A DNA stretch of 51,659 bases from a virus: IMG/VR virus record IMGVR_UViG_3300050821_014022, positions 1 through 51,659 of that record. The stretch is one strand, 5' to 3'. Each line of letters begins with the position of its first letter. Positions within the stretch are counted from its first letter, which is position 1. The notes below the pieces were generated by a model. It searched no databases. It was not told the origin of the DNA and saw only the letters and a list, made by a program, of their open reading frames with translations. This document shows positions 1 through 51,659 of the stretch, in pieces. The position numbers and the translations under genes are program-made.

Positions 1-138
1 GTCTGGCGCTCCCGTCCCTCCACCGTGGCGCTTCAGCCACAAACCTCCAGAAAATCTGCCACCAAGCCACTAACCTATTGAAACTACAAAACTTACCTGT
101 GTCAGACCCTATCGCACAGGTGCAGGCGGCGAGCCCGC
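1..138. repeat. Left copy of a ~138-bp imperfect direct repeat
   Basis: This stretch aligns along its whole length, in the same orientation, with 51521-51659. Bases 32-59 are identical in both copies (28 bp, beginning TTCAGCCACAAACC). The rest differs by scattered substitutions and a one-base length change. The two copies bound the whole phage-like element. They could be attachment-site flanks left by integration, or two members of a host repeat family; the divergence outside the 28-bp block argues that only the block, if anything, is a crossover core. Confidence 0.75.
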
Positions 139-245
139 TGAGGGTGAAATCCGCGGAAGGACCCGTAACTCCTTCAGAATGAGCAAGATGCGGTACAACC
201 CCAGGCAACCCAGCCCGGTCGTCAGGGTACGCCAAGCACCGTCCT
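120..245 (+). other. Possible group II intron 5' fragment (speculative)
   Basis: From base 120 the sequence begins GTGCAGGCGGCGAGCCC, an imperfect hairpin (GCAGGC/GCCCGC around GGCGA), and continues with GGGTGAAATCC. Group II introns often begin GUGYG, carry a short first stem with a GGCGAGCC-like loop, and then a GGUGAAA-type segment. No reverse transcriptase or domain V is found here, so at best this is a truncated copy. The right repeat carries the same start with a perfect stem at 51641-51659 and runs off the window. Confidence 0.2.
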
Positions 246-267
246 ATTAGAATCAGTTGGTTACGGT

Positions 268-948
268 TTATCCCCCAAGAATTTGACACGGGCTCGAGTC
301 TGTGCGCGGACGCTGACGCTTGGCCGCACTGATAGCTGCGTTGCGCCGGCGCAATGCTTCCGGGTCCTGTGAGACTCGTCGCAGCGCGGCAATCGACGTC
401 GGTCCCGGCTTCGCGTATCGAGCCTCGGGGCGCTTGCCATCGGCAATCCTCCGCAGCTTGGGAACAACGCGCTCCCGGAGCGCATACGCGTTTCGCCTGG
501 TGCGCCCCAGTATCGCGCCGGCCTCTTGGACCTCGTAACCCTTGAGCATCAGGCGGCAGTACTCCACCTCCACAGCGATCTCAGCCTCTGCGATCTTGCG
601 CTTCTTGACTTCCTGCCCGCGCAGTAAAGGAGCAAGCGAGTCCAGATTGCGTAAGATCGCGTCCGCCATACTTGTCTTAGCCGCAAAGAGTTCGTCAACC
701 TTGGCACATAGCGGGAATGTATCCCGGCTCGGACGCAGCCATGCTCGAATCCACATGCACACGCCCTTCCTCGCCGCGCCGAAGTAGTAGCCACGATCCT
801 TGTCGAGCCCGCGCCTTGAAGCGAGCAGAATCGCCAGCGCTGCCTCCTGGCGAGCGTCCTCGCGATCGGGCGGCCACCATGAATTCCCTCGCCTCATGAC
901 GACGCTCACTGCATGCTCGGCGATGGAGTAAATATGCTCCGCATCCAC
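268..948 (-). CDS. Sigma-70-like factor, divergent
   Basis: This 226-residue protein looks like a small sigma-like transcription factor. Near its N-terminus is an acidic-aromatic helix (DREDARQEAALAILLASR) resembling sigma region 2. Towards the C-terminus, LKGYEVQEAGAILGRTRRN looks like the region 4 helix-turn-helix, followed by a basic tail. The GTG start at 948 is chosen because GGGAGG sits 6 bases upstream and the upstream gene stops only one base away, implying a coupled pair. A longer ATG start at 1017 exists but would overlap that gene. It could direct phage promoters. Similarity to sigma factors is by eye only. Confidence 0.6.
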   Translation of the reverse strand: MDAEHIYSIAEHAVSVVMRRGNSWWPPDREDARQEAALAILLASRRGLDKDRGYYFGAARKGVCMWIRAWLRPSRDTFPLCAKVDELFAAKTSMADAILRNLDSLAPLLRGQEVKKRKIAEAEIAVEVEYCRLMLKGYEVQEAGAILGRTRRNAYALRERVVPKLRRIADGKRPEARYAKPGPTSIAALRRVSQDPEALRRRNAAISAAKRQRPRTDSSPCQILGG

Positions 949-949
949 G

Positions 950-1210
950 CTACGCCTCCCAATGCTGACCCAGGAAAGTGACGCCGCCAGGCATGCAGGC
1001 AAGCACCGCAATGGCATCGATCAACTGTGCCATCATGTCCGCAGTCTCTCCCTTTTTCTTTGAAGTGTACTGCAAGATATCCCCTTTCGCGCCGAGGACG
1101 GGCGCGAATTCCCGGCAGCGCCGCAAGTCGAAATCCGAAGGGCCGTTGCGGCTCTTGATCTCATGAACACGGAGTGGAACCCCAACCTCGAGAGCCAATA
1201 GTAAGTGCAT
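950..1210 (-). CDS. Small hypothetical protein upstream of the sigma-like gene
   Basis: I do not recognise this 86-residue protein. It contains VHEIKSRNGPSDFDLRR, with an E-x-K spacing seen in some small nucleases, but no other nuclease residues can be assigned. The start at 1210 is preferred over 1222 because GGAG lies six bases upstream of it. It ends one base before the GTG of the sigma-like gene, so the two are almost certainly co-translated. Confidence 0.5.
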   Translation of the reverse strand: MHLLLALEVGVPLRVHEIKSRNGPSDFDLRRCREFAPVLGAKGDILQYTSKKKGETADMMAQLIDAIAVLACMPGGVTFLGQHWEA

Positions 1211-1291
1211 TGCCCGCTCCATGGGGAACAGATTACCGCACGGCTGTGCGGCCGCCGGCGGTGCTGTCGACGTCAGTTATACCCGCTGCTA

Positions 1292-1320
1292 TTGCGTATA
1301 TGCACAGGCGTATATAAAAT
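1292..1320 (+). promoter_or_regulatory. Candidate promoter with 8-bp direct repeats
   Basis: TTGCGT at 1292-1297 and TAAAAT at 1315-1320 are separated by 17 bases and precede the BrnA-like gene. GCGTATAT occurs twice (1294-1301 and 1308-1315), spaced 14 bases start to start, overlapping both promoter elements. This is where an autoregulating antitoxin would bind. The assignment is by consensus only. Confidence 0.4.
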
Positions 1321-1370
1321 TCTGGATAGGCACAGTATGCGATTCGTTTGGGCCTATGAGAAAAGCATCC

Positions 1371-1640
1371 ATGAAGACCAGAACGATTAAGATCAGCGCG
1401 AAGACGCGCAAACTGTACGAACGGAGAGACCAGAGCCTAGATCATGGCGATGTACCGCAGCTATCGGCGGATGAATGGGCGAAGGCGACAGTCGGGAAAT
1501 TTTACCGGCCGATCAAGACTTCGATCAGCTTGCGCATCGACAATGACGTCCTCGCCTGGCTGAAATCCAAAGGCGATGGATATCAGAGCCGCATCAATTC
1601 GATGCTGCGTGAAGGTATGGAAGCTGATCGGAGTAAATGA
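1371..1640 (+). CDS. BrnA-like antitoxin, without a visible BrnT
   Basis: The 89-residue product matches the architecture of BrnA antitoxins. A linker with LSADEWAKATVGKFYRP is followed by the RHH core TSISLRIDNDVLAWLKSKG, then YQSRINSMLREGM. BrnA normally neutralises the RNase BrnT, which is encoded just upstream, and represses their shared promoter. Here the upstream ~150 bases hold no BrnT gene and the next gene upstream is on the other strand. The start could be 1356 or 1371; neither has a strong ribosome-binding site. Family assignment is fairly secure; the function of an orphan copy is unknown (repressor, or protection against a host BrnT). Confidence 0.7.
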   Translation: MKTRTIKISAKTRKLYERRDQSLDHGDVPQLSADEWAKATVGKFYRPIKTSISLRIDNDVLAWLKSKGDGYQSRINSMLREGMEADRSK

Positions 1641-1683
1641 GGGCGCGCGCTCGCCACGAGAGCATGGAAAGACATATAGAACC

Positions 1684-2091
1684 GTGAAAGGAACAGTGCC
1701 AGACCTTCCGCCACTTCAGAAGCTTCTTTCGCAGCTCGGGTTGACAAAATCCTTACAGAAGATAAAGTTTGGAGGCGTCGTGGGGAAACAAACCTTATTG
1801 GGCGTCGTTGGCGCCATTGTGCTTGGCTTCATGGCGTGGAGGGCTGATGCAAAAGACGCATGGATTTTCGGGGTTTGCGCGCTCGCGCTAATTCTTGTGA
1901 TTGCATTTCTCAACTTTCGATTTGCGGACGCGCACCCAGCAGAGGCGATGCTTGAGGGGGCTGAGATGCTCGCTCTCCAGCATCAAGTCCTCGCTGCCAA
2001 ATCAATCGAAGCCCCGAAGGACTCCCCTGTCATCCCTGATCCAGCAGGGAAACCACCAGACCCAAATCCGCCTGAGGCGGTGGATCAATAA
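1684..2091 (+). CDS. Two-TM membrane protein with proline-rich tail
   Basis: The 135-residue product has two hydrophobic segments (around TLLGVVGAIVLGFMAW and FGVCALALILVIAFL) separated by a short charged loop. A Pro/Asp-rich soluble C-terminus ends in NPPEAVDQ. The GTG at 1684 is the likely start because it gives the membrane protein without the odd out-of-frame N-terminus; GTG 1696 is another option. Its stop directly abuts the ATG of the next gene, so they form a two-gene unit. It might be a holin-like or conflict-system membrane protein; I cannot tell which. Confidence 0.55.
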   Translation: MKGTVPDLPPLQKLLSQLGLTKSLQKIKFGGVVGKQTLLGVVGAIVLGFMAWRADAKDAWIFGVCALALILVIAFLNFRFADAHPAEAMLEGAEMLALQHQVLAAKSIEAPKDSPVIPDPAGKPPDPNPPEAVDQ

Positions 2092-2373
2092 ATGGCATCA
2101 CCGCGCTTTATACATGTCGGCTTTAACTTTACGGGAGTAGCCCCCATTGCGGAACTTGAGAAGGTCTTCGGAAGCTCAATAGACTGGCTGCGATACGAGA
2201 ACCATTGTTGGTTGTTGTATTCGACCACTGAATTGAGCATCTGGCGAGACCGAATTCACAACTGTCCGGGAATACTTCCAGCCGACAGTTTTTTCCTGAG
2301 CGAATTCTCCGAATCCTCCTATACGGGATATATGCACAAGTGGGTCTGGGACTGGCTCTCAAAAAGCCGCTAG
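2092..2373 (+). CDS. Small protein, SinR-like family candidate
   Basis: This 93-residue protein begins at the base after the upstream stop codon. Its layout resembles the small SinR-like proteins with a Cas2-type ferredoxin-like fold: an N-terminal strand, a helix, a central NHCWLLYSTTELSIWRDRI strand-helix unit, then DSFFLSE and a W-rich end (HKWVWDWL). Family assignment is by pattern only. Pairing with a membrane protein suggests the two act together. Confidence 0.5.
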   Translation: MASPRFIHVGFNFTGVAPIAELEKVFGSSIDWLRYENHCWLLYSTTELSIWRDRIHNCPGILPADSFFLSEFSESSYTGYMHKWVWDWLSKSR

Positions 2374-2527
2374 GTTTCGCAAGGTAGAATGATCGTTGCC
2401 AGATGGCCTGCCGGTCGTGCCGGCGCCGGAGCAGCGGACGCTGCGGAGTGTTCGCCGCGGTAAGGGCGCGGGTCGCCGGCCGGACGAACCTAGCGCGCCG
2501 TACAGGCCAAAAACGGGAGGATTTCGA

Positions 2528-2731
2528 ATGCAGGCCGAATTCACGCATGCCGGGAAACTCCATCGCTTTGAGGTCAGCGCGCCGGGGCAGGAATTGCCAG
2601 CGGCACTGGACCTCACCAGCCGCGCATGCGCGAAGAGCCCGATGATCCGCTTCAACCTGGCCTTCGACCACGTGGACGTCGCGCGCGGGGTCGCCGTCTA
2701 CCAGGTGATGGCATTTACGGCCGCGAGTTGA
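2528..2731 (+). CDS. Small hypothetical protein
   Basis: A 67-residue protein starts at an ATG preceded by a textbook GGGAGG seven bases upstream, which decides the start inside a longer open frame. It includes FEVSAPGQELPAALDL and ends in VYQVMAFTAAS. No domain is recognised. The ~220 bases after it (2732-2953) hold no gene I can support. Confidence 0.5.
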   Translation: MQAEFTHAGKLHRFEVSAPGQELPAALDLTSRACAKSPMIRFNLAFDHVDVARGVAVYQVMAFTAAS

Positions 2732-2953
2732 AGGCGGGACCCGGAGCGGGGGATCTCCTGGGCGTGCTTGCGGATGGTGTTGCGGCGGATCTGGGGATTT
2801 TGGCAGGGAATTTGGGGCGGGAACGTCGCGGCGACCTCCGGTGGTAGAAGGCCACCGCGAAACACAGCCTCGCGATGCACAGGGGCAAATCCGCACGACC
2901 GCGAGACACCTGATTGTAAGGCAAGCCCGGAATCCTGACAAGGGGGGAAACGC

Positions 2954-3316
2954 TCAAGGCTCCTTCCCCCGCTTCAGCACTTGATGTATGTACTGCCTTG
3001 AGACTCCATGTTGATCAGCGATCTCTTGAAATGAGGAGCCGGTAGCTCTGGCCTGGAGGAGCGCTGACAAAAGAGAATCCCACTTGGACGTACGCTTTTT
3101 CTTGTGCGGTTTCCGCGGCTCGTGGCGTTGTTCCTTAGTCCGATGCTGTGGACAGTAGATGCGGGCGACTGCGCCTCGCCGATTCTCCCCTACTCGCCAG
3201 CCGCGGCTTCTGGCTTCGTATGGAGTTTCCCAACGAGAACCAGTAAAGCTAAACAGACTCTTACATCCGGGAAAATCACAAGCGACGATAATCTGCAAAC
3301 AGTGTCTTAGATCCAT
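2954..3316 (-). CDS. Small zinc-finger/HTH DNA-binding protein
   Basis: This 120-residue protein combines a zinc-finger-like N-terminus (CDFPGCKSLF, later YCPQH) with a basic linker (HKKKRTSKW) and a C-terminal helix-turn-helix (SSFQEIADQHGVSRQYIHQVL). It probably binds DNA as a phage regulator. The start at 3316 is set by GGAGG six bases upstream. It is the last gene of a leftward operon that begins near 4689. Confidence 0.65.
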   Translation of the reverse strand: MDLRHCLQIIVACDFPGCKSLFSFTGSRWETPYEARSRGWRVGENRRGAVARIYCPQHRTKEQRHEPRKPHKKKRTSKWDSLLSALLQARATGSSFQEIADQHGVSRQYIHQVLKRGKEP

Positions 3317-3329
3317 CGTCAGCCTCCGC

Positions 3330-3551
3330 TCATGCGTCCGAACTCTCGCGTTGCCGGTAACCCGCGATGATCGGCGCCAGCGCTTCCAACAGCCGCTGCT
3401 CTTGCTTGGTGAGCGAACCTGGATCCTTCTGCTCGAGAATGCGGAAAGATCGGGCAATCACGAATTCGTAGACGCTCATGACACGTCCATTCTGATGGAA
3501 CGCGGGCCGGTGCGCCGGCCAGTAGCCGATCGGCGCGGGCAGCACGTTCAC
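3330..3551 (-). CDS. Small hypothetical phage protein
   Basis: The 73-residue product shows MSVYEFVIARSFRILEQK and a helical C-terminus (LTKQEQRLLEALAPIIAGY). The ATG at 3551 overlaps the stop of the upstream gene as ATGA, which supports this start over the internal Met at 3479. Function unknown; it belongs to the coupled leftward operon. Confidence 0.5.
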   Translation of the reverse strand: MNVLPAPIGYWPAHRPAFHQNGRVMSVYEFVIARSFRILEQKDPGSLTKQEQRLLEALAPIIAGYRQRESSDA

Positions 3552-3799
3552 AGGTCCACTTCGATCGGCATCACCATGCCCGATGGATCGGTGCCGAAAC
3601 GGAAGAAGCGCTGGTTGGGATCGGGCTCGTCCAGGAATTCAAACTCGATGTAGTGCAGCCGATGTTCGGCCATCGCTTTGGCATGCCGCTCCGCGACATC
3701 CGGCAACAGTTTCTCGAGGTCGGTATCGGCGATCAGGACGCGATCTTCAAACTGGACCTTGCCCGCAGCATATCCGCGGATGACAACGCGAATGATCAT
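3548..3799 (-). CDS. Small hypothetical phage protein
   Basis: An 83-residue protein starting MIIRVVIRGYAAGKVQFED, with an acidic C-terminal half (YIEFEFLDEPDPNQRFF) ending in PIEVDL. It overlaps both neighbours by four bases (ATGA), so translation is coupled in both directions. The start at 3799 is chosen for that overlap. No domain recognised. Confidence 0.55.
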   Translation of the reverse strand: MIIRVVIRGYAAGKVQFEDRVLIADTDLEKLLPDVAERHAKAMAEHRLHYIEFEFLDEPDPNQRFFRFGTDPSGMVMPIEVDL

Positions 3800-4080
3800 A
3801 ACGGGTCCACTCCGAAATCCACAGCCAGCGTGATCCAGACTTCGATACCTCGCCGGGTGTTCAACTGGCGAACTCCTTTGCGCAACCACGCCAGTTCAGC
3901 GCGGCCGGAATCCTGAAGGTGCGGGTTATCATCCCAGACCGGGGAATCGATCCACTGGCGCAGGTATGCCGCGATCAGCGCGATGTCGTCAGCGGAAAGA
4001 TCGGCGCCATTGAGATACCGCGCCACGGCCGGGCGCAGCTTGCCGCCGGTTTCATCCATCCAGTAGTCGGGCGCGCTCAT
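3796..4080 (-). CDS. Small hypothetical phage protein
   Basis: The 94-residue protein carries LRPAVARYLNGADLSADDI followed by AAYLRQWIDSPVWDDNP and a C-terminal segment ending in AVDFGVDPL. This looks like a compact helical protein of the kind found in phage early operons. The start at 4080 is set by an ATGA overlap with the upstream RHH gene; the longer start at 4101 would run into that gene. Confidence 0.55.
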   Translation of the reverse strand: MSAPDYWMDETGGKLRPAVARYLNGADLSADDIALIAAYLRQWIDSPVWDDNPHLQDSGRAELAWLRKGVRQLNTRRGIEVWITLAVDFGVDPL

Positions 4081-4262
4081 GCCTTGATCTTCCTCAACCA
4101 TATTCTCAGAGCTTCGATAATTGCCTGATTTTGAGAGATCCGCAACCTGAATGCCGCCACCCTGAGTTGCTCGTACAAGTCCGATTCAAGCCGCGCGGTG
4201 ACTTCTTTCCTTTTTGGGTTGTCTGGCGCCAGACAACCTTTTTCGGTGCGGCTGCTAATCAT
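4077..4262 (-). CDS. Ribbon-helix-helix DNA-binding protein
   Basis: In this 61-residue protein, RKEVTARLESDLYEQLRVAA has the alternating pattern of an RHH strand plus first helix. NQAIIEALRIWLRK then forms the second helix, as in CopG/Arc-type repressors. It overlaps neighbours on both sides by four bases. A perfect 22-bp palindrome lies inside its 5' coding region and is a candidate site for its own product. Confidence 0.65.
   Translation of the reverse strand: MISSRTEKGCLAPDNPKRKEVTARLESDLYEQLRVAAFRLRISQNQAIIEALRIWLRKIKA
4217..4238. promoter_or_regulatory. Perfect 22-bp palindrome, candidate operator
   Basis: GGTTGTCTGGC is followed immediately by its exact reverse complement, with no spacer. 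The palindrome lies within codons of the RHH gene that starts at 4262 and about 480 bases downstream of the operon promoter. It could be an internal operator or an RNA hairpin affecting translation. Confidence 0.5.
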
Positions 4263-4462
4263 GGCACGCGCGCCACGCAGCGCCGGTGCATGAGCACGCC
4301 CCGATAGGGCTTACCGTCCTCCATCTTTTTGGTTTCGCCGCAGTTCGATGGCACCAGGAAGCAGAGGTCACCCGCTGCCAGCGGCTGGACGCACAGCAGA
4401 CAGGTGCCTCGTTCCTGGTTGACTACGACTTTAGTGTAAAGGGCGGTTTCGGCTGCTGTCAT
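4259..4462 (-). CDS. Small zinc-binding protein
   Basis: The 67-residue product has CLLC, then LCFLVPSNCGE, and a C-terminal LMHRRC, giving a C-x2-C...H-x2-C zinc-binding pattern of the type seen in small phage proteins that sit on DNA or other proteins. Four-base overlaps couple it to both neighbours. Role unknown. Confidence 0.55.
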   Translation of the reverse strand: MTAAETALYTKVVVNQERGTCLLCVQPLAAGDLCFLVPSNCGETKKMEDGKPYRGVLMHRRCVARVP

Positions 4463-4689
4463 TTTCGTGCTTGCTCCAAATACCGGCGGACGTGGGTTTC
4501 AGTATCGGACTGCCGGATGGCGGCCGCCAGGGCAGCGCCGGCCGCTTCCTGCTCCGTGGGATATCGTTTGCCGCCCACTGTTGTATGAAGCTGCAGGTCC
4601 GCGGCGTCGTACTCACCAAGCACGGACAGGCCGGCCTTGTAAGCGCCCTCGCCGGCGACTTGTACCGTCTGGATCAGAATTGTCATCAT
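4459..4689 (-). CDS. First gene of the leftward accessory operon, hypothetical
   Basis: A 76-residue protein beginning MMTILIQTVQVAGEGAYKAG. GGKRYPTEQEAAGAALAAA and a basic helical end follow. AGGA lies three bases before the first ATG and six before the second (4686), so the second may be the real start. It is directly downstream of the candidate promoter at 4710-4738 and heads seven tightly overlapping genes. Function unknown. Confidence 0.55.
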   Translation of the reverse strand: MMTILIQTVQVAGEGAYKAGLSVLGEYDAADLQLHTTVGGKRYPTEQEAAGAALAAAIRQSDTETHVRRYLEQARK

Positions 4690-4709
4690 GATTCCTAGTG
4701 GTCAGAGTA

Positions 4710-4738
4710 CGAATATCATTTGGCTCTGTCGGTGTCAA
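4710..4738 (-). promoter_or_regulatory. Candidate sigma-70 promoter for the 4689-2954 operon
   Basis: On the minus strand, TTGACA (4733-4738) is a perfect -35 box. Seventeen bases later, TATTCG (4710-4715) is a weaker -10 box. It faces left into seven coupled small genes and lies back-to-back with the rightward SLATT-like gene. Confidence 0.5.
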
Positions 4739-4770
4739 GAAACCGTTAAAATAGTAGTGCGGCGCCTCGC

Positions 4771-5244
4771 ATGTTGACAGAAGAGCAAACAAATCGGGTT
4801 TGGGAAAAGATGCTCTCGGCCCGTGTGCGGTCGCTGTACTTCGGCAATCTGGCGGCGCGTTATACGGCCCGCAAGCAGCTAATAACCGGGCTCTCGTTCG
4901 TTCTCTCCTCTGGAGCAGCCGCCACAGCCCTGGCGAGAATGCCGGTTTGGGTGACATCGACGTCTGCAGTCCTCGCCGCGATCCTGACTGCCTACTCCAT
5001 GGCCGTTGGCCTTGACAAGGCTGCTCCGCAAATGGCGAAGTTGCACCATGAATGGAATCAGCTGGACGCCGACTATCATCGGCTCTGGGTTCACTGGTAC
5101 GAAGACGAAGCCGAAAAGACGTTTGAGGAATTGCAACGCCGCGGCGCCGATGTATCGGAAATAGGCACGGGCGCCCCTTTCGACGAGAAACTGATGGCGA
5201 AGTGGGAAGACTGGGTGCTATTGGCTGAGTACGGTCGCGCATGA
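4771..5244 (+). CDS. SLATT-like two-TM membrane protein
   Basis: This 157-residue protein has a short N-terminal helix and two TM segments (near GLSFVLSSGAAATALA and STSAVLAAILTAYSMAVG). A long charged helix follows (HHEWNQLDADYHRLWVHWY). That order matches SLATT-type small effectors, which accompany nucleotide-signalling conflict systems and are thought to perturb membranes. No SMODS or SLOG partner is encoded nearby, so an alternative is a holin-like or superinfection-exclusion protein. Its stop overlaps the next start as ATGA. Confidence 0.55.
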   Translation: MLTEEQTNRVWEKMLSARVRSLYFGNLAARYTARKQLITGLSFVLSSGAAATALARMPVWVTSTSAVLAAILTAYSMAVGLDKAAPQMAKLHHEWNQLDADYHRLWVHWYEDEAEKTFEELQRRGADVSEIGTGAPFDEKLMAKWEDWVLLAEYGRA

Positions 5245-5348
5245 GCCTTCCAGATGAGTTCAAGGGCGACTGGCCTCCGATGCCGAAGCCGATCCCACCG
5301 CCGCCTCGTCCACCGCCGCCGCCTCCATCACCGCCTCCGAAGAGATAG
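5241..5348 (+). CDS. 35-residue proline-rich microprotein
   Basis: ATG at 5241 overlaps the SLATT-like stop (ATGA). The frame encodes MSLPDEFKGDWPPMPKPIP followed by runs of proline broken by single residues, ending PPPKR. The four-base overlap and distinctive composition make it a likely real peptide. Polyproline could bind SH3-like or membrane partners, or stall ribosomes unless EF-P is present. It is antisense to the end of the gene at 5260-5547. Confidence 0.5.
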   Translation: MSLPDEFKGDWPPMPKPIPPPPRPPPPPPSPPPKR

Positions 5349-5547
5349 CCTGCGCGAAAGCGCACCGTTTACTGCGCACGATCGCCACCCAGCCAGAGCC
5401 TTCGCAGGGGCACAGGGCGCCGCCAACACAACTATTGCGCCAGGCCACGCCGGGACATTCTTCGATCGCGACTCCGCAGTAGCGGCAGGCGAAAACTTCT
5501 GCGCGGATGCGGCGGCCGGGCCGATGCCAGCAGTAGGCGAAGGTCAT
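5260..5547 (-). CDS. Small zinc-ribbon protein
   Basis: This 95-residue protein opens MTFAYCWHRPG and has FACRYCG, then ECPGV, NSCVGG and CPCEGSGW, a cysteine pattern for one or two zinc sites. The start at 5547 lies four bases after the upstream stop; the TAAGG containing that stop serves as ribosome-binding site. The last ~90 bases overlap the proline-rich microprotein on the other strand. Confidence 0.5.
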   Translation of the reverse strand: MTFAYCWHRPGRRIRAEVFACRYCGVAIEECPGVAWRNSCVGGALCPCEGSGWVAIVRSKRCAFAQAISSEAVMEAAAVDEAAVGSASASEASRP

Positions 5548-5551
5548 AGCC

Positions 5552-5944
5552 TTACTTGCCTCCGCGACATGTGCAGGCTGCGGCGAACTCCGATTCGTAG
5601 GGCGCGAGTCCCGGCAAGGCCACTTTGCGAACAATCGTCACGAAACCGGAACCGTGACACAGTTCGCAATCGGCGTTGCCTACACTTGCGTGAGCGCTAT
5701 GACGTTTGGCGCCTGCGCGTTGAATCAACTCTGCCGGCGTGGGGCAGGCGGTCGCGGTATCGACCACGTCGCTGATCAGATGGGTGATGAAATCTCCATC
5801 GGTTTCGGAAATCCGGCGAAGCGCCCGCCGGATCTCCTGCTTGCCGGCGGGTAAGTGCGGAAACTTTGCCAAACTGCTCATCCGCTCAATCTGGCCGTCA
5901 TAGAACGGCTCATCAAGCTGCCTGTTCGGTTTTGATCTTTTCAC
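5552..5944 (-). CDS. Zinc-finger protein downstream of the replication initiator
   Basis: The 130-residue protein has a helical N-terminal half (AGKQEIRRALRRISETDGDF) and a C-terminal CELCHGSGF...CTC motif resembling half of a DnaJ-type zinc finger. The GTG start at 5944 is supported by GGAGG six bases upstream, inside the end of the initiator gene (32-base overlap). Its place suggests helper work in replication, perhaps loading a host helicase. That role is inferred from position only. Confidence 0.55.
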   Translation of the reverse strand: MKRSKPNRQLDEPFYDGQIERMSSLAKFPHLPAGKQEIRRALRRISETDGDFITHLISDVVDTATACPTPAELIQRAGAKRHSAHASVGNADCELCHGSGFVTIVRKVALPGLAPYESEFAAACTCRGGK

Positions 5945-6971
5945 GCCAGGCCTCCACTAACTCGTCGCCACCGTATTCCCGCAGCGCATCCCACATCTCC
6001 CGTTCCGCGTACATGCGGTAAAACTGTTCGTCCGATTCTTTCTGCTCCCGCCGGCGCTGCTCCTGCCACGTCTCGCGTTTGATGTCCTTGCGTTCGGCCG
6101 GCGGAGCCGCTTCTGCCTTCCAGTTGCCTTCCTCGATCCATTGCCCTAAGGGCGGTCGGAATTTGCCAGGGCTCAGGCTCTGCTCAATTTCCCAGTGCGG
6201 ACGCATGGCGATATGGCTGCGGCGGATCTGATCGGCGGCGCCGGGATCCTGGTCCAGGACCTTGGCGATGGCCTTGACAGCCCAAGGGCGATTCCCCTTC
6301 CACGGGTGATAGGGCAGGAGTTCGGTGACGAGCTTCTCAGCTTCTTCTTCCGCGGATTTGTGGACGACAGGGCTCTCGTTCAATGAACCAGAACCCTCTG
6401 TTACCCCGTTGTTCGGTTCGCGCCCGCCTTGAGCTAACAACGGCGTAACAGCCGGGGCTATGACCGGGGCCGGAGGCGTTGGGGTTTCCGGCTGGGCACC
6501 ACCAGCCGCAGGTGTTGTTGTTGTTGCTTCTTCTCTGTCAGCAGACAACAACAACAAGGCCGCCCCCTGCTCTTCTGGTTCTAATACATCTGGTTCTTGT
6601 GCGCTCACCCGTGAGCGCTGCGTGCGCTCATCCGTGAGCGTTGCGCATTGTCCATCCGTGAGCGCACACTCGTGACGCGACATAGTTGGCCCCCACTTGT
6701 CGGGAGTGGCTATCTCGTAGCGGTTTCCGAAGAGGCTCCGACGGACGATTACCATGCCCGCCCGACGCAGTTGATTGAGTGCCCGCCGGATCGTGCTCAG
6801 GCTTATCCCTAACCGCTCAACCAATTTTTTGAGGCTGATGTTGCAGATTTTCGTCCTCCGGTTGCGGCAGGCGAGCAAGGCGTTAAAAAGTACCTTTGCA
6901 TGGGAACTGATACCCAATTTCCAAATGGCCGCATCCGGGACGCAGGCGAAGGGGAAAGTGCTGGTCGCCAT
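5913..6971 (-). CDS. Phage replication initiator, O/DnaD-like winged helix
   Basis: This 352-residue protein has an N-terminal winged helix-turn-helix (about residues 15-85, with LKKLVERLGISLSTIRRALN) typical of phage replication proteins. A long Pro/Ala/Thr linker (~120-200) follows, then a C-terminal helical region (WKGNRPWAVKAIAKVLDQ). Family members bind origin iterons and recruit a helicase or loader. The linker DNA itself contains iteron-like repeats, as in lambda O. GGAGG lies ten bases before the ATG. Exact family is not proven. Confidence 0.7.
   Translation of the reverse strand: MATSTFPFACVPDAAIWKLGISSHAKVLFNALLACRNRRTKICNISLKKLVERLGISLSTIRRALNQLRRAGMVIVRRSLFGNRYEIATPDKWGPTMSRHECALTDGQCATLTDERTQRSRVSAQEPDVLEPEEQGAALLLLSADREEATTTTPAAGGAQPETPTPPAPVIAPAVTPLLAQGGREPNNGVTEGSGSLNESPVVHKSAEEEAEKLVTELLPYHPWKGNRPWAVKAIAKVLDQDPGAADQIRRSHIAMRPHWEIEQSLSPGKFRPPLGQWIEEGNWKAEAAPPAERKDIKRETWQEQRRREQKESDEQFYRMYAEREMWDALREYGGDELVEAWREKIKTEQAA
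6515..6557. repeat. 12-bp inverted repeat beside the iterons
   Basis: TTGTTGTTGTTG (6515-6526) and CAACAACAACAA (6546-6557) form 12-bp arms around a 19-base pyrimidine-rich loop. It lies about 45 bases from the iteron cluster within the initiator gene. It may be only a codon repeat, or a melting or structured element of the origin. Confidence 0.35.
6601..6664. repeat. Iteron-like repeats inside the initiator gene, candidate origin
   Basis: Three copies of CAYCCGTGAGCG start at 6606, 6629 and 6653, spaced 23 and 24 bases. The first lies in a perfect inverted repeat (GCGCTCAC-CC-GTGAGCGC, 6601-6618); the second (6624-6641) is nearly symmetrical. A fourth degenerate copy follows at 6667. Symmetric iterons of this size within the initiator gene are the hallmark of lambdoid origins. 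Confidence 0.55.
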
Positions 6972-7016
6972 GGCTACTGCACCTCCGCTGAAATTGTTGG
7001 TACTGTTACTGGATCG

Positions 7017-7036
7017 TTTTCCACAGTTGTGGAAAA
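7017..7036. promoter_or_regulatory. Inverted pair of DnaA-box-like sites
   Basis: TTTTCCACA (7017-7025) and TGTGGAAAA (7028-7036) face each other across GT. Each arm fits the DnaA consensus TTWTNCACA. They lie 46 bases upstream of the initiator start. They may bind host DnaA, or be an operator for another protein. Confidence 0.45.
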
Positions 7037-7110
7037 AGGGGTACGATGGTGTTGATACATCGAAGGATCACCTTTCTGGCGCACTCTTATCCAAAGGGGG
7101 GTGCGCCGGT

Positions 7111-7485
7111 TTATTTGCGGGCTTCGTGTTGCCTGAGCCAGGCGTCCAGCGCATCGACGGTGTCAACCACCGCGATCGCGAGATGGTAACCCAGGCGGAT
7201 TTCCATGATCTTTTGCTTCTGTTCCGGCGAGGCGTCGGCGCCGGGCCGCTTCACCTCGAGCAGAAAACCGGGAAAGCGTTCGTGAACCGTGGCGTAATCG
7301 GGCGTACCCTTCTCGACGCCTTTGATCCAGCGGCACCCATCGGGCGACTTGAAGGTGCCGGCGTGCAGCCGCGCCACGTAATACCCGCGGAGCCGCAGCA
7401 GATCGAGGCAAGCCCGTTCGACGTCGTTCTCATTCAGACGCGGCGGCGGCTTCAGCCGGAACCGCGGCCCGTGCTGTTGGTTCAT
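7111..7485 (-). CDS. VRR-NUC domain nuclease
   Basis: The 124-residue protein has the elements of a stand-alone VRR-NUC nuclease: NENDVERACLDLLRLRGYY at the start, GTPDYATV with the metal-binding Asp, FLLEVKRPGADASPEQKQKI with the E-x-K catalytic pair, and a C-terminal helix. Phage members of this family are thought to act on branched DNA during replication or packaging. Its 5' end overlaps the upstream gene by 56 bases. Confidence 0.8.
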   Translation of the reverse strand: MNQQHGPRFRLKPPPRLNENDVERACLDLLRLRGYYVARLHAGTFKSPDGCRWIKGVEKGTPDYATVHERFPGFLLEVKRPGADASPEQKQKIMEIRLGYHLAIAVVDTVDALDAWLRQHEARK

Positions 7486-7663
7486 AAGAGATCTCGATAT
7501 CTTCGTTGGCGCAGATGTCCTGAAAGGCCGCCCAGTCCGCGGGATGGAACTGGAAAACGCCGACGAGGGCCCAGTGGTCGCCGCGCCAGGCGAGTAGTCG
7601 CGCGTGATAGTGCTCGATGAAGTGGACGATCTGGATTTCGGCGATCACACGGAACTGGCGCAT
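7430..7663 (-). CDS. Small hypothetical phage protein
   Basis: A 77-residue protein with MRQFRVIAEIQIVHFIEHY, then WALVGVFQFHPADWAAFQD and EDIEISYEP. It reads like a compact alpha-beta protein. It overlaps the nuclease gene by 56 bases and the upstream gene by 19, so it belongs to the same transcript. Function unknown. Confidence 0.45.
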   Translation of the reverse strand: MRQFRVIAEIQIVHFIEHYHARLLAWRGDHWALVGVFQFHPADWAAFQDICANEDIEISYEPTARAAVPAEAAAASE

Positions 7664-7944
7664 AACTCCTCCACCCCTTCGACCTCCTTGTTACTCATGT
7701 CGAAATAACTGCGGCCGGCGCGCACCAGCAGAAACGGCGGTCCCGATGCACGCACCATCAGGACGGTATCGATTCGCGAGTTGGCTTCGAAAAGCGCGAA
7801 GATGACGTTCTTCACGTAATCCTTCGGGCCCGAGCTCGCGCTCATGACGGCGTGATCGATATCGCCGCGGCGCCAGGTCTGGATCAGGCGCACCGTGAGT
7901 CCATCCGCTGGCGCATCTTTGTACTGGACACGGGTGCCGTGCAT
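7645..7944 (-). CDS. Small hypothetical phage protein
   Basis: A 99-residue protein with LTVRLIQTWRRGDIDHAVM, KDYVKNVIFALFEANSRID and TVLMVRASGPPFLLVRAGRS. It looks like a soluble alpha-beta protein. It starts two bases after the upstream gene's stop and overlaps the next gene by 19 bases. No family recognised. Confidence 0.5.
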   Translation of the reverse strand: MHGTRVQYKDAPADGLTVRLIQTWRRGDIDHAVMSASSGPKDYVKNVIFALFEANSRIDTVLMVRASGPPFLLVRAGRSYFDMSNKEVEGVEELCASSV

Positions 7945-7946
7945 GG

Positions 7947-8165
7947 TCAGTCCCCAGTTCCGTACTTGTGCTCCCCCTCATGGCCCGAAGGAAGGGCGCA
8001 CCATCCGTTTGGAAGACGTGCGTAGCACGTCCCGGTGACGCTTATTGCGTTGACCGCTATAACGATGCGAGCGGCGTCTTCCTCGTTGTGGCACTGGCAC
8101 ACGGGCCGATCGCCGTCATACACGTTGATCGGAACCTTACGGCCAACTCTCCAAGCCACGACCAT
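7947..8165 (-). CDS. Small protein with KVPINVYDGDRPVCQC motif, copy 1
   Basis: This 72-residue protein shares WRxGxKVPINVYDGDRPVCQC, then DAxxIVxAVN, with the gene at 18571-18759. The shared core suggests a conserved small phage domain duplicated within this element. Here the C-terminus differs and adds CYARLPNGWCALPSGHEGEH, which could bind zinc. The ATG at 8165 overlaps the upstream stop (TGATG). Function unknown. Confidence 0.6.
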   Translation of the reverse strand: MVVAWRVGRKVPINVYDGDRPVCQCHNEEDAARIVIAVNAISVTGTCYARLPNGWCALPSGHEGEHKYGTGD

Positions 8166-8386
8166 CACTCCAGTTCAAACGTGCCTTGCGGCGTGATGCC
8201 GATCTCTGCCCCGTTGGGCCATTCGATCTGCACGCCACCGCCGCGGCACGGCACTACTGCCGGCTGCGAGTTAATGGTCCGTTCAGCGAGTGCGATGGCC
8301 TCTTCAGTCGGCGGTATTGAGCCTTCGCCGTCCCAGTCCTCTTTCAACTCGCGCAATTTATCGAGCGTGATTTTGTTCGTAGCCAT
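8165..8386 (-). CDS. Small acidic hypothetical protein
   Basis: The 73-residue product begins MATNKITLDKLRELKEDWDG, continues PPTEEAIALAERTI, and ends in a strand-rich VQIEWPNGAEIGITPQGTF. LKEDWDGEGS...P resembles small phage and plasmid proteins of unknown role. GAGGAG precedes the ATG at 8386. It overlaps the Cys-rich gene upstream by 29 bases. Confidence 0.55.
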   Translation of the reverse strand: MATNKITLDKLRELKEDWDGEGSIPPTEEAIALAERTINSQPAVVPCRGGGVQIEWPNGAEIGITPQGTFELE

Positions 8387-8555
8387 AAAACTCCTCATCC
8401 ACTGGTTCGTCAGATTCGCAGTCAGCGCAGCCAACACAGGCCATCTCACCGCCGCAGATACATACGCAGATATCGCCGCCGCAGCCATCGCAATGCAGTT
8501 GGCCGGCGCCGCCACAGGTATCCGGCCACTCGCAGCCGCACTTGGTCCGCATCAT
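8358..8555 (-). CDS. Cysteine-rich small protein
   Basis: This 65-residue protein is packed with cysteines: KCGCEWPDTCGG, LHCDGCGGDICVCICGG and ACVGCADCES, followed by an acidic tail. At least two metal sites are likely. The ATG at 8555 has GGAGGAG upstream and overlaps the previous stop (ATGA). Such proteins are common among phage early genes but their targets are unknown. Confidence 0.55.
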   Translation of the reverse strand: MMRTKCGCEWPDTCGGAGQLHCDGCGGDICVCICGGEMACVGCADCESDEPVDEEFYGYEQNHAR

Positions 8556-8749
8556 GGCTTCTCCTCCGGGGCCAGCGCATCGAGCACGGCGCGGATACCG
8601 TCTGCGGTTTCGACAAACCGACCTTGCTCCCAACAGCGCTTTGGGCACTGACAATTCAGGCAAAGAACCGAGTGACACCAAGGGCAACGGGTGACCGCCC
8701 TACTCACGCGCTTGCCGCAGACCGTGCAAGGTGGTCCCTGAGCTTTCAC
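8552..8749 (-). CDS. Small zinc-ribbon protein
   Basis: A 65-residue protein with CTVCGKRV, RCPWCHSVLCLNCQC and CW, a double zinc-ribbon pattern, then IRAVLDALAPEEKP. The end motif VLDALAP recurs in the next gene upstream. Start is GTG at 8749, overlapping the upstream stop as GTGA. Confidence 0.55.
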   Translation of the reverse strand: MKAQGPPCTVCGKRVSRAVTRCPWCHSVLCLNCQCPKRCWEQGRFVETADGIRAVLDALAPEEKP

Positions 8750-8991
8750 TTCTCACCAACCTCTGGGAAATGCAGATCAGGCGCCAACGCATCGAGCACG
8801 GCCTCGACGTTTTCCCACTGCCAGCCGAATTCGCCGGCCGCTGCTATCAACGAAGCCCGTGCGGCCTCGATGAGAAAGGTGTCCCCGCCAAGGTTCACCT
8901 GGCGGAAACGATCCTGGCTCTGTTTCACGTGAAAAATGGCGGCGCGAATCAACTCGACACGCGCAGATGTGGACAGCCGTGGCGAGGTCAT
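8746..8991 (-). CDS. Small hypothetical phage protein
   Basis: The 81-residue product has LSTSARVELIRAAIFHVKQS and a C-terminal helix with NVEAVLDALAPDLHF. The VLDALAP segment matches the C-terminus of the zinc-ribbon gene at 8552-8749, also at the DNA level (8575-8590 versus 8787-8802), so the two ends share ancestry. The start at 8991 is set by an ATGA overlap. Confidence 0.5.
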   Translation of the reverse strand: MTSPRLSTSARVELIRAAIFHVKQSQDRFRQVNLGGDTFLIEAARASLIAAAGEFGWQWENVEAVLDALAPDLHFPEVGEK

Positions 8992-9272
8992 AGCAGTTTC
9001 TCCCAACGCCAGCCCAGCAGGGCCCAATGGCAGAACCGCCACCAGGAGTTCGGCGGCGGGTCGGGGGATTCGAGCTTCACCAGGTTGTGGATGTAGAGGA
9101 CGGAGCGCACGGGCGGCGGCATCGAGACGGTGAGGTGCGGACCGCTGATCCTGGTGGCTGACAGGTTGGCGATCGCCGCCCGCTTCCCGCAGTCGAGGCA
9201 GATGCCGTCAGGATCGATGTGCTTGTGCCAGCAGGGAGGGTCCGGCGGATGGCCGATGCGAGGGTCGCTCAT
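8988..9272 (-). CDS. Small zinc-finger hypothetical protein
   Basis: A 94-residue protein: MSDPRIGHPPDPPCWHKHID, then GICLDCGKRAAI, giving C-x-H...C-x2-C ligands. LYIHNLVKLESPDPPPNSWW follows with a hydrophobic C-terminus. The ATG at 9272 overlaps the ECF sigma stop by four bases. This links it to the recombinase transcript. Confidence 0.5.
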   Translation of the reverse strand: MSDPRIGHPPDPPCWHKHIDPDGICLDCGKRAAIANLSATRISGPHLTVSMPPPVRSVLYIHNLVKLESPDPPPNSWWRFCHWALLGWRWEKLL

Positions 9273-9781
9273 GCGACCCCCAGCCATTTCTCCCGAAACA
9301 TTCTCTTGCTGCGGGTCAGCCGCGAACTGAAAGCGTCGCGCGAAATCTCAAGGCGCTCCGCTGCCGCATCGTATCCAAGACCTTCCCAGTAAAGCAGGCG
9401 GATTGGCGTCCTGAGCAATGGCGGTATCCGCCGCACCGTGGACCGCACCTGCGCATTCCGTTCACGCGCGATCAGTGCCTTTTCGATGTTGCGGCCCGAA
9501 CCCAATTGCCAGAGTGGTAATTCGGCATCTAATTGGGCTGTTGGTGGCATGCACATCTGTTTCCTTCGCCACTCCAGCGCGCGATTCTTTACAATGCGCA
9601 TGAACCACCCCACGAACGGTCCATCGCCGCGGAATTGAGTTCTGTGTATCCAGGCCAGCAACAGTGCATCCGCCACGACGTCATGCGCCAGGTCGGAATG
9701 GTGAAGGACTGCGTTTGCAACACTCAACGCCTGCGCACGATGCTGCTCGACCAGATTGGTAAAGTCCGTAGCGTCGCTCAT
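9269..9781 (-). CDS. ECF-type RNA polymerase sigma factor
   Basis: The 170-residue protein carries region 2 (LAHDVVADALLLAWIHRTQF, then WFMRIVKNRALEWRRK) and region 4 (YDAAAERLEISRDAFSSRL with the helix-turn-helix). This is the normal size and layout of an ECF sigma factor. These direct RNA polymerase to dedicated promoters. No anti-sigma gene is seen. The ATG at 9781 overlaps the serine recombinase stop (ATGA), so both are made from one transcript, an unusual pairing. Confidence 0.8.
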   Translation of the reverse strand: MSDATDFTNLVEQHRAQALSVANAVLHHSDLAHDVVADALLLAWIHRTQFRGDGPFVGWFMRIVKNRALEWRRKQMCMPPTAQLDAELPLWQLGSGRNIEKALIARERNAQVRSTVRRIPPLLRTPIRLLYWEGLGYDAAAERLEISRDAFSSRLTRSKRMFREKWLGVA

Positions 9782-11460
9782 GCGGACCACCGCTTGCCGG
9801 CGCTGCGGCCGTCTACGTAAGTCCGTTGAATTTCAATGGGTTTGGGGAAACGGATGACGACGTCGGACAGGGAGTCAATAGGTGATTGCGTTGTTGAACG
9901 CAACGAGCTATTGACTCCGTCCAAAAAGCCTCCCCTCAACGTCACTGATGGGATAGTACGCCCGTCCAGCATAATTTCCTTGACCGCGCGATGCAATAGG
10001 CTCCGCTTCTTCGGAAACGACAGGAAGGCGAACTCGGCAAACACCTGCGCAATCTGTGCCCCGAGGTCCACTGGCTTCGCCTTCGGTTTCGGCATCGGCA
10101 GCAGCGTCTGCAGCGACCGCTCTTCCGTCTCCAGTTCCCGGTCGCGGGCGACGAAGCGCTCTTTGGTGATGTCGCCCGTCAGTCGCAGGTCCAGCAGGTT
10201 CGCGCGCGCCTTCCGAACCGCGGCAAGCGCGGCTTCCCGCTGGGCCCGGCCAGGATCCGCCGCCGCGGGTTCGGCGACGAGCTCCACCGTCTCGATCACG
10301 TAGTTGGCCGTCAGCAGGTTGACCGTGATCATGGTTTCAATGGCGGCGTCCATTTCCGTCCGCTTCACTTTCTTCATGCCGCAGCCGGCGCCGCCCTTGA
10401 ACTGCGTCTTGCAGGCATACACGTCGAGGTGCGGCCCGCGGCTGCCGTAGCGGCCGTAGAGCGCCTGGCCGCAGACACAGTAGCCAATGCCGTTCGCCAG
10501 GTGCCGCGGACGCTTGTAGTTCTTGACCTTCAATTTGCGATGCTTTGTCTCGCGCTGCGCGATGATCTCCTGCGCGCGCGCCCATTCTTCGTCGGTCACG
10601 ATGCCGGGCAGGTCGATCTTCACCAGTTCCGGTGCGGGCTTCAACGTCATTTTGCGCCGCGGTTTGATCTTGCCGTTTTTGTCAGGCTTCGCGTTCTTCG
10701 GGATGAATTCTTCGCCCTTGGCTTCGTATTTGTAGAGCCGGTAGCCCTTCCAGATCGGGTTCATGAACGAGGCCTTCACGCTGCCGCTCCACCAGCCGCC
10801 GCCGATCTTCTCGGCGATGTGAGTGTATGGCAGGTCCTCTTGGATGAGCAGACGATAGGCGATCCGCATGCGCTCGGAATCGACGCCGTCGTGCTTCCAC
10901 AGTTCTTCGGTGATTTTGCCGTTCTCGTCGCGAACCCGAATGAACTTCACGCCGCGCGGCAGAATCTGGTTGCCGCCGGGATGCAGACCGGCCTCGCGAA
11001 TCTCCTGCTTCGCGCCGCAGCAGCGATCGTGCAGCGTATGCAGTTCCTCACCCGACATCATGCCGTTGAGCAGCACGCTCTGCCGGCCCTCGCGCGTGCG
11101 CACATCGATCCGCGCCGTCGGCGTGAAGATCAGCGCCCCCGGAATTCGGAAGTGTTCCAGGATGCCGTAATCCCGAAAGGTGCCTGGACGGAACAGGCGC
11201 GATTGTTCGGCGAGCACGACGTGCATGCCCTTCTTCAGGTCCGCGAAGATCTTTTGGAAATCCGGGTCGGCTTCGGCATGCCGGCCGGAGACGTCCGTGA
11301 TGACGACGGTGCGGACCAGATTCAGATTGTGGGCCTTGACGGCCGCGGCGATCGCTGTCTTCTGCCGCGGGATGCCCCAGGCATCCTCCTGGCCGGCGTC
11401 ACTGACGCGTACGATGCCGATGGCATCGAGTCTAGGACTGCTGCTTTTCGCTGCGCTCAT
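9778..11460 (-). CDS. Large serine recombinase (integrase)
   Basis: This 560-residue protein is a large serine recombinase. The catalytic domain has GIVRVSDAGQ with the nucleophile Ser20 and the arginine motif EQSRLFR (85-91). A recombinase domain follows. A zinc ribbon lies around residues 325-365 (GYCVCGQALYGRYG... ACKTQF...GCGMKK), then a coiled-coil region and a C-terminal tail. It most likely integrates and excises the element. The start at 11460 gives MSAAKSSSPRLDAIG; a GTG at 11493 is possible. No excision factor is recognised. Confidence 0.88.
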   Translation of the reverse strand: MSAAKSSSPRLDAIGIVRVSDAGQEDAWGIPRQKTAIAAAVKAHNLNLVRTVVITDVSGRHAEADPDFQKIFADLKKGMHVVLAEQSRLFRPGTFRDYGILEHFRIPGALIFTPTARIDVRTREGRQSVLLNGMMSGEELHTLHDRCCGAKQEIREAGLHPGGNQILPRGVKFIRVRDENGKITEELWKHDGVDSERMRIAYRLLIQEDLPYTHIAEKIGGGWWSGSVKASFMNPIWKGYRLYKYEAKGEEFIPKNAKPDKNGKIKPRRKMTLKPAPELVKIDLPGIVTDEEWARAQEIIAQRETKHRKLKVKNYKRPRHLANGIGYCVCGQALYGRYGSRGPHLDVYACKTQFKGGAGCGMKKVKRTEMDAAIETMITVNLLTANYVIETVELVAEPAAADPGRAQREAALAAVRKARANLLDLRLTGDITKERFVARDRELETEERSLQTLLPMPKPKAKPVDLGAQIAQVFAEFAFLSFPKKRSLLHRAVKEIMLDGRTIPSVTLRGGFLDGVNSSLRSTTQSPIDSLSDVVIRFPKPIEIQRTYVDGRSAGKRWSA

Positions 11461-11653
11461 CGGGGTTGGTTTCCTCTTCAGGATCGATTCCACAATACTG
11501 CCGCATCAGGCGCACCGCGGTGGGCTCGTCGGTCGCCAGCAGCGCTTCCTGCACTCGTCGCAGAAGCTCCGCACGCTGCCGTGCGATCTCCACGATGGCG
11601 TCGGCATCGCCGCGCGTCAACTTGGCGCCGGCGTCCTCTGCAGCCTTCTTCAT
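11432..11653 (-). CDS. Small helical protein overlapping the recombinase start
   Basis: This 73-residue, strongly charged and probably all-helical protein begins MKKAAEDAGAKLTRGDADAI and contains QRAELLRRVQEALLATDEP. GAGG five bases before the ATG at 11653 marks the start within a longer open frame. It overlaps the recombinase N-terminus by 29 bases. It could be a small partner of the recombinase, such as a directionality factor, but nothing in the sequence shows that. Confidence 0.5.
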   Translation of the reverse strand: MKKAAEDAGAKLTRGDADAIVEIARQRAELLRRVQEALLATDEPTAVRLMRQYCGIDPEEETNPDERSEKQQS

Positions 11654-12030
11654 AGCCGCCTCGTTTCTGGCGGCGTCGGGAAAAACCGCGAATTGCTTCC
11701 ACGGGTTATCCACGGACTTTGGCCCGCCGGCTGCGCTTGATCTTGCGCACCCGCGGCTGGTTCCAGAACTTGGTTTTGCATTTGGGGCACTTGCGGGGCG
11801 CGTGGGCGATTCGGCGCAGCCAGGCGTGCCGGCAGCGGTTGCAACGAAGGATGAGCGCCGCCAGAATGTTCTTGGGCATTGGGTAAGTCTATCATGCGGG
11901 AACCTCCCAGAATCGCTGCCGCCCACATCGCCATCAACCCGGCTGGGTAGCGCCGCGGATCCGCGGCGATGATTTCGGCCGCGGCGCGGTTCTGGCCGGC
12001 GTACCTGTCAGCGGGTAGCGTCCGTTTCAT
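11650..12030 (-). CDS. Hypothetical protein, C-terminal half doubtful
   Basis: The first ~45 codons encode MKRTLPADRYAGQNRAAAEI and DPRRYPAGLMAMWAAAIL, which look like real phage protein. Downstream the frame becomes Pro/Gln-rich and covers the whole zinc-ribbon gene at 11706-11879 in another frame, a sign of non-coding reading. Either two genes truly overlap, or a frameshift has extended this one. The ATG lies three bases after the upstream stop. Confidence 0.35.
   Translation of the reverse strand: MKRTLPADRYAGQNRAAAEIIAADPRRYPAGLMAMWAAAILGGSRMIDLPNAQEHSGGAHPSLQPLPARLAAPNRPRAPQVPQMQNQVLEPAAGAQDQAQPAGQSPWITRGSNSRFFPTPPETRRL
11706..11879 (-). CDS. Zinc-ribbon protein, 57 residues
   Basis: A short frame encodes MPKNILAALILRCNRCRHAW, then RKCPKCKTKFWNQPRVRK and a basic end. 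CNRC plus CPKC is a classic zinc ribbon, and the FWNQPR ending recurs in small prokaryotic zinc-ribbon proteins, so this is the likely true frame here. No clear ribosome-binding site precedes the ATG; GGAGG lies too far upstream and aligns with another ATG. Confidence 0.6.
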   Translation of the reverse strand: MPKNILAALILRCNRCRHAWLRRIAHAPRKCPKCKTKFWNQPRVRKIKRSRRAKVRG

Positions 12031-12033
12031 AGC

Positions 12034-12798
12034 CTACAGCCCACTTTCCGGCGCCCAGGCCGGATGCTGATTGCACTGCTTCCACAACAGATGTTCGTCC
12101 GCCCGCATGAGCAACAGATGAGCCAGCACGTCGTCGGTCGGCACAAGCGCTCCTGCCCAGGTGTCATCGAAAAAACCGATTGGATGCATGCAGAGCGCAC
12201 ACAGGATGCGCATCCCAATGTCCCTGCCCTTTCTGTCGGGCCGCGAGGTCAGCACCAGTGTTGGCCGCAACCGGCGGAACATGTAAGTCACCTGGCTGCG
12301 CGGGCTGGTTTCGAGAAACGAGCCAGTCATGACATAGCACTGATACGCCCAGTCGGTGATGTGCCGCTTCAGTGTCTCCATCGCGCGGAGCTCGGACTCG
12401 AAGTCCCATGACCTAGCGGCGCCCAGTGTGTCGAGTAGTATAGCCGCCTGGTTCTGCCGGCTACCGTGAGTGAAGAAGAATCCCTTGGAGTCGCGCCAGA
12501 CCCTGAGCTCTTTTCCATCCCGATATGAGTGCCAGGCATTGCGCAGCGTGGTCGATTCATCCACGTCCGTGTTCTTGCAGACGCGCAACTCTGGCTCCGG
12601 GTTGAAAACTTCGGCGAGGCTGTCGGCGAAGGGATACGAAGGGTGGATCGTCATCTTCATCCCCTTGACCGGGAAGGGCAAGCCAGCCCACTCCCCGCGC
12701 TTTTTGGCTTCGTGTGCGAGCCCAGCGTGCAGGTCGTTCCACGATACGCTGCCCGGTTGCCGGATGCCGCGTCTGATCGTATCGGTGAAAGATGCCAT
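12034..12798 (-). CDS. Hypothetical phage protein, 254 residues
   Basis: I do not recognise this protein. It has MASFTDTIRRGIRQPGSVSW at the start, a central VWRDSKGFFFTHGSRQNQAA, and a C-terminal segment RILCALCMHPIGFFDDTWAG...LLLMRADEHLLW. There are no TM segments. It sits three bases after the gene at 12802-13296 and four before the next, in the early leftward operon, so it probably acts in DNA metabolism or host takeover. Confidence 0.55.
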   Translation of the reverse strand: MASFTDTIRRGIRQPGSVSWNDLHAGLAHEAKKRGEWAGLPFPVKGMKMTIHPSYPFADSLAEVFNPEPELRVCKNTDVDESTTLRNAWHSYRDGKELRVWRDSKGFFFTHGSRQNQAAILLDTLGAARSWDFESELRAMETLKRHITDWAYQCYVMTGSFLETSPRSQVTYMFRRLRPTLVLTSRPDRKGRDIGMRILCALCMHPIGFFDDTWAGALVPTDDVLAHLLLMRADEHLLWKQCNQHPAWAPESGL

Positions 12799-12801
12799 GG
12801 T

Positions 12802-13296
12802 TTACCCTCCCGCCGACCGGCCAATGCCGGTAGCTTTCGTCGTCTCCATCGGCAGGCGTGTCCGGCCGCCTTTCTTGGCGACCGGCTGAGGGGCGGGCGC
12901 GGAGATGTCATGCTGGCGCAAAGGAAGTGGCGGGAGTTCGCCGTCTGCCTTGTCGGCCTCCTGCGCGATCACGGGATCGAAGTCGGCGATGATGTACTCG
13001 CCGTTCTTCTCGTCGAACTCCTGGACCCGCTCATACGCCCGCTTGCCGCCGCGCTCCACTTCCACCACCAGGGCATATCCTCGCCGCAGCATGTCAACCA
13101 CGATGCGTTTGGCGCGGATTGTCTCGATGGGATTGCCCTTGTCGAACGTGAGCTTCACGTCGCCCGCCGCCACGTTGAGGATCTCAAGCACGCCGGTAGG
13201 CTCGGGAGCGGTGAGCGCCTTCTTTACCTGCGCGTCGAGGCAGGATCGGCATGCTACCTTGTTGCCACTGATTGTCTTGCCGCAGGCGCACTTCAT
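12802..13296 (-). CDS. Phage protein with N-terminal zinc finger
   Basis: The 164-residue protein begins MKCACGKTISGNKVACRSC, a four-cysteine zinc finger. A basic domain follows (GNPIETIRAKRIVVDMLRRG, then ALVVEVERGGKRAYERVQEF) and a Pro-rich tail. The middle region looks like a compact alpha-beta domain found in phage early operons. Function unknown. Confidence 0.55.
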   Translation of the reverse strand: MKCACGKTISGNKVACRSCLDAQVKKALTAPEPTGVLEILNVAAGDVKLTFDKGNPIETIRAKRIVVDMLRRGYALVVEVERGGKRAYERVQEFDEKNGEYIIADFDPVIAQEADKADGELPPLPLRQHDISAPAPQPVAKKGGRTRLPMETTKATGIGRSAGG

Positions 13297-13318
13297 GCTT
13301 TTAGATGTCCTTTCATAA

Positions 13319-13588
13319 TTATGCAGAGCGTCCCTTCCTCAGCTTGTCCTTGGCGCAGCGCGGCAGATATGTTTCCTGCAAGTCCTCGAGCATGGCCAGG
13401 CCTTCGGCGACCGCATCCCTGTCCTCCACCAGCAGGCCGCATTCGGTCGCGCTCATGGCCGCCGCCAGATACGTCCGGGCGCCGCCGTCCCGCGGGACCG
13501 CGCAGCCGGCCTGCCGGTCGCGCTCGCGGTTGGTGCGCCTCGCGCGTTCCATGATTGCTGCGAAGACGACGTGTGCCGGCTGACTCAT
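13319..13588 (-). CDS. Small hypothetical phage protein
   Basis: An 89-residue, mainly helical and basic protein with HVVFAAIMERARRTNRERDR and AVAEGLAMLEDLQETYLPR. Its ATG overlaps the upstream stop as ATGA. No family recognised; expressed with the early operon. Confidence 0.5.
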   Translation of the reverse strand: MSQPAHVVFAAIMERARRTNRERDRQAGCAVPRDGGARTYLAAAMSATECGLLVEDRDAVAEGLAMLEDLQETYLPRCAKDKLRKGRSA

Positions 13589-13809
13589 GATTCCTGGTGA
13601 TTCGTAGCCGGCTCGCCGACTTCTGGATACTGTTGGTCGGTCACCGTCGCTTTGTACTTCTGGATGATGTTCGACAGGTTGGCAATCAGATCCCGCTCGC
13701 CAGTTGTCAGGTCAAAGAAATTCCCTTTGAAGGTCAGCACGACCGACGCGCCGCCCGAAAGCTTGATGCTAATGGACGAATCATCAGCCCAACTTCGTGT
13801 CCTGCTCAT
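13585..13809 (-). CDS. Small hypothetical phage protein
   Basis: A 74-residue protein: SISIKLSGGASVVLTFKGNF followed by LTTGERDLIANLSNIIQKYK, suggesting a beta hairpin plus a helix. Both ends overlap neighbours by four bases (ATGA), so its translation depends on the operon. Function unknown. Confidence 0.55.
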   Translation of the reverse strand: MSRTRSWADDSSISIKLSGGASVVLTFKGNFFDLTTGERDLIANLSNIIQKYKATVTDQQYPEVGEPATNHQES

Positions 13810-14078
13810 TGCGGTCTTTCTCCTTCATGCAGAGATCCCAGATCGAGCACCACCACGCCTAGCGCGTCCAGTTGCCGCTCCAGGATCGCCAGGTCATCCG
13901 CAAATCTGTTGTTATGCGCGTGGCCGAGCACCCAGCACAAGACGTTGAGCGTGGGGACGACGAGGTGCCGAGAGTCCTCGGCCACAGTCGCCTTCAGCAG
14001 CTTCTCGTCGAGCACCAGGCTCACCAGCACATCGTGTGCGCGCTGAATCTCGTTGACATCGCGAAGGGTGATGGTCAT
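13806..14078 (-). CDS. Small hypothetical phage protein
   Basis: The 90-residue product starts MTITLRDVNEIQRAHDVLVS. It continues with VPTLNVLCWVLGHAHNNRFA and an acidic helical end. The ATG at 14078 overlaps the stop of the ParB-DUF5131 gene (ATGA), which excludes the longer upstream frame. It may work with that protein, though only position suggests it. Confidence 0.5.
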   Translation of the reverse strand: MTITLRDVNEIQRAHDVLVSLVLDEKLLKATVAEDSRHLVVPTLNVLCWVLGHAHNNRFADDLAILERQLDALGVVVLDLGSLHEGERPQ

Positions 14079-15535
14079 GCAATCACCTTCAGATAGTGAA
14101 ATGGCCCCGGTGCCCGATCGCGCTCCGTTTCCACTGCGCCCGGATAATTGCGCAAACGCATCGCGAGATTGTCCTTGTGGTAAACGGCGCAACCAGCCGC
14201 CTGTGCATTAAACGTGATGTCCCATATCCAGCGGCGAGGTGGACGCCATTCCGGCGTTTGACTACTGGGCGAAGCGCCACCGATGACGATCCAGTTAAAG
14301 ATCGACCAGTTCATCTCGATAGGCTCGATCAATGGTTCCAGGCTCAACCAGCGCACAGACGCCTTCACGTTTGCCATGGCACGCTCCGCATTCTTGACCC
14401 GAGCCTGTAGGTCAACTGAAGTGCCGAGCCACGCGTTGGGTGGATATTCGAATTCGGCCATTCGGATCGGAAACTTTGTCAGGAAGAGAAAATTCCACTG
14501 AGGATTGGCCCGGACCTGGTCCAGCACCAATTCGATCCATTGTGCTGGCACCCACTTGCCGAACAGGTCAGCCATCGAGCAGACGAAGACATTGCGGTAG
14601 CCGAGATCATGTTCCGCACGCGCTGGCACGTTGGTATTCGCCGGGGCTTTAAGTGTAGCGGGGAGTAAGGTGGGCGTAAACTTCTGAGGGTAGAATCGCT
14701 CCGCGATATCGCGAGCATAGCAGTATGGACAGTTGTGAAGGCAACCAGTTACCGGATTCCACGACCACTGCGCCCATTCGATGCTGGTGCTATCCTGTGC
14801 GTTAAACTCTTTGGTGCTGGTCCGTTCGACAATCTGTTGACGCGACTTCGCGCTCAGGGATTCCCACTCCTCGATGAGATAGCGGTCCTTTTCCGGCGCG
14901 GTTTTTTCAGCTTTATGGCGCTTCAATTCATCGCGCAGTTCGTCAACGGTCCACTGTTCTTCAAGAAGTTGTTCAACCCATTTCGGCCACGTTTCGGGCA
15001 GCGCAGCGTGAATCTCAGAAAGATGCTTCATATAGGGCAGGAGCGTTGAGTAGTCCCTAGGGACTACTGCCGCTACATCCGCAGCGTATTTCCACTTTCT
15101 TACCGTAACTTCATTGATGTGGATCTCATCTGCATATGCCCGAAGCGCCATACCAGTTTCATCGATTGCGATCCGTGCATGTTCGCCACGTTCCAGCGGA
15201 TGCAACTCGCTCTGTGCATTGGAGAGGATCAACTGCATGAAAGCGCCTGCATCGTCCAGATCACGCACCCACGCCGGTACATCTTTCAGCCCGGCCTCTC
15301 CTGCCGCGATGGCTCGATTATGGCCGCTGATAATCTGGTAGCCCTTTTCAAATGGCCGAACGATCAGCGCGTGCGCCGGATCGAATTCGCCCGCTTCGCG
15401 CAACTGCGCTGCGATGGCTTCGATGACGTCACGCCGTTCGATCTTCCGCGGATTCTGCGGATGCGCCTGGAGCAACTTCAGCGGCACGTTCTTTAACTGG
15501 GCGTCGTTTTGCTTCTTCATTGGTATGGCACTCAT
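14075..15535 (-). CDS. ParB-like/DUF5131 fusion (CxxxCxxC, radical-SAM-like)
   Basis: The 486-residue protein joins two domains. Residues ~15-210 form a ParB/Srx-type domain with HPQNPRK (25-31) and ISGHNR (69-74), then a HTH-like segment (NEVTVRKWKYAADV). Residues ~250-486 match the phage Gp37/Gp68 family (DUF5131), with the three-cysteine motif CLHNCPYC (265-272) that resembles the iron-sulfur motif of radical SAM enzymes. TcmP-type partners are known to accompany this family, and one lies two genes upstream. Substrate and reaction are unknown; nucleic acid modification is plausible. Start may instead be 15520. Confidence 0.8.
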   Translation of the reverse strand: MSAIPMKKQNDAQLKNVPLKLLQAHPQNPRKIERRDVIEAIAAQLREAGEFDPAHALIVRPFEKGYQIISGHNRAIAAGEAGLKDVPAWVRDLDDAGAFMQLILSNAQSELHPLERGEHARIAIDETGMALRAYADEIHINEVTVRKWKYAADVAAVVPRDYSTLLPYMKHLSEIHAALPETWPKWVEQLLEEQWTVDELRDELKRHKAEKTAPEKDRYLIEEWESLSAKSRQQIVERTSTKEFNAQDSTSIEWAQWSWNPVTGCLHNCPYCYARDIAERFYPQKFTPTLLPATLKAPANTNVPARAEHDLGYRNVFVCSMADLFGKWVPAQWIELVLDQVRANPQWNFLFLTKFPIRMAEFEYPPNAWLGTSVDLQARVKNAERAMANVKASVRWLSLEPLIEPIEMNWSIFNWIVIGGASPSSQTPEWRPPRRWIWDITFNAQAAGCAVYHKDNLAMRLRNYPGAVETERDRAPGPFHYLKVIA

Positions 15536-15725
15536 GGCAAGTTCCGATCATATTACCGGGAGTATCAAAGGCCCCCCGAACCGGGTAGTCCATATGATGT
15601 GGCTCTACCGACGGGCGGCTCTGGCATTTTTCGCATATCCCTTTGTTCCGCATCAAAGCGATACGCCGCATGATGCGAAAAACCGGATGTTGGAGATATT
15701 CAGAATAGGTTAAGGGTGCTTTCAT
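15429..15725 (-). CDS. HNH endonuclease
   Basis: A 98-residue HNH nuclease: CEKC (31-34) and CHEC (63-66) form the zinc knuckle, HH (43-44) carries the catalytic histidine, and N58 and H67 complete the motif. HNH proteins of this size nick or cut DNA; in many phages they sit beside terminase, but here the gene is lodged between the TcmP-like and ParB-DUF5131 genes. It overlaps the former by 26 bases and the latter by 107, so all three are one translational unit. Confidence 0.82.
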   Translation of the reverse strand: MKAPLTYSEYLQHPVFRIMRRIALMRNKGICEKCQSRPSVEPHHMDYPVRGAFDTPGNMIGTCHECHTNEEAKRRPVKERAAEVAPGASAESAEDRTA

Positions 15726-16437
15726 TGCGGCTGAAACTCCGTTGGATGATTTCCCCTGCCTTGGGGGAATCCAATTTATGGAACCGCATCCGTGACCAGT
15801 TTTTAAATTCGAAATTCCTACCTACCAGGATCATGAATTCGTGTATGTCGCAACCCAGAGGTTCCTGAATTATCCAATGCTGCTTATCCAAAGAATGGAG
15901 GAGTTCGGCCAGATAGAGTTGCGCCGATTGAATGCCCGCGCCCCGCGCCCGCTTCCAAACGCGTGCAGGGTAGTTGATAACAAAATCTAGGCGAGGGCAG
16001 ATTCGCGCCAACTGCGCGAGTTCGTTCAAGGGGAGATCTATTCCATTCGGATCACAGAGGACCGTGCCGAGCGCCTTCGCAGGATTTCCATGATCCAGAC
16101 GGATCAAATCGGGAATGGCTTTGACGAACTCCCGGTTCTCCCCGTTGTATGCGGTGCAGCCTGGCCTACCTTCGATTCTCGTCAACAGTTCTTTGATGGC
16201 TTCCCGGTCCCGGTCAACGAAGTGTGCGCTGAAGTTTGAAACACTCTGTGCGTCGGCCACATTCAGAAAAACAAGGGGGCTTCCTTCGCATCCGACTTCA
16301 TGGTTATAACCGCATCCCGAGTTGAGATCGAAGTGGTGATACCGAAAGCTCGACTTTTTTTGAACTGCGAGGTTCATCCAGAAGATGCCGCGGAATGCGC
16401 TCTCCTTCAATACAGTTGTTTTTCCTTGCCCGTGCAT
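15700..16437 (-). CDS. TcmP-like three-Cys-motif partner protein
   Basis: This 245-residue protein has a Rossmann-like start (YHHFDLNSGCGYN, residues 33-45) and EGSPLVFLNVAD (51-62). An acidic strand follows (AHFVDRDREAI), then VLCDPNGIDLP (127-136) in the place of the methyltransferase-type D-P-x-G loop. This order matches TcmP proteins, found next to DUF5131 three-cysteine proteins, as here. Whether it binds SAM is not shown. GAGG six bases before the ATG supports the start. Confidence 0.65.
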   Translation of the reverse strand: MHGQGKTTVLKESAFRGIFWMNLAVQKKSSFRYHHFDLNSGCGYNHEVGCEGSPLVFLNVADAQSVSNFSAHFVDRDREAIKELLTRIEGRPGCTAYNGENREFVKAIPDLIRLDHGNPAKALGTVLCDPNGIDLPLNELAQLARICPRLDFVINYPARVWKRARGAGIQSAQLYLAELLHSLDKQHWIIQEPLGCDIHEFMILVGRNFEFKNWSRMRFHKLDSPKAGEIIQRSFSRNESTLNLF

Positions 16438-16446
16438 TTTGATCCT

Positions 16447-16830
16447 CTATTGCGTCGGGCTCACTGGCCCGGTCGTCGTAGATGATCCGAAATCAAGGTC
16501 CTGCTGCAACTCTTCGGCAGTCATTGGCTCGTGCCGCTCTTCGCCGTTATCGCTTCGCCGGATCGTCTTCTGACCAGGCGCCGGCCTGCCGTAATAGACA
16601 ATGCACTGCACCTCCCGCATTTCGTAGCGATCGCGAATCTTGCCGGCGATCGTGAAGACGCGGCCGTTGGCCTTCTTCAGTTCCGCGGAGATCGCGCTGG
16701 TCGCTTCCTTTTTTCGCGCCTCGATTTCGCTGACATCACCGGCGGCCCGCGCTAACTCATCGGCCAACTCGAGCAGTTCAGCACGCGTGAAGGTGTACCG
16801 CACTTCTTCGACTACTTGCCGCTCTGCCAT
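16447..16830 (-). CDS. Conserved phage coiled-coil protein
   Basis: The 127-residue protein has a helical N-terminal half (LLELADELARAAGDVSEIEA, then KKEATSAISAELKKANGRVF) and a short beta region (YEMREVQCIVYYGRPAPGQK) with MTAEELQQDLDF near the end. Proteins with this layout are common near single-strand annealing genes in phages. The ATG at 16830 overlaps the upstream stop (TGATG). Function unknown. Confidence 0.6.
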   Translation of the reverse strand: MAERQVVEEVRYTFTRAELLELADELARAAGDVSEIEARKKEATSAISAELKKANGRVFTIAGKIRDRYEMREVQCIVYYGRPAPGQKTIRRSDNGEERHEPMTAEELQQDLDFGSSTTTGPVSPTQ

Positions 16831-17111
16831 CACGCCTCCTTCACCTGTTCACGGATCTCGCGCCGGCGCGTCAGCTTCCAGCGCTGAACCGCCCCCGGAG
16901 AGCCCCAGCAGGTGGTCGGCGCATTCTCGCGAAGCCAGTTCACGATGTCCGGTAATAGATGGATATTCTGGTCGTCGGCGCGTCGCACTGCTCCGTGCAG
17001 ATCGTTGCAGAGGATGCAGAGCAAAAAGTCGCCAGGTTGAACTCCGTGCGATATCCAGCCTTGTAGCCCCGCCATGATGAATGGCCCGATCGCGCTCTCT
17101 TCGTTTTCCAT
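16830..17111 (-). CDS. Conserved small phage protein
   Basis: A 93-residue protein with IGPFIMAGLQGWISHGVQPG and FLLCILCNDLHGAVRRADDQ, a helical pattern common in phage genomes, then WLRENAPTTCWGS. GGAGA five bases before the ATG at 17111 sets the start. It follows the terminator at 17124-17156, so it must rely on readthrough or a nearby promoter. Function unknown. Confidence 0.6.
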   Translation of the reverse strand: MENEESAIGPFIMAGLQGWISHGVQPGDFLLCILCNDLHGAVRRADDQNIHLLPDIVNWLRENAPTTCWGSPGAVQRWKLTRRREIREQVKEA

Positions 17112-17123
17112 CACTCTCTCCGT

Positions 17124-17156
17124 CAAAAAATTCGGGGAGGGCTCGAGCCCCTCCCC
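17124..17156 (-). terminator. Rho-independent terminator after the Gly/Pro repeat gene
   Basis: On the minus strand a GC-rich stem (GGGGAGGGG/CCCTCCCC around CTCGAG, 17134-17156) is followed by AATTTTTT (17125-17132). It comes 18 bases after the stop of the 17174-17851 gene, in the right direction to end its transcript. Confidence 0.75.
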
Positions 17157-17173
17157 GTTGAAGTTGTCAGAGC

Positions 17174-17851
17174 CTACTTCGGCTGCGCTTCAGCCGGCGG
17201 CACCGGCTTGCTGAAATCCGGCGGCGTGGGCACCCAGGCCCAGCGCGGCGGCTTCGGCTTGCCGGGGCAACCATGCACCGGGACGCCGAAATCGGGATCG
17301 GTCGGCACCCAGTCTCCTCCTGTTGGCGGCAGAGGCATGCCGGCCGTTGGTGGCGGCGTTTCGGGAATGCCATAACCCGGATCGGGCGGGAAAACTCCAA
17401 TGACCGGTGGTTTACCGAATCCAGGATCTAAGATCGCCCAGTCGCCGCCGCCCCAGATGTGCGGCGGTTGAGATGGAGGTAGACCGTTGTCCGGGTGCGG
17501 CGGCAGGATTGGTATGCCGGGAGGTTTGCCGCCGGGGTGCGCGGGAACCCATGGCAGCCCTTGACTGGGATGGCCGCCGCCGTAGATCGGGCCGGTACTG
17601 GGATAGCCGCCCCCGTAGATAGGACCGGTGCTGGGATAGCCGCCCCCGTAGATAGGACCGGTGCTGGGATGCCCACCACCGTAAATGGGACCACCGCTGA
17701 TGTGTCCGCCGCCGGGCAGCCCTTGGCTGGGATGCAGACCGCTGCCGATTCCCCAATCTGGGTCCACTGGCGGCGTCACACCGAAGCCTGGATCAAGTGG
17801 TCCTTCAGGCACCCATATAAATACAGGTACAGTTACTCGTTTAAAGCCCAT
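17174..17851 (-). CDS. Gly/Pro-rich tandem repeat protein
   Basis: This 225-residue protein is built from low-complexity repeats. Four tandem GPIYGGGYPST-type units (about residues 50-95) are flanked by PDPGFG and PDPGYG motifs and PSQGLP. It has no TM segment and one cysteine. AGGAG eight bases before the ATG and a terminator just after the stop suggest its own control. Extended Gly/Pro/Tyr repeats could make an unstructured or self-associating protein; function unknown. Confidence 0.6.
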   Translation of the reverse strand: MGFKRVTVPVFIWVPEGPLDPGFGVTPPVDPDWGIGSGLHPSQGLPGGGHISGGPIYGGGHPSTGPIYGGGYPSTGPIYGGGYPSTGPIYGGGHPSQGLPWVPAHPGGKPPGIPILPPHPDNGLPPSQPPHIWGGGDWAILDPGFGKPPVIGVFPPDPGYGIPETPPPTAGMPLPPTGGDWVPTDPDFGVPVHGCPGKPKPPRWAWVPTPPDFSKPVPPAEAQPK

Positions 17852-17887
17852 ACGTTTTGCTCCTTTTCTCTAACTTTTCCCCTTGGT

Positions 17888-18061
17888 TCAAATCTCTTCA
17901 ACCGTTCCACAACTCAAACATCGATAACCCACCCAGCGCCGATACTCCTGTCCGCCATCTGGAGACGTCACGCCCGTCGAGCCGAAGTCCTCGACGCCGA
18001 CCAGACGCTCTGAATCGCAGACCGAACAGTGCAGCGGGCCACCGTCCTCATCCGGGTCCAT
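17888..18061 (-). CDS. Zinc-ribbon protein, 57 residues
   Basis: A short frame encodes MDPDEDGGPLHCSVCDSERL, then a loop and RRWVGYRCLSCGTVEEI. CSVC plus CLSC is a zinc ribbon of the kind used for protein or nucleic acid contact. The ATG follows the Gp157 stop as TGAGGTATG, so the two genes are coupled. Function unknown. Confidence 0.6.
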   Translation of the reverse strand: MDPDEDGGPLHCSVCDSERLVGVEDFGSTGVTSPDGGQEYRRWVGYRCLSCGTVEEI

Positions 18062-18064
18062 ACC

Positions 18065-18571
18065 TCACCTCCGCAGCAACGAGATCGATGGTTCGCGCAG
18101 ATGCGCGCCTGGCACGTTTGCGCCAGCGTCTATCGCCTTTTTGATGCCGCGTTTGTCGATCACAATCTCCTGCTTAATCGTTTTGAATTGCGGAGGGACC
18201 AGTTCCCCGTCGTCGATTTCCACGCCTGGCTGATTGGTGCGCAGCGTCAGCTTCGAGGTATTGCCGTCCAACTTGCGCAGACCCAGTGATTGAAGCGTCC
18301 AGATGGCATACTGCTCGAGTCTCTCCTCCAGATTCTCGAAACGCGACTTGCGCGCCTTCAGCCGCTCGATCTCTTTAGCAGCCAGGTCCGCCTGCGACTC
18401 GAGGTGCGCCAGGAACCGGCAGAAGTCATCCACTTTGCGGATCTGCAACTCAACGGTCTGCCGGATCTCGGCCTCGCATTGCATCCGCTGCTCATCCGTC
18501 TCGCACATGTCATAGCTATCGAGCAGCGCCACCAGAGTGTCCGAAATGTCGTACAAAGTGAGCGAGGACAT
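18065..18571 (-). CDS. Gp157-family phage protein
   Basis: The 168-residue protein fits the siphovirus Gp157 family. It opens LTLYDISDTLVALLDSYD, then a long coiled coil (LESQADLAAKEIERLKARKS, ERLEQYAIWTLQSLG) and a C-terminal beta region with KLTLRTNQPGVEIDD and IDKRGIKKAI. Family members lie next to recombination genes, as here beside bet, and have been linked to phage defence resistance in streptococci. The ATG overlaps the upstream stop (TAATG). Confidence 0.8.
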   Translation of the reverse strand: MSSLTLYDISDTLVALLDSYDMCETDEQRMQCEAEIRQTVELQIRKVDDFCRFLAHLESQADLAAKEIERLKARKSRFENLEERLEQYAIWTLQSLGLRKLDGNTSKLTLRTNQPGVEIDDGELVPPQFKTIKQEIVIDKRGIKKAIDAGANVPGAHLREPSISLLRR

Positions 18572-18759
18572 TAATCATCCTCCGCGTCGTCTTCTACGGG
18601 CTCCACTTCCGGGTATTCCGCATCCACGACAGAATCGTCCAGCAACAAATTATTAACAGCCCTTACGATCAGCTTGGCGTCCATGGCAGTCTGACACTGG
18701 CATACCGGACGGTCGCCATCGTACACATTGATCGGAACCTTGTTTCCTGTTCGCCACAT
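18571..18759 (-). CDS. Small protein with KVPINVYDGDRPVCQC motif, copy 2
   Basis: This 62-residue protein is a paralogue of the 7947-8165 product, with the same core (WRxGxKVPINVYDGDRPVCQC...DAxxIVxAVN). Its tail is highly acidic (EPVEDDAEDD) rather than zinc-binding. Sitting between bet and Gp157 suggests recombination-related work. Function unknown. Confidence 0.6.
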   Translation of the reverse strand: MWRTGNKVPINVYDGDRPVCQCQTAMDAKLIVRAVNNLLLDDSVVDAEYPEVEPVEDDAEDD

Positions 18760-18762
18760 AAA

Positions 18763-19731
18763 TCATTCCCCTTCGCCGGGTTCGCGGGGTTCTATGAATT
18801 CTTCCGCGGTTTCAGGCGCCGGCTGGCGCAGTGCTTCGGCCTGCTCGATGGCTGACCACATGGCCAACGATGCCCGCCGGGCGGGTTTCTGGCTTTTGAG
18901 TTCGTTGGCATGCGCTACGCCGGATTCGCGCAGGATTCGATAGTATTCAGTCGTTCCGGCATCGCCCATGACCTGGATTAACCGCGTCTTGAGTTCGGCG
19001 AAGACGTTGCAGACTTCTTTGATGCCGCGCATCGATTCCCACATCATCTTCACGGCAATGGGAATATCTTCCATGGTGTCCGCGGGCCTGGCCGGCGTGG
19101 CAGCGGCCGGCGGCGCCGGCGGCAGATCGTTGTCGGCCTGGCCTATTTCTTCGCTGCCGTACAGACCGCTCAACTCTTCGGGAAAGGTTTTGCGCAAAGC
19201 CAATGCCTCGCAAGATTTTCCGAGCATGGCCGCGGGCATCTTGCTCCACATGGAATTTGGCTTGCCCTCTTTGTTGAACTGCACATACTCGGAATAGAGC
19301 GCCACTGCATAGAGCGGTTTAGCGAAGCCCTTCCTGAAGACACCGACCTTGGCCGCTGCCGGCGGGTGCGCCCTGTCGAGCCAGACGTCGGCCCAGCGGC
19401 CGTCTGGGCCGCACCAGAACGGCCCTTCCTGCCCTTCGTAGCGGCCGGTACGTTCCGCGATCAAGCGAAGACCGTCAATGCCGGTCTGGTACGTCATGAC
19501 CTCGCGCTTGAGAGTGCCGTCCCAGCGTTTGATGGCGTGGATCTGCCGGGAGAACGGGTCCAGGTTTTTGCGGCGGCACACCTCGACAAAGAGCTTCAGT
19601 TCGTCGCGGTTGGCGCCCTTGGCGATCGTATCAGTGAGCAGTTGGATTTGCTCTTTGGATAACTCCAACTGGACAGGCGCGGCCGGCGTTCGGGCCACTG
19701 CCAGTTCCGCGGTGCTTTCAGTTTTGCTCAT
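18763..19731 (-). CDS. bet: Bet/RecT single-strand annealing recombinase
   Basis: This 322-residue protein is a phage Bet/RecT-type annealase. Family landmarks are ELKLFVEVCRRKNLDPFSRQ, then AIKRWDGTLKREVMTYQTGI, DGLRLIAERTGRYEGQEGP, and a conserved AAMLGKSCEALALRKTFPE. It anneals complementary single strands during recombination and concatemer formation. The usual partner exonuclease (lambda Exo or RecE) is not recognised here; the VRR-NUC protein at 7111-7485 might serve instead. The C-terminus (~220-322) is Pro/Ala-rich then helical. The start at 19731 overlaps the upstream microgene. Confidence 0.88.
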   Translation of the reverse strand: MSKTESTAELAVARTPAAPVQLELSKEQIQLLTDTIAKGANRDELKLFVEVCRRKNLDPFSRQIHAIKRWDGTLKREVMTYQTGIDGLRLIAERTGRYEGQEGPFWCGPDGRWADVWLDRAHPPAAAKVGVFRKGFAKPLYAVALYSEYVQFNKEGKPNSMWSKMPAAMLGKSCEALALRKTFPEELSGLYGSEEIGQADNDLPPAPPAAATPARPADTMEDIPIAVKMMWESMRGIKEVCNVFAELKTRLIQVMGDAGTTEYYRILRESGVAHANELKSQKPARRASLAMWSAIEQAEALRQPAPETAEEFIEPREPGEGE

Positions 19732-19870
19732 ATCGGCTAAACCTCTCGCGCTCGATCCGGGCAATGCATTCTTCGGCACAGTGCGCGCAGAGCCAGTCGT
19801 ACAGGACGGCCTTTACCCCAGGCACGGCATGGCAGCGGTCGCAGAGATAGACTTTGTCATCGGTAGACAC
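19718..19870 (-). CDS. Zinc-finger microprotein, 50 residues
   Basis: A GTG-started frame encodes MSTDDKVYLCDRCHAVPGVK, then YDWLCAHCAEECIARIERER and a short tail. C-x2-C-H...C-x2-C gives a zinc finger. AAGGAG lies eight bases before the GTG. It overlaps the 5' end of bet by 14 bases. Probably the first gene of the bet transcript. Confidence 0.55.
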   Translation of the reverse strand: MSTDDKVYLCDRCHAVPGVKAVLYDWLCAHCAEECIARIERERFSRYEQN

Positions 19871-19936
19871 ACACGTCTCCTTTCCGTCTGCGCGGACTGG
19901 CGCAGGCCCGAGTACTAGCGATCGATTGGTTATGGG

Positions 19937-20158
19937 TTAGGCCCGTTTGACGGGTCGCAGTGGCCTGCTGGAACCATTCCGCTCCCACTCACTTTCTAAC
20001 GCCTGCTTCGCGCTGGGAAAGGCAATGGTGAGAGCTTCGCTGATGACGGCGCCTGACGTCGGATTAGTCACGTTCGTCTTTTTGCGTGCGGCTACTTCCT
20101 CATTGAGCCAGGTCCACAGACTGCGAGGCAGCCGAATATTCTTCGGTACGGTTTCCAT
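19937..20158 (-). CDS. RHH-type DNA-binding regulator
   Basis: The 73-residue protein has KNIRLPRSLWTWLNEEVAAR, the strand and first helix of a ribbon-helix-helix, then TSGAVISEALTIAFPSAKQ as second helix, and a basic tail. GAGAGG seven bases before the ATG at 20158 sets the start. A promoter and a striking 11-bp repeat array lie just upstream, so it is a good candidate for binding that array as a phage control protein. Confidence 0.6.
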   Translation of the reverse strand: METVPKNIRLPRSLWTWLNEEVAARKKTNVTNPTSGAVISEALTIAFPSAKQALESEWERNGSSRPLRPVKRA

Positions 20159-20286
20159 AGACACACCTCTCCTGTTATGGCGGATACACGCCTTTAAGAC
20201 ATAGGGATCTAGTTTAGGCGGTCCGAACCCTGCTGTGAGCGCCACATTGCCCTGTCACTCAACCAGTAGGGTGTATCGACAAAAAG

Positions 20287-20315
20287 ACTATAAAACGGGA
20301 TCTGAAAAAAATCAA
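20287..20315 (-). promoter_or_regulatory. Candidate promoter for the RHH gene
   Basis: On the minus strand TTGATT (20310-20315) and TATAGT (20287-20292) are 17 bases apart and point at the RHH gene 130 bases downstream. The 11-bp array begins 32 bases upstream of the -35 box. Confidence 0.45.
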
Positions 20316-20346
20316 GCTAAATTATGCAGAATCAAGCGGATGCGCC

Positions 20347-20423
20347 ACTATTTCGGCACTATTTTGATACCGTTTTAGCACCGCTTAAGCACCAAAAGAG
20401 TACCGAACTAATACCATGTTACG
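20347..20423. repeat. Seven repeats with an exact 11-bp period
   Basis: ACY begins at 20347, 20358, 20369, 20380, 20391, 20402 and 20413, every step exactly 11 bases. The units are most alike in the middle (ACTATTTTGAT, ACCGTTTTAGC, ACCGCTTAAGC). Eleven is not a multiple of three, so coding constraint cannot explain it; one helical turn is the natural reading. Plasmid R1 parC uses 11-bp iterons bound by the RHH protein ParR, and several RHH genes surround this array. Confidence 0.7.
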
Positions 20424-20449
20424 AGCGCAGAATTAGGGCAGAGAGCGCT

Positions 20450-20489
20450 AAATCTATGATGCGCCGGGGGATTCGCATCATTCAGATTT
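20450..20489. repeat. Imperfect inverted repeat (hairpin)
   Basis: ATGATGCG (20456-20463) pairs with CGCATCAT (20474-20481), and AAATCT (20450-20455) pairs with AGATTT (20484-20489) across a two-base bulge. The loop is 10 bases. There is no T-tract, so an operator or structured RNA is more likely than a terminator. It lies in the gene-free stretch 20159-20539, whose other contents are the promoter and array listed separately. Confidence 0.5.
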
Positions 20490-20539
20490 GGTGCTCATTA
20501 GTCAGGCTGGCATTGATTATTGGGGCTGAATAAGCCGGG

Positions 20540-20839
20540 TTACATCTGATCACGCACGAAAAAAAAATGAGCCAGTTCGTGTTCCAGACTCATTTTGATG
20601 CTCGCCGGCTCGCCAGTCTGATCCGCGGTGCGATGGCATGATGCGAGAGCTTTGGCGCATTTATCGCAGAGCTCAGTTTGAGATAGAGACACAAACCAGC
20701 GTAGTGCCTCAATCGTTATATGGTTGAGCTTGTATGGTATGCCTTTTCGTTTCCGATCTGCCTGGATTCGCTTGATTGCTAGCTTTAAGCCTTCCGGCGG
20801 CTCTACATGGAAATTCATCTTAGTTTGTTTTTTTGACAC
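20540..20839 (-). CDS. Probable small DNA-binding regulator
   Basis: The 99-residue product begins (GTG) MSKKQTKMNFHVEPPEGLKL, continues with a basic helix and LNHITIEALRWFVSLSQTEL, the pattern of a ribbon-helix-helix core. A C-terminal part contains CDKCAKALASCH, perhaps a zinc site. The GTG at 20839 has GGAGGGG seven bases upstream. A good promoter lies 84 bases further up. It may be one of the switch regulators. Confidence 0.55.
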   Translation of the reverse strand: MSKKQTKMNFHVEPPEGLKLAIKRIQADRKRKGIPYKLNHITIEALRWFVSLSQTELCDKCAKALASCHRTADQTGEPASIKMSLEHELAHFFFVRDQM

Positions 20840-20922
20840 GTGACGTCCCCTCCCGGCCGGGCGCACGAGTATTTACACCCGACTAAAGCATCAAAATTTA
20901 TGCTTGGTTGCGCCCCGCGACG

Positions 20923-20951
20923 AGTCTACTGCCGCCACCGAGTAGTGTCAA
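20923..20951 (-). promoter_or_regulatory. Candidate sigma-70 promoter for the 20839 gene
   Basis: Minus-strand TTGACA (20946-20951) is followed after exactly 17 bases by TAGACT (20923-20928). It lies in the divergent intergenic region between the leftward regulator and the rightward RHH pair. Confidence 0.55.
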
Positions 20952-21097
20952 TCAGGTAGACAAACGATGAGGATCTGGCACTGTAATGGTACGTCCACTA
21001 CGCCCACTGTGGGAGGAAAGGGTCACTGAAGGAGCAGTGCCGACAGGCCGGGAAAATTATCATCAAACGTGCACAAATGTGGCAGTGACGATTTGGT

Positions 21098-21103
21098 TAT
21101 AAT
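21098..21103 (+). promoter_or_regulatory. Candidate -10 box for the rightward RHH pair
   Basis: A perfect TATAAT lies 52 bases upstream of the ATG at 21156. No convincing -35 box stands 17 bases before it, so it may need an activator. The rest of 20840-21155 holds the leftward promoter and no gene. Confidence 0.35.
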
Positions 21104-21155
21104 CAGGAATGCCTAGATCTTGGCATAAGCCGTTTGTTATCAATAATTTATAGTC

Positions 21156-21533
21156 ATGACTAAAAACAGTCAAGGCCAGAAGTGGGCGCTAACCTTTACA
21201 GTCCGGCTGGAGCCGGAGCTGGCTGAACGGCTTCGCGTCGCCGCTTTTACCTATCGCCGCAAGAAACAGCCGATTCTGCGCGATGCCGTGGAGATGTTGC
21301 TCGACCGCGAGAATGCGCGAACCGACGCCTCCGTCCGCAAGCGCTGGAGCGTCATCGCGGACAGCCAGCCAGAGCACACGCCCATGAAGGAGGCTGTGCG
21401 GATCTCGCCGGCGCAGGATGAGATCTTGCGGAGATTCGTGTATGAGTATCGGCTGCACAAGCAGACCGTCATGCGGCAGGCCCTGATTGAATATCTTGAC
21501 CAGTTGGAGACTGCCGCCAAACGTAAACGATGA
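21156..21533 (+). CDS. Tandem double-RHH regulator, copy A
   Basis: This 125-residue protein appears to contain two ribbon-helix-helix units. The first is LTFTVRLEPELAERLRVAAF plus KKQPILRDAVEMLLD; the second is ISPAQDEILRRFVYEYRLHK plus QTVMRQALIEYL. RHH proteins normally dimerise, so a chain with two units could bind as a pseudo-dimer. It overlaps the paralogue downstream by four bases (ATGA) and faces away from the leftward regulator genes. Confidence 0.55.
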   Translation: MTKNSQGQKWALTFTVRLEPELAERLRVAAFTYRRKKQPILRDAVEMLLDRENARTDASVRKRWSVIADSQPEHTPMKEAVRISPAQDEILRRFVYEYRLHKQTVMRQALIEYLDQLETAAKRKR

Positions 21534-21892
21534 CGATTATGACGACAGAGCGTCAACCTGAGGGGATCTGGGCGCCGGCCCTGACCCTGCGCCTCGAGCC
21601 GGAATTGGCCGACCGCCTGAGGGACTTCTGCTACCAGCGCCGGCTCAAGAAGCAGCCGGTGCTGCGCCTGGCCCTGCAGCGGTTCCTGAAAGCGACCGGC
21701 AAGAAACGGGCCGCGATGCTGGAACGGCTGCGCATTATGCCGATCGTCCCCTTGGAAGCAAAAGAGAAGCTGGTCCTTGAGCGCGATGAATTCCAGGCAC
21801 TGCGCCGATTCGTCTTCGACCACAACACGTACAAGCAGCACGTGGTCAGGGTCGCTCTGATCGACTACCTGGATTCCCAACCGAAGCCCTGA
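21530..21892 (+). CDS. Tandem double-RHH regulator, copy B
   Basis: A 120-residue paralogue of the preceding product. LTLRLEPELADRLRDFCYQR and KKQPVLRLALQRFLKA align with its first unit, and LERDEFQALRRFVFDHNTYK plus QHVVRVALIDYLD with its second. The pair arose by tandem duplication and then diverged. Start is 21530 (ATGA overlap) or 21539. It converges tail-to-tail with the fibre-side gene ending at 21900, only seven bases away. Confidence 0.55.
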   Translation: MTIMTTERQPEGIWAPALTLRLEPELADRLRDFCYQRRLKKQPVLRLALQRFLKATGKKRAAMLERLRIMPIVPLEAKEKLVLERDEFQALRRFVFDHNTYKQHVVRVALIDYLDSQPKP

Positions 21893-21899
21893 TGCTTCC

Positions 21900-22190
21900 C
21901 TAGAGCATCTTGTTCACGGTGGCCTCGACGGAACCCTGCAAGGCAGCATCGGTGATCTCCGCGCCAGCGGTCTGGACTGCTGAGTCCATGACTACCGGAT
22001 TCTGAAGTTGCTGCGCAACGATGTCCGGTTGTTGGAAGGTATTCTGTGCCCAACGCAGCCGCGTGTTGTGCGCCGCGACGGTGGTTGCCTCGATCATGAT
22101 GCTGTCGGCGTACTTCAAGGCCGATACTTTCACGCGCCCCCGGAAAGTCATGTCTTGCATTAAGGCTGCACTCTCTTCATTCGTCAACAT
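21900..22190 (-). CDS. Small phage protein after the tail fibre gene
   Basis: The 96-residue protein starts MLTNEESAALMQDMTFRGRV and continues VKVSALKYADSIMIEATTVA and HNTRLRWAQNTFQQPDIVAQ. It ends in a small-residue-rich helix. It is 16 bases downstream of the fibre gene, as the last leftward gene of the structural block. It could be a fibre or lysis-associated protein, but it lacks TM segments and no family is recognised. Confidence 0.55.
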   Translation of the reverse strand: MLTNEESAALMQDMTFRGRVKVSALKYADSIMIEATTVAAHNTRLRWAQNTFQQPDIVAQQLQNPVVMDSAVQTAGAEITDAALQGSVEATVNKML

Positions 22191-22206
22191 ATATAAATCT
22201 CCGTAG

Positions 22207-25200
22207 TCAATTAACTTTCTCTTCCAGAGTCTTCAACCGCTGCGTCAGTTGCTGGATGGCGAGGATAAGGTGGGCTGTGATCGCCATCGAGTCCACGCTC
22301 AGGAGTTCCACATCCTCCTCGTCCTCTGGCCGCAGTTTCGCCCGATACGGACTTACGGCGTCGGGGATTACAGCCTGTAGTTCCTGCGCGATCACCGACA
22401 CTACCCGTTGTCCTTCGCGTGTACCAGCAAGGCCGTTCCATTTAGCGGTAATCGGGCGCAGTTGGGTGATAAGCGGAAGCCCGCCAGTCAGCGACTGCAC
22501 ATCCCGCTTCAGTTGAAGATCGGAAGCAGTGCATGTGAATGTCACCCGAATTGTCCCGGCAGGACCACCGCCTAGACTAATCTGCATTTGCGCCCCGGCA
22601 AAAAAATCAATCGCGGGTGCAGACCCCTGATTCACACCGTTGATGTAGACGCCGACGTTCGCGGTAAAGGGCGTACCGTTCACGCGGTAGGTGCCGGTGA
22701 TGTTGCAGTCGCCCGCAACGTCGAGAGCGTAGCCGGGAGTGCCATTGCTCACTCCCACCCTGCCGCCAGTCAGGACTACTGGACTACCGTAGATTGTCAT
22801 CGGCTGTACGCCACCCGCAGTACGGTTCCAAGCCTGCACGAATCCGCCAGAGTTGTAATAGATCTCGACGCCAGCACCGCTGCCAGGAACTACACCGAGA
22901 GGACCGATGATTCTGGTAAGCCCGCTGATATCTAATATGCACTGCGGGGAAGCGTTGTTGACTCCGATATAACCGGCTCCCGTGATACGCATCCGCTCTT
23001 TCCAGACGCTACTCGTCGTATCAGCAAAGATTATCCCGGTGCCGCCTCCATTCCATGCGAAATTTGCTTCAGCGGCGCCACCAGTAAAGTTCCATCCGAG
23101 AAACACGCCGGATTGGTTCGGCGGCAATACAGCATTCACGTTGGAGCCGAAAATGGACCACTTCTGGAAGCCTGCAACCTCTAACGCGCCGCCAGGGCTC
23201 GTCGTCCCGATGCCGACGTTGCCGTCACCAGTAAAGCGGATCTTCTCGACCGGGTCCGTGCTCGTCCAGTTGCTGGTTAAATGAAAACATAAATCCTGCC
23301 GAACTCCAGCACCGTTGCGAACAAATCCCAACATGCCAGCCAGGTGCGGTTGTGCCGCGTTCGCCCACGTGATCAACCCGCCATTGCCACCAGTATTGGA
23401 AATAGCATCAATCCGCAGAACCTCGATAGGGGCAGAACCAGTGTTACTCGTCACCAGATGCGCCAAAGCCTGCGGGCTCGTCGTCCCGATGCCAACGTTG
23501 CCGCCGGAAGGATTGAGCATGAGAATGGAACCAGCACCATTGTTTAATGCCTGAATCCTGCCGTTGGGAAAGACATACCCCAACTGAAGAGAATAGGCCG
23601 CATTACCATCGACGCCAATGCCGAACTGGGGATTGGTGCTGTTATATACGACGTGCAAAGGATACTGCGGGCTCGTCGTGCCGATGCCGACGCTGCCGCC
23701 AATGGGGTTCAATTTAAGCGGTCCTCCAGCTTCTGCTTGAATTTCAATTGACGCGCCACTCACACTCAAGTCTTTATAAGCGCCTGCGATTCGGTCATAA
23801 CTGACGATATAGCTGACCGGACTCTGATAACTCAGCTCCAGACCGACACCAGAAGCTGGATTAACCCCGCCTTGGACGTGGATGGTACCCGTATTGTTGA
23901 GCGCAAACCCCGCCGCGTTGATGTCACTCGTCCACGGTGTCTGCCCGCCTACGGTAGCCGCCCACTTGACGCCCAGCGGTAGCGTACTGTCAGCAGTCAG
24001 GACCCAGCCGTTCGTTGTACTCGCAGCTAGCCGGGTAGCGGGTCCGGTTGCGCCGCGGGCGATCAGATCGCCTTTCGCGGTCGTAGGGTCCACCAGTAGT
24101 GCCGGGGCACCCTGAATCTTGCTCCAGGCGAGCGAGGTGATCCAGACCGGGTCATTGTAGGTGCTGCTGCTGTCGACCGCATTCGTGACATTCGACGCGG
24201 AGTAATCGAAAGGAGCACTGGTTTTCGCAACGACCGCACCAGTCCTACCGAACACGCTGGTTACCGCAGAAGCAGCCGCTGTGAAAGCTGTGACCTGTGT
24301 GGTGCCATCGGGGAACACATACCCGCCAGTCAGACTCTTTACCTTCCCATTCACCTGGAGCGCATTGAGTCCGTCGTCCGTTGTGGTTCCGATGAGGACG
24401 TGCCCTCCGTGGAGCCGCATGACCTCCGCAGCGTTTGCCAGTAGTGCGAGGGAGTTGGTCGCTTCCAGAGTAGCGATGCCAGGGCGCGGCCCGACAAAGC
24501 CACTACCGTACGACCGGATGCAAACCGAGTCCCCGATATCGTTGATGAACGAGGCTGCTGCCATACCAGAAGCGGCGTTGGTTGTCGCCCGAAAGCCATC
24601 TTCGCTGGCGTTGACGAAAGCGTAAACGCGAGCTTTAGTCTTATCCGAGGCAATATTCACGCCGATGCTGGCGACGTTATTGAGGTCATTACCCGCGGCG
24701 TCAATCGTGCCGGTCCACGGGCTCTGCGATCCCGCTCCCCCAGTTGGAGCCATCCAGCGCATGCCAAGCGGTTGACCCTTGTCTGCCGTGAGTACCTGGA
24801 AATCCGCGCCTACTGGAAGCGCTTGGGGAGGTACGCTGGCACCTCCCGCCGGCTTCACGATCAAGTCTCCCTTGGCCGTCGTAGGGTCCACCAACCCGCC
24901 GCCAGTTCCGGTCCCCGAGGAAGCGATGGTGATGTCGATCCGATTGTTACCCGTTACTGGAGGACTGTCCGCGATGGTAATCGCAACGCCAGCACCGCTT
25001 TTAAAATTGAGCGCCTTCCGCACGCCAATTTTAGTGACGCCTTCCTGCCAGATCTCGATCCGTTGGGTAGTCGTATCCGGCACCACGGACAGGCTTAAGT
25101 TGCCGCTCAGGTTGCCGCCGCCAGTGAGCCCCTCGCCTAGGCCTGTCCCGGTGGTTGGAGTGTTGATGAAGGTCGTGTTGGGGACGGCGCCAGTGACCTG

Positions 25201-26412
25201 CGCTACGGTGTAATCGCCTCCCTGCGCGACTATGACTCCAGGGAAACCAGGGGAACCAGTCCTGCCGAATACGCTAGTCACCGGAATTTGTCCCCACTTC
25301 ACGCCTGCTGCCATGCTGCTATCGGTGATGAGGATCGAGCCGTCCGCTCCAGGTATCAGCCGAGTAGTCCCCGCCTGACCGTGAACGATCATGTCGCCCT
25401 TGGCCAAGGTGGGGTCCAACATGAAGGCCGGCGGATTGGCAATCTTCGACCACGGTAGCGATAAGATCCAGGCCGGGTTGGTGTAGCTCCCCGTTTGATC
25501 CACTGCATTCAGGACCATCGCCGCCGTGTATCCGTCCTGAGCCGACGCAACGACGGCCCCGACCCGTCCGAAGACACTGGTAACAGCCCCTGTAGAGGCA
25601 GGAGCGGCCCACTTGACTCCGAGAGGTTGTAAGTGATCAGCAGTTAAAACCTGCGCATCCGTACCCACTGGTAGCCGCGTGGCTGGGGCGGTTAGACCTC
25701 GTACGATCAGATCGCCCGTGACTTGCGTGGGATCGACCATGCCGCCGCCAGTTCCGGTCGATTGCACTGTCACGTCAATCCGGTTACTGGCGGTGATTTC
25801 TTGAACCGTCACGAGAGCGCCCGTACCGCTGACGAAGTTGATCGCGTGACGCGGCGATCCTACCGGACTGCCCTGCGACATTACCTGGATCTGCTGGTTG
25901 CTCGAATCCGGCATTACTGCAAGGCTCAGGTCCCCAGTGAGAGGACCGCCATTCTGTAAGCCAGAACCTAAGGGAGTCTTGATCTGTAGGTTCTGGAGGA
26001 CGCCACCCGCCTTAGTGATATCGGGAGCAGTTAGCGCAATCTGGCCTGTGCGGTTGAACACGGACACGACTGCCGCCGACAGGTTCAGATCCGTACTCAG
26101 CGGCCCGCCGCCCAAAAGGCCGGTGATCGCCACGTTCCCGGTGTTGACCTGTCGCGCAATGGGCACGGCCCCGACCATCGCCGCCGTGTATCCGTCCTGC
26201 GCCGATGCTTTGACGTCCCCGATGCGTCCGAAGACACTGGTGACCTGACCAGCAGCCTGCGGATTGACTTGCACGATGTTGACGTTGGAGAGCGTGTAGC
26301 CGCCGCCGTTTACGTCCCCGCCCCACGTCCGGTCGTCGTTTGCCAAATTGTTCAGGTCATCAGAGTGTAGTTTGTCGGTCGGCGTGAAGTTATTACGGGA
26401 CAGCCACGGCAT
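22207..26412 (-). CDS. Tail fibre with S74 intramolecular chaperone
   Basis: This 1401-residue fibre is repeat-built. At least five SVFGRTGAV-type units lie in the N-terminal two-thirds, followed by several VGIGTTSPQ units. The C-terminal ~105 residues are a peptidase S74 (endosialidase-type) chaperone: SDLQLKRDVQ at ~1297 carries the conserved Ser and Lys, and a terminal coiled coil ends in LKTLEEKVN. In this family the chaperone trimerises the fibre and cuts itself off before the Ser. GGGAG seven bases upstream supports the ATG. The host receptor is unknown. Confidence 0.85.
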   Translation of the reverse strand: MPWLSRNNFTPTDKLHSDDLNNLANDDRTWGGDVNGGGYTLSNVNIVQVNPQAAGQVTSVFGRIGDVKASAQDGYTAAMVGAVPIARQVNTGNVAITGLLGGGPLSTDLNLSAAVVSVFNRTGQIALTAPDITKAGGVLQNLQIKTPLGSGLQNGGPLTGDLSLAVMPDSSNQQIQVMSQGSPVGSPRHAINFVSGTGALVTVQEITASNRIDVTVQSTGTGGGMVDPTQVTGDLIVRGLTAPATRLPVGTDAQVLTADHLQPLGVKWAAPASTGAVTSVFGRVGAVVASAQDGYTAAMVLNAVDQTGSYTNPAWILSLPWSKIANPPAFMLDPTLAKGDMIVHGQAGTTRLIPGADGSILITDSSMAAGVKWGQIPVTSVFGRTGSPGFPGVIVAQGGDYTVAQVTGAVPNTTFINTPTTGTGLGEGLTGGGNLSGNLSLSVVPDTTTQRIEIWQEGVTKIGVRKALNFKSGAGVAITIADSPPVTGNNRIDITIASSGTGTGGGLVDPTTAKGDLIVKPAGGASVPPQALPVGADFQVLTADKGQPLGMRWMAPTGGAGSQSPWTGTIDAAGNDLNNVASIGVNIASDKTKARVYAFVNASEDGFRATTNAASGMAAASFINDIGDSVCIRSYGSGFVGPRPGIATLEATNSLALLANAAEVMRLHGGHVLIGTTTDDGLNALQVNGKVKSLTGGYVFPDGTTQVTAFTAAASAVTSVFGRTGAVVAKTSAPFDYSASNVTNAVDSSSTYNDPVWITSLAWSKIQGAPALLVDPTTAKGDLIARGATGPATRLAASTTNGWVLTADSTLPLGVKWAATVGGQTPWTSDINAAGFALNNTGTIHVQGGVNPASGVGLELSYQSPVSYIVSYDRIAGAYKDLSVSGASIEIQAEAGGPLKLNPIGGSVGIGTTSPQYPLHVVYNSTNPQFGIGVDGNAAYSLQLGYVFPNGRIQALNNGAGSILMLNPSGGNVGIGTTSPQALAHLVTSNTGSAPIEVLRIDAISNTGGNGGLITWANAAQPHLAGMLGFVRNGAGVRQDLCFHLTSNWTSTDPVEKIRFTGDGNVGIGTTSPGGALEVAGFQKWSIFGSNVNAVLPPNQSGVFLGWNFTGGAAEANFAWNGGGTGIIFADTTSSVWKERMRITGAGYIGVNNASPQCILDISGLTRIIGPLGVVPGSGAGVEIYYNSGGFVQAWNRTAGGVQPMTIYGSPVVLTGGRVGVSNGTPGYALDVAGDCNITGTYRVNGTPFTANVGVYINGVNQGSAPAIDFFAGAQMQISLGGGPAGTIRVTFTCTASDLQLKRDVQSLTGGLPLITQLRPITAKWNGLAGTREGQRVVSVIAQELQAVIPDAVSPYRAKLRPEDEEDVELLSVDSMAITAHLILAIQQLTQRLKTLEEKVN

Positions 26413-26416
26413 ATCA

Positions 26417-26746
26417 TTACTCCCTTACTTCAGGACTACCATTCACTCGCTCCACCATCTTGGTGATGTCATCGCTAAGGCTGGAACGCGCCGGCGGCTC
26501 GTCTGGCATGGACACGATCAGCGCTCCATTCTGCGCCCGCGCATTTTCATAGCGCTCGATGCCGCGGCTGACGAGCGCCTGTCGGATGAACGAGCGCTGC
26601 CGCTCCGCAGCGGTGTCCAGATTTTTTCGAGCCTGCTCCATGTCGAGCGACAACGCGCCCACCATTGCCAACGCCTGCGTCCGTTCCTGGTCGACCGCCG
26701 CGAGCATCGTCTGTTCCTTCTGGTCTAATGCAATCGTCTTTTCCAT
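26417..26746 (-). CDS. Small coiled-coil protein between fibre genes
   Basis: A 109-residue, largely helical and charged protein: DQKEQTMLAAVDQERTQALA, then SLDMEQARKNLDTAAERQRS. It has a proline-containing linker near the end. GGAG six bases before the ATG supports the start. Lying between two fibre genes, it may help fibre folding or attachment. Function unknown. Confidence 0.55.
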   Translation of the reverse strand: MEKTIALDQKEQTMLAAVDQERTQALAMVGALSLDMEQARKNLDTAAERQRSFIRQALVSRGIERYENARAQNGALIVSMPDEPPARSSLSDDITKMVERVNGSPEVRE

Positions 26747-26760
26747 TTATTGCTCCTTTT

Positions 26761-26985
26761 CTAAATACTCATCTTGCTGTACTCCACCGTGAAATGGCAT
26801 GCCAGACATTCCGCTACCATTTCAGTCAAAACCAAAACGCTGGGTTCCGTCCGTGGCGCCGGAATCTCCAAAAGCCATTCGCTCAACTTGATACGCCGAA
26901 TGGGTAGCGGAGTTTTTCGGCGGTGTTGAATCTGCCAACTTCCACATTGGTCGCAGGTCACACGCAAATCTTCCTGATGATTCAT
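26761..26985 (-). CDS. Small zinc-finger protein between fibre genes
   Basis: The 74-residue protein has VTCDQCGSWQIQHRRK near the start and MVAECLACHFTVEY near the end, giving C-x2-C and C-x2-C-H ligands for a zinc site. Its ATG overlaps the upstream fibre stop by four bases. Function unknown. Confidence 0.55.
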   Translation of the reverse strand: MNHQEDLRVTCDQCGSWQIQHRRKTPLPIRRIKLSEWLLEIPAPRTEPSVLVLTEMVAECLACHFTVEYSKMSI

Positions 26986-29900
26986 GAACAGATGATGCCT
27001 CCCTCAACCCTGTGGTAGACCCCGTCGCGGTCATAGAACCCGCCATGAGGTAGACCAGCCGCGACGAAAGAGACGCCGAAGTCCCCTCCGTAGACGTGAT
27101 CGGTGCCTTGCAGACCACCGCGATAGATGCCGTTGACATCGATCCGCTGCGTGGTTCCTATTATGACTTGTGTGCAGGTCACTGGCCCGTTGACTCCGCA
27201 GGTACCGCAAGTGATCGGTCCGTTCGTGACCTGGAGCGAGCCGCAGGTTATTCCTGCGCTCATCGAAATCCCGTTGCCGACGAATTGGGCAGCGGAATTG
27301 ATCACCACGCCACGATTCTGGATCTGGTAATTGTTCACGACACACTGGCCGGCGTTCAGGGTGCCGACGCCGTCGATGTTGCCACTGTTGAGGTTTAGAT
27401 AGCCACAGCCTATCCCATAGCCTGGGACCGAAACCCCCGCTCCACGGAACTGCCCGCCCTCGTAATGGTCCCTGGCAGTGATGATACCGTTAGCGGCGAT
27501 ATTGCCGTTACAGTTGATCGTCTGCGTATCGATGCCGTTGGTAGTGTTCGGGTGAGCGCCCGCGCCGAATGTGGTGATGGCACCGCAAGTGATACCTCCG
27601 TTACCGACGTCCACACCAACTCCCCTGAATGCGCCGTTGGTATCGACAACGACAACCCCGGAATTCATCGTAAACTGATTCGCAGAGATGCTGCCAGCGT
27701 TCGTCAGCGGCTGTTGGTTGCCGTTGATCGGCGTTGCCCACGGCGTCTGTCCGCCGCCCGCCGTGATGGCCTTGCCCTTCCAGCTACCATCCGCCCCGAT
27801 TACCTGCCCATAACCATTCACGCTGTAGGCGAATGCGTTGACGGGTTGGGCATTACCGCCAATAGGAGCCCCCTGGAGTACGCCTTTGATGTAGGTGTGA
27901 CCGTTCGGGTCGACCTCGAATAGGAGGTTCTGACTGACGTCCAGGAGTATGAACACCGGACTGTTCTGACCGCTTTGACCACCAGAGGCCAGGTACACCG
28001 TGCGTGCATTGGAACCAGGACTGTACATGGCCAGTTCGCCCCAGAAATAATCCTGTGGGGTGTCCCTGCCCGAAGCATCCCCGTTGTAGGTCACCAGAGA
28101 GGCTTTTACTTGCTTACCCTGCCCAGCCGATCCGGTCAGGACCAAACCACGATTCAGATAGTATGCGCCGACCTGTGCGCTGTCGACTTCATAGATATGA
28201 ATGCCTGGAAATTGCCAGGACGCCGGACCTACCGTAACCCACTCCGAACTGCCGAATTCCAGCGTGTAATGGTTGTTGTAGGGCTGAACCAGAACCTGCG
28301 GCAGATAGTCGATCGTCAATACGGAAATGTTCCGCATCTGGAACGTGCTGCCATTCGGATGAGCACCGGTCTGATCAGGGACGATCAGGATGTTCCAGTT
28401 GGATAAGTCCCTGCCGCCAACCGCCAGTTGGGTGAACCATGCCCCTGCGGTAAGCTGTGGCGGCGGCGAACTGCCCGTGTTGTCGCCTATCGATCCGCTG
28501 GGCACGTTGAGCGAGGCTCCGATGCGCCCCATCTCCAGGCCCGTCTGATCGCGTACCGATATGTAGGGATAGCGCGAATTCTGCCGTGCGGCGATCCCGC
28601 CGACTTGGATTATGCCCTGGTTGTCTACCCAGAGCGGCGCGTCGAGCGGGCTGGTGCCGCCGATCCAGGCTTGCCCGAACCATGCTCCCCAAAGCGGCGG
28701 CCCGCTCATCCCTTGGTTCGGCTGCTGCTCACCCATCCAGGCCCGCAACTGGCCGGATGAGTTTTTGACGGCGATCTGTCCGTTGGCTTGGCCGGCGAAG
28801 CTGGTATCGTTCGAGCCCCCGACAACGAGGGTCTTGCCCACGTAGATGTTGTTGGCCTCGATGTTATCCGCTGTTAGCCCCGCGCCGTCCACCCAGGAGA
28901 ACTGCTTATCGTCGAACCAGCCTGACCGGGCCGGGATGATCGCCCCCGGCTTTGGGGTATAGGTGTAGTTGATGACTGGCGTGACGCTGTAGCGCAGCTT
29001 ATTTTTGTGACCTTGCGGGTCGTCGCTGACGAGGTAAAAATCCACGGGCACGCCCTGGCCAAAGTTACCGAACGATGGCATTGCCGGAGTCGTGAAATAT
29101 TGGTTGTTGACTGGGACGTTCCAATATGTCAAGTGGGTAGCATCGTGGTTGATAGCCATGCCGACTTGCACATTCCCGAACTGGGTGTCGTCCGGGTTTG
29201 TCCATGCTGGTTGTGTGGGCGATCCGATAGCGAACGAAACCAAGCCTACTCCATCCGCCGAGATGGATTCGGTTGGGGTGACACTGACTCCTGGATTGAC
29301 GGTTACCAGAGGCGCAAATTCCGTACCGCTGCCATCACTACCGGGGGTGGGCGGGCCAACGGTCCACGTAACGGTGGGACTGGTGAAAATGGGGAGGCCG
29401 TAATTCTTCGGGTCCTGCCCATCCGCTAGATGGCCGTTGTTATCGTAGGAGATTGCGGCAATCGTCCACACTTCCGGTGTTTTCGGAATTGCCGAAATGT
29501 CCATCGGATAGTCGGTGGCTTTATTACTCAGCTTCCCAGTCAGATCCTGGGGAAACGTAGTGAGGTTTGTCCCGGCGCCTGTCACCTTCACCAGATAGAG
29601 GATCACTCCCGCATAGCGGACGTTTCCCAACGCATCTCCCAGGTCCCACGAGAATAGGGCTTCCGCGATCATGGACCCATCGACCAGCCAACTGATCTTC
29701 TGGCCGCTGATCGTAAAGTTGCTGACGTTGGGCGTCTGTGGGACCGGGGGAACGATGGCATACGCGAAGGGCGTGGTGCCTTCGATCAAACTATTGACGT
29801 GGTGGCCGAGCGGCTGCGAGTCGTCCTCCGAACAAAAATACACGCGGAACTTGCCGCCCGCCGGGTTTGGTGGGTAGTCGTCGCTCTTAAACCCGCTAGC

Positions 29901-30680
29901 CTGACCGACCGGGATGTTCATCCCGGTATCGCCACCGCCGGGGTCGGTGAAGATGCCATCGCCGTTGGCATCCTCGTAGATGAACTTGATGCGGCATCCG
30001 CCGAAGTGATTCATACCCGGCGGCACCGGAGTCGCTGGATCGGGTGGTGTGTAACTCAGTATGAGGGAATATTTCGGGTCGACCCGGTTGTAGTCCGTGT
30101 TCACTTCAACTTTGACGTCAGTGACCAGGAACGCCCATTCCTGTCCGCTCTCCCCGGAGCCGCGGCCAATGGGAATGTTGACGAGGATGTTCGGCGTGGG
30201 ATTCGGATCGGTAGCGCGAACGAGATGCGGATGCGAGTAAGGTCCGTAGGATGCGAGGTAGATTCGTACGTTACGTGCGGTCTTGTAGGTCTGACCGTTT
30301 GTGGTGCCCATCGTGCTATCGAGGAACACGGTAGCTGGGGACTTCGTAACCTCATTGACCGGGATGGGCGCATGGTCGCCGCTCATCTGATTCGTCGTGC
30401 CATCCATCGTGACCGAAGTGCCGTCCATCGGACCATTCGCAGCGCTACTGATATCCGGGTCCTCCAGGTAGACCTGGACGCCGAGGAAATTCTGCGGGGT
30501 CGCGCTGGCATCGGGAAGCCACGCTACATCCACTTCCACTTTATGGTCGGAGCGAAAGACGACATCAGGGGAAGGCAGGATACTCACGTCGGGCGCAGGT
30601 ACGCCGCCACCGCCACCGCCTCCTCCTCCGGTTGCGCTCCCCTTGTCGTAGATCCAGGTTCCTATAGTCGTCGTAGCCAT
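26982..30680 (-). CDS. Large tail fibre/receptor-binding protein
   Basis: This 1232-residue protein starts MATTTIGTWIYDKG, then a run of nine glycines. The N-terminal half looks like several beta-sandwich domains. A central part contains AGLTADNIEANNIYVGKTL, typical of tail tip proteins. The C-terminus has repeating FRGxGVxxxxGIxCG units that suggest a cysteine-containing beta-helix. GQTPWxxxINxxxxxLxNxGSI is shared with the S74 fibre. The ATG at 30680 is two bases after the hub gene stop. Likely host recognition. Confidence 0.72.
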   Translation of the reverse strand: MATTTIGTWIYDKGSATGGGGGGGGGVPAPDVSILPSPDVVFRSDHKVEVDVAWLPDASATPQNFLGVQVYLEDPDISSAANGPMDGTSVTMDGTTNQMSGDHAPIPVNEVTKSPATVFLDSTMGTTNGQTYKTARNVRIYLASYGPYSHPHLVRATDPNPTPNILVNIPIGRGSGESGQEWAFLVTDVKVEVNTDYNRVDPKYSLILSYTPPDPATPVPPGMNHFGGCRIKFIYEDANGDGIFTDPGGGDTGMNIPVGQASGFKSDDYPPNPAGGKFRVYFCSEDDSQPLGHHVNSLIEGTTPFAYAIVPPVPQTPNVSNFTISGQKISWLVDGSMIAEALFSWDLGDALGNVRYAGVILYLVKVTGAGTNLTTFPQDLTGKLSNKATDYPMDISAIPKTPEVWTIAAISYDNNGHLADGQDPKNYGLPIFTSPTVTWTVGPPTPGSDGSGTEFAPLVTVNPGVSVTPTESISADGVGLVSFAIGSPTQPAWTNPDDTQFGNVQVGMAINHDATHLTYWNVPVNNQYFTTPAMPSFGNFGQGVPVDFYLVSDDPQGHKNKLRYSVTPVINYTYTPKPGAIIPARSGWFDDKQFSWVDGAGLTADNIEANNIYVGKTLVVGGSNDTSFAGQANGQIAVKNSSGQLRAWMGEQQPNQGMSGPPLWGAWFGQAWIGGTSPLDAPLWVDNQGIIQVGGIAARQNSRYPYISVRDQTGLEMGRIGASLNVPSGSIGDNTGSSPPPQLTAGAWFTQLAVGGRDLSNWNILIVPDQTGAHPNGSTFQMRNISVLTIDYLPQVLVQPYNNHYTLEFGSSEWVTVGPASWQFPGIHIYEVDSAQVGAYYLNRGLVLTGSAGQGKQVKASLVTYNGDASGRDTPQDYFWGELAMYSPGSNARTVYLASGGQSGQNSPVFILLDVSQNLLFEVDPNGHTYIKGVLQGAPIGGNAQPVNAFAYSVNGYGQVIGADGSWKGKAITAGGGQTPWATPINGNQQPLTNAGSISANQFTMNSGVVVVDTNGAFRGVGVDVGNGGITCGAITTFGAGAHPNTTNGIDTQTINCNGNIAANGIITARDHYEGGQFRGAGVSVPGYGIGCGYLNLNSGNIDGVGTLNAGQCVVNNYQIQNRGVVINSAAQFVGNGISMSAGITCGSLQVTNGPITCGTCGVNGPVTCTQVIIGTTQRIDVNGIYRGGLQGTDHVYGGDFGVSFVAAGLPHGGFYDRDGVYHRVEGGIICS

Positions 30681-30682
30681 AT

Positions 30683-33600
30683 CTAACCTGCCGTGATCCT
30701 CACTGTCTCCATTGGCGCCAGCGTAATCGATGTGTTGCCATCGAACAGAAATTCCCCGTCGGCGGCGAGGATGATGGCGTTGTTCGGTCCATTGTCGTTG
30801 CTCACGTAGAGCGTGCGCCCGTTGTAATCGGCAAGCGGAAGCAGGTCGATACTCACATCGTTTGCGGAGGTGTCTGCACGGATGGTCTGGTCGGTTGGGT
30901 TCACCGTCCAAGGACCGCTTGTCGTGGGATCGAGCTTTTCTGGTCCTACCATCCGTACCAGCGGAGGCTGCGCGTAGATGAATATTTCCCGCATCGGCGC
31001 GACCAGTTCGTCGCTGTACCGACCCTGATCGTCCACCAGGAACCCGGCAACCAGCGCTACCTCGTTACGGAGGTTTTCCACGCGCATCCGAATCTCCACG
31101 CGGGTCCCTTCCGTTTGCACATTGAGATCACTCGACTCAGTCTGGTAAATCCAGTCCGCGGCCTCAACGATAATTACCGACGTGGCATCCGGCTGCGTGT
31201 CCCAGTTCGGAGTCACAGTGACCTTGGTGGCGTCGTTGTCAACGATGTACCTGTACTGGCCCGCGCCTGTCCCGAACAGGATGCGGCAGATCCTGCCGAT
31301 CTCCTCGCTGGGTCGCAGGCCGGGTGAATTGAAGTCATGCCGTGCGACAGAGTTGTCCCACATGGGATCAGTCACGCTGTTCGCCGTCGCACTAATGCCG
31401 AATGAACGGACGATCAAGACGTCTCCCACCTGTACCGAATCGGCAGGATCGGGACGCACACAATCCGGCGTGACAGTGAAGGTTCCGCTAGCGCTATCGA
31501 AATCGGTTACCGTGAAGTTCCAGAGCGGAGCGCTGCCATCGGAGAGATCGGCAAGTGCGGAAAGTATTCGCCCAGGAGGGCCAGCCCAATTGTCCGTGCT
31601 GCCAGAGAACTCGTTGCATTGGATCTGATTGGGCGCAGTCACTCCGGTCACGCTCACGCCGGCCACGCCGCTATGCCAGACGTGTTTCGCTGCAATGGCG
31701 ACCTTTCTCGCAGCCGCTTCCGGCATCCCTTCGGTCATGGGATGGATCGGCCCCAGAAAATCCACCGTGGGCTGGATGTTGGTGCCACTCGATTGCAGCC
31801 CGATGGTGCGGCGGTCGTTCCCCGCCCAGAGATCCCACGCCTGGTCCGCATCCGGCGAATTGGAAACGGTCAGGGTTACCTTTCGGTTGGTGACGCCTGC
31901 GGGAATCCAGAGCCCGACGAGATTGGACGGGGCCAGCGGCTGGCCGCTGAGAATGCGCTGCGTGACCGCGAGGTAGATCGTCATCGGGCCGTTGAGCGCA
32001 CCGCCCGCGGCCAGCACTGCCTCAAGGATGCGCGGTTGCTGACCGACCGCGAACTGGTTGATGCACATCTCGCCTGCTACCCAGACCGCTGCTTCCCACG
32101 TCCCGTCGCGGGCGATCTTGTAGTCCTGCCAGACATCGAAGGTGCGCTGTAACGGGTCGGTGTAGAGCGGGTCGCCGGCTACCGGGCCGAGTTCGTTCGG
32201 CATCCAGGTGAGCCCGTTGATCGAGGGAAGCTGTTCGGGGATGATCGGCGCTGCGGGACCGTCCGCGGGTTTCGGACCCGAGTCCAGCGCGTACATGCTA
32301 TCGGTCGTGGCCGTGCATTGAATGTCGATGGAGAAATCGGGATTCAGCACCCACGACTGCACGCGCCCTTCGCAGTAGCCGCCGGGCAGACTCGCATGGT
32401 TCATGCCCACGATATCGCCCGCCATGATCTGTAGCGCCAATAGCGTGGTGCGGAAGCTGAAGTTCCGGGCATTGCGCTGTTCCGTGGGACCAACGCCGCC
32501 GATCTCCTCGCGCAGACGCGTGGTGACGATCCGGGCGCACTGGCTCTTGTTGGACACGCCGACGAACGACATCGTGTTCTGCGTGTATTGCGGGCTGTCG
32601 CCGTTGCCGGCGAACGTGGCGGCATCCATGTCGTAGATGCCTACGGTGTTGAGCGCCCAGTTGAATTCCTCGTCGCCGAACTGCCCGAGCAGCCAATTGA
32701 ACTGCGGGTTGAGCGGTGCCGCGGTCAGGCTCTTGTAGAGGATCGAATCGCGTGTGAACTGATAGGCCGATGGAGCCCCGGAATGGTAGCGAATGCCGAT
32801 CCAGAGTTTCCCATTGACGAAGGTATAGTAACCCAAGGCGCAGTTGAGGATCTCCTGCAACCAGTCCTTCAATGGCTTCTTTTCCTTGAGCACGCCGCGG
32901 AACGGAAACTGCCGCTCGTTGACGGTCGGCACGATCATGCTGGGCACTTGCAGATCGCAGATATTTGCCGCCGCAATCGCCTGCTGCACATCGAAGTACT
33001 TCTCCATCTCTGCCGGCGAGACGGTGGCTGCACGTGGCTGATCAATGCGCAAGCCGAGGGCACGCAGGTAGACGTTCACGGCGACCCAGACAGTATTGGA
33101 CAAGCCCGGCGTGAAAACCCGCGTACCTGGTGCCGTCCAGGTCCAGCCGCCGATGCCCTGATCGACGGTCACGCTCATGGCGCGATCGCTGACTGCGGAA
33201 AGTTGGAGCCCGGCGGCGTCAGTGCGTCTGATCTCCGCAAACGCGAGTCCCCCGGCATAGCTCGATCCTGCGGGCACTCCAGTCCACGGCGACTGATCCA
33301 ACCCGAAGAAGTCGCTATCGGCCGCTGGATCATTGCCGACGATGCCGCGCCAGCCGCCGTTGCGCAACGGATCATGCGGTGGCTGGCCGTCGAGCGTATG
33401 CCGCAGCAGGTTGAGGTCGTACTTCCCGATGGGGCCTTCGCCAACGATGCCCAGCGCAGAGTAGAATTCGCTTTCGTCACGGCCGGCGGCGACGTCGCAG
33501 GTAACCAGCATCGCCTCGTCGGTGTAGACCTCTTGCACTGCCCGGTCGTAGACCGAATCGTCGGCGATCGACACGCTGGTGAATTGGCTGCGGCCGAAGC

Positions 33601-34648
33601 CCAGCACGCCAGTGGAATTGTCTTTGATTCTGACGCTCTGTGGCAGCGCCACGACGCCGCCGAAGCTCTTGGGCACGCCGCGGGCCACGCACGCATCGTA
33701 GTCCTTCGGGCAATCGGGGAAGCCATTGCTGGCGCTCGCCGGACAGAAGCGGCCCCGATAGACCTTCCAGCACGTGCGCGACAATTGCCGCGTCGGATAC
33801 GCCAGGCCGAGTTGGAACACACCGTCGGACGCGGGCAGAACGAATTTGCCGTCGCTGGTTGTTGTCCACGGCCGCGCATACCCGCCCCACAGTTGGATCA
33901 GGTAATTCGAATTCACGTGGAACAGCGAAAACTGAATGCCGGCGCGGAGCATGTTCACCGCGTTGACCAGCTTCGTCCAGACGTCGTCCGCATTGCCAAA
34001 CGTGAATTGCGCGGAGTCGCTGGCTTCTCCGATCGTCTGCGAGATGCCGTTCCAGTCGAGCAGCCGCGGCAGGTAGAGCGTGCCGTTGACGGTACAGCGC
34101 TGGTTGCTGAGATACATCGGCGCCGAGCCGTCTCGCGGCGTGATGGTGATCAGCGGGATCATGCGTTGCACCTGGCCCTGGAGCGCAGTAGTCAGCGCAG
34201 AGTCAGGAAAGCGCACGACCGTAGCCGTGCTGGTGTAGGACGGCACCACGGTCGGCACCTCAAGCAGGGTCACGCCGGGATCACTGGTGAGCATGCCGAC
34301 GAGGTGCGGAAAGGCAAGGTTCGGGTTCTCGTACCGGGCGGTGACAGTGATATTGCCGCCGGGTGTCGCGTGCGTGTACGGGAATTGCGCATACGATGCC
34401 TGCGCCTGTTCGAAGTGCGACTTGAGGTCGTCGTACTCGTTGCAACTCAGATGGTCCTTGACGATGCGAAACCGCCGGGTGCCGCTGCCCAACAAATATC
34501 TCTGCTCCGTCTTCAACCCCGGCTGGTCAAAGGAATGGATGGCAATCGGCGGCGTGTAATCAATACCCGAGCCGAACATGCCCTGAATCGGGAACGCGGA
34601 AATCGTCGGCGGATCTGGCACGACGATGGCGCCCAGGTTATCCGACAT
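30683..34648 (-). CDS. Tail tip hub, gpL/gpJ-like fusion
   Basis: This 1321-residue protein seems to merge lambda-type tail tip components. Residues ~150-340 resemble gpL, including four cysteines (C293, C302, C313, C320) around CPASASNGFPDCPKDYDAC and a following FGG; lambda gpL binds an iron-sulfur cluster at such residues. The rest resembles a gpJ-like hub (for example PLKDWLQEILNCALGYYTFV). No separate L, K, I or J gene is present, consistent with fusion. Domain limits are approximate. Confidence 0.68.
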   Translation of the reverse strand: MSDNLGAIVVPDPPTISAFPIQGMFGSGIDYTPPIAIHSFDQPGLKTEQRYLLGSGTRRFRIVKDHLSCNEYDDLKSHFEQAQASYAQFPYTHATPGGNITVTARYENPNLAFPHLVGMLTSDPGVTLLEVPTVVPSYTSTATVVRFPDSALTTALQGQVQRMIPLITITPRDGSAPMYLSNQRCTVNGTLYLPRLLDWNGISQTIGEASDSAQFTFGNADDVWTKLVNAVNMLRAGIQFSLFHVNSNYLIQLWGGYARPWTTTSDGKFVLPASDGVFQLGLAYPTRQLSRTCWKVYRGRFCPASASNGFPDCPKDYDACVARGVPKSFGGVVALPQSVRIKDNSTGVLGFGRSQFTSVSIADDSVYDRAVQEVYTDEAMLVTCDVAAGRDESEFYSALGIVGEGPIGKYDLNLLRHTLDGQPPHDPLRNGGWRGIVGNDPAADSDFFGLDQSPWTGVPAGSSYAGGLAFAEIRRTDAAGLQLSAVSDRAMSVTVDQGIGGWTWTAPGTRVFTPGLSNTVWVAVNVYLRALGLRIDQPRAATVSPAEMEKYFDVQQAIAAANICDLQVPSMIVPTVNERQFPFRGVLKEKKPLKDWLQEILNCALGYYTFVNGKLWIGIRYHSGAPSAYQFTRDSILYKSLTAAPLNPQFNWLLGQFGDEEFNWALNTVGIYDMDAATFAGNGDSPQYTQNTMSFVGVSNKSQCARIVTTRLREEIGGVGPTEQRNARNFSFRTTLLALQIMAGDIVGMNHASLPGGYCEGRVQSWVLNPDFSIDIQCTATTDSMYALDSGPKPADGPAAPIIPEQLPSINGLTWMPNELGPVAGDPLYTDPLQRTFDVWQDYKIARDGTWEAAVWVAGEMCINQFAVGQQPRILEAVLAAGGALNGPMTIYLAVTQRILSGQPLAPSNLVGLWIPAGVTNRKVTLTVSNSPDADQAWDLWAGNDRRTIGLQSSGTNIQPTVDFLGPIHPMTEGMPEAAARKVAIAAKHVWHSGVAGVSVTGVTAPNQIQCNEFSGSTDNWAGPPGRILSALADLSDGSAPLWNFTVTDFDSASGTFTVTPDCVRPDPADSVQVGDVLIVRSFGISATANSVTDPMWDNSVARHDFNSPGLRPSEEIGRICRILFGTGAGQYRYIVDNDATKVTVTPNWDTQPDATSVIIVEAADWIYQTESSDLNVQTEGTRVEIRMRVENLRNEVALVAGFLVDDQGRYSDELVAPMREIFIYAQPPLVRMVGPEKLDPTTSGPWTVNPTDQTIRADTSANDVSIDLLPLADYNGRTLYVSNDNGPNNAIILAADGEFLFDGNTSITLAPMETVRITAG

Positions 34649-34650
34649 CG

Positions 34651-35103
34651 TCAGGCCACCTCGCGCAGGCCCAGCGAAGCCTCAGAGCGGCCCATCATCG
34701 TGGTGTCGCTCCACGACCCGTCGAAGACCACGATGTATCTGCCCGAGGGTTGGTTGCCGCTGGCGTCCCACGTCCATGGCGGCACCGTCTCGCGCAAGTT
34801 ATAAAAATAAAACGCGTCGGTCGGATGGGAAGAATAAAACTGCCAGAGAGCCGCGTATTGCGCGGCCGTCACTTTGCGGGTCATGCGGAAGAAGTGCCGC
34901 ACGTTGAGAGCCAGCGCGGCCCGGTCGCTGGAGCCGTCGGGATAGGAATTGACGTTCGCTTCCAGGCGCAGTTCCTCCTGGAAGGCCGAGCAGAGGCCGT
35001 AGGGCATCACTCCGACGGGCGCCGCGGGATTCAGGTTACCCGGCAATAGCACCTCCGATGGGTGAAATAACGACGATTTCACCCCGACCCGTCCCAGTAC
35101 CAT
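34651..35103 (-). CDS. Minor tail protein, gpM-like
   Basis: The 150-residue protein contains RMTRKVTAAQYAALWQFYSS, then DAFYFYNLRETVPPW and GRYIVVFDGSWSD, a pattern of gpM or DUF2460-like tail tip proteins. Its place just before the hub gene fits lambda order. The ATG at 35103 has no clear ribosome-binding site and shares a CATG with the rightward gene, so an internal start is possible. One of the small tip proteins that join the tail tube to the hub. Confidence 0.58.
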   Translation of the reverse strand: MVLGRVGVKSSLFHPSEVLLPGNLNPAAPVGVMPYGLCSAFQEELRLEANVNSYPDGSSDRAALALNVRHFFRMTRKVTAAQYAALWQFYSSHPTDAFYFYNLRETVPPWTWDASGNQPSGRYIVVFDGSWSDTTMMGRSEASLGLREVA

Positions 35104-35743
35104 GGACAAGATGATCCGAAACCAACTTGCGTTCAACGCTCAGTTCCATGACGAGGTCCTCAAGAAGGCTCCCCGGCGCCTGATGCTGCTGCTGGTTGGC
35201 TTCGCGATTCTGTATACGGCTGCTGTTCTGATCGGCGGGGGATCGCCCGATAAACCGACTGATCCGGCCAACTTTCTTGCGGAACTAGATCGACTGCGCT
35301 GGAGAATGAGTAAGTCGGAAGTCGAGAAAATCATAGGCCCTCTGCACCCGTCCCCCAAATTCCATTTCGAGTTCGATTCCTCCATTAACACTTGCGGCGC
35401 GGTTTGGGCACTGAACGTCTTCTTCGACAAGCATGGGAAAGACAATATCGGCTTGGACAGACTACAGATCATTGCAGATGGGCCCAATGCTGAAAGCTGT
35501 GCCCGCTGCATGGAAAAACAATTACGAGCGGCGTATGGAAAGCCCGAAGATGATAGAAAACTTCTTGCCGATTTTGAGAAAGTATTTGGGCCGCAAGTGA
35601 ATCCCGGCGTCACTTTGTCCTTCACTAAAGGGAAGGACAAGATGGAGTTCGACACCATTCCAGGGCAGAGCGTTCGTGTATGGCGACAATTTCGGCACTT
35701 CCCCCTCATCGCGTCACCGTCAAAGGTTCCATCAAGGCGCTAG
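35102..35743 (+). CDS. Moron: N-terminally anchored hypothetical protein
   Basis: The 213-residue protein has one TM segment near the N-terminus (LMLLLVGFAILYTAAVLIGG), then a soluble domain with LRWRMSKSEVEKIIGPLHPS and NTCGAVWALNVFFDKHGK. This is the only rightward gene in 29 kb of leftward structural genes. Its 3' end overlaps the tape measure stop by 38 bases. Such insertions are often expressed in lysogens and alter the host surface. Domain unrecognised. Confidence 0.6.
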   Translation: MDKMIRNQLAFNAQFHDEVLKKAPRRLMLLLVGFAILYTAAVLIGGGSPDKPTDPANFLAELDRLRWRMSKSEVEKIIGPLHPSPKFHFEFDSSINTCGAVWALNVFFDKHGKDNIGLDRLQIIADGPNAESCARCMEKQLRAAYGKPEDDRKLLADFEKVFGPQVNPGVTLSFTKGKDKMEFDTIPGQSVRVWRQFRHFPLIASPSKVPSRR

Positions 35744-38700
35744 CCTGCGTCGTGCGGCTGGTTCCGCTGCGTGCGGATGCGGTGTTCGCTGCCGCGACTG
35801 ACCCAGGATTGTCTCCCATCACCTTCACCACTTGACCAGCCAGCAGATTGCTGGCCTGCTGCGGATTCAGTTGCATGTAAACCGCGGGATTCGTGAACAA
35901 CGCATTCGACAGTTGCGTAGTCGTGGTGCCTACGTACGGGTTACTGATCAGCTGCCCGCCCGAATAGACAGGCTGCACCTGTAGTCCTCCCGCCTGCGAT
36001 TGGGCGAAGCTTGCCGCATACATCGGTCGCGGCAACCCGGCCTGACTCTGGCCCGTGCTCAGGGCATAGAGGCGCACGATATCCTGCACGTCCTGCGAAT
36101 AAACTCCGATGCTGAGATTGCCGCCGTACTTCTGCGTGATCAGATCGGCAATCTGTTTGCGGATCGGCTGGCTGGCAATATCGACACCGTAGACCCGCTT
36201 GACTTCGCTGCGGATGCGCTCCTCCAAGGTGGGGCTCAACAGCCGGATCACCCCGGCGATCGCTCCCACGCCCGCGCCAATTGCCGCGCCCGCCAGCGTG
36301 CCCAGGCCGGGGAAGACCGCAGTGCCCAGCGCAGCGCCTGCCAGCGCACCGCCGCCGACGCTCATGCCAAGTCCTAGCACGCCGCCACGCTGGAGCCCTG
36401 CGGCGGCAACACCCACGCCCAGCCCGAGCGCGGCCCCTGCTGCCGCACTGCCTGCCGCCCCCAGATCCCCGGCATTGAACAGGTCGGGGAACATGCGGGC
36501 TGCGCTCAACCCGGCCAGCGTCGTGCCGGCAATGGTCTGTGCGCGACCGCCAGGCGTGTTGCGTGCGATTCCCGAGAGCGCGAGGGCGCCGCCTATCGAC
36601 AGGCCGACCTGCGCGGCCCCTTGCGATTGCAGGATGGCACCCAGCTTTTGCGTAGCGCTTGCGCTAGCCCATGGCACGGTCGTGCCTGCTCCGGTCATGA
36701 CGGGTTGTCCGATGCCGAACAGCTTCCCGATATTGGCGCGTGCCTGGACAGTTGCTGCCGTCGGCAGTTGCGCTCCGAATGACCCGCCGCCCGTTGCCGC
36801 CGCCAGAAGACCGGGATCGGGCTGATAGACTCCCGTCACCGGGGGCATGCCGAATCCGCCCGCGGACGCCACCGTACCCGTCGCGGCGGTCGCGCTGGTG
36901 ACGGCAGCGCCCGACATGGATGCCCCTCCCAACTGAATGGCCGTCTGGGCGCCCTGCACCGTCTGTGCTGCCGCCTGGACCGCTCCCGGATTCACAATGC
37001 CGCCGCCGGCCGTCGAGACGATAGCCCCAGCGGCAGCGGTCAGCGCCGACGCCGAATTCACCAGCAGGCCCGCCGCCGTGCTCAGGTCGTCTCCAGCGAC
37101 GGTCAGCAACTTGAAGTTGCTTTCAATCTGCGGCCCCAGCGGCTGCAACTCCGGGCGCGGCCCGGCCCCTTCGAATTTCGGCTCATTGCCGAAGAACCGC
37201 CGCACGCCGCCGGGGAAGGTCACCCCCTTGCCCGTGATGGACTGCGTCAGGTCGGCGGCAACGTGCGAACTGATCTGCTCTTTAATCGCGCCCATGACCG
37301 CGGTTTTGGCGGCAGTGCTGATCGCTTCCCACATGGACTTGCCCTTCCCGGTCAGCGCATCGAACACCTTCTCCACGGTCGATTTCATCCCCTCATATAC
37401 TTTTTTCTGCTCCTCGATGATCGTCTCGTTGGTCGTGCGCCACGCTTCCAGGCGGTCCATCTGGATCTGCGCCCCGGCTTCGCGCTCGATCTGGACCTGC
37501 GTGCGTGCCAGTTTGCGAGCCTCTTCCTCGACGCCCGCGGCGAAGTCGGCATGGGCATTCTTATAGGCATCGAAGGCTTCCTGCGCGGCGGTCAATTGCG
37601 CACGGCGCGTGAGAGCGATCTGCTGCTCCTGCTCGTCCTCGATGTCGCGGATTTGCTGCACCTTTTCTGTCAGCGTCTGTTTGAGGTCCGCACGCATGTA
37701 CGCGATGGTCAGTTGCGACGTCTTCTGGATCATGTCCAGTTCGTCAGCCAACCTCTCATCCCGGTACTGCTGCTCCATCTCCAGCCGAAGACGGTTGAGA
37801 TCGCGCTGCGCTTGCAGGTCGTGCTCCATGATTGCTTCAGTGGCCTTGTTGGCGATGCCGATCCGCTCTGTCTGCGCAGTCTTATACAACCGCGCCACGT
37901 TGTCGTTGATGACCTGCTGCGACTGGTGTATTGCCGCGCCCGTGTCTCTGGCCCCCTTGACATCGAGTTCCACTTGCTCGTTGATGCGCTGGATCTGGAG
38001 CCGGCGGTCCTCCTCAAGTTCCTCGCGGTGCGCCTGCGCCTTGATCGCGGCCAGTCGGGCCTGCCCGGCGAAGGTGGAGTCGGGCACCACTTCGGCCGCA
38101 GCAATCGCTACCTGGCGGTGCAGCCGCGTCAGGTCCTCCGCGTTTTTGAGAGCGGTCTTCTTCGCGTCCTCCTCGCGCTTTTTGATTTCGGTATCGATAT
38201 CTTTGGCAATGGCCTTGCGGTAATTGCGGAGCGCATCTTCGTAGCCCTTGGCCTTGATGATGTACTCCTTGTAGGTTTCACCGAGCGCCTCGATTCCCTG
38301 CTGGCCCTCTTTCAGGTTTTTCTGCTGCGCCTGTAGGAGAGTGTTCTGGCTCTCCTCCAGCACGCGTTTGTGCTCTTCAGTATCCGTGGAAAGCGCGCCG
38401 GGTTTGCCGGCTTTCAGCGGATCGATTAACCCTACGATCTTTTTTGTTGCTTCGTATGCTTCTGAGGCTTTCTTCGCCACCCACTCCCAGGCTCCGCCGA
38501 TCCATTTCACTATTTTGCTGCCAAATTCCGGCCATATAGTGCTGGCGGCCCAATATGCCAGCACCGTGATTACGGCTACGATGGCCAGCAGTTCGGCTTC
38601 CTCGATGCCTATGGCGACTGCTGCTGCGGTTGTGGCGGCGGCAGCCAACTCCTGAGCAACGGCGAATGCTTTAACGACGCCGGCCGCGACTGTATAGGCC

Positions 38701-39701
38701 GTGGTCAGCAACCCAGTGACATACGTAGTGACCTTTGCGATCGTGTTGTATGTAATGATGGCGACGACCAGATAACCGAGCCACTGGACCACCATCTTGA
38801 TAGGCTCTGGCAATTTCTGGAAGGACTTGACCAACTCAGTAATGACGATGACCAGACCCGTCAGGAATTTCCCGATTTCGATCAGCGCGGGCGCCAGTTT
38901 TATGAAAAGCTCACGGCCTATCGCCGATAACGGCTTGAGTGCGCGCTCGAATTGGACACTGGGAAGCATGGCGGCCAATTTCTCGGCAGCGCCTTTGCTG
39001 GTTTTTTCCATCGCACTCAGGATGATGTCGATCGTTTTTTCGACATCTCCTTGCGACCCCTTGAGCATCTTTTTCAACTCTGCCGAATTTGCGCCGTAGG
39101 CCTTTTCGAGGATCTTAGGGGCTTCGATTCCCAATGCAGCCAACTGCTTAAAGACTTCTTTCGAGGTGAGTTCACCTCTTATCATCGCCCGCCCGAAGAT
39201 CTCGACCATGGCCTGCATCCTCTCGGCGCTGCCATCGAGAGTTGCATTGAAATCCAGCATTATTTTGAGCCAGGCAGCTGCCTGACCCGGCGGGACCTTG
39301 AAGACGAGCGTAAGGTCCTGGGCATATCTCTTCAGTGCGCCGGTTGACTCCCCGGTAACAGAGGCGAGCGCCTTGACTTGCTGGATCAACCTATCGGCAG
39401 CCTCCGGCCCAAATGCGCGCTCGAGAGCAAATTGCGTGCGCAGTATTTGCTCACCCAACTTGAAAAAGTCTGCTGTGACGGCTGCGATGGCCAGGCTGCC
39501 CAATGAAGCGGCCATTTTGCTGATCGATGCCGTGGCCTGCTCGATGACGAGCGAGAAGCCGCTGACGCCGGCGGTGGCCTGCTTTGTAGCCTGCTCACTC
39601 GTCGTGCCGATGTTCTTGATCTGGGTGTTGAGCGCGTCAATGTTCTGCTGCGCATTCTGGCTTTGGAAATCGACCTGAATGAAGATCTTATTGGCGGCCA
39701 T
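35706..39701 (-). CDS. Tail tape measure protein
   Basis: This 1331-residue protein is the tape measure. It has an N-terminal helical part (SLVIEQATASISKMAASLGS), a central hydrophobic membrane-like stretch (~300-400, for example LAAAATTAAAVAIGIEEAEL), a long coiled coil (~420-800), and Ala/Gly-rich C-terminal segments (AGAALGTAVFPGLGTLAGAA). Its length sets tail length. TGATG overlap couples it to the T-like chaperone frame. Stop overlaps the moron on the other strand. Confidence 0.88.
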   Translation of the reverse strand: MAANKIFIQVDFQSQNAQQNIDALNTQIKNIGTTSEQATKQATAGVSGFSLVIEQATASISKMAASLGSLAIAAVTADFFKLGEQILRTQFALERAFGPEAADRLIQQVKALASVTGESTGALKRYAQDLTLVFKVPPGQAAAWLKIMLDFNATLDGSAERMQAMVEIFGRAMIRGELTSKEVFKQLAALGIEAPKILEKAYGANSAELKKMLKGSQGDVEKTIDIILSAMEKTSKGAAEKLAAMLPSVQFERALKPLSAIGRELFIKLAPALIEIGKFLTGLVIVITELVKSFQKLPEPIKMVVQWLGYLVVAIITYNTIAKVTTYVTGLLTTAYTVAAGVVKAFAVAQELAAAATTAAAVAIGIEEAELLAIVAVITVLAYWAASTIWPEFGSKIVKWIGGAWEWVAKKASEAYEATKKIVGLIDPLKAGKPGALSTDTEEHKRVLEESQNTLLQAQQKNLKEGQQGIEALGETYKEYIIKAKGYEDALRNYRKAIAKDIDTEIKKREEDAKKTALKNAEDLTRLHRQVAIAAAEVVPDSTFAGQARLAAIKAQAHREELEEDRRLQIQRINEQVELDVKGARDTGAAIHQSQQVINDNVARLYKTAQTERIGIANKATEAIMEHDLQAQRDLNRLRLEMEQQYRDERLADELDMIQKTSQLTIAYMRADLKQTLTEKVQQIRDIEDEQEQQIALTRRAQLTAAQEAFDAYKNAHADFAAGVEEEARKLARTQVQIEREAGAQIQMDRLEAWRTTNETIIEEQKKVYEGMKSTVEKVFDALTGKGKSMWEAISTAAKTAVMGAIKEQISSHVAADLTQSITGKGVTFPGGVRRFFGNEPKFEGAGPRPELQPLGPQIESNFKLLTVAGDDLSTAAGLLVNSASALTAAAGAIVSTAGGGIVNPGAVQAAAQTVQGAQTAIQLGGASMSGAAVTSATAATGTVASAGGFGMPPVTGVYQPDPGLLAAATGGGSFGAQLPTAATVQARANIGKLFGIGQPVMTGAGTTVPWASASATQKLGAILQSQGAAQVGLSIGGALALSGIARNTPGGRAQTIAGTTLAGLSAARMFPDLFNAGDLGAAGSAAAGAALGLGVGVAAAGLQRGGVLGLGMSVGGGALAGAALGTAVFPGLGTLAGAAIGAGVGAIAGVIRLLSPTLEERIRSEVKRVYGVDIASQPIRKQIADLITQKYGGNLSIGVYSQDVQDIVRLYALSTGQSQAGLPRPMYAASFAQSQAGGLQVQPVYSGGQLISNPYVGTTTTQLSNALFTNPAVYMQLNPQQASNLLAGQVVKVMGDNPGSVAAANTASARSGTSRTTQASALMEPLTVTR

Positions 39702-40003
39702 CAGCCCTTCTTTTTATTAATTTCCTCGGTCTGCCACTGGTCGCGTTGATCAAACAATTGACGCAGGACCAGAAACTCCGGGTAACCGACCTGCTCGAAT
39801 GAAACGCTCATTCTCGCCCGCAGCGCGAAATCCAGATCGATGACGCGCGAGATCAGCCGGCCACTGGGCGAAGCCAAATAGTCGGACAGGCGCTGCTCCG
39901 GGCATTCGGAACATGGCAGCGCGTCGGGCCCGGCGAGCGGCTCCTCCATACGTACATAAGGGCATTCCGGCGGGGTCGGGCACAGATCCTTGCGCCGTAG
40001 CAT
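39701..40003 (-). CDS. T-like tail assembly chaperone (reached by frameshift)
   Basis: The frame has CPTPPECPYVRMEEPLAG, then PCSECPEQRLSDYLASPSGR and ISRVIDLDFALRARMSVS, in the position of lambda T. A 100-residue product could start at 40003, but the same frame is open back to the end of the G-like gene, so it is probably made as a G-T fusion. Chaperones of this kind load the tape measure during tail assembly. Confidence 0.6.
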   Translation of the reverse strand: MLRRKDLCPTPPECPYVRMEEPLAGPDALPCSECPEQRLSDYLASPSGRLISRVIDLDFALRARMSVSFEQVGYPEFLVLRQLFDQRDQWQTEEINKKKG

Positions 40004-40053
40004 GCGGTGAAAGATAAAGGCCGCCGAAGGGTCCGCCGGCCAGCCCCCGCCTA

Positions 40054-40065
40054 TTAAAAACTTTG
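40054..40065 (-). promoter_or_regulatory. Candidate -1 ribosomal frameshift site
   Basis: On the minus strand the G frame reads CAA AGT TTT TAA. A one-base backward slip on the five-T run gives TTT TTA ATA and enters the T frame, which is open through to 39701. A GC-rich segment that could form a stimulatory structure follows (GGCGGGGGCTGGCCGGCGG). Lambda makes gpGT by the same logic at GGGAAAG. Confidence 0.5.
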
Positions 40066-40662
40066 GTCATGCTGTCTCGGTCCGAACTCACGTTGCATAT
40101 AATCGATCACGGCGCGCACGGCCACATCCTTGTGCGGAGCCGGCACGATCCCATTTTCGTAATCGTCGCTGTGACCACCACAGAGATCATAGAGGGCAGC
40201 GCCCGGCATCATGCTGTTGGAAAACTCGATGGCGCCGTAGGGCAGAGAAAGAGTATGTAGAGAGGCGCGCTGCATCTCGTTCAACTGGCCCATGCTGGGC
40301 ACACGCATCTTATGCTCGACGATACCCGTCAGGATGCGCATCTGGATAGTCACTTCGTTCGCCTGCAAGGTGACGTCGAGCACGTCGCATTGGCCGATCA
40401 GATTGAGCACGAATTGCGCATCGGCCGGCGTGAGTTCCGGCGCCCCGTTCAGCTTGATAGCGTTGAACAATTTGACATCCTGCGGGCCGGGCGGCGCCGG
40501 GGTAGTCTGGCTCTTGCCGCGGCCCAGGTCTTTGCGGATGTTTTTGCATGCGCGGCTACGCGCGTCCCATTCCTGGTCGGTGGGCCAGCGCATTTCGAGT
40601 GGAATGATCCCGTGGTCGGCAACGCTTCCCGTAATCTCGATAGGTAGTTTGGTATCGAACAT
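40054..40662 (-). CDS. G-like tail assembly chaperone
   Basis: This 202-residue protein begins MFDTKLPIEITGSVADHGII and has EMRWPTDQEWDARSRACKNI and a helical C-terminal half. Its place between tail tube and tape measure is that of lambda G. It ends in a run of T residues at a stop codon, where a -1 slip would continue into the T-like frame. The ATG directly follows the stop of the microprotein gene (TAAATG). Confidence 0.62.
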   Translation of the reverse strand: MFDTKLPIEITGSVADHGIIPLEMRWPTDQEWDARSRACKNIRKDLGRGKSQTTPAPPGPQDVKLFNAIKLNGAPELTPADAQFVLNLIGQCDVLDVTLQANEVTIQMRILTGIVEHKMRVPSMGQLNEMQRASLHTLSLPYGAIEFSNSMMPGAALYDLCGGHSDDYENGIVPAPHKDVAVRAVIDYMQREFGPRQHDQSF

Positions 40663-40806
40663 TTATGCCCTCACTAGATACGCCAGTAATACCAGGACGA
40701 GCCCAGCGCTCACCCAGTTGATCTGTCTGTTTCCCGGCGGCTGGATGTTGACGCTTCCGATCAAAAAACAGAGCAGGGCCACGACGATGAGAATAGTTGT
40801 CACCAT
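40663..40806 (-). CDS. 47-residue two-TM microprotein
   Basis: The frame encodes MVTTILIVVALLCFLIGSVN, a short polar turn (PPGNRQIN), and LVLVLLAYLVRA: two TM segments with a tight loop. AGGAGG six bases before the ATG is the best ribosome-binding site of the block. It sits between tail tube and G-like genes. Possible holin, or tail- or membrane-associated peptide. Confidence 0.6.
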   Translation of the reverse strand: MVTTILIVVALLCFLIGSVNIQPPGNRQINWVSAGLVLVLLAYLVRA

Positions 40807-40816
40807 AGCGGACCTC

Positions 40817-41920
40817 CTACAGGCCGAAGATTCCGTCCTTTTCGCACGTCGCAGTCATGGTGATGTAGGCACCCGTAGTGGGCTTGAGTATCCGCACCGT
40901 GCAATTCACGGTGACGATGCCATCCGCCTCGCCGTTGACGACGGCAGACATCATCGTGCGTGTCGCCAGGATGGAGAACAGGTGAGTTTGTGGTCCCGCA
41001 CCGATCAACGCCCCCTTGACCGTAATCGTCGCCGGGCCTTCGTGCAGGGTCATCAGGTTGTTGAATTCCCGACTGCCTTTGGCAGCGCGGGCAACGAAAG
41101 TGAAGGTGGCTTCGCGATTGCCATACTCCATGCGCCCCCGGATGGCGAAGCCGTTCTGCGTGCCCGAGCCGGGATAGTAACCGCTGGGCAGACGGATGTT
41201 ATTGTTCCAGCGATACTCCGCGCTGATGAAACTGGTTTCGAGCACGTAGTCGATGCCCTGGATGTTGATGGCCGCACCGGAAGCGTTGAGGAAGTGCTCC
41301 GTCTGCACCGCGGGGAAGGTGATACCGGACGGGTTCGCGATAGACCCGGTGCCGACGCAGTTCACCGTGACGCGGCAATTGGCACGGCCAGGCCCCGACT
41401 CCAGCATGATGGCAAAGTCGTTGATGACCATGCCGATCAGCCCGCGGTCAATCACCGAATCGGGTTCGGGCCGGATCTGTTCGGCATACGTGAACGGCGG
41501 CACATTGATGCAGTCCACCACGGGATCGGACGGCACCGCGGCGTAACTAAACCCCGTGCCCCCGACGGTCGTCTTGGTGGCCTTGCCCGTAGTAAAGCAG
41601 AACAGCCACGCCATGAATTCGCTGGAGCAGTATTTCTCGATGGCAACGCCCGTGTCCATGTTGGTCGGGTAGACCGTGGTCGGAAACTCGTCGCCTTTGC
41701 CGATATCGTTGGCGTCGTCCTCCATCACGGGCGTCACGATTGCCAGCGCTGGATTCGTCTTCGTCATGCTCCAGATTTGCAGTGCGGTGTTGATCGTGAC
41801 CAAGTCGGCTTGTGGTACGAAGCCGAAGGCGATCTTGGTTTCGCGGATGTTGGCCGGGCAACTGGGTGCGCCTGCCTGCGGATTAATCACTTCGCGTAAG
41901 GGCGGTGCTGCGGTAGCCAT
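40817..41920 (-). CDS. Major tail tube protein
   Basis: A 367-residue protein, longer than lambda gpV, with a beta-rich sequence expected of tail tubes. It shows SCPANIRETKIAFGFVPQAD, DEFPTTVYPTNMDTGVAIEK, NREATFTFVARAAKGSREFN and a C-terminal GAYITMTATCEKDGIFGL. It lies between the terminator-like gene and the chaperones. Forms the hexamer rings of the tail. Confidence 0.75.
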   Translation of the reverse strand: MATAAPPLREVINPQAGAPSCPANIRETKIAFGFVPQADLVTINTALQIWSMTKTNPALAIVTPVMEDDANDIGKGDEFPTTVYPTNMDTGVAIEKYCSSEFMAWLFCFTTGKATKTTVGGTGFSYAAVPSDPVVDCINVPPFTYAEQIRPEPDSVIDRGLIGMVINDFAIMLESGPGRANCRVTVNCVGTGSIANPSGITFPAVQTEHFLNASGAAINIQGIDYVLETSFISAEYRWNNNIRLPSGYYPGSGTQNGFAIRGRMEYGNREATFTFVARAAKGSREFNNLMTLHEGPATITVKGALIGAGPQTHLFSILATRTMMSAVVNGEADGIVTVNCTVRILKPTTGAYITMTATCEKDGIFGL

Positions 41921-41923
41921 AAG

Positions 41924-42379
41924 TTATGCGTCTCCTGTTTCTTTGATTTCACAAACGATGGAATAGTAGTCGATGCCTTCGGTGTCGCTTGGCCGGGTGA
42001 TGTCGGTGATGTTGGTCGGCAGTACGCCCGGCATCACGGGACAGTAGCGCCAGCGCAAGCCATCACCCGGCACGGGAACGCCGTTGATGATGATGTTGAT
42101 CAGATCGAGCGGCGAAGCGCCACGGGCAGCGCGAACGAAGATGACGAACTGGTGTATCCACCCTTCCATCTCCCCCTGCGTGAGCAGCGTTTCCTGCCAG
42201 ATCACCATCACGGAGCCAGGTTTCTGCTTGTAAATGGCGAGGCTAACGGAATTGTGGTCGGGGTTTGTGTCGATGTAGCCGATGATGTTCGCTGGATCGC
42301 CGCCCAGCGCAGCAACCAGTTCCGGCACCGCTGCCAGCGTGCTCACAATCGCATTGGTCAGATCGATGAAATTAACCAA
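41924..42379 (-). CDS. Tail terminator protein, gpU-like
   Basis: The 151-residue protein reads VNFIDLTNAIVSTLAAVPEL, DHNSVSLAIYKQKPGSVMVI, EGWIHQFVIFVRAARGASPL and a C-terminal IDYYSIVCEIKE. This alpha-beta pattern and position match tail terminators that cap the tube. It overlaps the upstream gene by eight bases. Family assignment is by context and pattern. Confidence 0.6.
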   Translation of the reverse strand: MVNFIDLTNAIVSTLAAVPELVAALGGDPANIIGYIDTNPDHNSVSLAIYKQKPGSVMVIWQETLLTQGEMEGWIHQFVIFVRAARGASPLDLINIIINGVPVPGDGLRWRYCPVMPGVLPTNITDITRPSDTEGIDYYSIVCEIKETGDA

Positions 42380-42812
42380 TTGGTATCCAGGCCTTTTGCA
42401 AGTAGATGCCGTACTGCAGCTGGCTTGCCTTGAAAATAGCGATCTGATCGGTGCTCGCGAAGCCGATCATCTCTTCGGCCGTCTGCGCCCGAGTGGCTTT
42501 CTGGCGCGCCAGGCGCGACGTATTCTCCGCGCGGATCGAGCCTTGCGATGCCCGCCGCAGGGTAAAATTCTTCATCGTCTCGCCGGTCATGTGCATATCC
42601 CGAATCGGAGTGGCCTGCCCTGTGAATTTCTGCTTCTCCTTGAAATACTTGAAGCTGAGTTTCTTCGCCTGATTGCCCTGCGCGTTGAGGCCATCCTCCC
42701 AACGCTGCTTCTGAACCTTGACCATCTCCTCGCCAATGGCCTTCAGTTGGGGATCGCTGAGGTTCGGCCCTTTCAGACGGCCGGTCTTCTTGACTTGAAC
42801 TTTGACTGGCAT
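42372..42812 (-). CDS. Tail completion/connector protein, gpZ-like
   Basis: A 146-residue basic protein: MPVKVQVKKTGRLKGPNLSD, ALGEEM-type helix (LKAIGEEMVKVQKQRWEDGL), then IRDMHMTGETMKNFTLRRA. This resembles gpZ/virion morphogenesis proteins (HK97 gp10 type) with their T-G-x-L-hydrophobic pattern. The start at 42812 overlaps the upstream stop as TGATG, ruling out a longer frame. Confidence 0.6.
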   Translation of the reverse strand: MPVKVQVKKTGRLKGPNLSDPQLKAIGEEMVKVQKQRWEDGLNAQGNQAKKLSFKYFKEKQKFTGQATPIRDMHMTGETMKNFTLRRASQGSIRAENTSRLARQKATRAQTAEEMIGFASTDQIAIFKASQLQYGIYLQKAWIPIG

Positions 42813-43147
42813 CAGAAATTCTCCGTCCGGTCCTGAAGAACGATCTGGCTGTAGTCCGTGGCGAAAGCGCTCACGCGCACGATGTCGTATTCGATGCCGG
42901 CATTGACGACCGCATCGCCGAGCTTCGGATCGCCGGGCAGGTCCGAGTTCTGCGCCAGCGCATGCGAGTAGCGCCCCGGCGACATGGTTTCGTCTTCCGC
43001 GCCTTCTTTCCAGATGAGCGTGATAGTCACAGATTGTGCCGGGTCGTTGTCGGGCCAGTATTCGGCCTGGCGCCCGAATTCCACGACCAGCGCGTTCCAT
43101 AGCATCGGAACATGCGTGCTGATGAATGGGTTAATGAATGCGGCCAA
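42812..43147 (-). CDS. Head-tail joining protein, gpFII-like
   Basis: The 111-residue product (TTG start, GGAGG eight bases upstream) has MLWNALVVEFGRQAEYWPDN, then QSVTITLIWKEGAEDET and a C-terminal YDIVRVSAFATDYSQIVLQD. Size (lambda gpFII is 117 residues) and position fit a head-tail joining protein. Couples directly to the next gene. Confidence 0.55.
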   Translation of the reverse strand: MAAFINPFISTHVPMLWNALVVEFGRQAEYWPDNDPAQSVTITLIWKEGAEDETMSPGRYSHALAQNSDLPGDPKLGDAVVNAGIEYDIVRVSAFATDYSQIVLQDRTENF

Positions 43148-43240
43148 CTCAAAAACCTCCGCAGCGCATTACCCGGCAGCGGCGGCGACCTCTCCGGGCC
43201 GGGCAAATGCGCTTTCGGTCCCGCCTCGCAGCGAAAACCG

Positions 43241-44263
43241 TTACAAGACCTTGGCTTTGAAGCTTGCATTCGGCCTGCTGGGAAACACCAGCGGCGCCGA
43301 TTGCAGCATCAGAAAACGGACAGACGGATCTTCTTCGGTCCAGGACTTCACAAAATACGGGACTGCCTGCAAGCCCGCGGCTTCGTCGCGGATCGCGCCA
43401 TACGCTCGCACGCCTTCCAACTGCGGAGCGGTGAGAATGCACGTGGTGGCCGGGATGATCGCCTTTTCGACGCCGTCCGCCGGGTCCACGTACCAGCCCG
43501 CGTAAACGAAGATGTTGAAGTTATCGAGGCTCCCCATATAGACGCCACCTTCCTTGATTTGGGCGGCCTGCTCCATGGTGGGCAGGACGTTGGCGGTGCG
43601 TTGCAGCGTCAACCGATCTTTGATCGACGCGTTGGAGCGGAAGACCTTCCAGACGTCCACGGTCATGATGACGTCGGTCGCCATCACCCCGGTCGCCTGC
43701 AACATGATCTGCGACCAGTCCTGGAGGTCATCGAGCGGCAGCGAAGTCGGGTCGCTCCAGAGCTTCGCGACGGTGATGGTATTGCCCGCGGGCCGTCCGA
43801 AATCGAGCACGACGGTCTGGTATTTGTCGCCCGAGATTGTTGACTTGCCCGTAGTCAATACTTCGCCGGCCATGACTTCCATGCGGCGGTTGAGCATGGT
43901 CAATTGGTCCTGCATGTCGCGGGCGACCAGAGCCCGCTGGCGGTCGGCCGGCGAAAGCGTGCCGCCGATTTGTTCTCCGGGCGAACGTTTCAGCGGACGG
44001 TTCATGTCGAACACTCTTTTGTCTTTTACATACGCCGGCTTCAGCGTGTTGGTCACGAAGCCCAGCGTGCTCACGATCTGCCCTTCGACCAGCGGCGAAA
44101 CGAACGGCGAGATACGCCGCTTGCCGTTCATCACATCGAAATGGATCTCTTCGGATGTTTCGGTCTGGGTCATACCGAAATAGCGGTCGAGCAGGAACTG
44201 CGAATCACCGAGCAGACTGGCGACGACCCGGTTCAATACGTCGGTGGAAAAAAGATCGGCCAT
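43241..44263 (-). CDS. Major capsid protein, gpE-like
   Basis: This 340-residue protein fits the lambda gpE family (usual length ~340). It has LLDRYFG-type start (SQFLLDRYFGMTQTETSEEI), FDVMNGKRRISPFVSPLVEG, VFDMNRPLKRSPGEQIGGTL and a C-terminal PLVFPSRPNASFKAKVL. It forms the icosahedral shell. AAGGAGAG seven bases before the ATG suggests strong translation, as expected for the most abundant protein. Confidence 0.88.
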   Translation of the reverse strand: MADLFSTDVLNRVVASLLGDSQFLLDRYFGMTQTETSEEIHFDVMNGKRRISPFVSPLVEGQIVSTLGFVTNTLKPAYVKDKRVFDMNRPLKRSPGEQIGGTLSPADRQRALVARDMQDQLTMLNRRMEVMAGEVLTTGKSTISGDKYQTVVLDFGRPAGNTITVAKLWSDPTSLPLDDLQDWSQIMLQATGVMATDVIMTVDVWKVFRSNASIKDRLTLQRTANVLPTMEQAAQIKEGGVYMGSLDNFNIFVYAGWYVDPADGVEKAIIPATTCILTAPQLEGVRAYGAIRDEAAGLQAVPYFVKSWTEEDPSVRFLMLQSAPLVFPSRPNASFKAKVL

Positions 44264-44360
44264 GGGAAAACTCTCCTTTCAAGGGAGTTGAAAACAGTTG
44301 AGGTCATGCCGCCTGACCGGGGTGTCGCCAGAGGCCCCGGCTGGGCGGCGCTTCGTTTTT

Positions 44361-45260
44361 TTAGCGTGAGACGCCCGCGCCCTGGTTCAGCGTGAATGTC
44401 TTGCCATTGATATAAAAATGGGCGCTGCGGGCTGCGCCAGTGTTGGCCGCGGCGGTCCAATTCAGGGAGCCGCTCGCCGATTGCGGCGTCGTCGGCGTGT
44501 AAGTGAGCCACGTCGCCGTCGAATCCTTATCGACTGTCCAGGTTCCCGAGGTGCCGGGTCCGGTGACGGTGACCGTGATGCTGCCCGTGCCGCCGGCAGC
44601 GAGGACAGTTGCGCTGGTCGGGTTGATGGTCACGGGTGGAACGTCAGGGATCTGTCCCGCGGCCTCGCCCAATTCCTGCGTGGTCGGGACTTCGGCGAAT
44701 TCGGGGTTCTTCTCGCGTTCCTCCGCAGTCAAGTAGGCCCACGGACTGTCTACCGTGACCTTTTCCTCCGCGGCTTTGCCGATGTCGGCCGCGGCCTTCC
44801 CTTCTTCCGCCTTGTTCAATTCCACGACCTGCTGCGCGGCCTGCCCTTCGACATCCTTGGGGGCGGATTTGACCAGCGTGCCGTCGGTGAATACGACCGA
44901 CTCGATCTGGATATCGTGCATGCGCAGCGATTCCGTGACCAGCGCATGGCCGAGAGCGCCGGGCCAGATCACCGCATCGGCCTTGAACTTGCCGCCGACA
45001 TAAATGATCGCCGCGGCTGCGGCACTGGTGGCGTCGATGTCATTCGCCAGAATGCAATTGCAGTCGGTTGTGGCGACGGGCTGGGTGAGCAATCCGGTCG
45101 CTGGAGCCCAACTGAGGATCGCGCCCCTCTTCACCACACCGCCGCCGGAAGCCATCGAGGCGCTGCGGCTAACGACGTCGTCACCGTCGCTCAGAAGCGG
45201 CGAGTAAGTGTACGGCGTCGAGTAAAACGTTGCTTGTCCGATTGGAGCGTAAGTTCCCAT
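44361..45260 (-). CDS. Head decoration protein with C-terminal BACON-like domain
   Basis: The 299-residue protein starts with a gpD-like decoration domain (~1-130; YTYSPLLSDGDDVVSRSASM, RGAILSWAPATGLLTQ, DATSAAAAAIIYVGGKF). A Lys/Glu-rich linker follows, then a C-terminal beta domain (~210-299; TSATVLAAGGTGSITVTVTG, SATWLTYTPTTPQSASGSL, FTLNQGAGVSR) resembling BACON domains, which are linked to carbohydrate binding. Lambda gpD is only 110 residues, so this is an extended version that would display an adhesive domain on the capsid. GAGAGG precedes the ATG. Confidence 0.75.
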   Translation of the reverse strand: MGTYAPIGQATFYSTPYTYSPLLSDGDDVVSRSASMASGGGVVKRGAILSWAPATGLLTQPVATTDCNCILANDIDATSAAAAAIIYVGGKFKADAVIWPGALGHALVTESLRMHDIQIESVVFTDGTLVKSAPKDVEGQAAQQVVELNKAEEGKAAADIGKAAEEKVTVDSPWAYLTAEEREKNPEFAEVPTTQELGEAAGQIPDVPPVTINPTSATVLAAGGTGSITVTVTGPGTSGTWTVDKDSTATWLTYTPTTPQSASGSLNWTAAANTGAARSAHFYINGKTFTLNQGAGVSR

Positions 45261-45296
45261 AAATAAATCCTCTCTTTCGTTGGTTAGAACACTGAG

Positions 45297-45758
45297 TTAC
45301 GACGCATGCGGAAGGCGCCGCGCCGGGGAAGCGAATGCGAGCACGCGAGAGGCTTCCGCCTGCGGCGAGTCATCGTTCGCACTGCCGTCGCCCGCGGGAC
45401 CGACTTGCGGGTTCGGGATCTTTGCCATCTCAGCCGCCAGCGCGTTCGGGGCTGGTGCCGGCGTTCCCGCCGTGGCCTTCGGAGCCGCCGCCAGCACCCG
45501 CCGGGCGACCTCGACACTCTCTTCGGTTTCGAGGGCCAGCATCTGGGCCAGCCCTTCGCGCCCTTCGGCTTCCGGGCACGTGAGGATGGCGGCGATGCGC
45601 TGGCGTTCGCTCATGGTTGGCGCTGCCGGCGGCACCGGAGCAGTAGCGGCCGGGGGCAGGGGCGCGGGTTGCGGTGCAGCCGGTGGCGTTGGCGGTTGCG
45701 CGGGCGACGTGTTGGTCGTCGCGCCAGTATTCAACAGAGTCGTCGTTGGCGTTGCCAT
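45297..45758 (-). CDS. Nested scaffold protein, Nu3-like (internal start)
   Basis: An in-frame ATG at 45758 within the protease gene is preceded by AAAGGAG and six bases of spacing, better than chance. It would make a 153-residue protein, MATPTTTLLNTGATT onward, with a Pro/Ala linker then SERQRIAAILTCPEAEGREG and TEESVEVARRVLAAAPK helices. Lambda Nu3 is made from the same kind of internal start. Confidence 0.65.
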   Translation of the reverse strand: MATPTTTLLNTGATTNTSPAQPPTPPAAPQPAPLPPAATAPVPPAAPTMSERQRIAAILTCPEAEGREGLAQMLALETEESVEVARRVLAAAPKATAGTPAPAPNALAAEMAKIPNPQVGPAGDGSANDDSPQAEASRVLAFASPARRLPHAS

Positions 45759-46646
45759 AGGGTTCTCCTTTACGCTGATCATTGCCCGTGGCGATCCAGC
45801 ATCTACCGCCAGACGGGCGACCAGCGGTTCGAATCTTGAAATCTCATCGGCCATGCCAGCATCCATCGCAGCCTTGGCATGCAGCATCTTGCCTTGTCCA
45901 TATCGCGCCATCACGTCGGCAGCGCTGACGCCGCGGAACGCAGCGACCCTGTCGATGAACACGCCAGCCAGCGCATCGACCATTTCCTGAATCTGCGCCC
46001 GGCCCTGTTCCGTCGCCACGTCGGGGCGCTTGAATGGCGACTGCGTGCTGACGATCTCGTACTGTTTGACGCCTTGCCTCTCCTGCGCAGCACGGTTGTC
46101 ACGGATGCTGGCAACCACGCCGATGGAGCCCACCATGCTCGCGTCGTTGATCACAATACGGTTCGCCGCGGCAGCAATCCAATAGGCACCGGACGCGCCG
46201 ATGCCGTCGATATAAGCGACGACTGGCTTGATCGCGCCGACGTCGCGCACCTGGTCCGCGAATTCCTGAATGCCGTTAACCTGCCCGCCGGGCGAATCGA
46301 TGTTGAGTAGAATCGCGGTGATCAGCGAATTGTCGGCGGCTTTTTGAAGGTCGAGCGCCATGTTCTCCACCGTGGTCGAACTGCTGACGCTGGTGAACAG
46401 GTCGCTGCGCCGGAACAGCGGTCCCTGGACGTCGAAGACGGCGATAGAACCGCGCATCTCGACGCGTCCTCCGGTGTTGTCGAGCGGCCTGCCAATTTGC
46501 GTGGCGACCGCCGCGAGATCGACATCGGCACCCGCCATGGCGCGTTCCAGGATGCCTTCGATGACCATCCTGCCTTCATCGCTGATGGCCCACGGGTATT
46601 CCATGATCGCGCTCCAGACGCGCAACAAACTGCGTGTACGTGCCAT
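45297..46646 (-). CDS. Head maturation protease, S49 family (gpC-like) with scaffold
   Basis: This 449-residue protein has an S49/SppA-type protease domain (~65-280): INIDSPGG-like oxyanion region (LLNIDSPGGQVNG), IDGIGASGAYWIAAAANRI with nucleophile Ser152, and DASMVGSIGVVASIRD. After ~296 comes a Pro/Ala-rich then helical scaffold part. Lambda C works this way, with the scaffold expressed also from an internal start. GGAGG seven bases before the ATG and TAATG overlap with the portal stop fix the start at 46646. Confidence 0.88.
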   Translation of the reverse strand: MARTRSLLRVWSAIMEYPWAISDEGRMVIEGILERAMAGADVDLAAVATQIGRPLDNTGGRVEMRGSIAVFDVQGPLFRRSDLFTSVSSSTTVENMALDLQKAADNSLITAILLNIDSPGGQVNGIQEFADQVRDVGAIKPVVAYIDGIGASGAYWIAAAANRIVINDASMVGSIGVVASIRDNRAAQERQGVKQYEIVSTQSPFKRPDVATEQGRAQIQEMVDALAGVFIDRVAAFRGVSAADVMARYGQGKMLHAKAAMDAGMADEISRFEPLVARLAVDAGSPRAMISVKENPMATPTTTLLNTGATTNTSPAQPPTPPAAPQPAPLPPAATAPVPPAAPTMSERQRIAAILTCPEAEGREGLAQMLALETEESVEVARRVLAAAPKATAGTPAPAPNALAAEMAKIPNPQVGPAGDGSANDDSPQAEASRVLAFASPARRLPHAS

Positions 46647-48337
46647 TACGCTGCCTCCTTTGCCGGGGCCGGGCTCGTAGGCACCGCCGCGGGCTCTTCC
46701 GTCGTGTCCGGTGCCAGCGTCTCGCCCTTGGGTGGCCGCGGCGTCAGCGGCGACTCCAGATTCAATTCCTTCATCCGCGCCACTTCGACGGCACGCTGTT
46801 CCAGGACCTCTTCCCAGTCGCGCCCCTGCTCTGCGCACTCTTCCTCGAGGGTGCTGGTGAACGTGTCCATGCGGATCTGAGCGGCTTCAGCCTCTTTGGT
46901 CGGATCGATCTGCCCGCGGCCCGGCCCGATCCACTTCGCCCGCAGATAGAGTTCCGCCTTCTCGTAGAAATCCGGCGCCTCGATCATCCCGGCGTTGACC
47001 GCCTCTTCGAACCAGAGACGGTAAATCGGAGCGCACCAGTAAGTCGAGAGCCAGGTACGGCGGTTGATGAAGAATCTCCACGCTTCGTTGAGCGCTGCGC
47101 GTGCCGACGAGTAATTCGTCTTCGAAAAATCCTTCAGCACCAGTTCGTATGGCAATCCCATAGATGCGCCGATCTGGCGCAGCACGCTCTCGACAAACGC
47201 GGCGTATTGCTGGGACGGGCGCGACGGAGTGAACGGCGTCATCTTGTCGCCGGGGTACAGCGGAACCACGGTCCCGCCTTCCAACTGCACGCGGTACTCG
47301 CTCTTCGCGGCGAGGTATCCGTTCGGGTCGCCGCCCATCATTTCCGCGATGCCGGCAGTGTCCATCGGCGTTTCGAGGACGCCCGCGACAATGCTGTTGA
47401 CGATGGCGCTCTGCAATTCCGTGCGCTGGTAACTGTCGAGCATCCTGAACTGCTCGATCACCGGCGCCAGGATCGGCTTGCCACGGGTCTGCTCGACTCT
47501 CTCCTTCACATGCACGTGCAGCACACGCCTGCGCCCAAAGCTGGTCATCGCCGGGATGCGCTCCCACTCGAGGCCGGCCGAGATGCCGTACCCGGTGATG
47601 CCATAAACCCCGTAATAGAAGCCCGGCCAGTTCATCTGCTTCTGGATGTGGTAGGCAATCGGCTTCCCGTAGACGTCCGTCTCGATGCCGCCGCGCAAAT
47701 ACAGGCTCGCCGGCACGAACTGCGGGTTACTGAGACGGTCGCTATCGACCAGTTGCAGGCACGTGGAGAACGGCGTTTCGGGCCGCGGCAACCATAGCGG
47801 CAGGCAGAGTGCCTCGCCGTTCTCCAATGCCGACCGGAAGACGAGTTGCGTCAAACTGTTGAACGTCTGTTGGCCCGCCGCATCGCAGTGTACGTTGTCG
47901 GCCCACGTGCGCCAGAGGCTTTCCACGGTGCGGCTCCAGTCCTCCTGCCACTGGATGTCGCGCCCCAGCGCTTTGTAATCCGGTACACAGGAGAGCCGCA
48001 GGCCTGTCCCAACGGTGTTGTCCTGCAAACTCTGAAACGCGCCCGCAGCCACTCCATTGTTTCTGTTGAGGTCGCGGCTACGAGCGACCAGCATGTCATA
48101 GTTGGGCAACAAATCCGCATCCGCGGTTGCTCGAGCGGGTTGCCAGTTGTGCAGTTGCTTGCGAATCTGCGAAGCGCCGGCATAGGCCGTGTCGCGGTAG
48201 CACGAACCGTTGCCGTTGCTCGCGCCGAATTTCACGCCGGGCACAGTTGCCGCCGGGACCGCAGGGGGGATTACTGCTGCGATGGCTGTGGCAGCATCCC
48301 CCCGGCGTCCCAGCAATCTGTCGAGCAATCCAGGCAT
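46646..48337 (-). CDS. Portal protein, lambda gpB family
   Basis: This 563-residue portal shows the family pattern: YDMLVARSRDLNRNNGVAAG, FQSLQDNTVGTGLRLSC, EDWSRTVESLWRTWADNVHC, a central LHVHVKERVEQTRGKPILAP, LLQRIG-like helix (LRQIGASMGLPYELVLKDFS), then RAALNEAWRFFINRRTWL. It forms the dodecameric DNA gate and packaging motor dock. Start 48337 overlaps the gpW stop as TAATG; 48346 is an alternative. The C-terminal ~40 residues are Pro/Thr/Ala-rich. Confidence 0.88.
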   Translation of the reverse strand: MPGLLDRLLGRRGDAATAIAAVIPPAVPAATVPGVKFGASNGNGSCYRDTAYAGASQIRKQLHNWQPARATADADLLPNYDMLVARSRDLNRNNGVAAGAFQSLQDNTVGTGLRLSCVPDYKALGRDIQWQEDWSRTVESLWRTWADNVHCDAAGQQTFNSLTQLVFRSALENGEALCLPLWLPRPETPFSTCLQLVDSDRLSNPQFVPASLYLRGGIETDVYGKPIAYHIQKQMNWPGFYYGVYGITGYGISAGLEWERIPAMTSFGRRRVLHVHVKERVEQTRGKPILAPVIEQFRMLDSYQRTELQSAIVNSIVAGVLETPMDTAGIAEMMGGDPNGYLAAKSEYRVQLEGGTVVPLYPGDKMTPFTPSRPSQQYAAFVESVLRQIGASMGLPYELVLKDFSKTNYSSARAALNEAWRFFINRRTWLSTYWCAPIYRLWFEEAVNAGMIEAPDFYEKAELYLRAKWIGPGRGQIDPTKEAEAAQIRMDTFTSTLEEECAEQGRDWEEVLEQRAVEVARMKELNLESPLTPRPPKGETLAPDTTEEPAAVPTSPAPAKEAA

Positions 48338-48630
48338 TACGGCCATGCCTCAATCGAGATCGGACGGCGGCGTCCAGGAGTCGTGGAGCCCGTCAACGCC
48401 GCGCAGTCTGCCGCCAGGCCGTCGATGATGCGTTGCAGTTGAGGGATGTCGGCTTTTGTGTATACGACCCGGCCCAGTTGCGGCGTCTCGACTTCAGCGA
48501 CCGCCTGTCCGCTTACCAGCGCGATCATTTGCGATTTCGCCAGCACCAGCAGATCACACGGAGTCAGCGGCGGCGGCACTACCCGTGTCGCGGGTTTAGT
48601 GAAACGCGATCCATTCGAAGTTGCCTTCAT
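48337..48630 (-). CDS. Head-tail joining protein, gpW-like
   Basis: The 97-residue protein contains LLVLAKSQMIALVSGQAVAE, then VVYTKADIPQLQRIIDGLAA, the helix-hairpin-helix layout of lambda gpW (68 residues), with ~25 extra N-terminal residues. It joins the portal and tail. The start at 48630 is set by the ATGA overlap with the terminase gene. Confidence 0.78.
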   Translation of the reverse strand: MKATSNGSRFTKPATRVVPPPLTPCDLLVLAKSQMIALVSGQAVAEVETPQLGRVVYTKADIPQLQRIIDGLAADCAALTGSTTPGRRRPISIEAWP

Positions 48631-50555
48631 TCGAGGAAATCCTCCCTTGCCCGGAACGGCTTGAACTGCGGCATCGGCGTCCGAGAAGCGCTTCGACCAG
48701 GCGCGTCGGCCACGTTCGTCCGCGGGTCTTTCATCAATTCGGCCTGCATCTGCTCCCACCGCTGGTCGGCCCACGTCTCGATGCGCAGCGATGCCGCGGC
48801 CGCACGGGCGTAGATACGACAATCCAAACTCTCATTTCTGTCGCGCAGCAATTCCCACTTCGTGGTTCGCCGCCCGGCCACCGTGCGCGTGATCAGTTGC
48901 TCCGCGCAGAGTTGCTCGAAATACTCCTTCCCATAGGCAGGGAAGTGGCAGTAACCCGTCGGCCACGCTTCGCCGCGGCTCTTGTCGGGAATCGTGCCGC
49001 GGAGCCAGCGGTACAATTCTTCCTTCGCGATGTTCGTATTCACGGGCCACAACCGCACGCCGTAGCGAATCCGCTTGCCCTGCGGCCCCGTCTCAACCAA
49101 TGTGGGCAAACCGACGACATTCGACGCTTTCGTCTCACCTTTGACCGCCATTACGCGTGTCCGCGGCTGTTTCCGTACCCAGTCGTAGACCGTCGTCGTG
49201 TTGAAGCCGGAATCGACCGCCATACGCTTGATCTGCATCGGTGGACCGCCGTAATCGGTACGGAAGTTCTCATCGAGCAGCAATTCCACCTGTTTCCAGA
49301 CCGCGGGCTGGTTCGTCTCGCCTTCGAACACCCGGTAGTCGATCGACCAGGATTCCTTGTTTCTTCCCCACGCCACGATTTCGCATTCGATGCGCCGTAA
49401 CTGCACATCAACGCCGCAAGTCAGCACCAGCCCGCCCGCCGGCACGCGCCCAATCGGGTAAGCCTCGCGCCGTTCGTACAGCCGCTCCGCATCCAGCACC
49501 TCGCCCTCTTCCGCCCACGGCAGCCCTAGGACCGTGTTGGTGAACACCTGGATCTTCTCAGGATCTTTGCCGGCAGCTTCGCGTTTCTGCGCAATCTGCC
49601 CCCACGAAAGCCAGCCCACCGGCGAATACAGGCTCGAGATGTGATACCCGCGGACCTTCGGATCCGCATCAGCGATCTGGGCGTGCCACTCACCTTGCTG
49701 CAGCATCCATTCCTTCGCGTGGTTCTCGATCGGCTTCGCGCAGGCCTCGCAGAAGTACTGCGCCTTATGCGGCTGCCCCTTCGGCCAACGCAACTGCGCC
49801 ACGTTCAGCACCAGCATCTCGCGGCAATGCGGGCACGGCACCCAATACTGCCGCTGGTCGCTCTCTTCGTAGAAGCGCTCGATGCGACTGCGGCCCGAAA
49901 TCACCGGTGTGCTCGTGATGAAGATCTTGGACCGCGGGAAGTTGGTCGTCCTCGCCATCGCCAGGTCGCACGGGTCGCCTTCACCGCCGACGTCGCCGGG
50001 ATAGCCGTCAACCTCATCGAGAAACAGATACCTCGCCGACATCGAGCGCAGCCCCTTGGCGCTGTTGGCGCCGACCATGACCAGGATGCCGCCGGGAAAA
50101 TCTTTCGCCAGAACCGTGTTGCCTGAATGCCGTTCCCGCGCTTCCTTCACCAACCCGCGGAGCACACTCGAATCCTCGATCAGAGGGGCGATGCGCTGCT
50201 TGCTGTTGCGCTTCGCCATGTCGACGGTAGGCTGCACCGCCATCATGGGCCCCGGCGCCAGGTGAATATTGAAGCCGATCCAATTGCATCCACATTCGGT
50301 TTTACCGATCTGAGCGCCGGCCATCATGATCACCGTCCGCACCCGGCTCGATGGCGACAGGTCATCCATGATAGCCCGCAGGTACGGCACCCGCGAGGTG
50401 CGCCACGGGCCCGGTTCCGGCGACGAGCGCAGCGTCAGCATGCGGTACTTGTCGGCCCACTCGCTGACCTTCAGTGCCGCATCCGGGCGCGCCGCATTCC
50501 GCGCAGCCTGGCGGTAGATTTCCGCGCTGGATAAAGGCTGCGCCTGCGTGCTCAT
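48627..50555 (-). CDS. Terminase large subunit, GpA family
   Basis: This 642-residue protein is a GpA-type terminase. The ATPase has Walker A GAQIGKTE (80-87) and Walker B YLFLDEVD (176-183). Two zinc knuckles (CPHC and CEAC) lie around 250-290. The nuclease half has GVDVQLRRIECEIVAWG, VDSGFNTTTVYDWVR and a C-terminal HFPAYGKEYFEQLCAEQL. It cuts concatemers at cos and pumps DNA into the procapsid. The ATG at 50555 overlaps the upstream small gene by four bases. Confidence 0.92.
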   Translation of the reverse strand: MSTQAQPLSSAEIYRQAARNAARPDAALKVSEWADKYRMLTLRSSPEPGPWRTSRVPYLRAIMDDLSPSSRVRTVIMMAGAQIGKTECGCNWIGFNIHLAPGPMMAVQPTVDMAKRNSKQRIAPLIEDSSVLRGLVKEARERHSGNTVLAKDFPGGILVMVGANSAKGLRSMSARYLFLDEVDGYPGDVGGEGDPCDLAMARTTNFPRSKIFITSTPVISGRSRIERFYEESDQRQYWVPCPHCREMLVLNVAQLRWPKGQPHKAQYFCEACAKPIENHAKEWMLQQGEWHAQIADADPKVRGYHISSLYSPVGWLSWGQIAQKREAAGKDPEKIQVFTNTVLGLPWAEEGEVLDAERLYERREAYPIGRVPAGGLVLTCGVDVQLRRIECEIVAWGRNKESWSIDYRVFEGETNQPAVWKQVELLLDENFRTDYGGPPMQIKRMAVDSGFNTTTVYDWVRKQPRTRVMAVKGETKASNVVGLPTLVETGPQGKRIRYGVRLWPVNTNIAKEELYRWLRGTIPDKSRGEAWPTGYCHFPAYGKEYFEQLCAEQLITRTVAGRRTTKWELLRDRNESLDCRIYARAAAASLRIETWADQRWEQMQAELMKDPRTNVADAPGRSASRTPMPQFKPFRAREDFLE

Positions 50556-50740
50556 TGAACGGCCTCGATCTGAGCTCCGCACTCAGAGCAAATGTCTGGG
50601 TAGGTGGTCCCGTGAGCGCACGACCAGAAATCTGTATACCTGGTCAGGCGCCGGTGGAACTGCGCTCCGATTCGCATAATCCCGCGCCCATCCACTCCTT
50701 CTTCTTTCGTGAGTGACTTAGGCTGCGCCGCGGGAGTCAT
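50552..50740 (-). CDS. Small cysteine protein between the terminase subunits
   Basis: A 62-residue protein with GIMRIGAQFHRRLTRYTDFW, then SCAHGTTYPDICSECGAQIE: possible zinc ligands C-x-H...C-x2-C. It is squeezed between small and large terminase with ATGA overlaps at both ends. It may help terminase assembly. Unrecognised. Confidence 0.6.
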   Translation of the reverse strand: MTPAAQPKSLTKEEGVDGRGIMRIGAQFHRRLTRYTDFWSCAHGTTYPDICSECGAQIEAVQ

Positions 50741-51246
50741 TGCAGCCGGCCCTCCGCGAAGTCCTCAAACACCCGGCGCAACGCCGCTTCCAGGATGTCG
50801 AACACTGCCATCTCATCCGTTTCGGCCGCCAACTGCGCCGCCAACCGCGGCGGCAGGTTGAAACAGGCATCCCGTAGCATGCGGAAGAGCCGGGACGCCT
50901 CCTCCTCGACCTCCTGCCGCGAAACCAACTCCCCCGTCTTCTCTCTGATACTGAGCTTATGCTTCTGCGCGACGTAGACCTCGCGAAGCGCGCGCGCATC
51001 GGTGTAGGTGATGCCGGGGACAGGCTCCAGGGCCCGCTCCGTCGGCGGCAATGGCTTGTAGTGTCCTCGCGGCGGTCCTGACGACTTCGACTCCCGTTCC
51101 TGGGTGTTGTCCACCCAGTCGCGATCCGCGGCTTCGGCATCGATCAATCCGTCAGGATTCCGCTTGATCCGGCCAACCTGGACGGCATAATGGACCGCCG
51201 CGTCTTCTACGCCTCGATGCCGGGCGTACTCCGTGATCCCCATCAT
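50737..51246 (-). CDS. Terminase small subunit, Nu1-like
   Basis: The 169-residue protein opens with a Nu1-type winged HTH: ITEYARHRGVEDAAVHYAVQ, then VGRIKRNPDGLIDAEAADRD. A helical middle (YTDARALREVYVAQKHKLSI) and C-terminal oligomerisation or contact helices follow. It should bind the packaging site upstream (51247-51520). The start is ATG 51246 or 51243. Confidence 0.82.
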   Translation of the reverse strand: MMGITEYARHRGVEDAAVHYAVQVGRIKRNPDGLIDAEAADRDWVDNTQERESKSSGPPRGHYKPLPPTERALEPVPGITYTDARALREVYVAQKHKLSIREKTGELVSRQEVEEEASRLFRMLRDACFNLPPRLAAQLAAETDEMAVFDILEAALRRVFEDFAEGRLQ

Positions 51247-51520
51247 ATTTCAGGCTCTTGTGTCAACCGACCTTTCGGTCTACACTGGTTCCTGAAAATC
51301 GCACAGTGAATACGTTCGGGAATCGAGGCCGCTCTGCAATGAGCGGCTTTTCCTTTTTGCCACCCTCCCCCCGGAGTGTTGCAAAAATAGGACAGCGGAA
51401 GACAACAAATAACCCGCTTCACCCACGCCTGTCAAGCTTTTCCACCGTTTATCCCATTGGAAGCACGGAATTTCGCCGTCCGATGGTAGTGTTGTGCCTG
51501 TACCGGACATCTTGCAGGCC
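51247..51520. other. Non-coding region upstream of the terminase
   Basis: No gene is supported in these ~270 bases. They hold inverted repeats: ACCGA/TCGGT at 51266-51279, CACTG/CAGTG arms near 51283-51307, and the + strand hairpin at 51328. In cos phages this is where cosN and cosB lie, so terminase-binding sites are expected here, though no match to a known site is convincing. Confidence 0.4.
51328..51358 (+). terminator. Rho-independent terminator facing right
   Basis: GCCGCT (51328-51333) and AGCGGC (51342-51347) form a six-base stem with an eight-base loop, followed by TTTTCCTTTTT. It would stop rightward transcription at the right edge, insulating flanking DNA from the phage, or stop host readthrough. 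Confidence 0.6.
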
Positions 51521-51659
51521 GCCTGGCACTCCCCCTCCCGCCACCGTGGCGATTCAGCCACAAACCTCCAGAAAATCTGCTATCAATCCGCTAAGCTATT
51601 GAAACTAAAATACGTTCGCGTGTCAGACCGTATCGCATAGGTGCGGGCGGCGAGCCCGC
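51521..51659. repeat. Right copy of the ~138-bp imperfect direct repeat
   Basis: This copy aligns with 1-138 in the same orientation and is one base longer. The 28-base identical block is at 51553-51580. It ends in a perfect hairpin GCGGGC-GGCGA-GCCCGC (51643-51659), the last bases of the window, so its true end may lie beyond. See the left copy for interpretation. Confidence 0.75.

Follow-up and report, generated by a model that had tools for sequence, protein, structure and literature searches.

The locus examined here raises the question of what a phage does with a ParB domain fused to a DUF5131 protein, a small HNH nuclease and a TcmP-like protein, all encoded by overlapping genes. The window, meaning the whole stretch of DNA that was analysed, comprises the 51,659 bases of IMG/VR virus record IMGVR_UViG_3300050821_014022. 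It encodes a terminase, a portal, a major head protein, a tail fibre, RecT, a Gam-like protein, a replication initiator and a serine recombinase, which identify it as a tailed phage, possibly a temperate one in view of the recombinase. The cassette is flanked by RecT on one side and the serine recombinase on the other, and is enclosed by a run of recombination and replication genes (Gam-like, RecT, replication initiator). The Gam-like end-protection protein adjoins RecT at 18065-19779 in a phage recombination module. Immediately upstream of the cassette, at 17174-17851, lies the gene for a Gly/Pro-rich protein of 225 residues with near-perfect GGGYPSTGPIY repeats. No Rfam match and no tRNA were found in the window.

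The cassette and its recurrence

An earlier note on this DNA had described three overlapping leftward genes, and this layout holds. All three reading frames are on the minus strand, namely those of a TcmP-like protein (15700-16437; 245 residues), a mini-HNH endonuclease (15429-15725; 98 residues) and a ParB_N-HTH-DUF5131 fusion (14075-15535; 486 residues). The overlaps between them are 26 and 107 nt.

A first search with the fusion protein gave 11 viral relatives; a TcmP-like gene lies upstream in all of those with enough upstream DNA, and in about half of them an HNH gene sits between the two. The family counts given below are based on a wider search, which yielded 72 distinct DUF5131 genes with an N-terminal extension. 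A TcmP-like neighbour is found at 58 of these and an HNH gene at 26, with TcmP present in all 26. The order TcmP-(HNH)-X-DUF5131 is repeated among divergent phages and is therefore not due to chance.

Individual loci depart from this arrangement. Three of them (L014, L092 and L093, of which L092 is from an Edaphobacter genome) form a close clade without TcmP; in L014, an unrelated reading frame of roughly 300 codons (4076-4974) overlaps the start of the fusion as an alternative partner. In L103 and L104, TcmP is replaced by ParB-looking proteins of about 280 residues (LTDGQNRLNAI), encoded directly before the fusion. Two plasmids of cultured Streptomyces, L194 and L196, have the fused cassette without HNH. 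The commonest real neighbours are DNA methyltransferases, which were rejected as informative; they occur near 20 of 71 cassettes and near 10 of 24 standalone DUF5131 genes, and so are not enriched.

Properties of the three proteins

The fusion of ParB to DUF5131, also proposed in the earlier note, is borne out by Pfam, with both domains exceeding their cut-offs. ParB_N (residues 13-108; 15212-15499) scores 53.1 bits against 26.3 (E 3.3e-14), and DUF5131 (PF07505; residues 250-455; 14171-14788) scores 139.5 bits against a gathering score of 28.9 (E 1.8e-40). The whole-family ParB/Spo0J model TIGR00180 gives 58.1 bits, with a cut-off of 58.45, and the Arg of the P-motif is present (GHNR, residues 71-74). 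Relatives with solved structures include Noc and ParB. The structure model (pLDDT 93) resembles ParB, Noc and KorB in its N-terminal half.

The N-terminal domain is exchangeable. Our own profile finds ParB_N in 49 of the 72 fused genes (Pfam, at E <= 0.01, in 20), and by that profile the remaining 23 have a non-ParB domain, one of them matching DUF3102. Along the DUF5131 tree the domain type has switched at least 17 times, and its clustering is only moderate relative to shuffles.

The DUF5131 half carries a CX3CX2C motif (CLHNCPYC, residues 265-272; 14720-14743), whose three cysteines are invariant in 72 of 72 fused relatives. The radical SAM profile PF04055 scores 16.3 bits against a cut-off of 29.5 for the window protein, and matches at E <= 0.01 in 35 of the 72. 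Weak structural matches are to RlmN (E 3.5e-3) and spore photoproduct lyase (E 5.1e-3). Together with the conservation, this fits a predicted radical-SAM enzyme that does not reach the family cut-off.

Neither of the other two proteins reaches its family cut-off, but their identities are secure, as the earlier note had assigned them, because both are conserved in relatives. The HNH protein scores 20.1 bits (E 7e-4) where Pfam demands 21.4; its residues C31, H43, H44, C63, C66 and H67 are invariant in 26 relatives. The upstream protein scores 41.4 bits with TIGR04474 (TcmP; E 1.6e-10) and is classed as TcmP-like since the NCBIfam cut-off is 53. Matches to TIGR04474 at E <= 0.01 occur in 32 of 56 relatives, the best at 1.1e-45, and the three-cysteine CX3CX2C protein that defines a TcmP partner is found one gene away, as the DUF5131 fusion.

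The fold of the TcmP-like protein (AlphaFold2 model, pLDDT 91.7) is that of a class I SAM methyltransferase, and the top solved structures in Foldseek are those of RlmJ (E 2.9e-10, TM 0.57), the 23S rRNA A2030 N6-methyltransferase. Its motifs are K11, D37xxxGxG, GSPL (52-55) and D129-PNG; all 56 of 56 relatives compared keep K11, D37 and D129 unchanged. In RlmJ, K18 and D164 are required for catalysis (PMC3814359). Judged by fold and order, K11, D37 and D129 would be the counterparts of K18, motif I and D164, and the catalytic Lys/Asp pair is likely to be common to both. RlmJ differs in having DPPY in place of DPNG at motif IV and in standing alone, and kinship at the sequence level is not significant (hhalign probability 7%). 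The DPNG motif and the insignificant sequence comparison are the reasons why the protein is said to work like RlmJ, a predicted likeness based on the fold and the K/D residues, and is not filed as RlmJ.

A nuclease confined to the cassette

The tie between the HNH gene and the cassette was examined with a context-free scan in which 2.9 million viral contigs were searched for DNA encoding YPxWGxFDxP. Two of the 46 matches are due to chance and 44 are true HNH relatives, all of which (44/44) adjoin a TcmP-like gene, a fused DUF5131 gene or both. Two protein searches for homologues gave the same picture, with 31 of 31 loci inside cassettes (many contigs being shared with the pattern scan), and neither approach found a member of this HNH family elsewhere. 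In L208 and L227 a single uninterrupted reading frame encodes TcmP and then HNH; L040 appears fused likewise, its frame being interrupted by the contig end. The position of the gene varies, being upstream of TcmP in L058 and downstream of DUF5131 in L062, L063 and L066. The earlier note named an HNH gene that is not conserved next to the pair as a refutation. No such gene is present in 42 of 68 scorable cassettes, but the link is supported in that the family is exclusive to the cassette and sometimes fused to TcmP.

The nearest HNH domains, those of Cas5-HNH of type I CRISPR systems, IscB and McrA, have an HNH core with zinc-binding cysteines in common with the window protein (E 1.6e-7 to 1e-3). 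Unlike these, the present family consists of free-standing proteins of 75-98 residues, or is fused to a methyltransferase-like protein, and no guide-RNA partner is seen for it.

Palindromes within the fused genes

The coding sequence of the fusion contains, immediately 3' of the HTH codons, a perfect 20-bp palindrome, AGTAGTCCCTAGGGACTACT (15049-15068). No second copy occurs in the window, even with three mismatches allowed, and a search of other viral contigs did not find it either. Elsewhere in the window, a perfect 22-bp palindrome, GGTTGTCTGGCGCCAGACAACC, lies between reading frames at 4217-4238, distant from the cassette, and a perfect 18-bp one, CGCCGCGGATCCGCGGCG, at 11951-11968.

Other fused genes also carry palindromes, each with a different sequence. 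In the part of the gene that precedes the DUF5131 domain, spacer-free palindromes with arms of 8 nt or longer (16 bp) are present in 30 of 72 fused genes. Of 831 control segments, matched in length and drawn from the contigs that carry these genes, 18 have one (odds ratio 32, p 5e-24), and the DUF5131 halves of the fused genes contain none. There is one palindrome per locus at 37 of 37 loci. A cultured example is the fused gene on the plasmid of Streptomyces caniferus NBC_00270 (L194), with a palindrome of 30 bp. Fused genes with a non-ParB N-terminus carry them as well. No association with the nuclease was found (14 of 26 genes with HNH and 16 of 42 without, p 0.22), and TcmP genes and canonical pairs showed background levels only.

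What is selected in these palindromes is the symmetry of double-stranded DNA. When the set was widened to 91 genes, spacer 0 alone was enriched, with 38 cases at 12.7-fold the control density, against 0 to 6 for other spacers. Fourteen genes of one lineage have the core GCAGATCTGC in common. It lies in the linker that joins ParB_N to the HTH, and the A-D-L that it encodes is the sole constant spot of this otherwise hypervariable linker. These 14 genes, picked by the core alone, were used for a covariation test on nine flanking pairs. Complementarity holds in 71% of the cells, compared with 43% in shuffles, and both sides are changed in 39 cells; the covariation score was reached by no shuffle and was lost when partners were slid. 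The near absence of G-U pairs (2 of 90 paired cells) and the lack of a loop argue for selection on the DNA duplex; an RNA hairpin was rejected on the same G-U count and on the enrichment of spacer 0 only.

The role of the palindrome is less straightforward. Arms differ among proteins that are near-identical in ParB_N and HTH, and it is therefore not a simple HTH operator. Nor is it a general trait of ParB genes; none was found in 16 ParB genes unfused to DUF5131 at the same loci or in nine plasmid and phage ParB-HTH relatives, and among 29 ParB genes of chromosomes there is a single case, with a 10-nt arm. On some chromosomes, a ParB-family gene holds its own palindromic site (parS-in-parB). 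The cassettes resemble this in having a palindrome inside a ParB-family gene, but their palindromes are gene-specific, have variable yet symmetric arms, and are also present with a non-ParB N-terminus.

Instead of being bound by protein, the palindromes might be the sites or the scars of a DNA process (template switching, cruciform formation, the opening of hairpin ends, or recombination that exchanges N-terminal domains), which we consider somewhat unlikely. In favour of such a process are arms of arbitrary sequence that nevertheless match each other exactly around a fixed core, the location of the palindromes where the gene is variable, and the 17 or more changes of N-terminal domain. It accounts less well for the constancy of the core amid a hypervariable linker, and for the lack of palindromes in the DUF5131 half and in the unfused ParB relatives (0/9 and 0/16).

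Relation to known systems

A bacterial pair of TcmP and DUF5131 (TIGR04474 with PF07505/COG4422; PADLOC PDC-M30) belongs broadly to the same families, with adjacent genes and the CX3CX2C motif. In a sample of one bacterial class, TcmP is present in 58 of 299 genomes; at 30 such loci a DUF5131 gene is adjacent in 27, mostly of stand-alone size. The phage version adds the fused DNA-binding N-terminus, often the HNH and the palindromes; among the 30 bacterial loci no HNH or ParB gene was found within 1.5-kb flanks, and no long palindrome in the TcmP or DUF5131 gene. Downstream of one bacterial pair (L182), an identical 28-bp palindrome, GTAGGGGCAATTCATGAATTGCCCCTAC, occurs at 3217-3244 and 3652-3679 and looks like an interspersed repeat.

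With the PADLOC models, the DUF5131 part of the cassette matches PDC-M30B and PDC-M41B (E 1.8e-35 to 3e-37), and the TcmP part matches PDC-M30A marginally (E 0.0046). Fusions of ParB folds to methyltransferases and to domains of unknown function have been surveyed in phages (PMC12704722). Among them, ParB with an N6_N4 methyltransferase (PHROG 498) resembles the cassette fusion in that an N-terminal ParB fold is attached to a phage enzyme with a possible role in nucleic-acid modification; its enzyme half is a methyltransferase, whereas that of the cassette is DUF5131. In the literature searched, with preprints and most subscription journals outside it, the term DUF5131 was not found, nor any function or defence test of PDC-M30, nor anything on the function of in-gene palindromes. 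The TcmP-DUF5131 pair is thus already known as a candidate without an assigned function (PADLOC PDC-M30/M41), and the cassette, with an HNH of its own, exchanged DNA-binding domains and palindromes embedded in its genes, appears to be undescribed.

Proposed mode of action

The reading that we tentatively favour, while falling short of calling it probable, is that the cassette is a phage system for nucleic-acid modification whose target is most likely the phage's own DNA and whose nuclease is optional. The RlmJ-fold methyltransferase (TcmP-like) and the radical-SAM-type DUF5131 enzyme would act sequentially on one base. The N-terminal ParB-HTH, or the domain that substitutes for it, would tether the DUF5131 enzyme to the phage's own DNA, and the in-gene palindrome is a candidate for the cis site at which it loads or which it recognises. 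In cassettes that have an HNH, this might nick or cut wrongly marked DNA in the manner of restriction-modification. The reading draws on the TcmP-like neighbours of most fused genes, on an HNH that is confined to the cassettes, is fused to TcmP in places and diverges along with DUF5131, on the setting among recombination and replication genes, and on the symmetry of the palindromes.

The earlier note had likewise proposed DNA modification or DNA targeting rather than metabolism. The RlmJ-type fold, the ParB-HTH and the HNH uphold this as far as nucleic acid in general is concerned. Gene content and order, the linkage, the folds, the invariant motifs and the palindrome symmetry are observed, whereas we infer that DNA is the substrate, and likewise the chemistry, the use of the palindrome as the protein's own site and the discrimination by the HNH. 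RlmJ and RlmN, which besides spore photoproduct lyase are the nearest folds of known function, act on rRNA, and this counts against DNA. Further points against the proposed mechanism are the radical-SAM similarity, sub-cut-off and structurally weak, the methyltransferase neighbours, no more frequent than at standalone DUF5131 loci, the lack of HNH in most cassettes, the variable arms under a constant ParB_N/HTH, and the lack of a further palindrome copy nearby.

A bolder form of the favoured reading is a self-addressing system for DNA modification, of a kind not described so far, in which the in-gene palindrome, with its fixed core and symmetric arms, would mark the encoding DNA as self; loading there would lead to modification in cis, and the HNH would remove unmarked DNA. 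We regard this version as rather doubtful.

Modification of RNA is an alternative that we rate as unlikely. The targets would be tRNA or rRNA, for example as protection against RNA-targeting toxins of the host, and the N-terminal domain would only regulate expression through the in-gene palindrome. RlmJ is the top PDB fold for the TcmP-like protein, and the few radical-SAM folds that match, all weakly, include RlmN; however, the dedicated HNH has the fold of a DNA nuclease and is fused to TcmP in places, the radical-SAM half is fused to a DNA-binding domain, and the palindromes are under selection as DNA symmetry.

A role in prophage defence or superinfection exclusion, as a variant of PDC-M30/M41, seems equally improbable. 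In such a system the HNH or another effector would attack incoming phage DNA, with TcmP and DUF5131 protecting or sensing. The strong matches to PDC-M30B and PDC-M41B (with 0.005 for PDC-M30A), an HNH-methyltransferase linkage reminiscent of restriction-modification, and the serine recombinase of a maybe temperate phage all agree with this. The cassette is, however, situated within the recombination and replication run and not at the usual edge for accessory genes, and most cassettes have no HNH. Two other PADLOC candidates showed no defence activity when tested (PMC12409345), which also speaks against it.

Least of all do we expect the HNH to be a homing endonuclease that has landed repeatedly in the operon and is unrelated to the enzymes: it has been gained or lost at least 16 times along the DUF5131 tree (with only moderate clustering relative to shuffles), as homing would predict, but homing is ruled out by the exclusive context (44/44 and 31/31 loci) and the in-frame TcmP fusions, with the variable position and a divergence that follows that of DUF5131 (Mantel r 0.35, p 0.0005) pointing the same way.

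Significance

Although TcmP and DUF5131 are widespread, neither has been assigned a function, and the cassette offers testable handles on the pair. In the phage version a DNA-binding domain, a dedicated nuclease and a palindrome inside the gene connect the two with DNA. Should the palindrome serve for self-recognition, it would be a new means of telling own from foreign DNA. Taken together, the cassette and its hidden palindrome suggest that a phage may mark or police its own DNA in a manner not described before.
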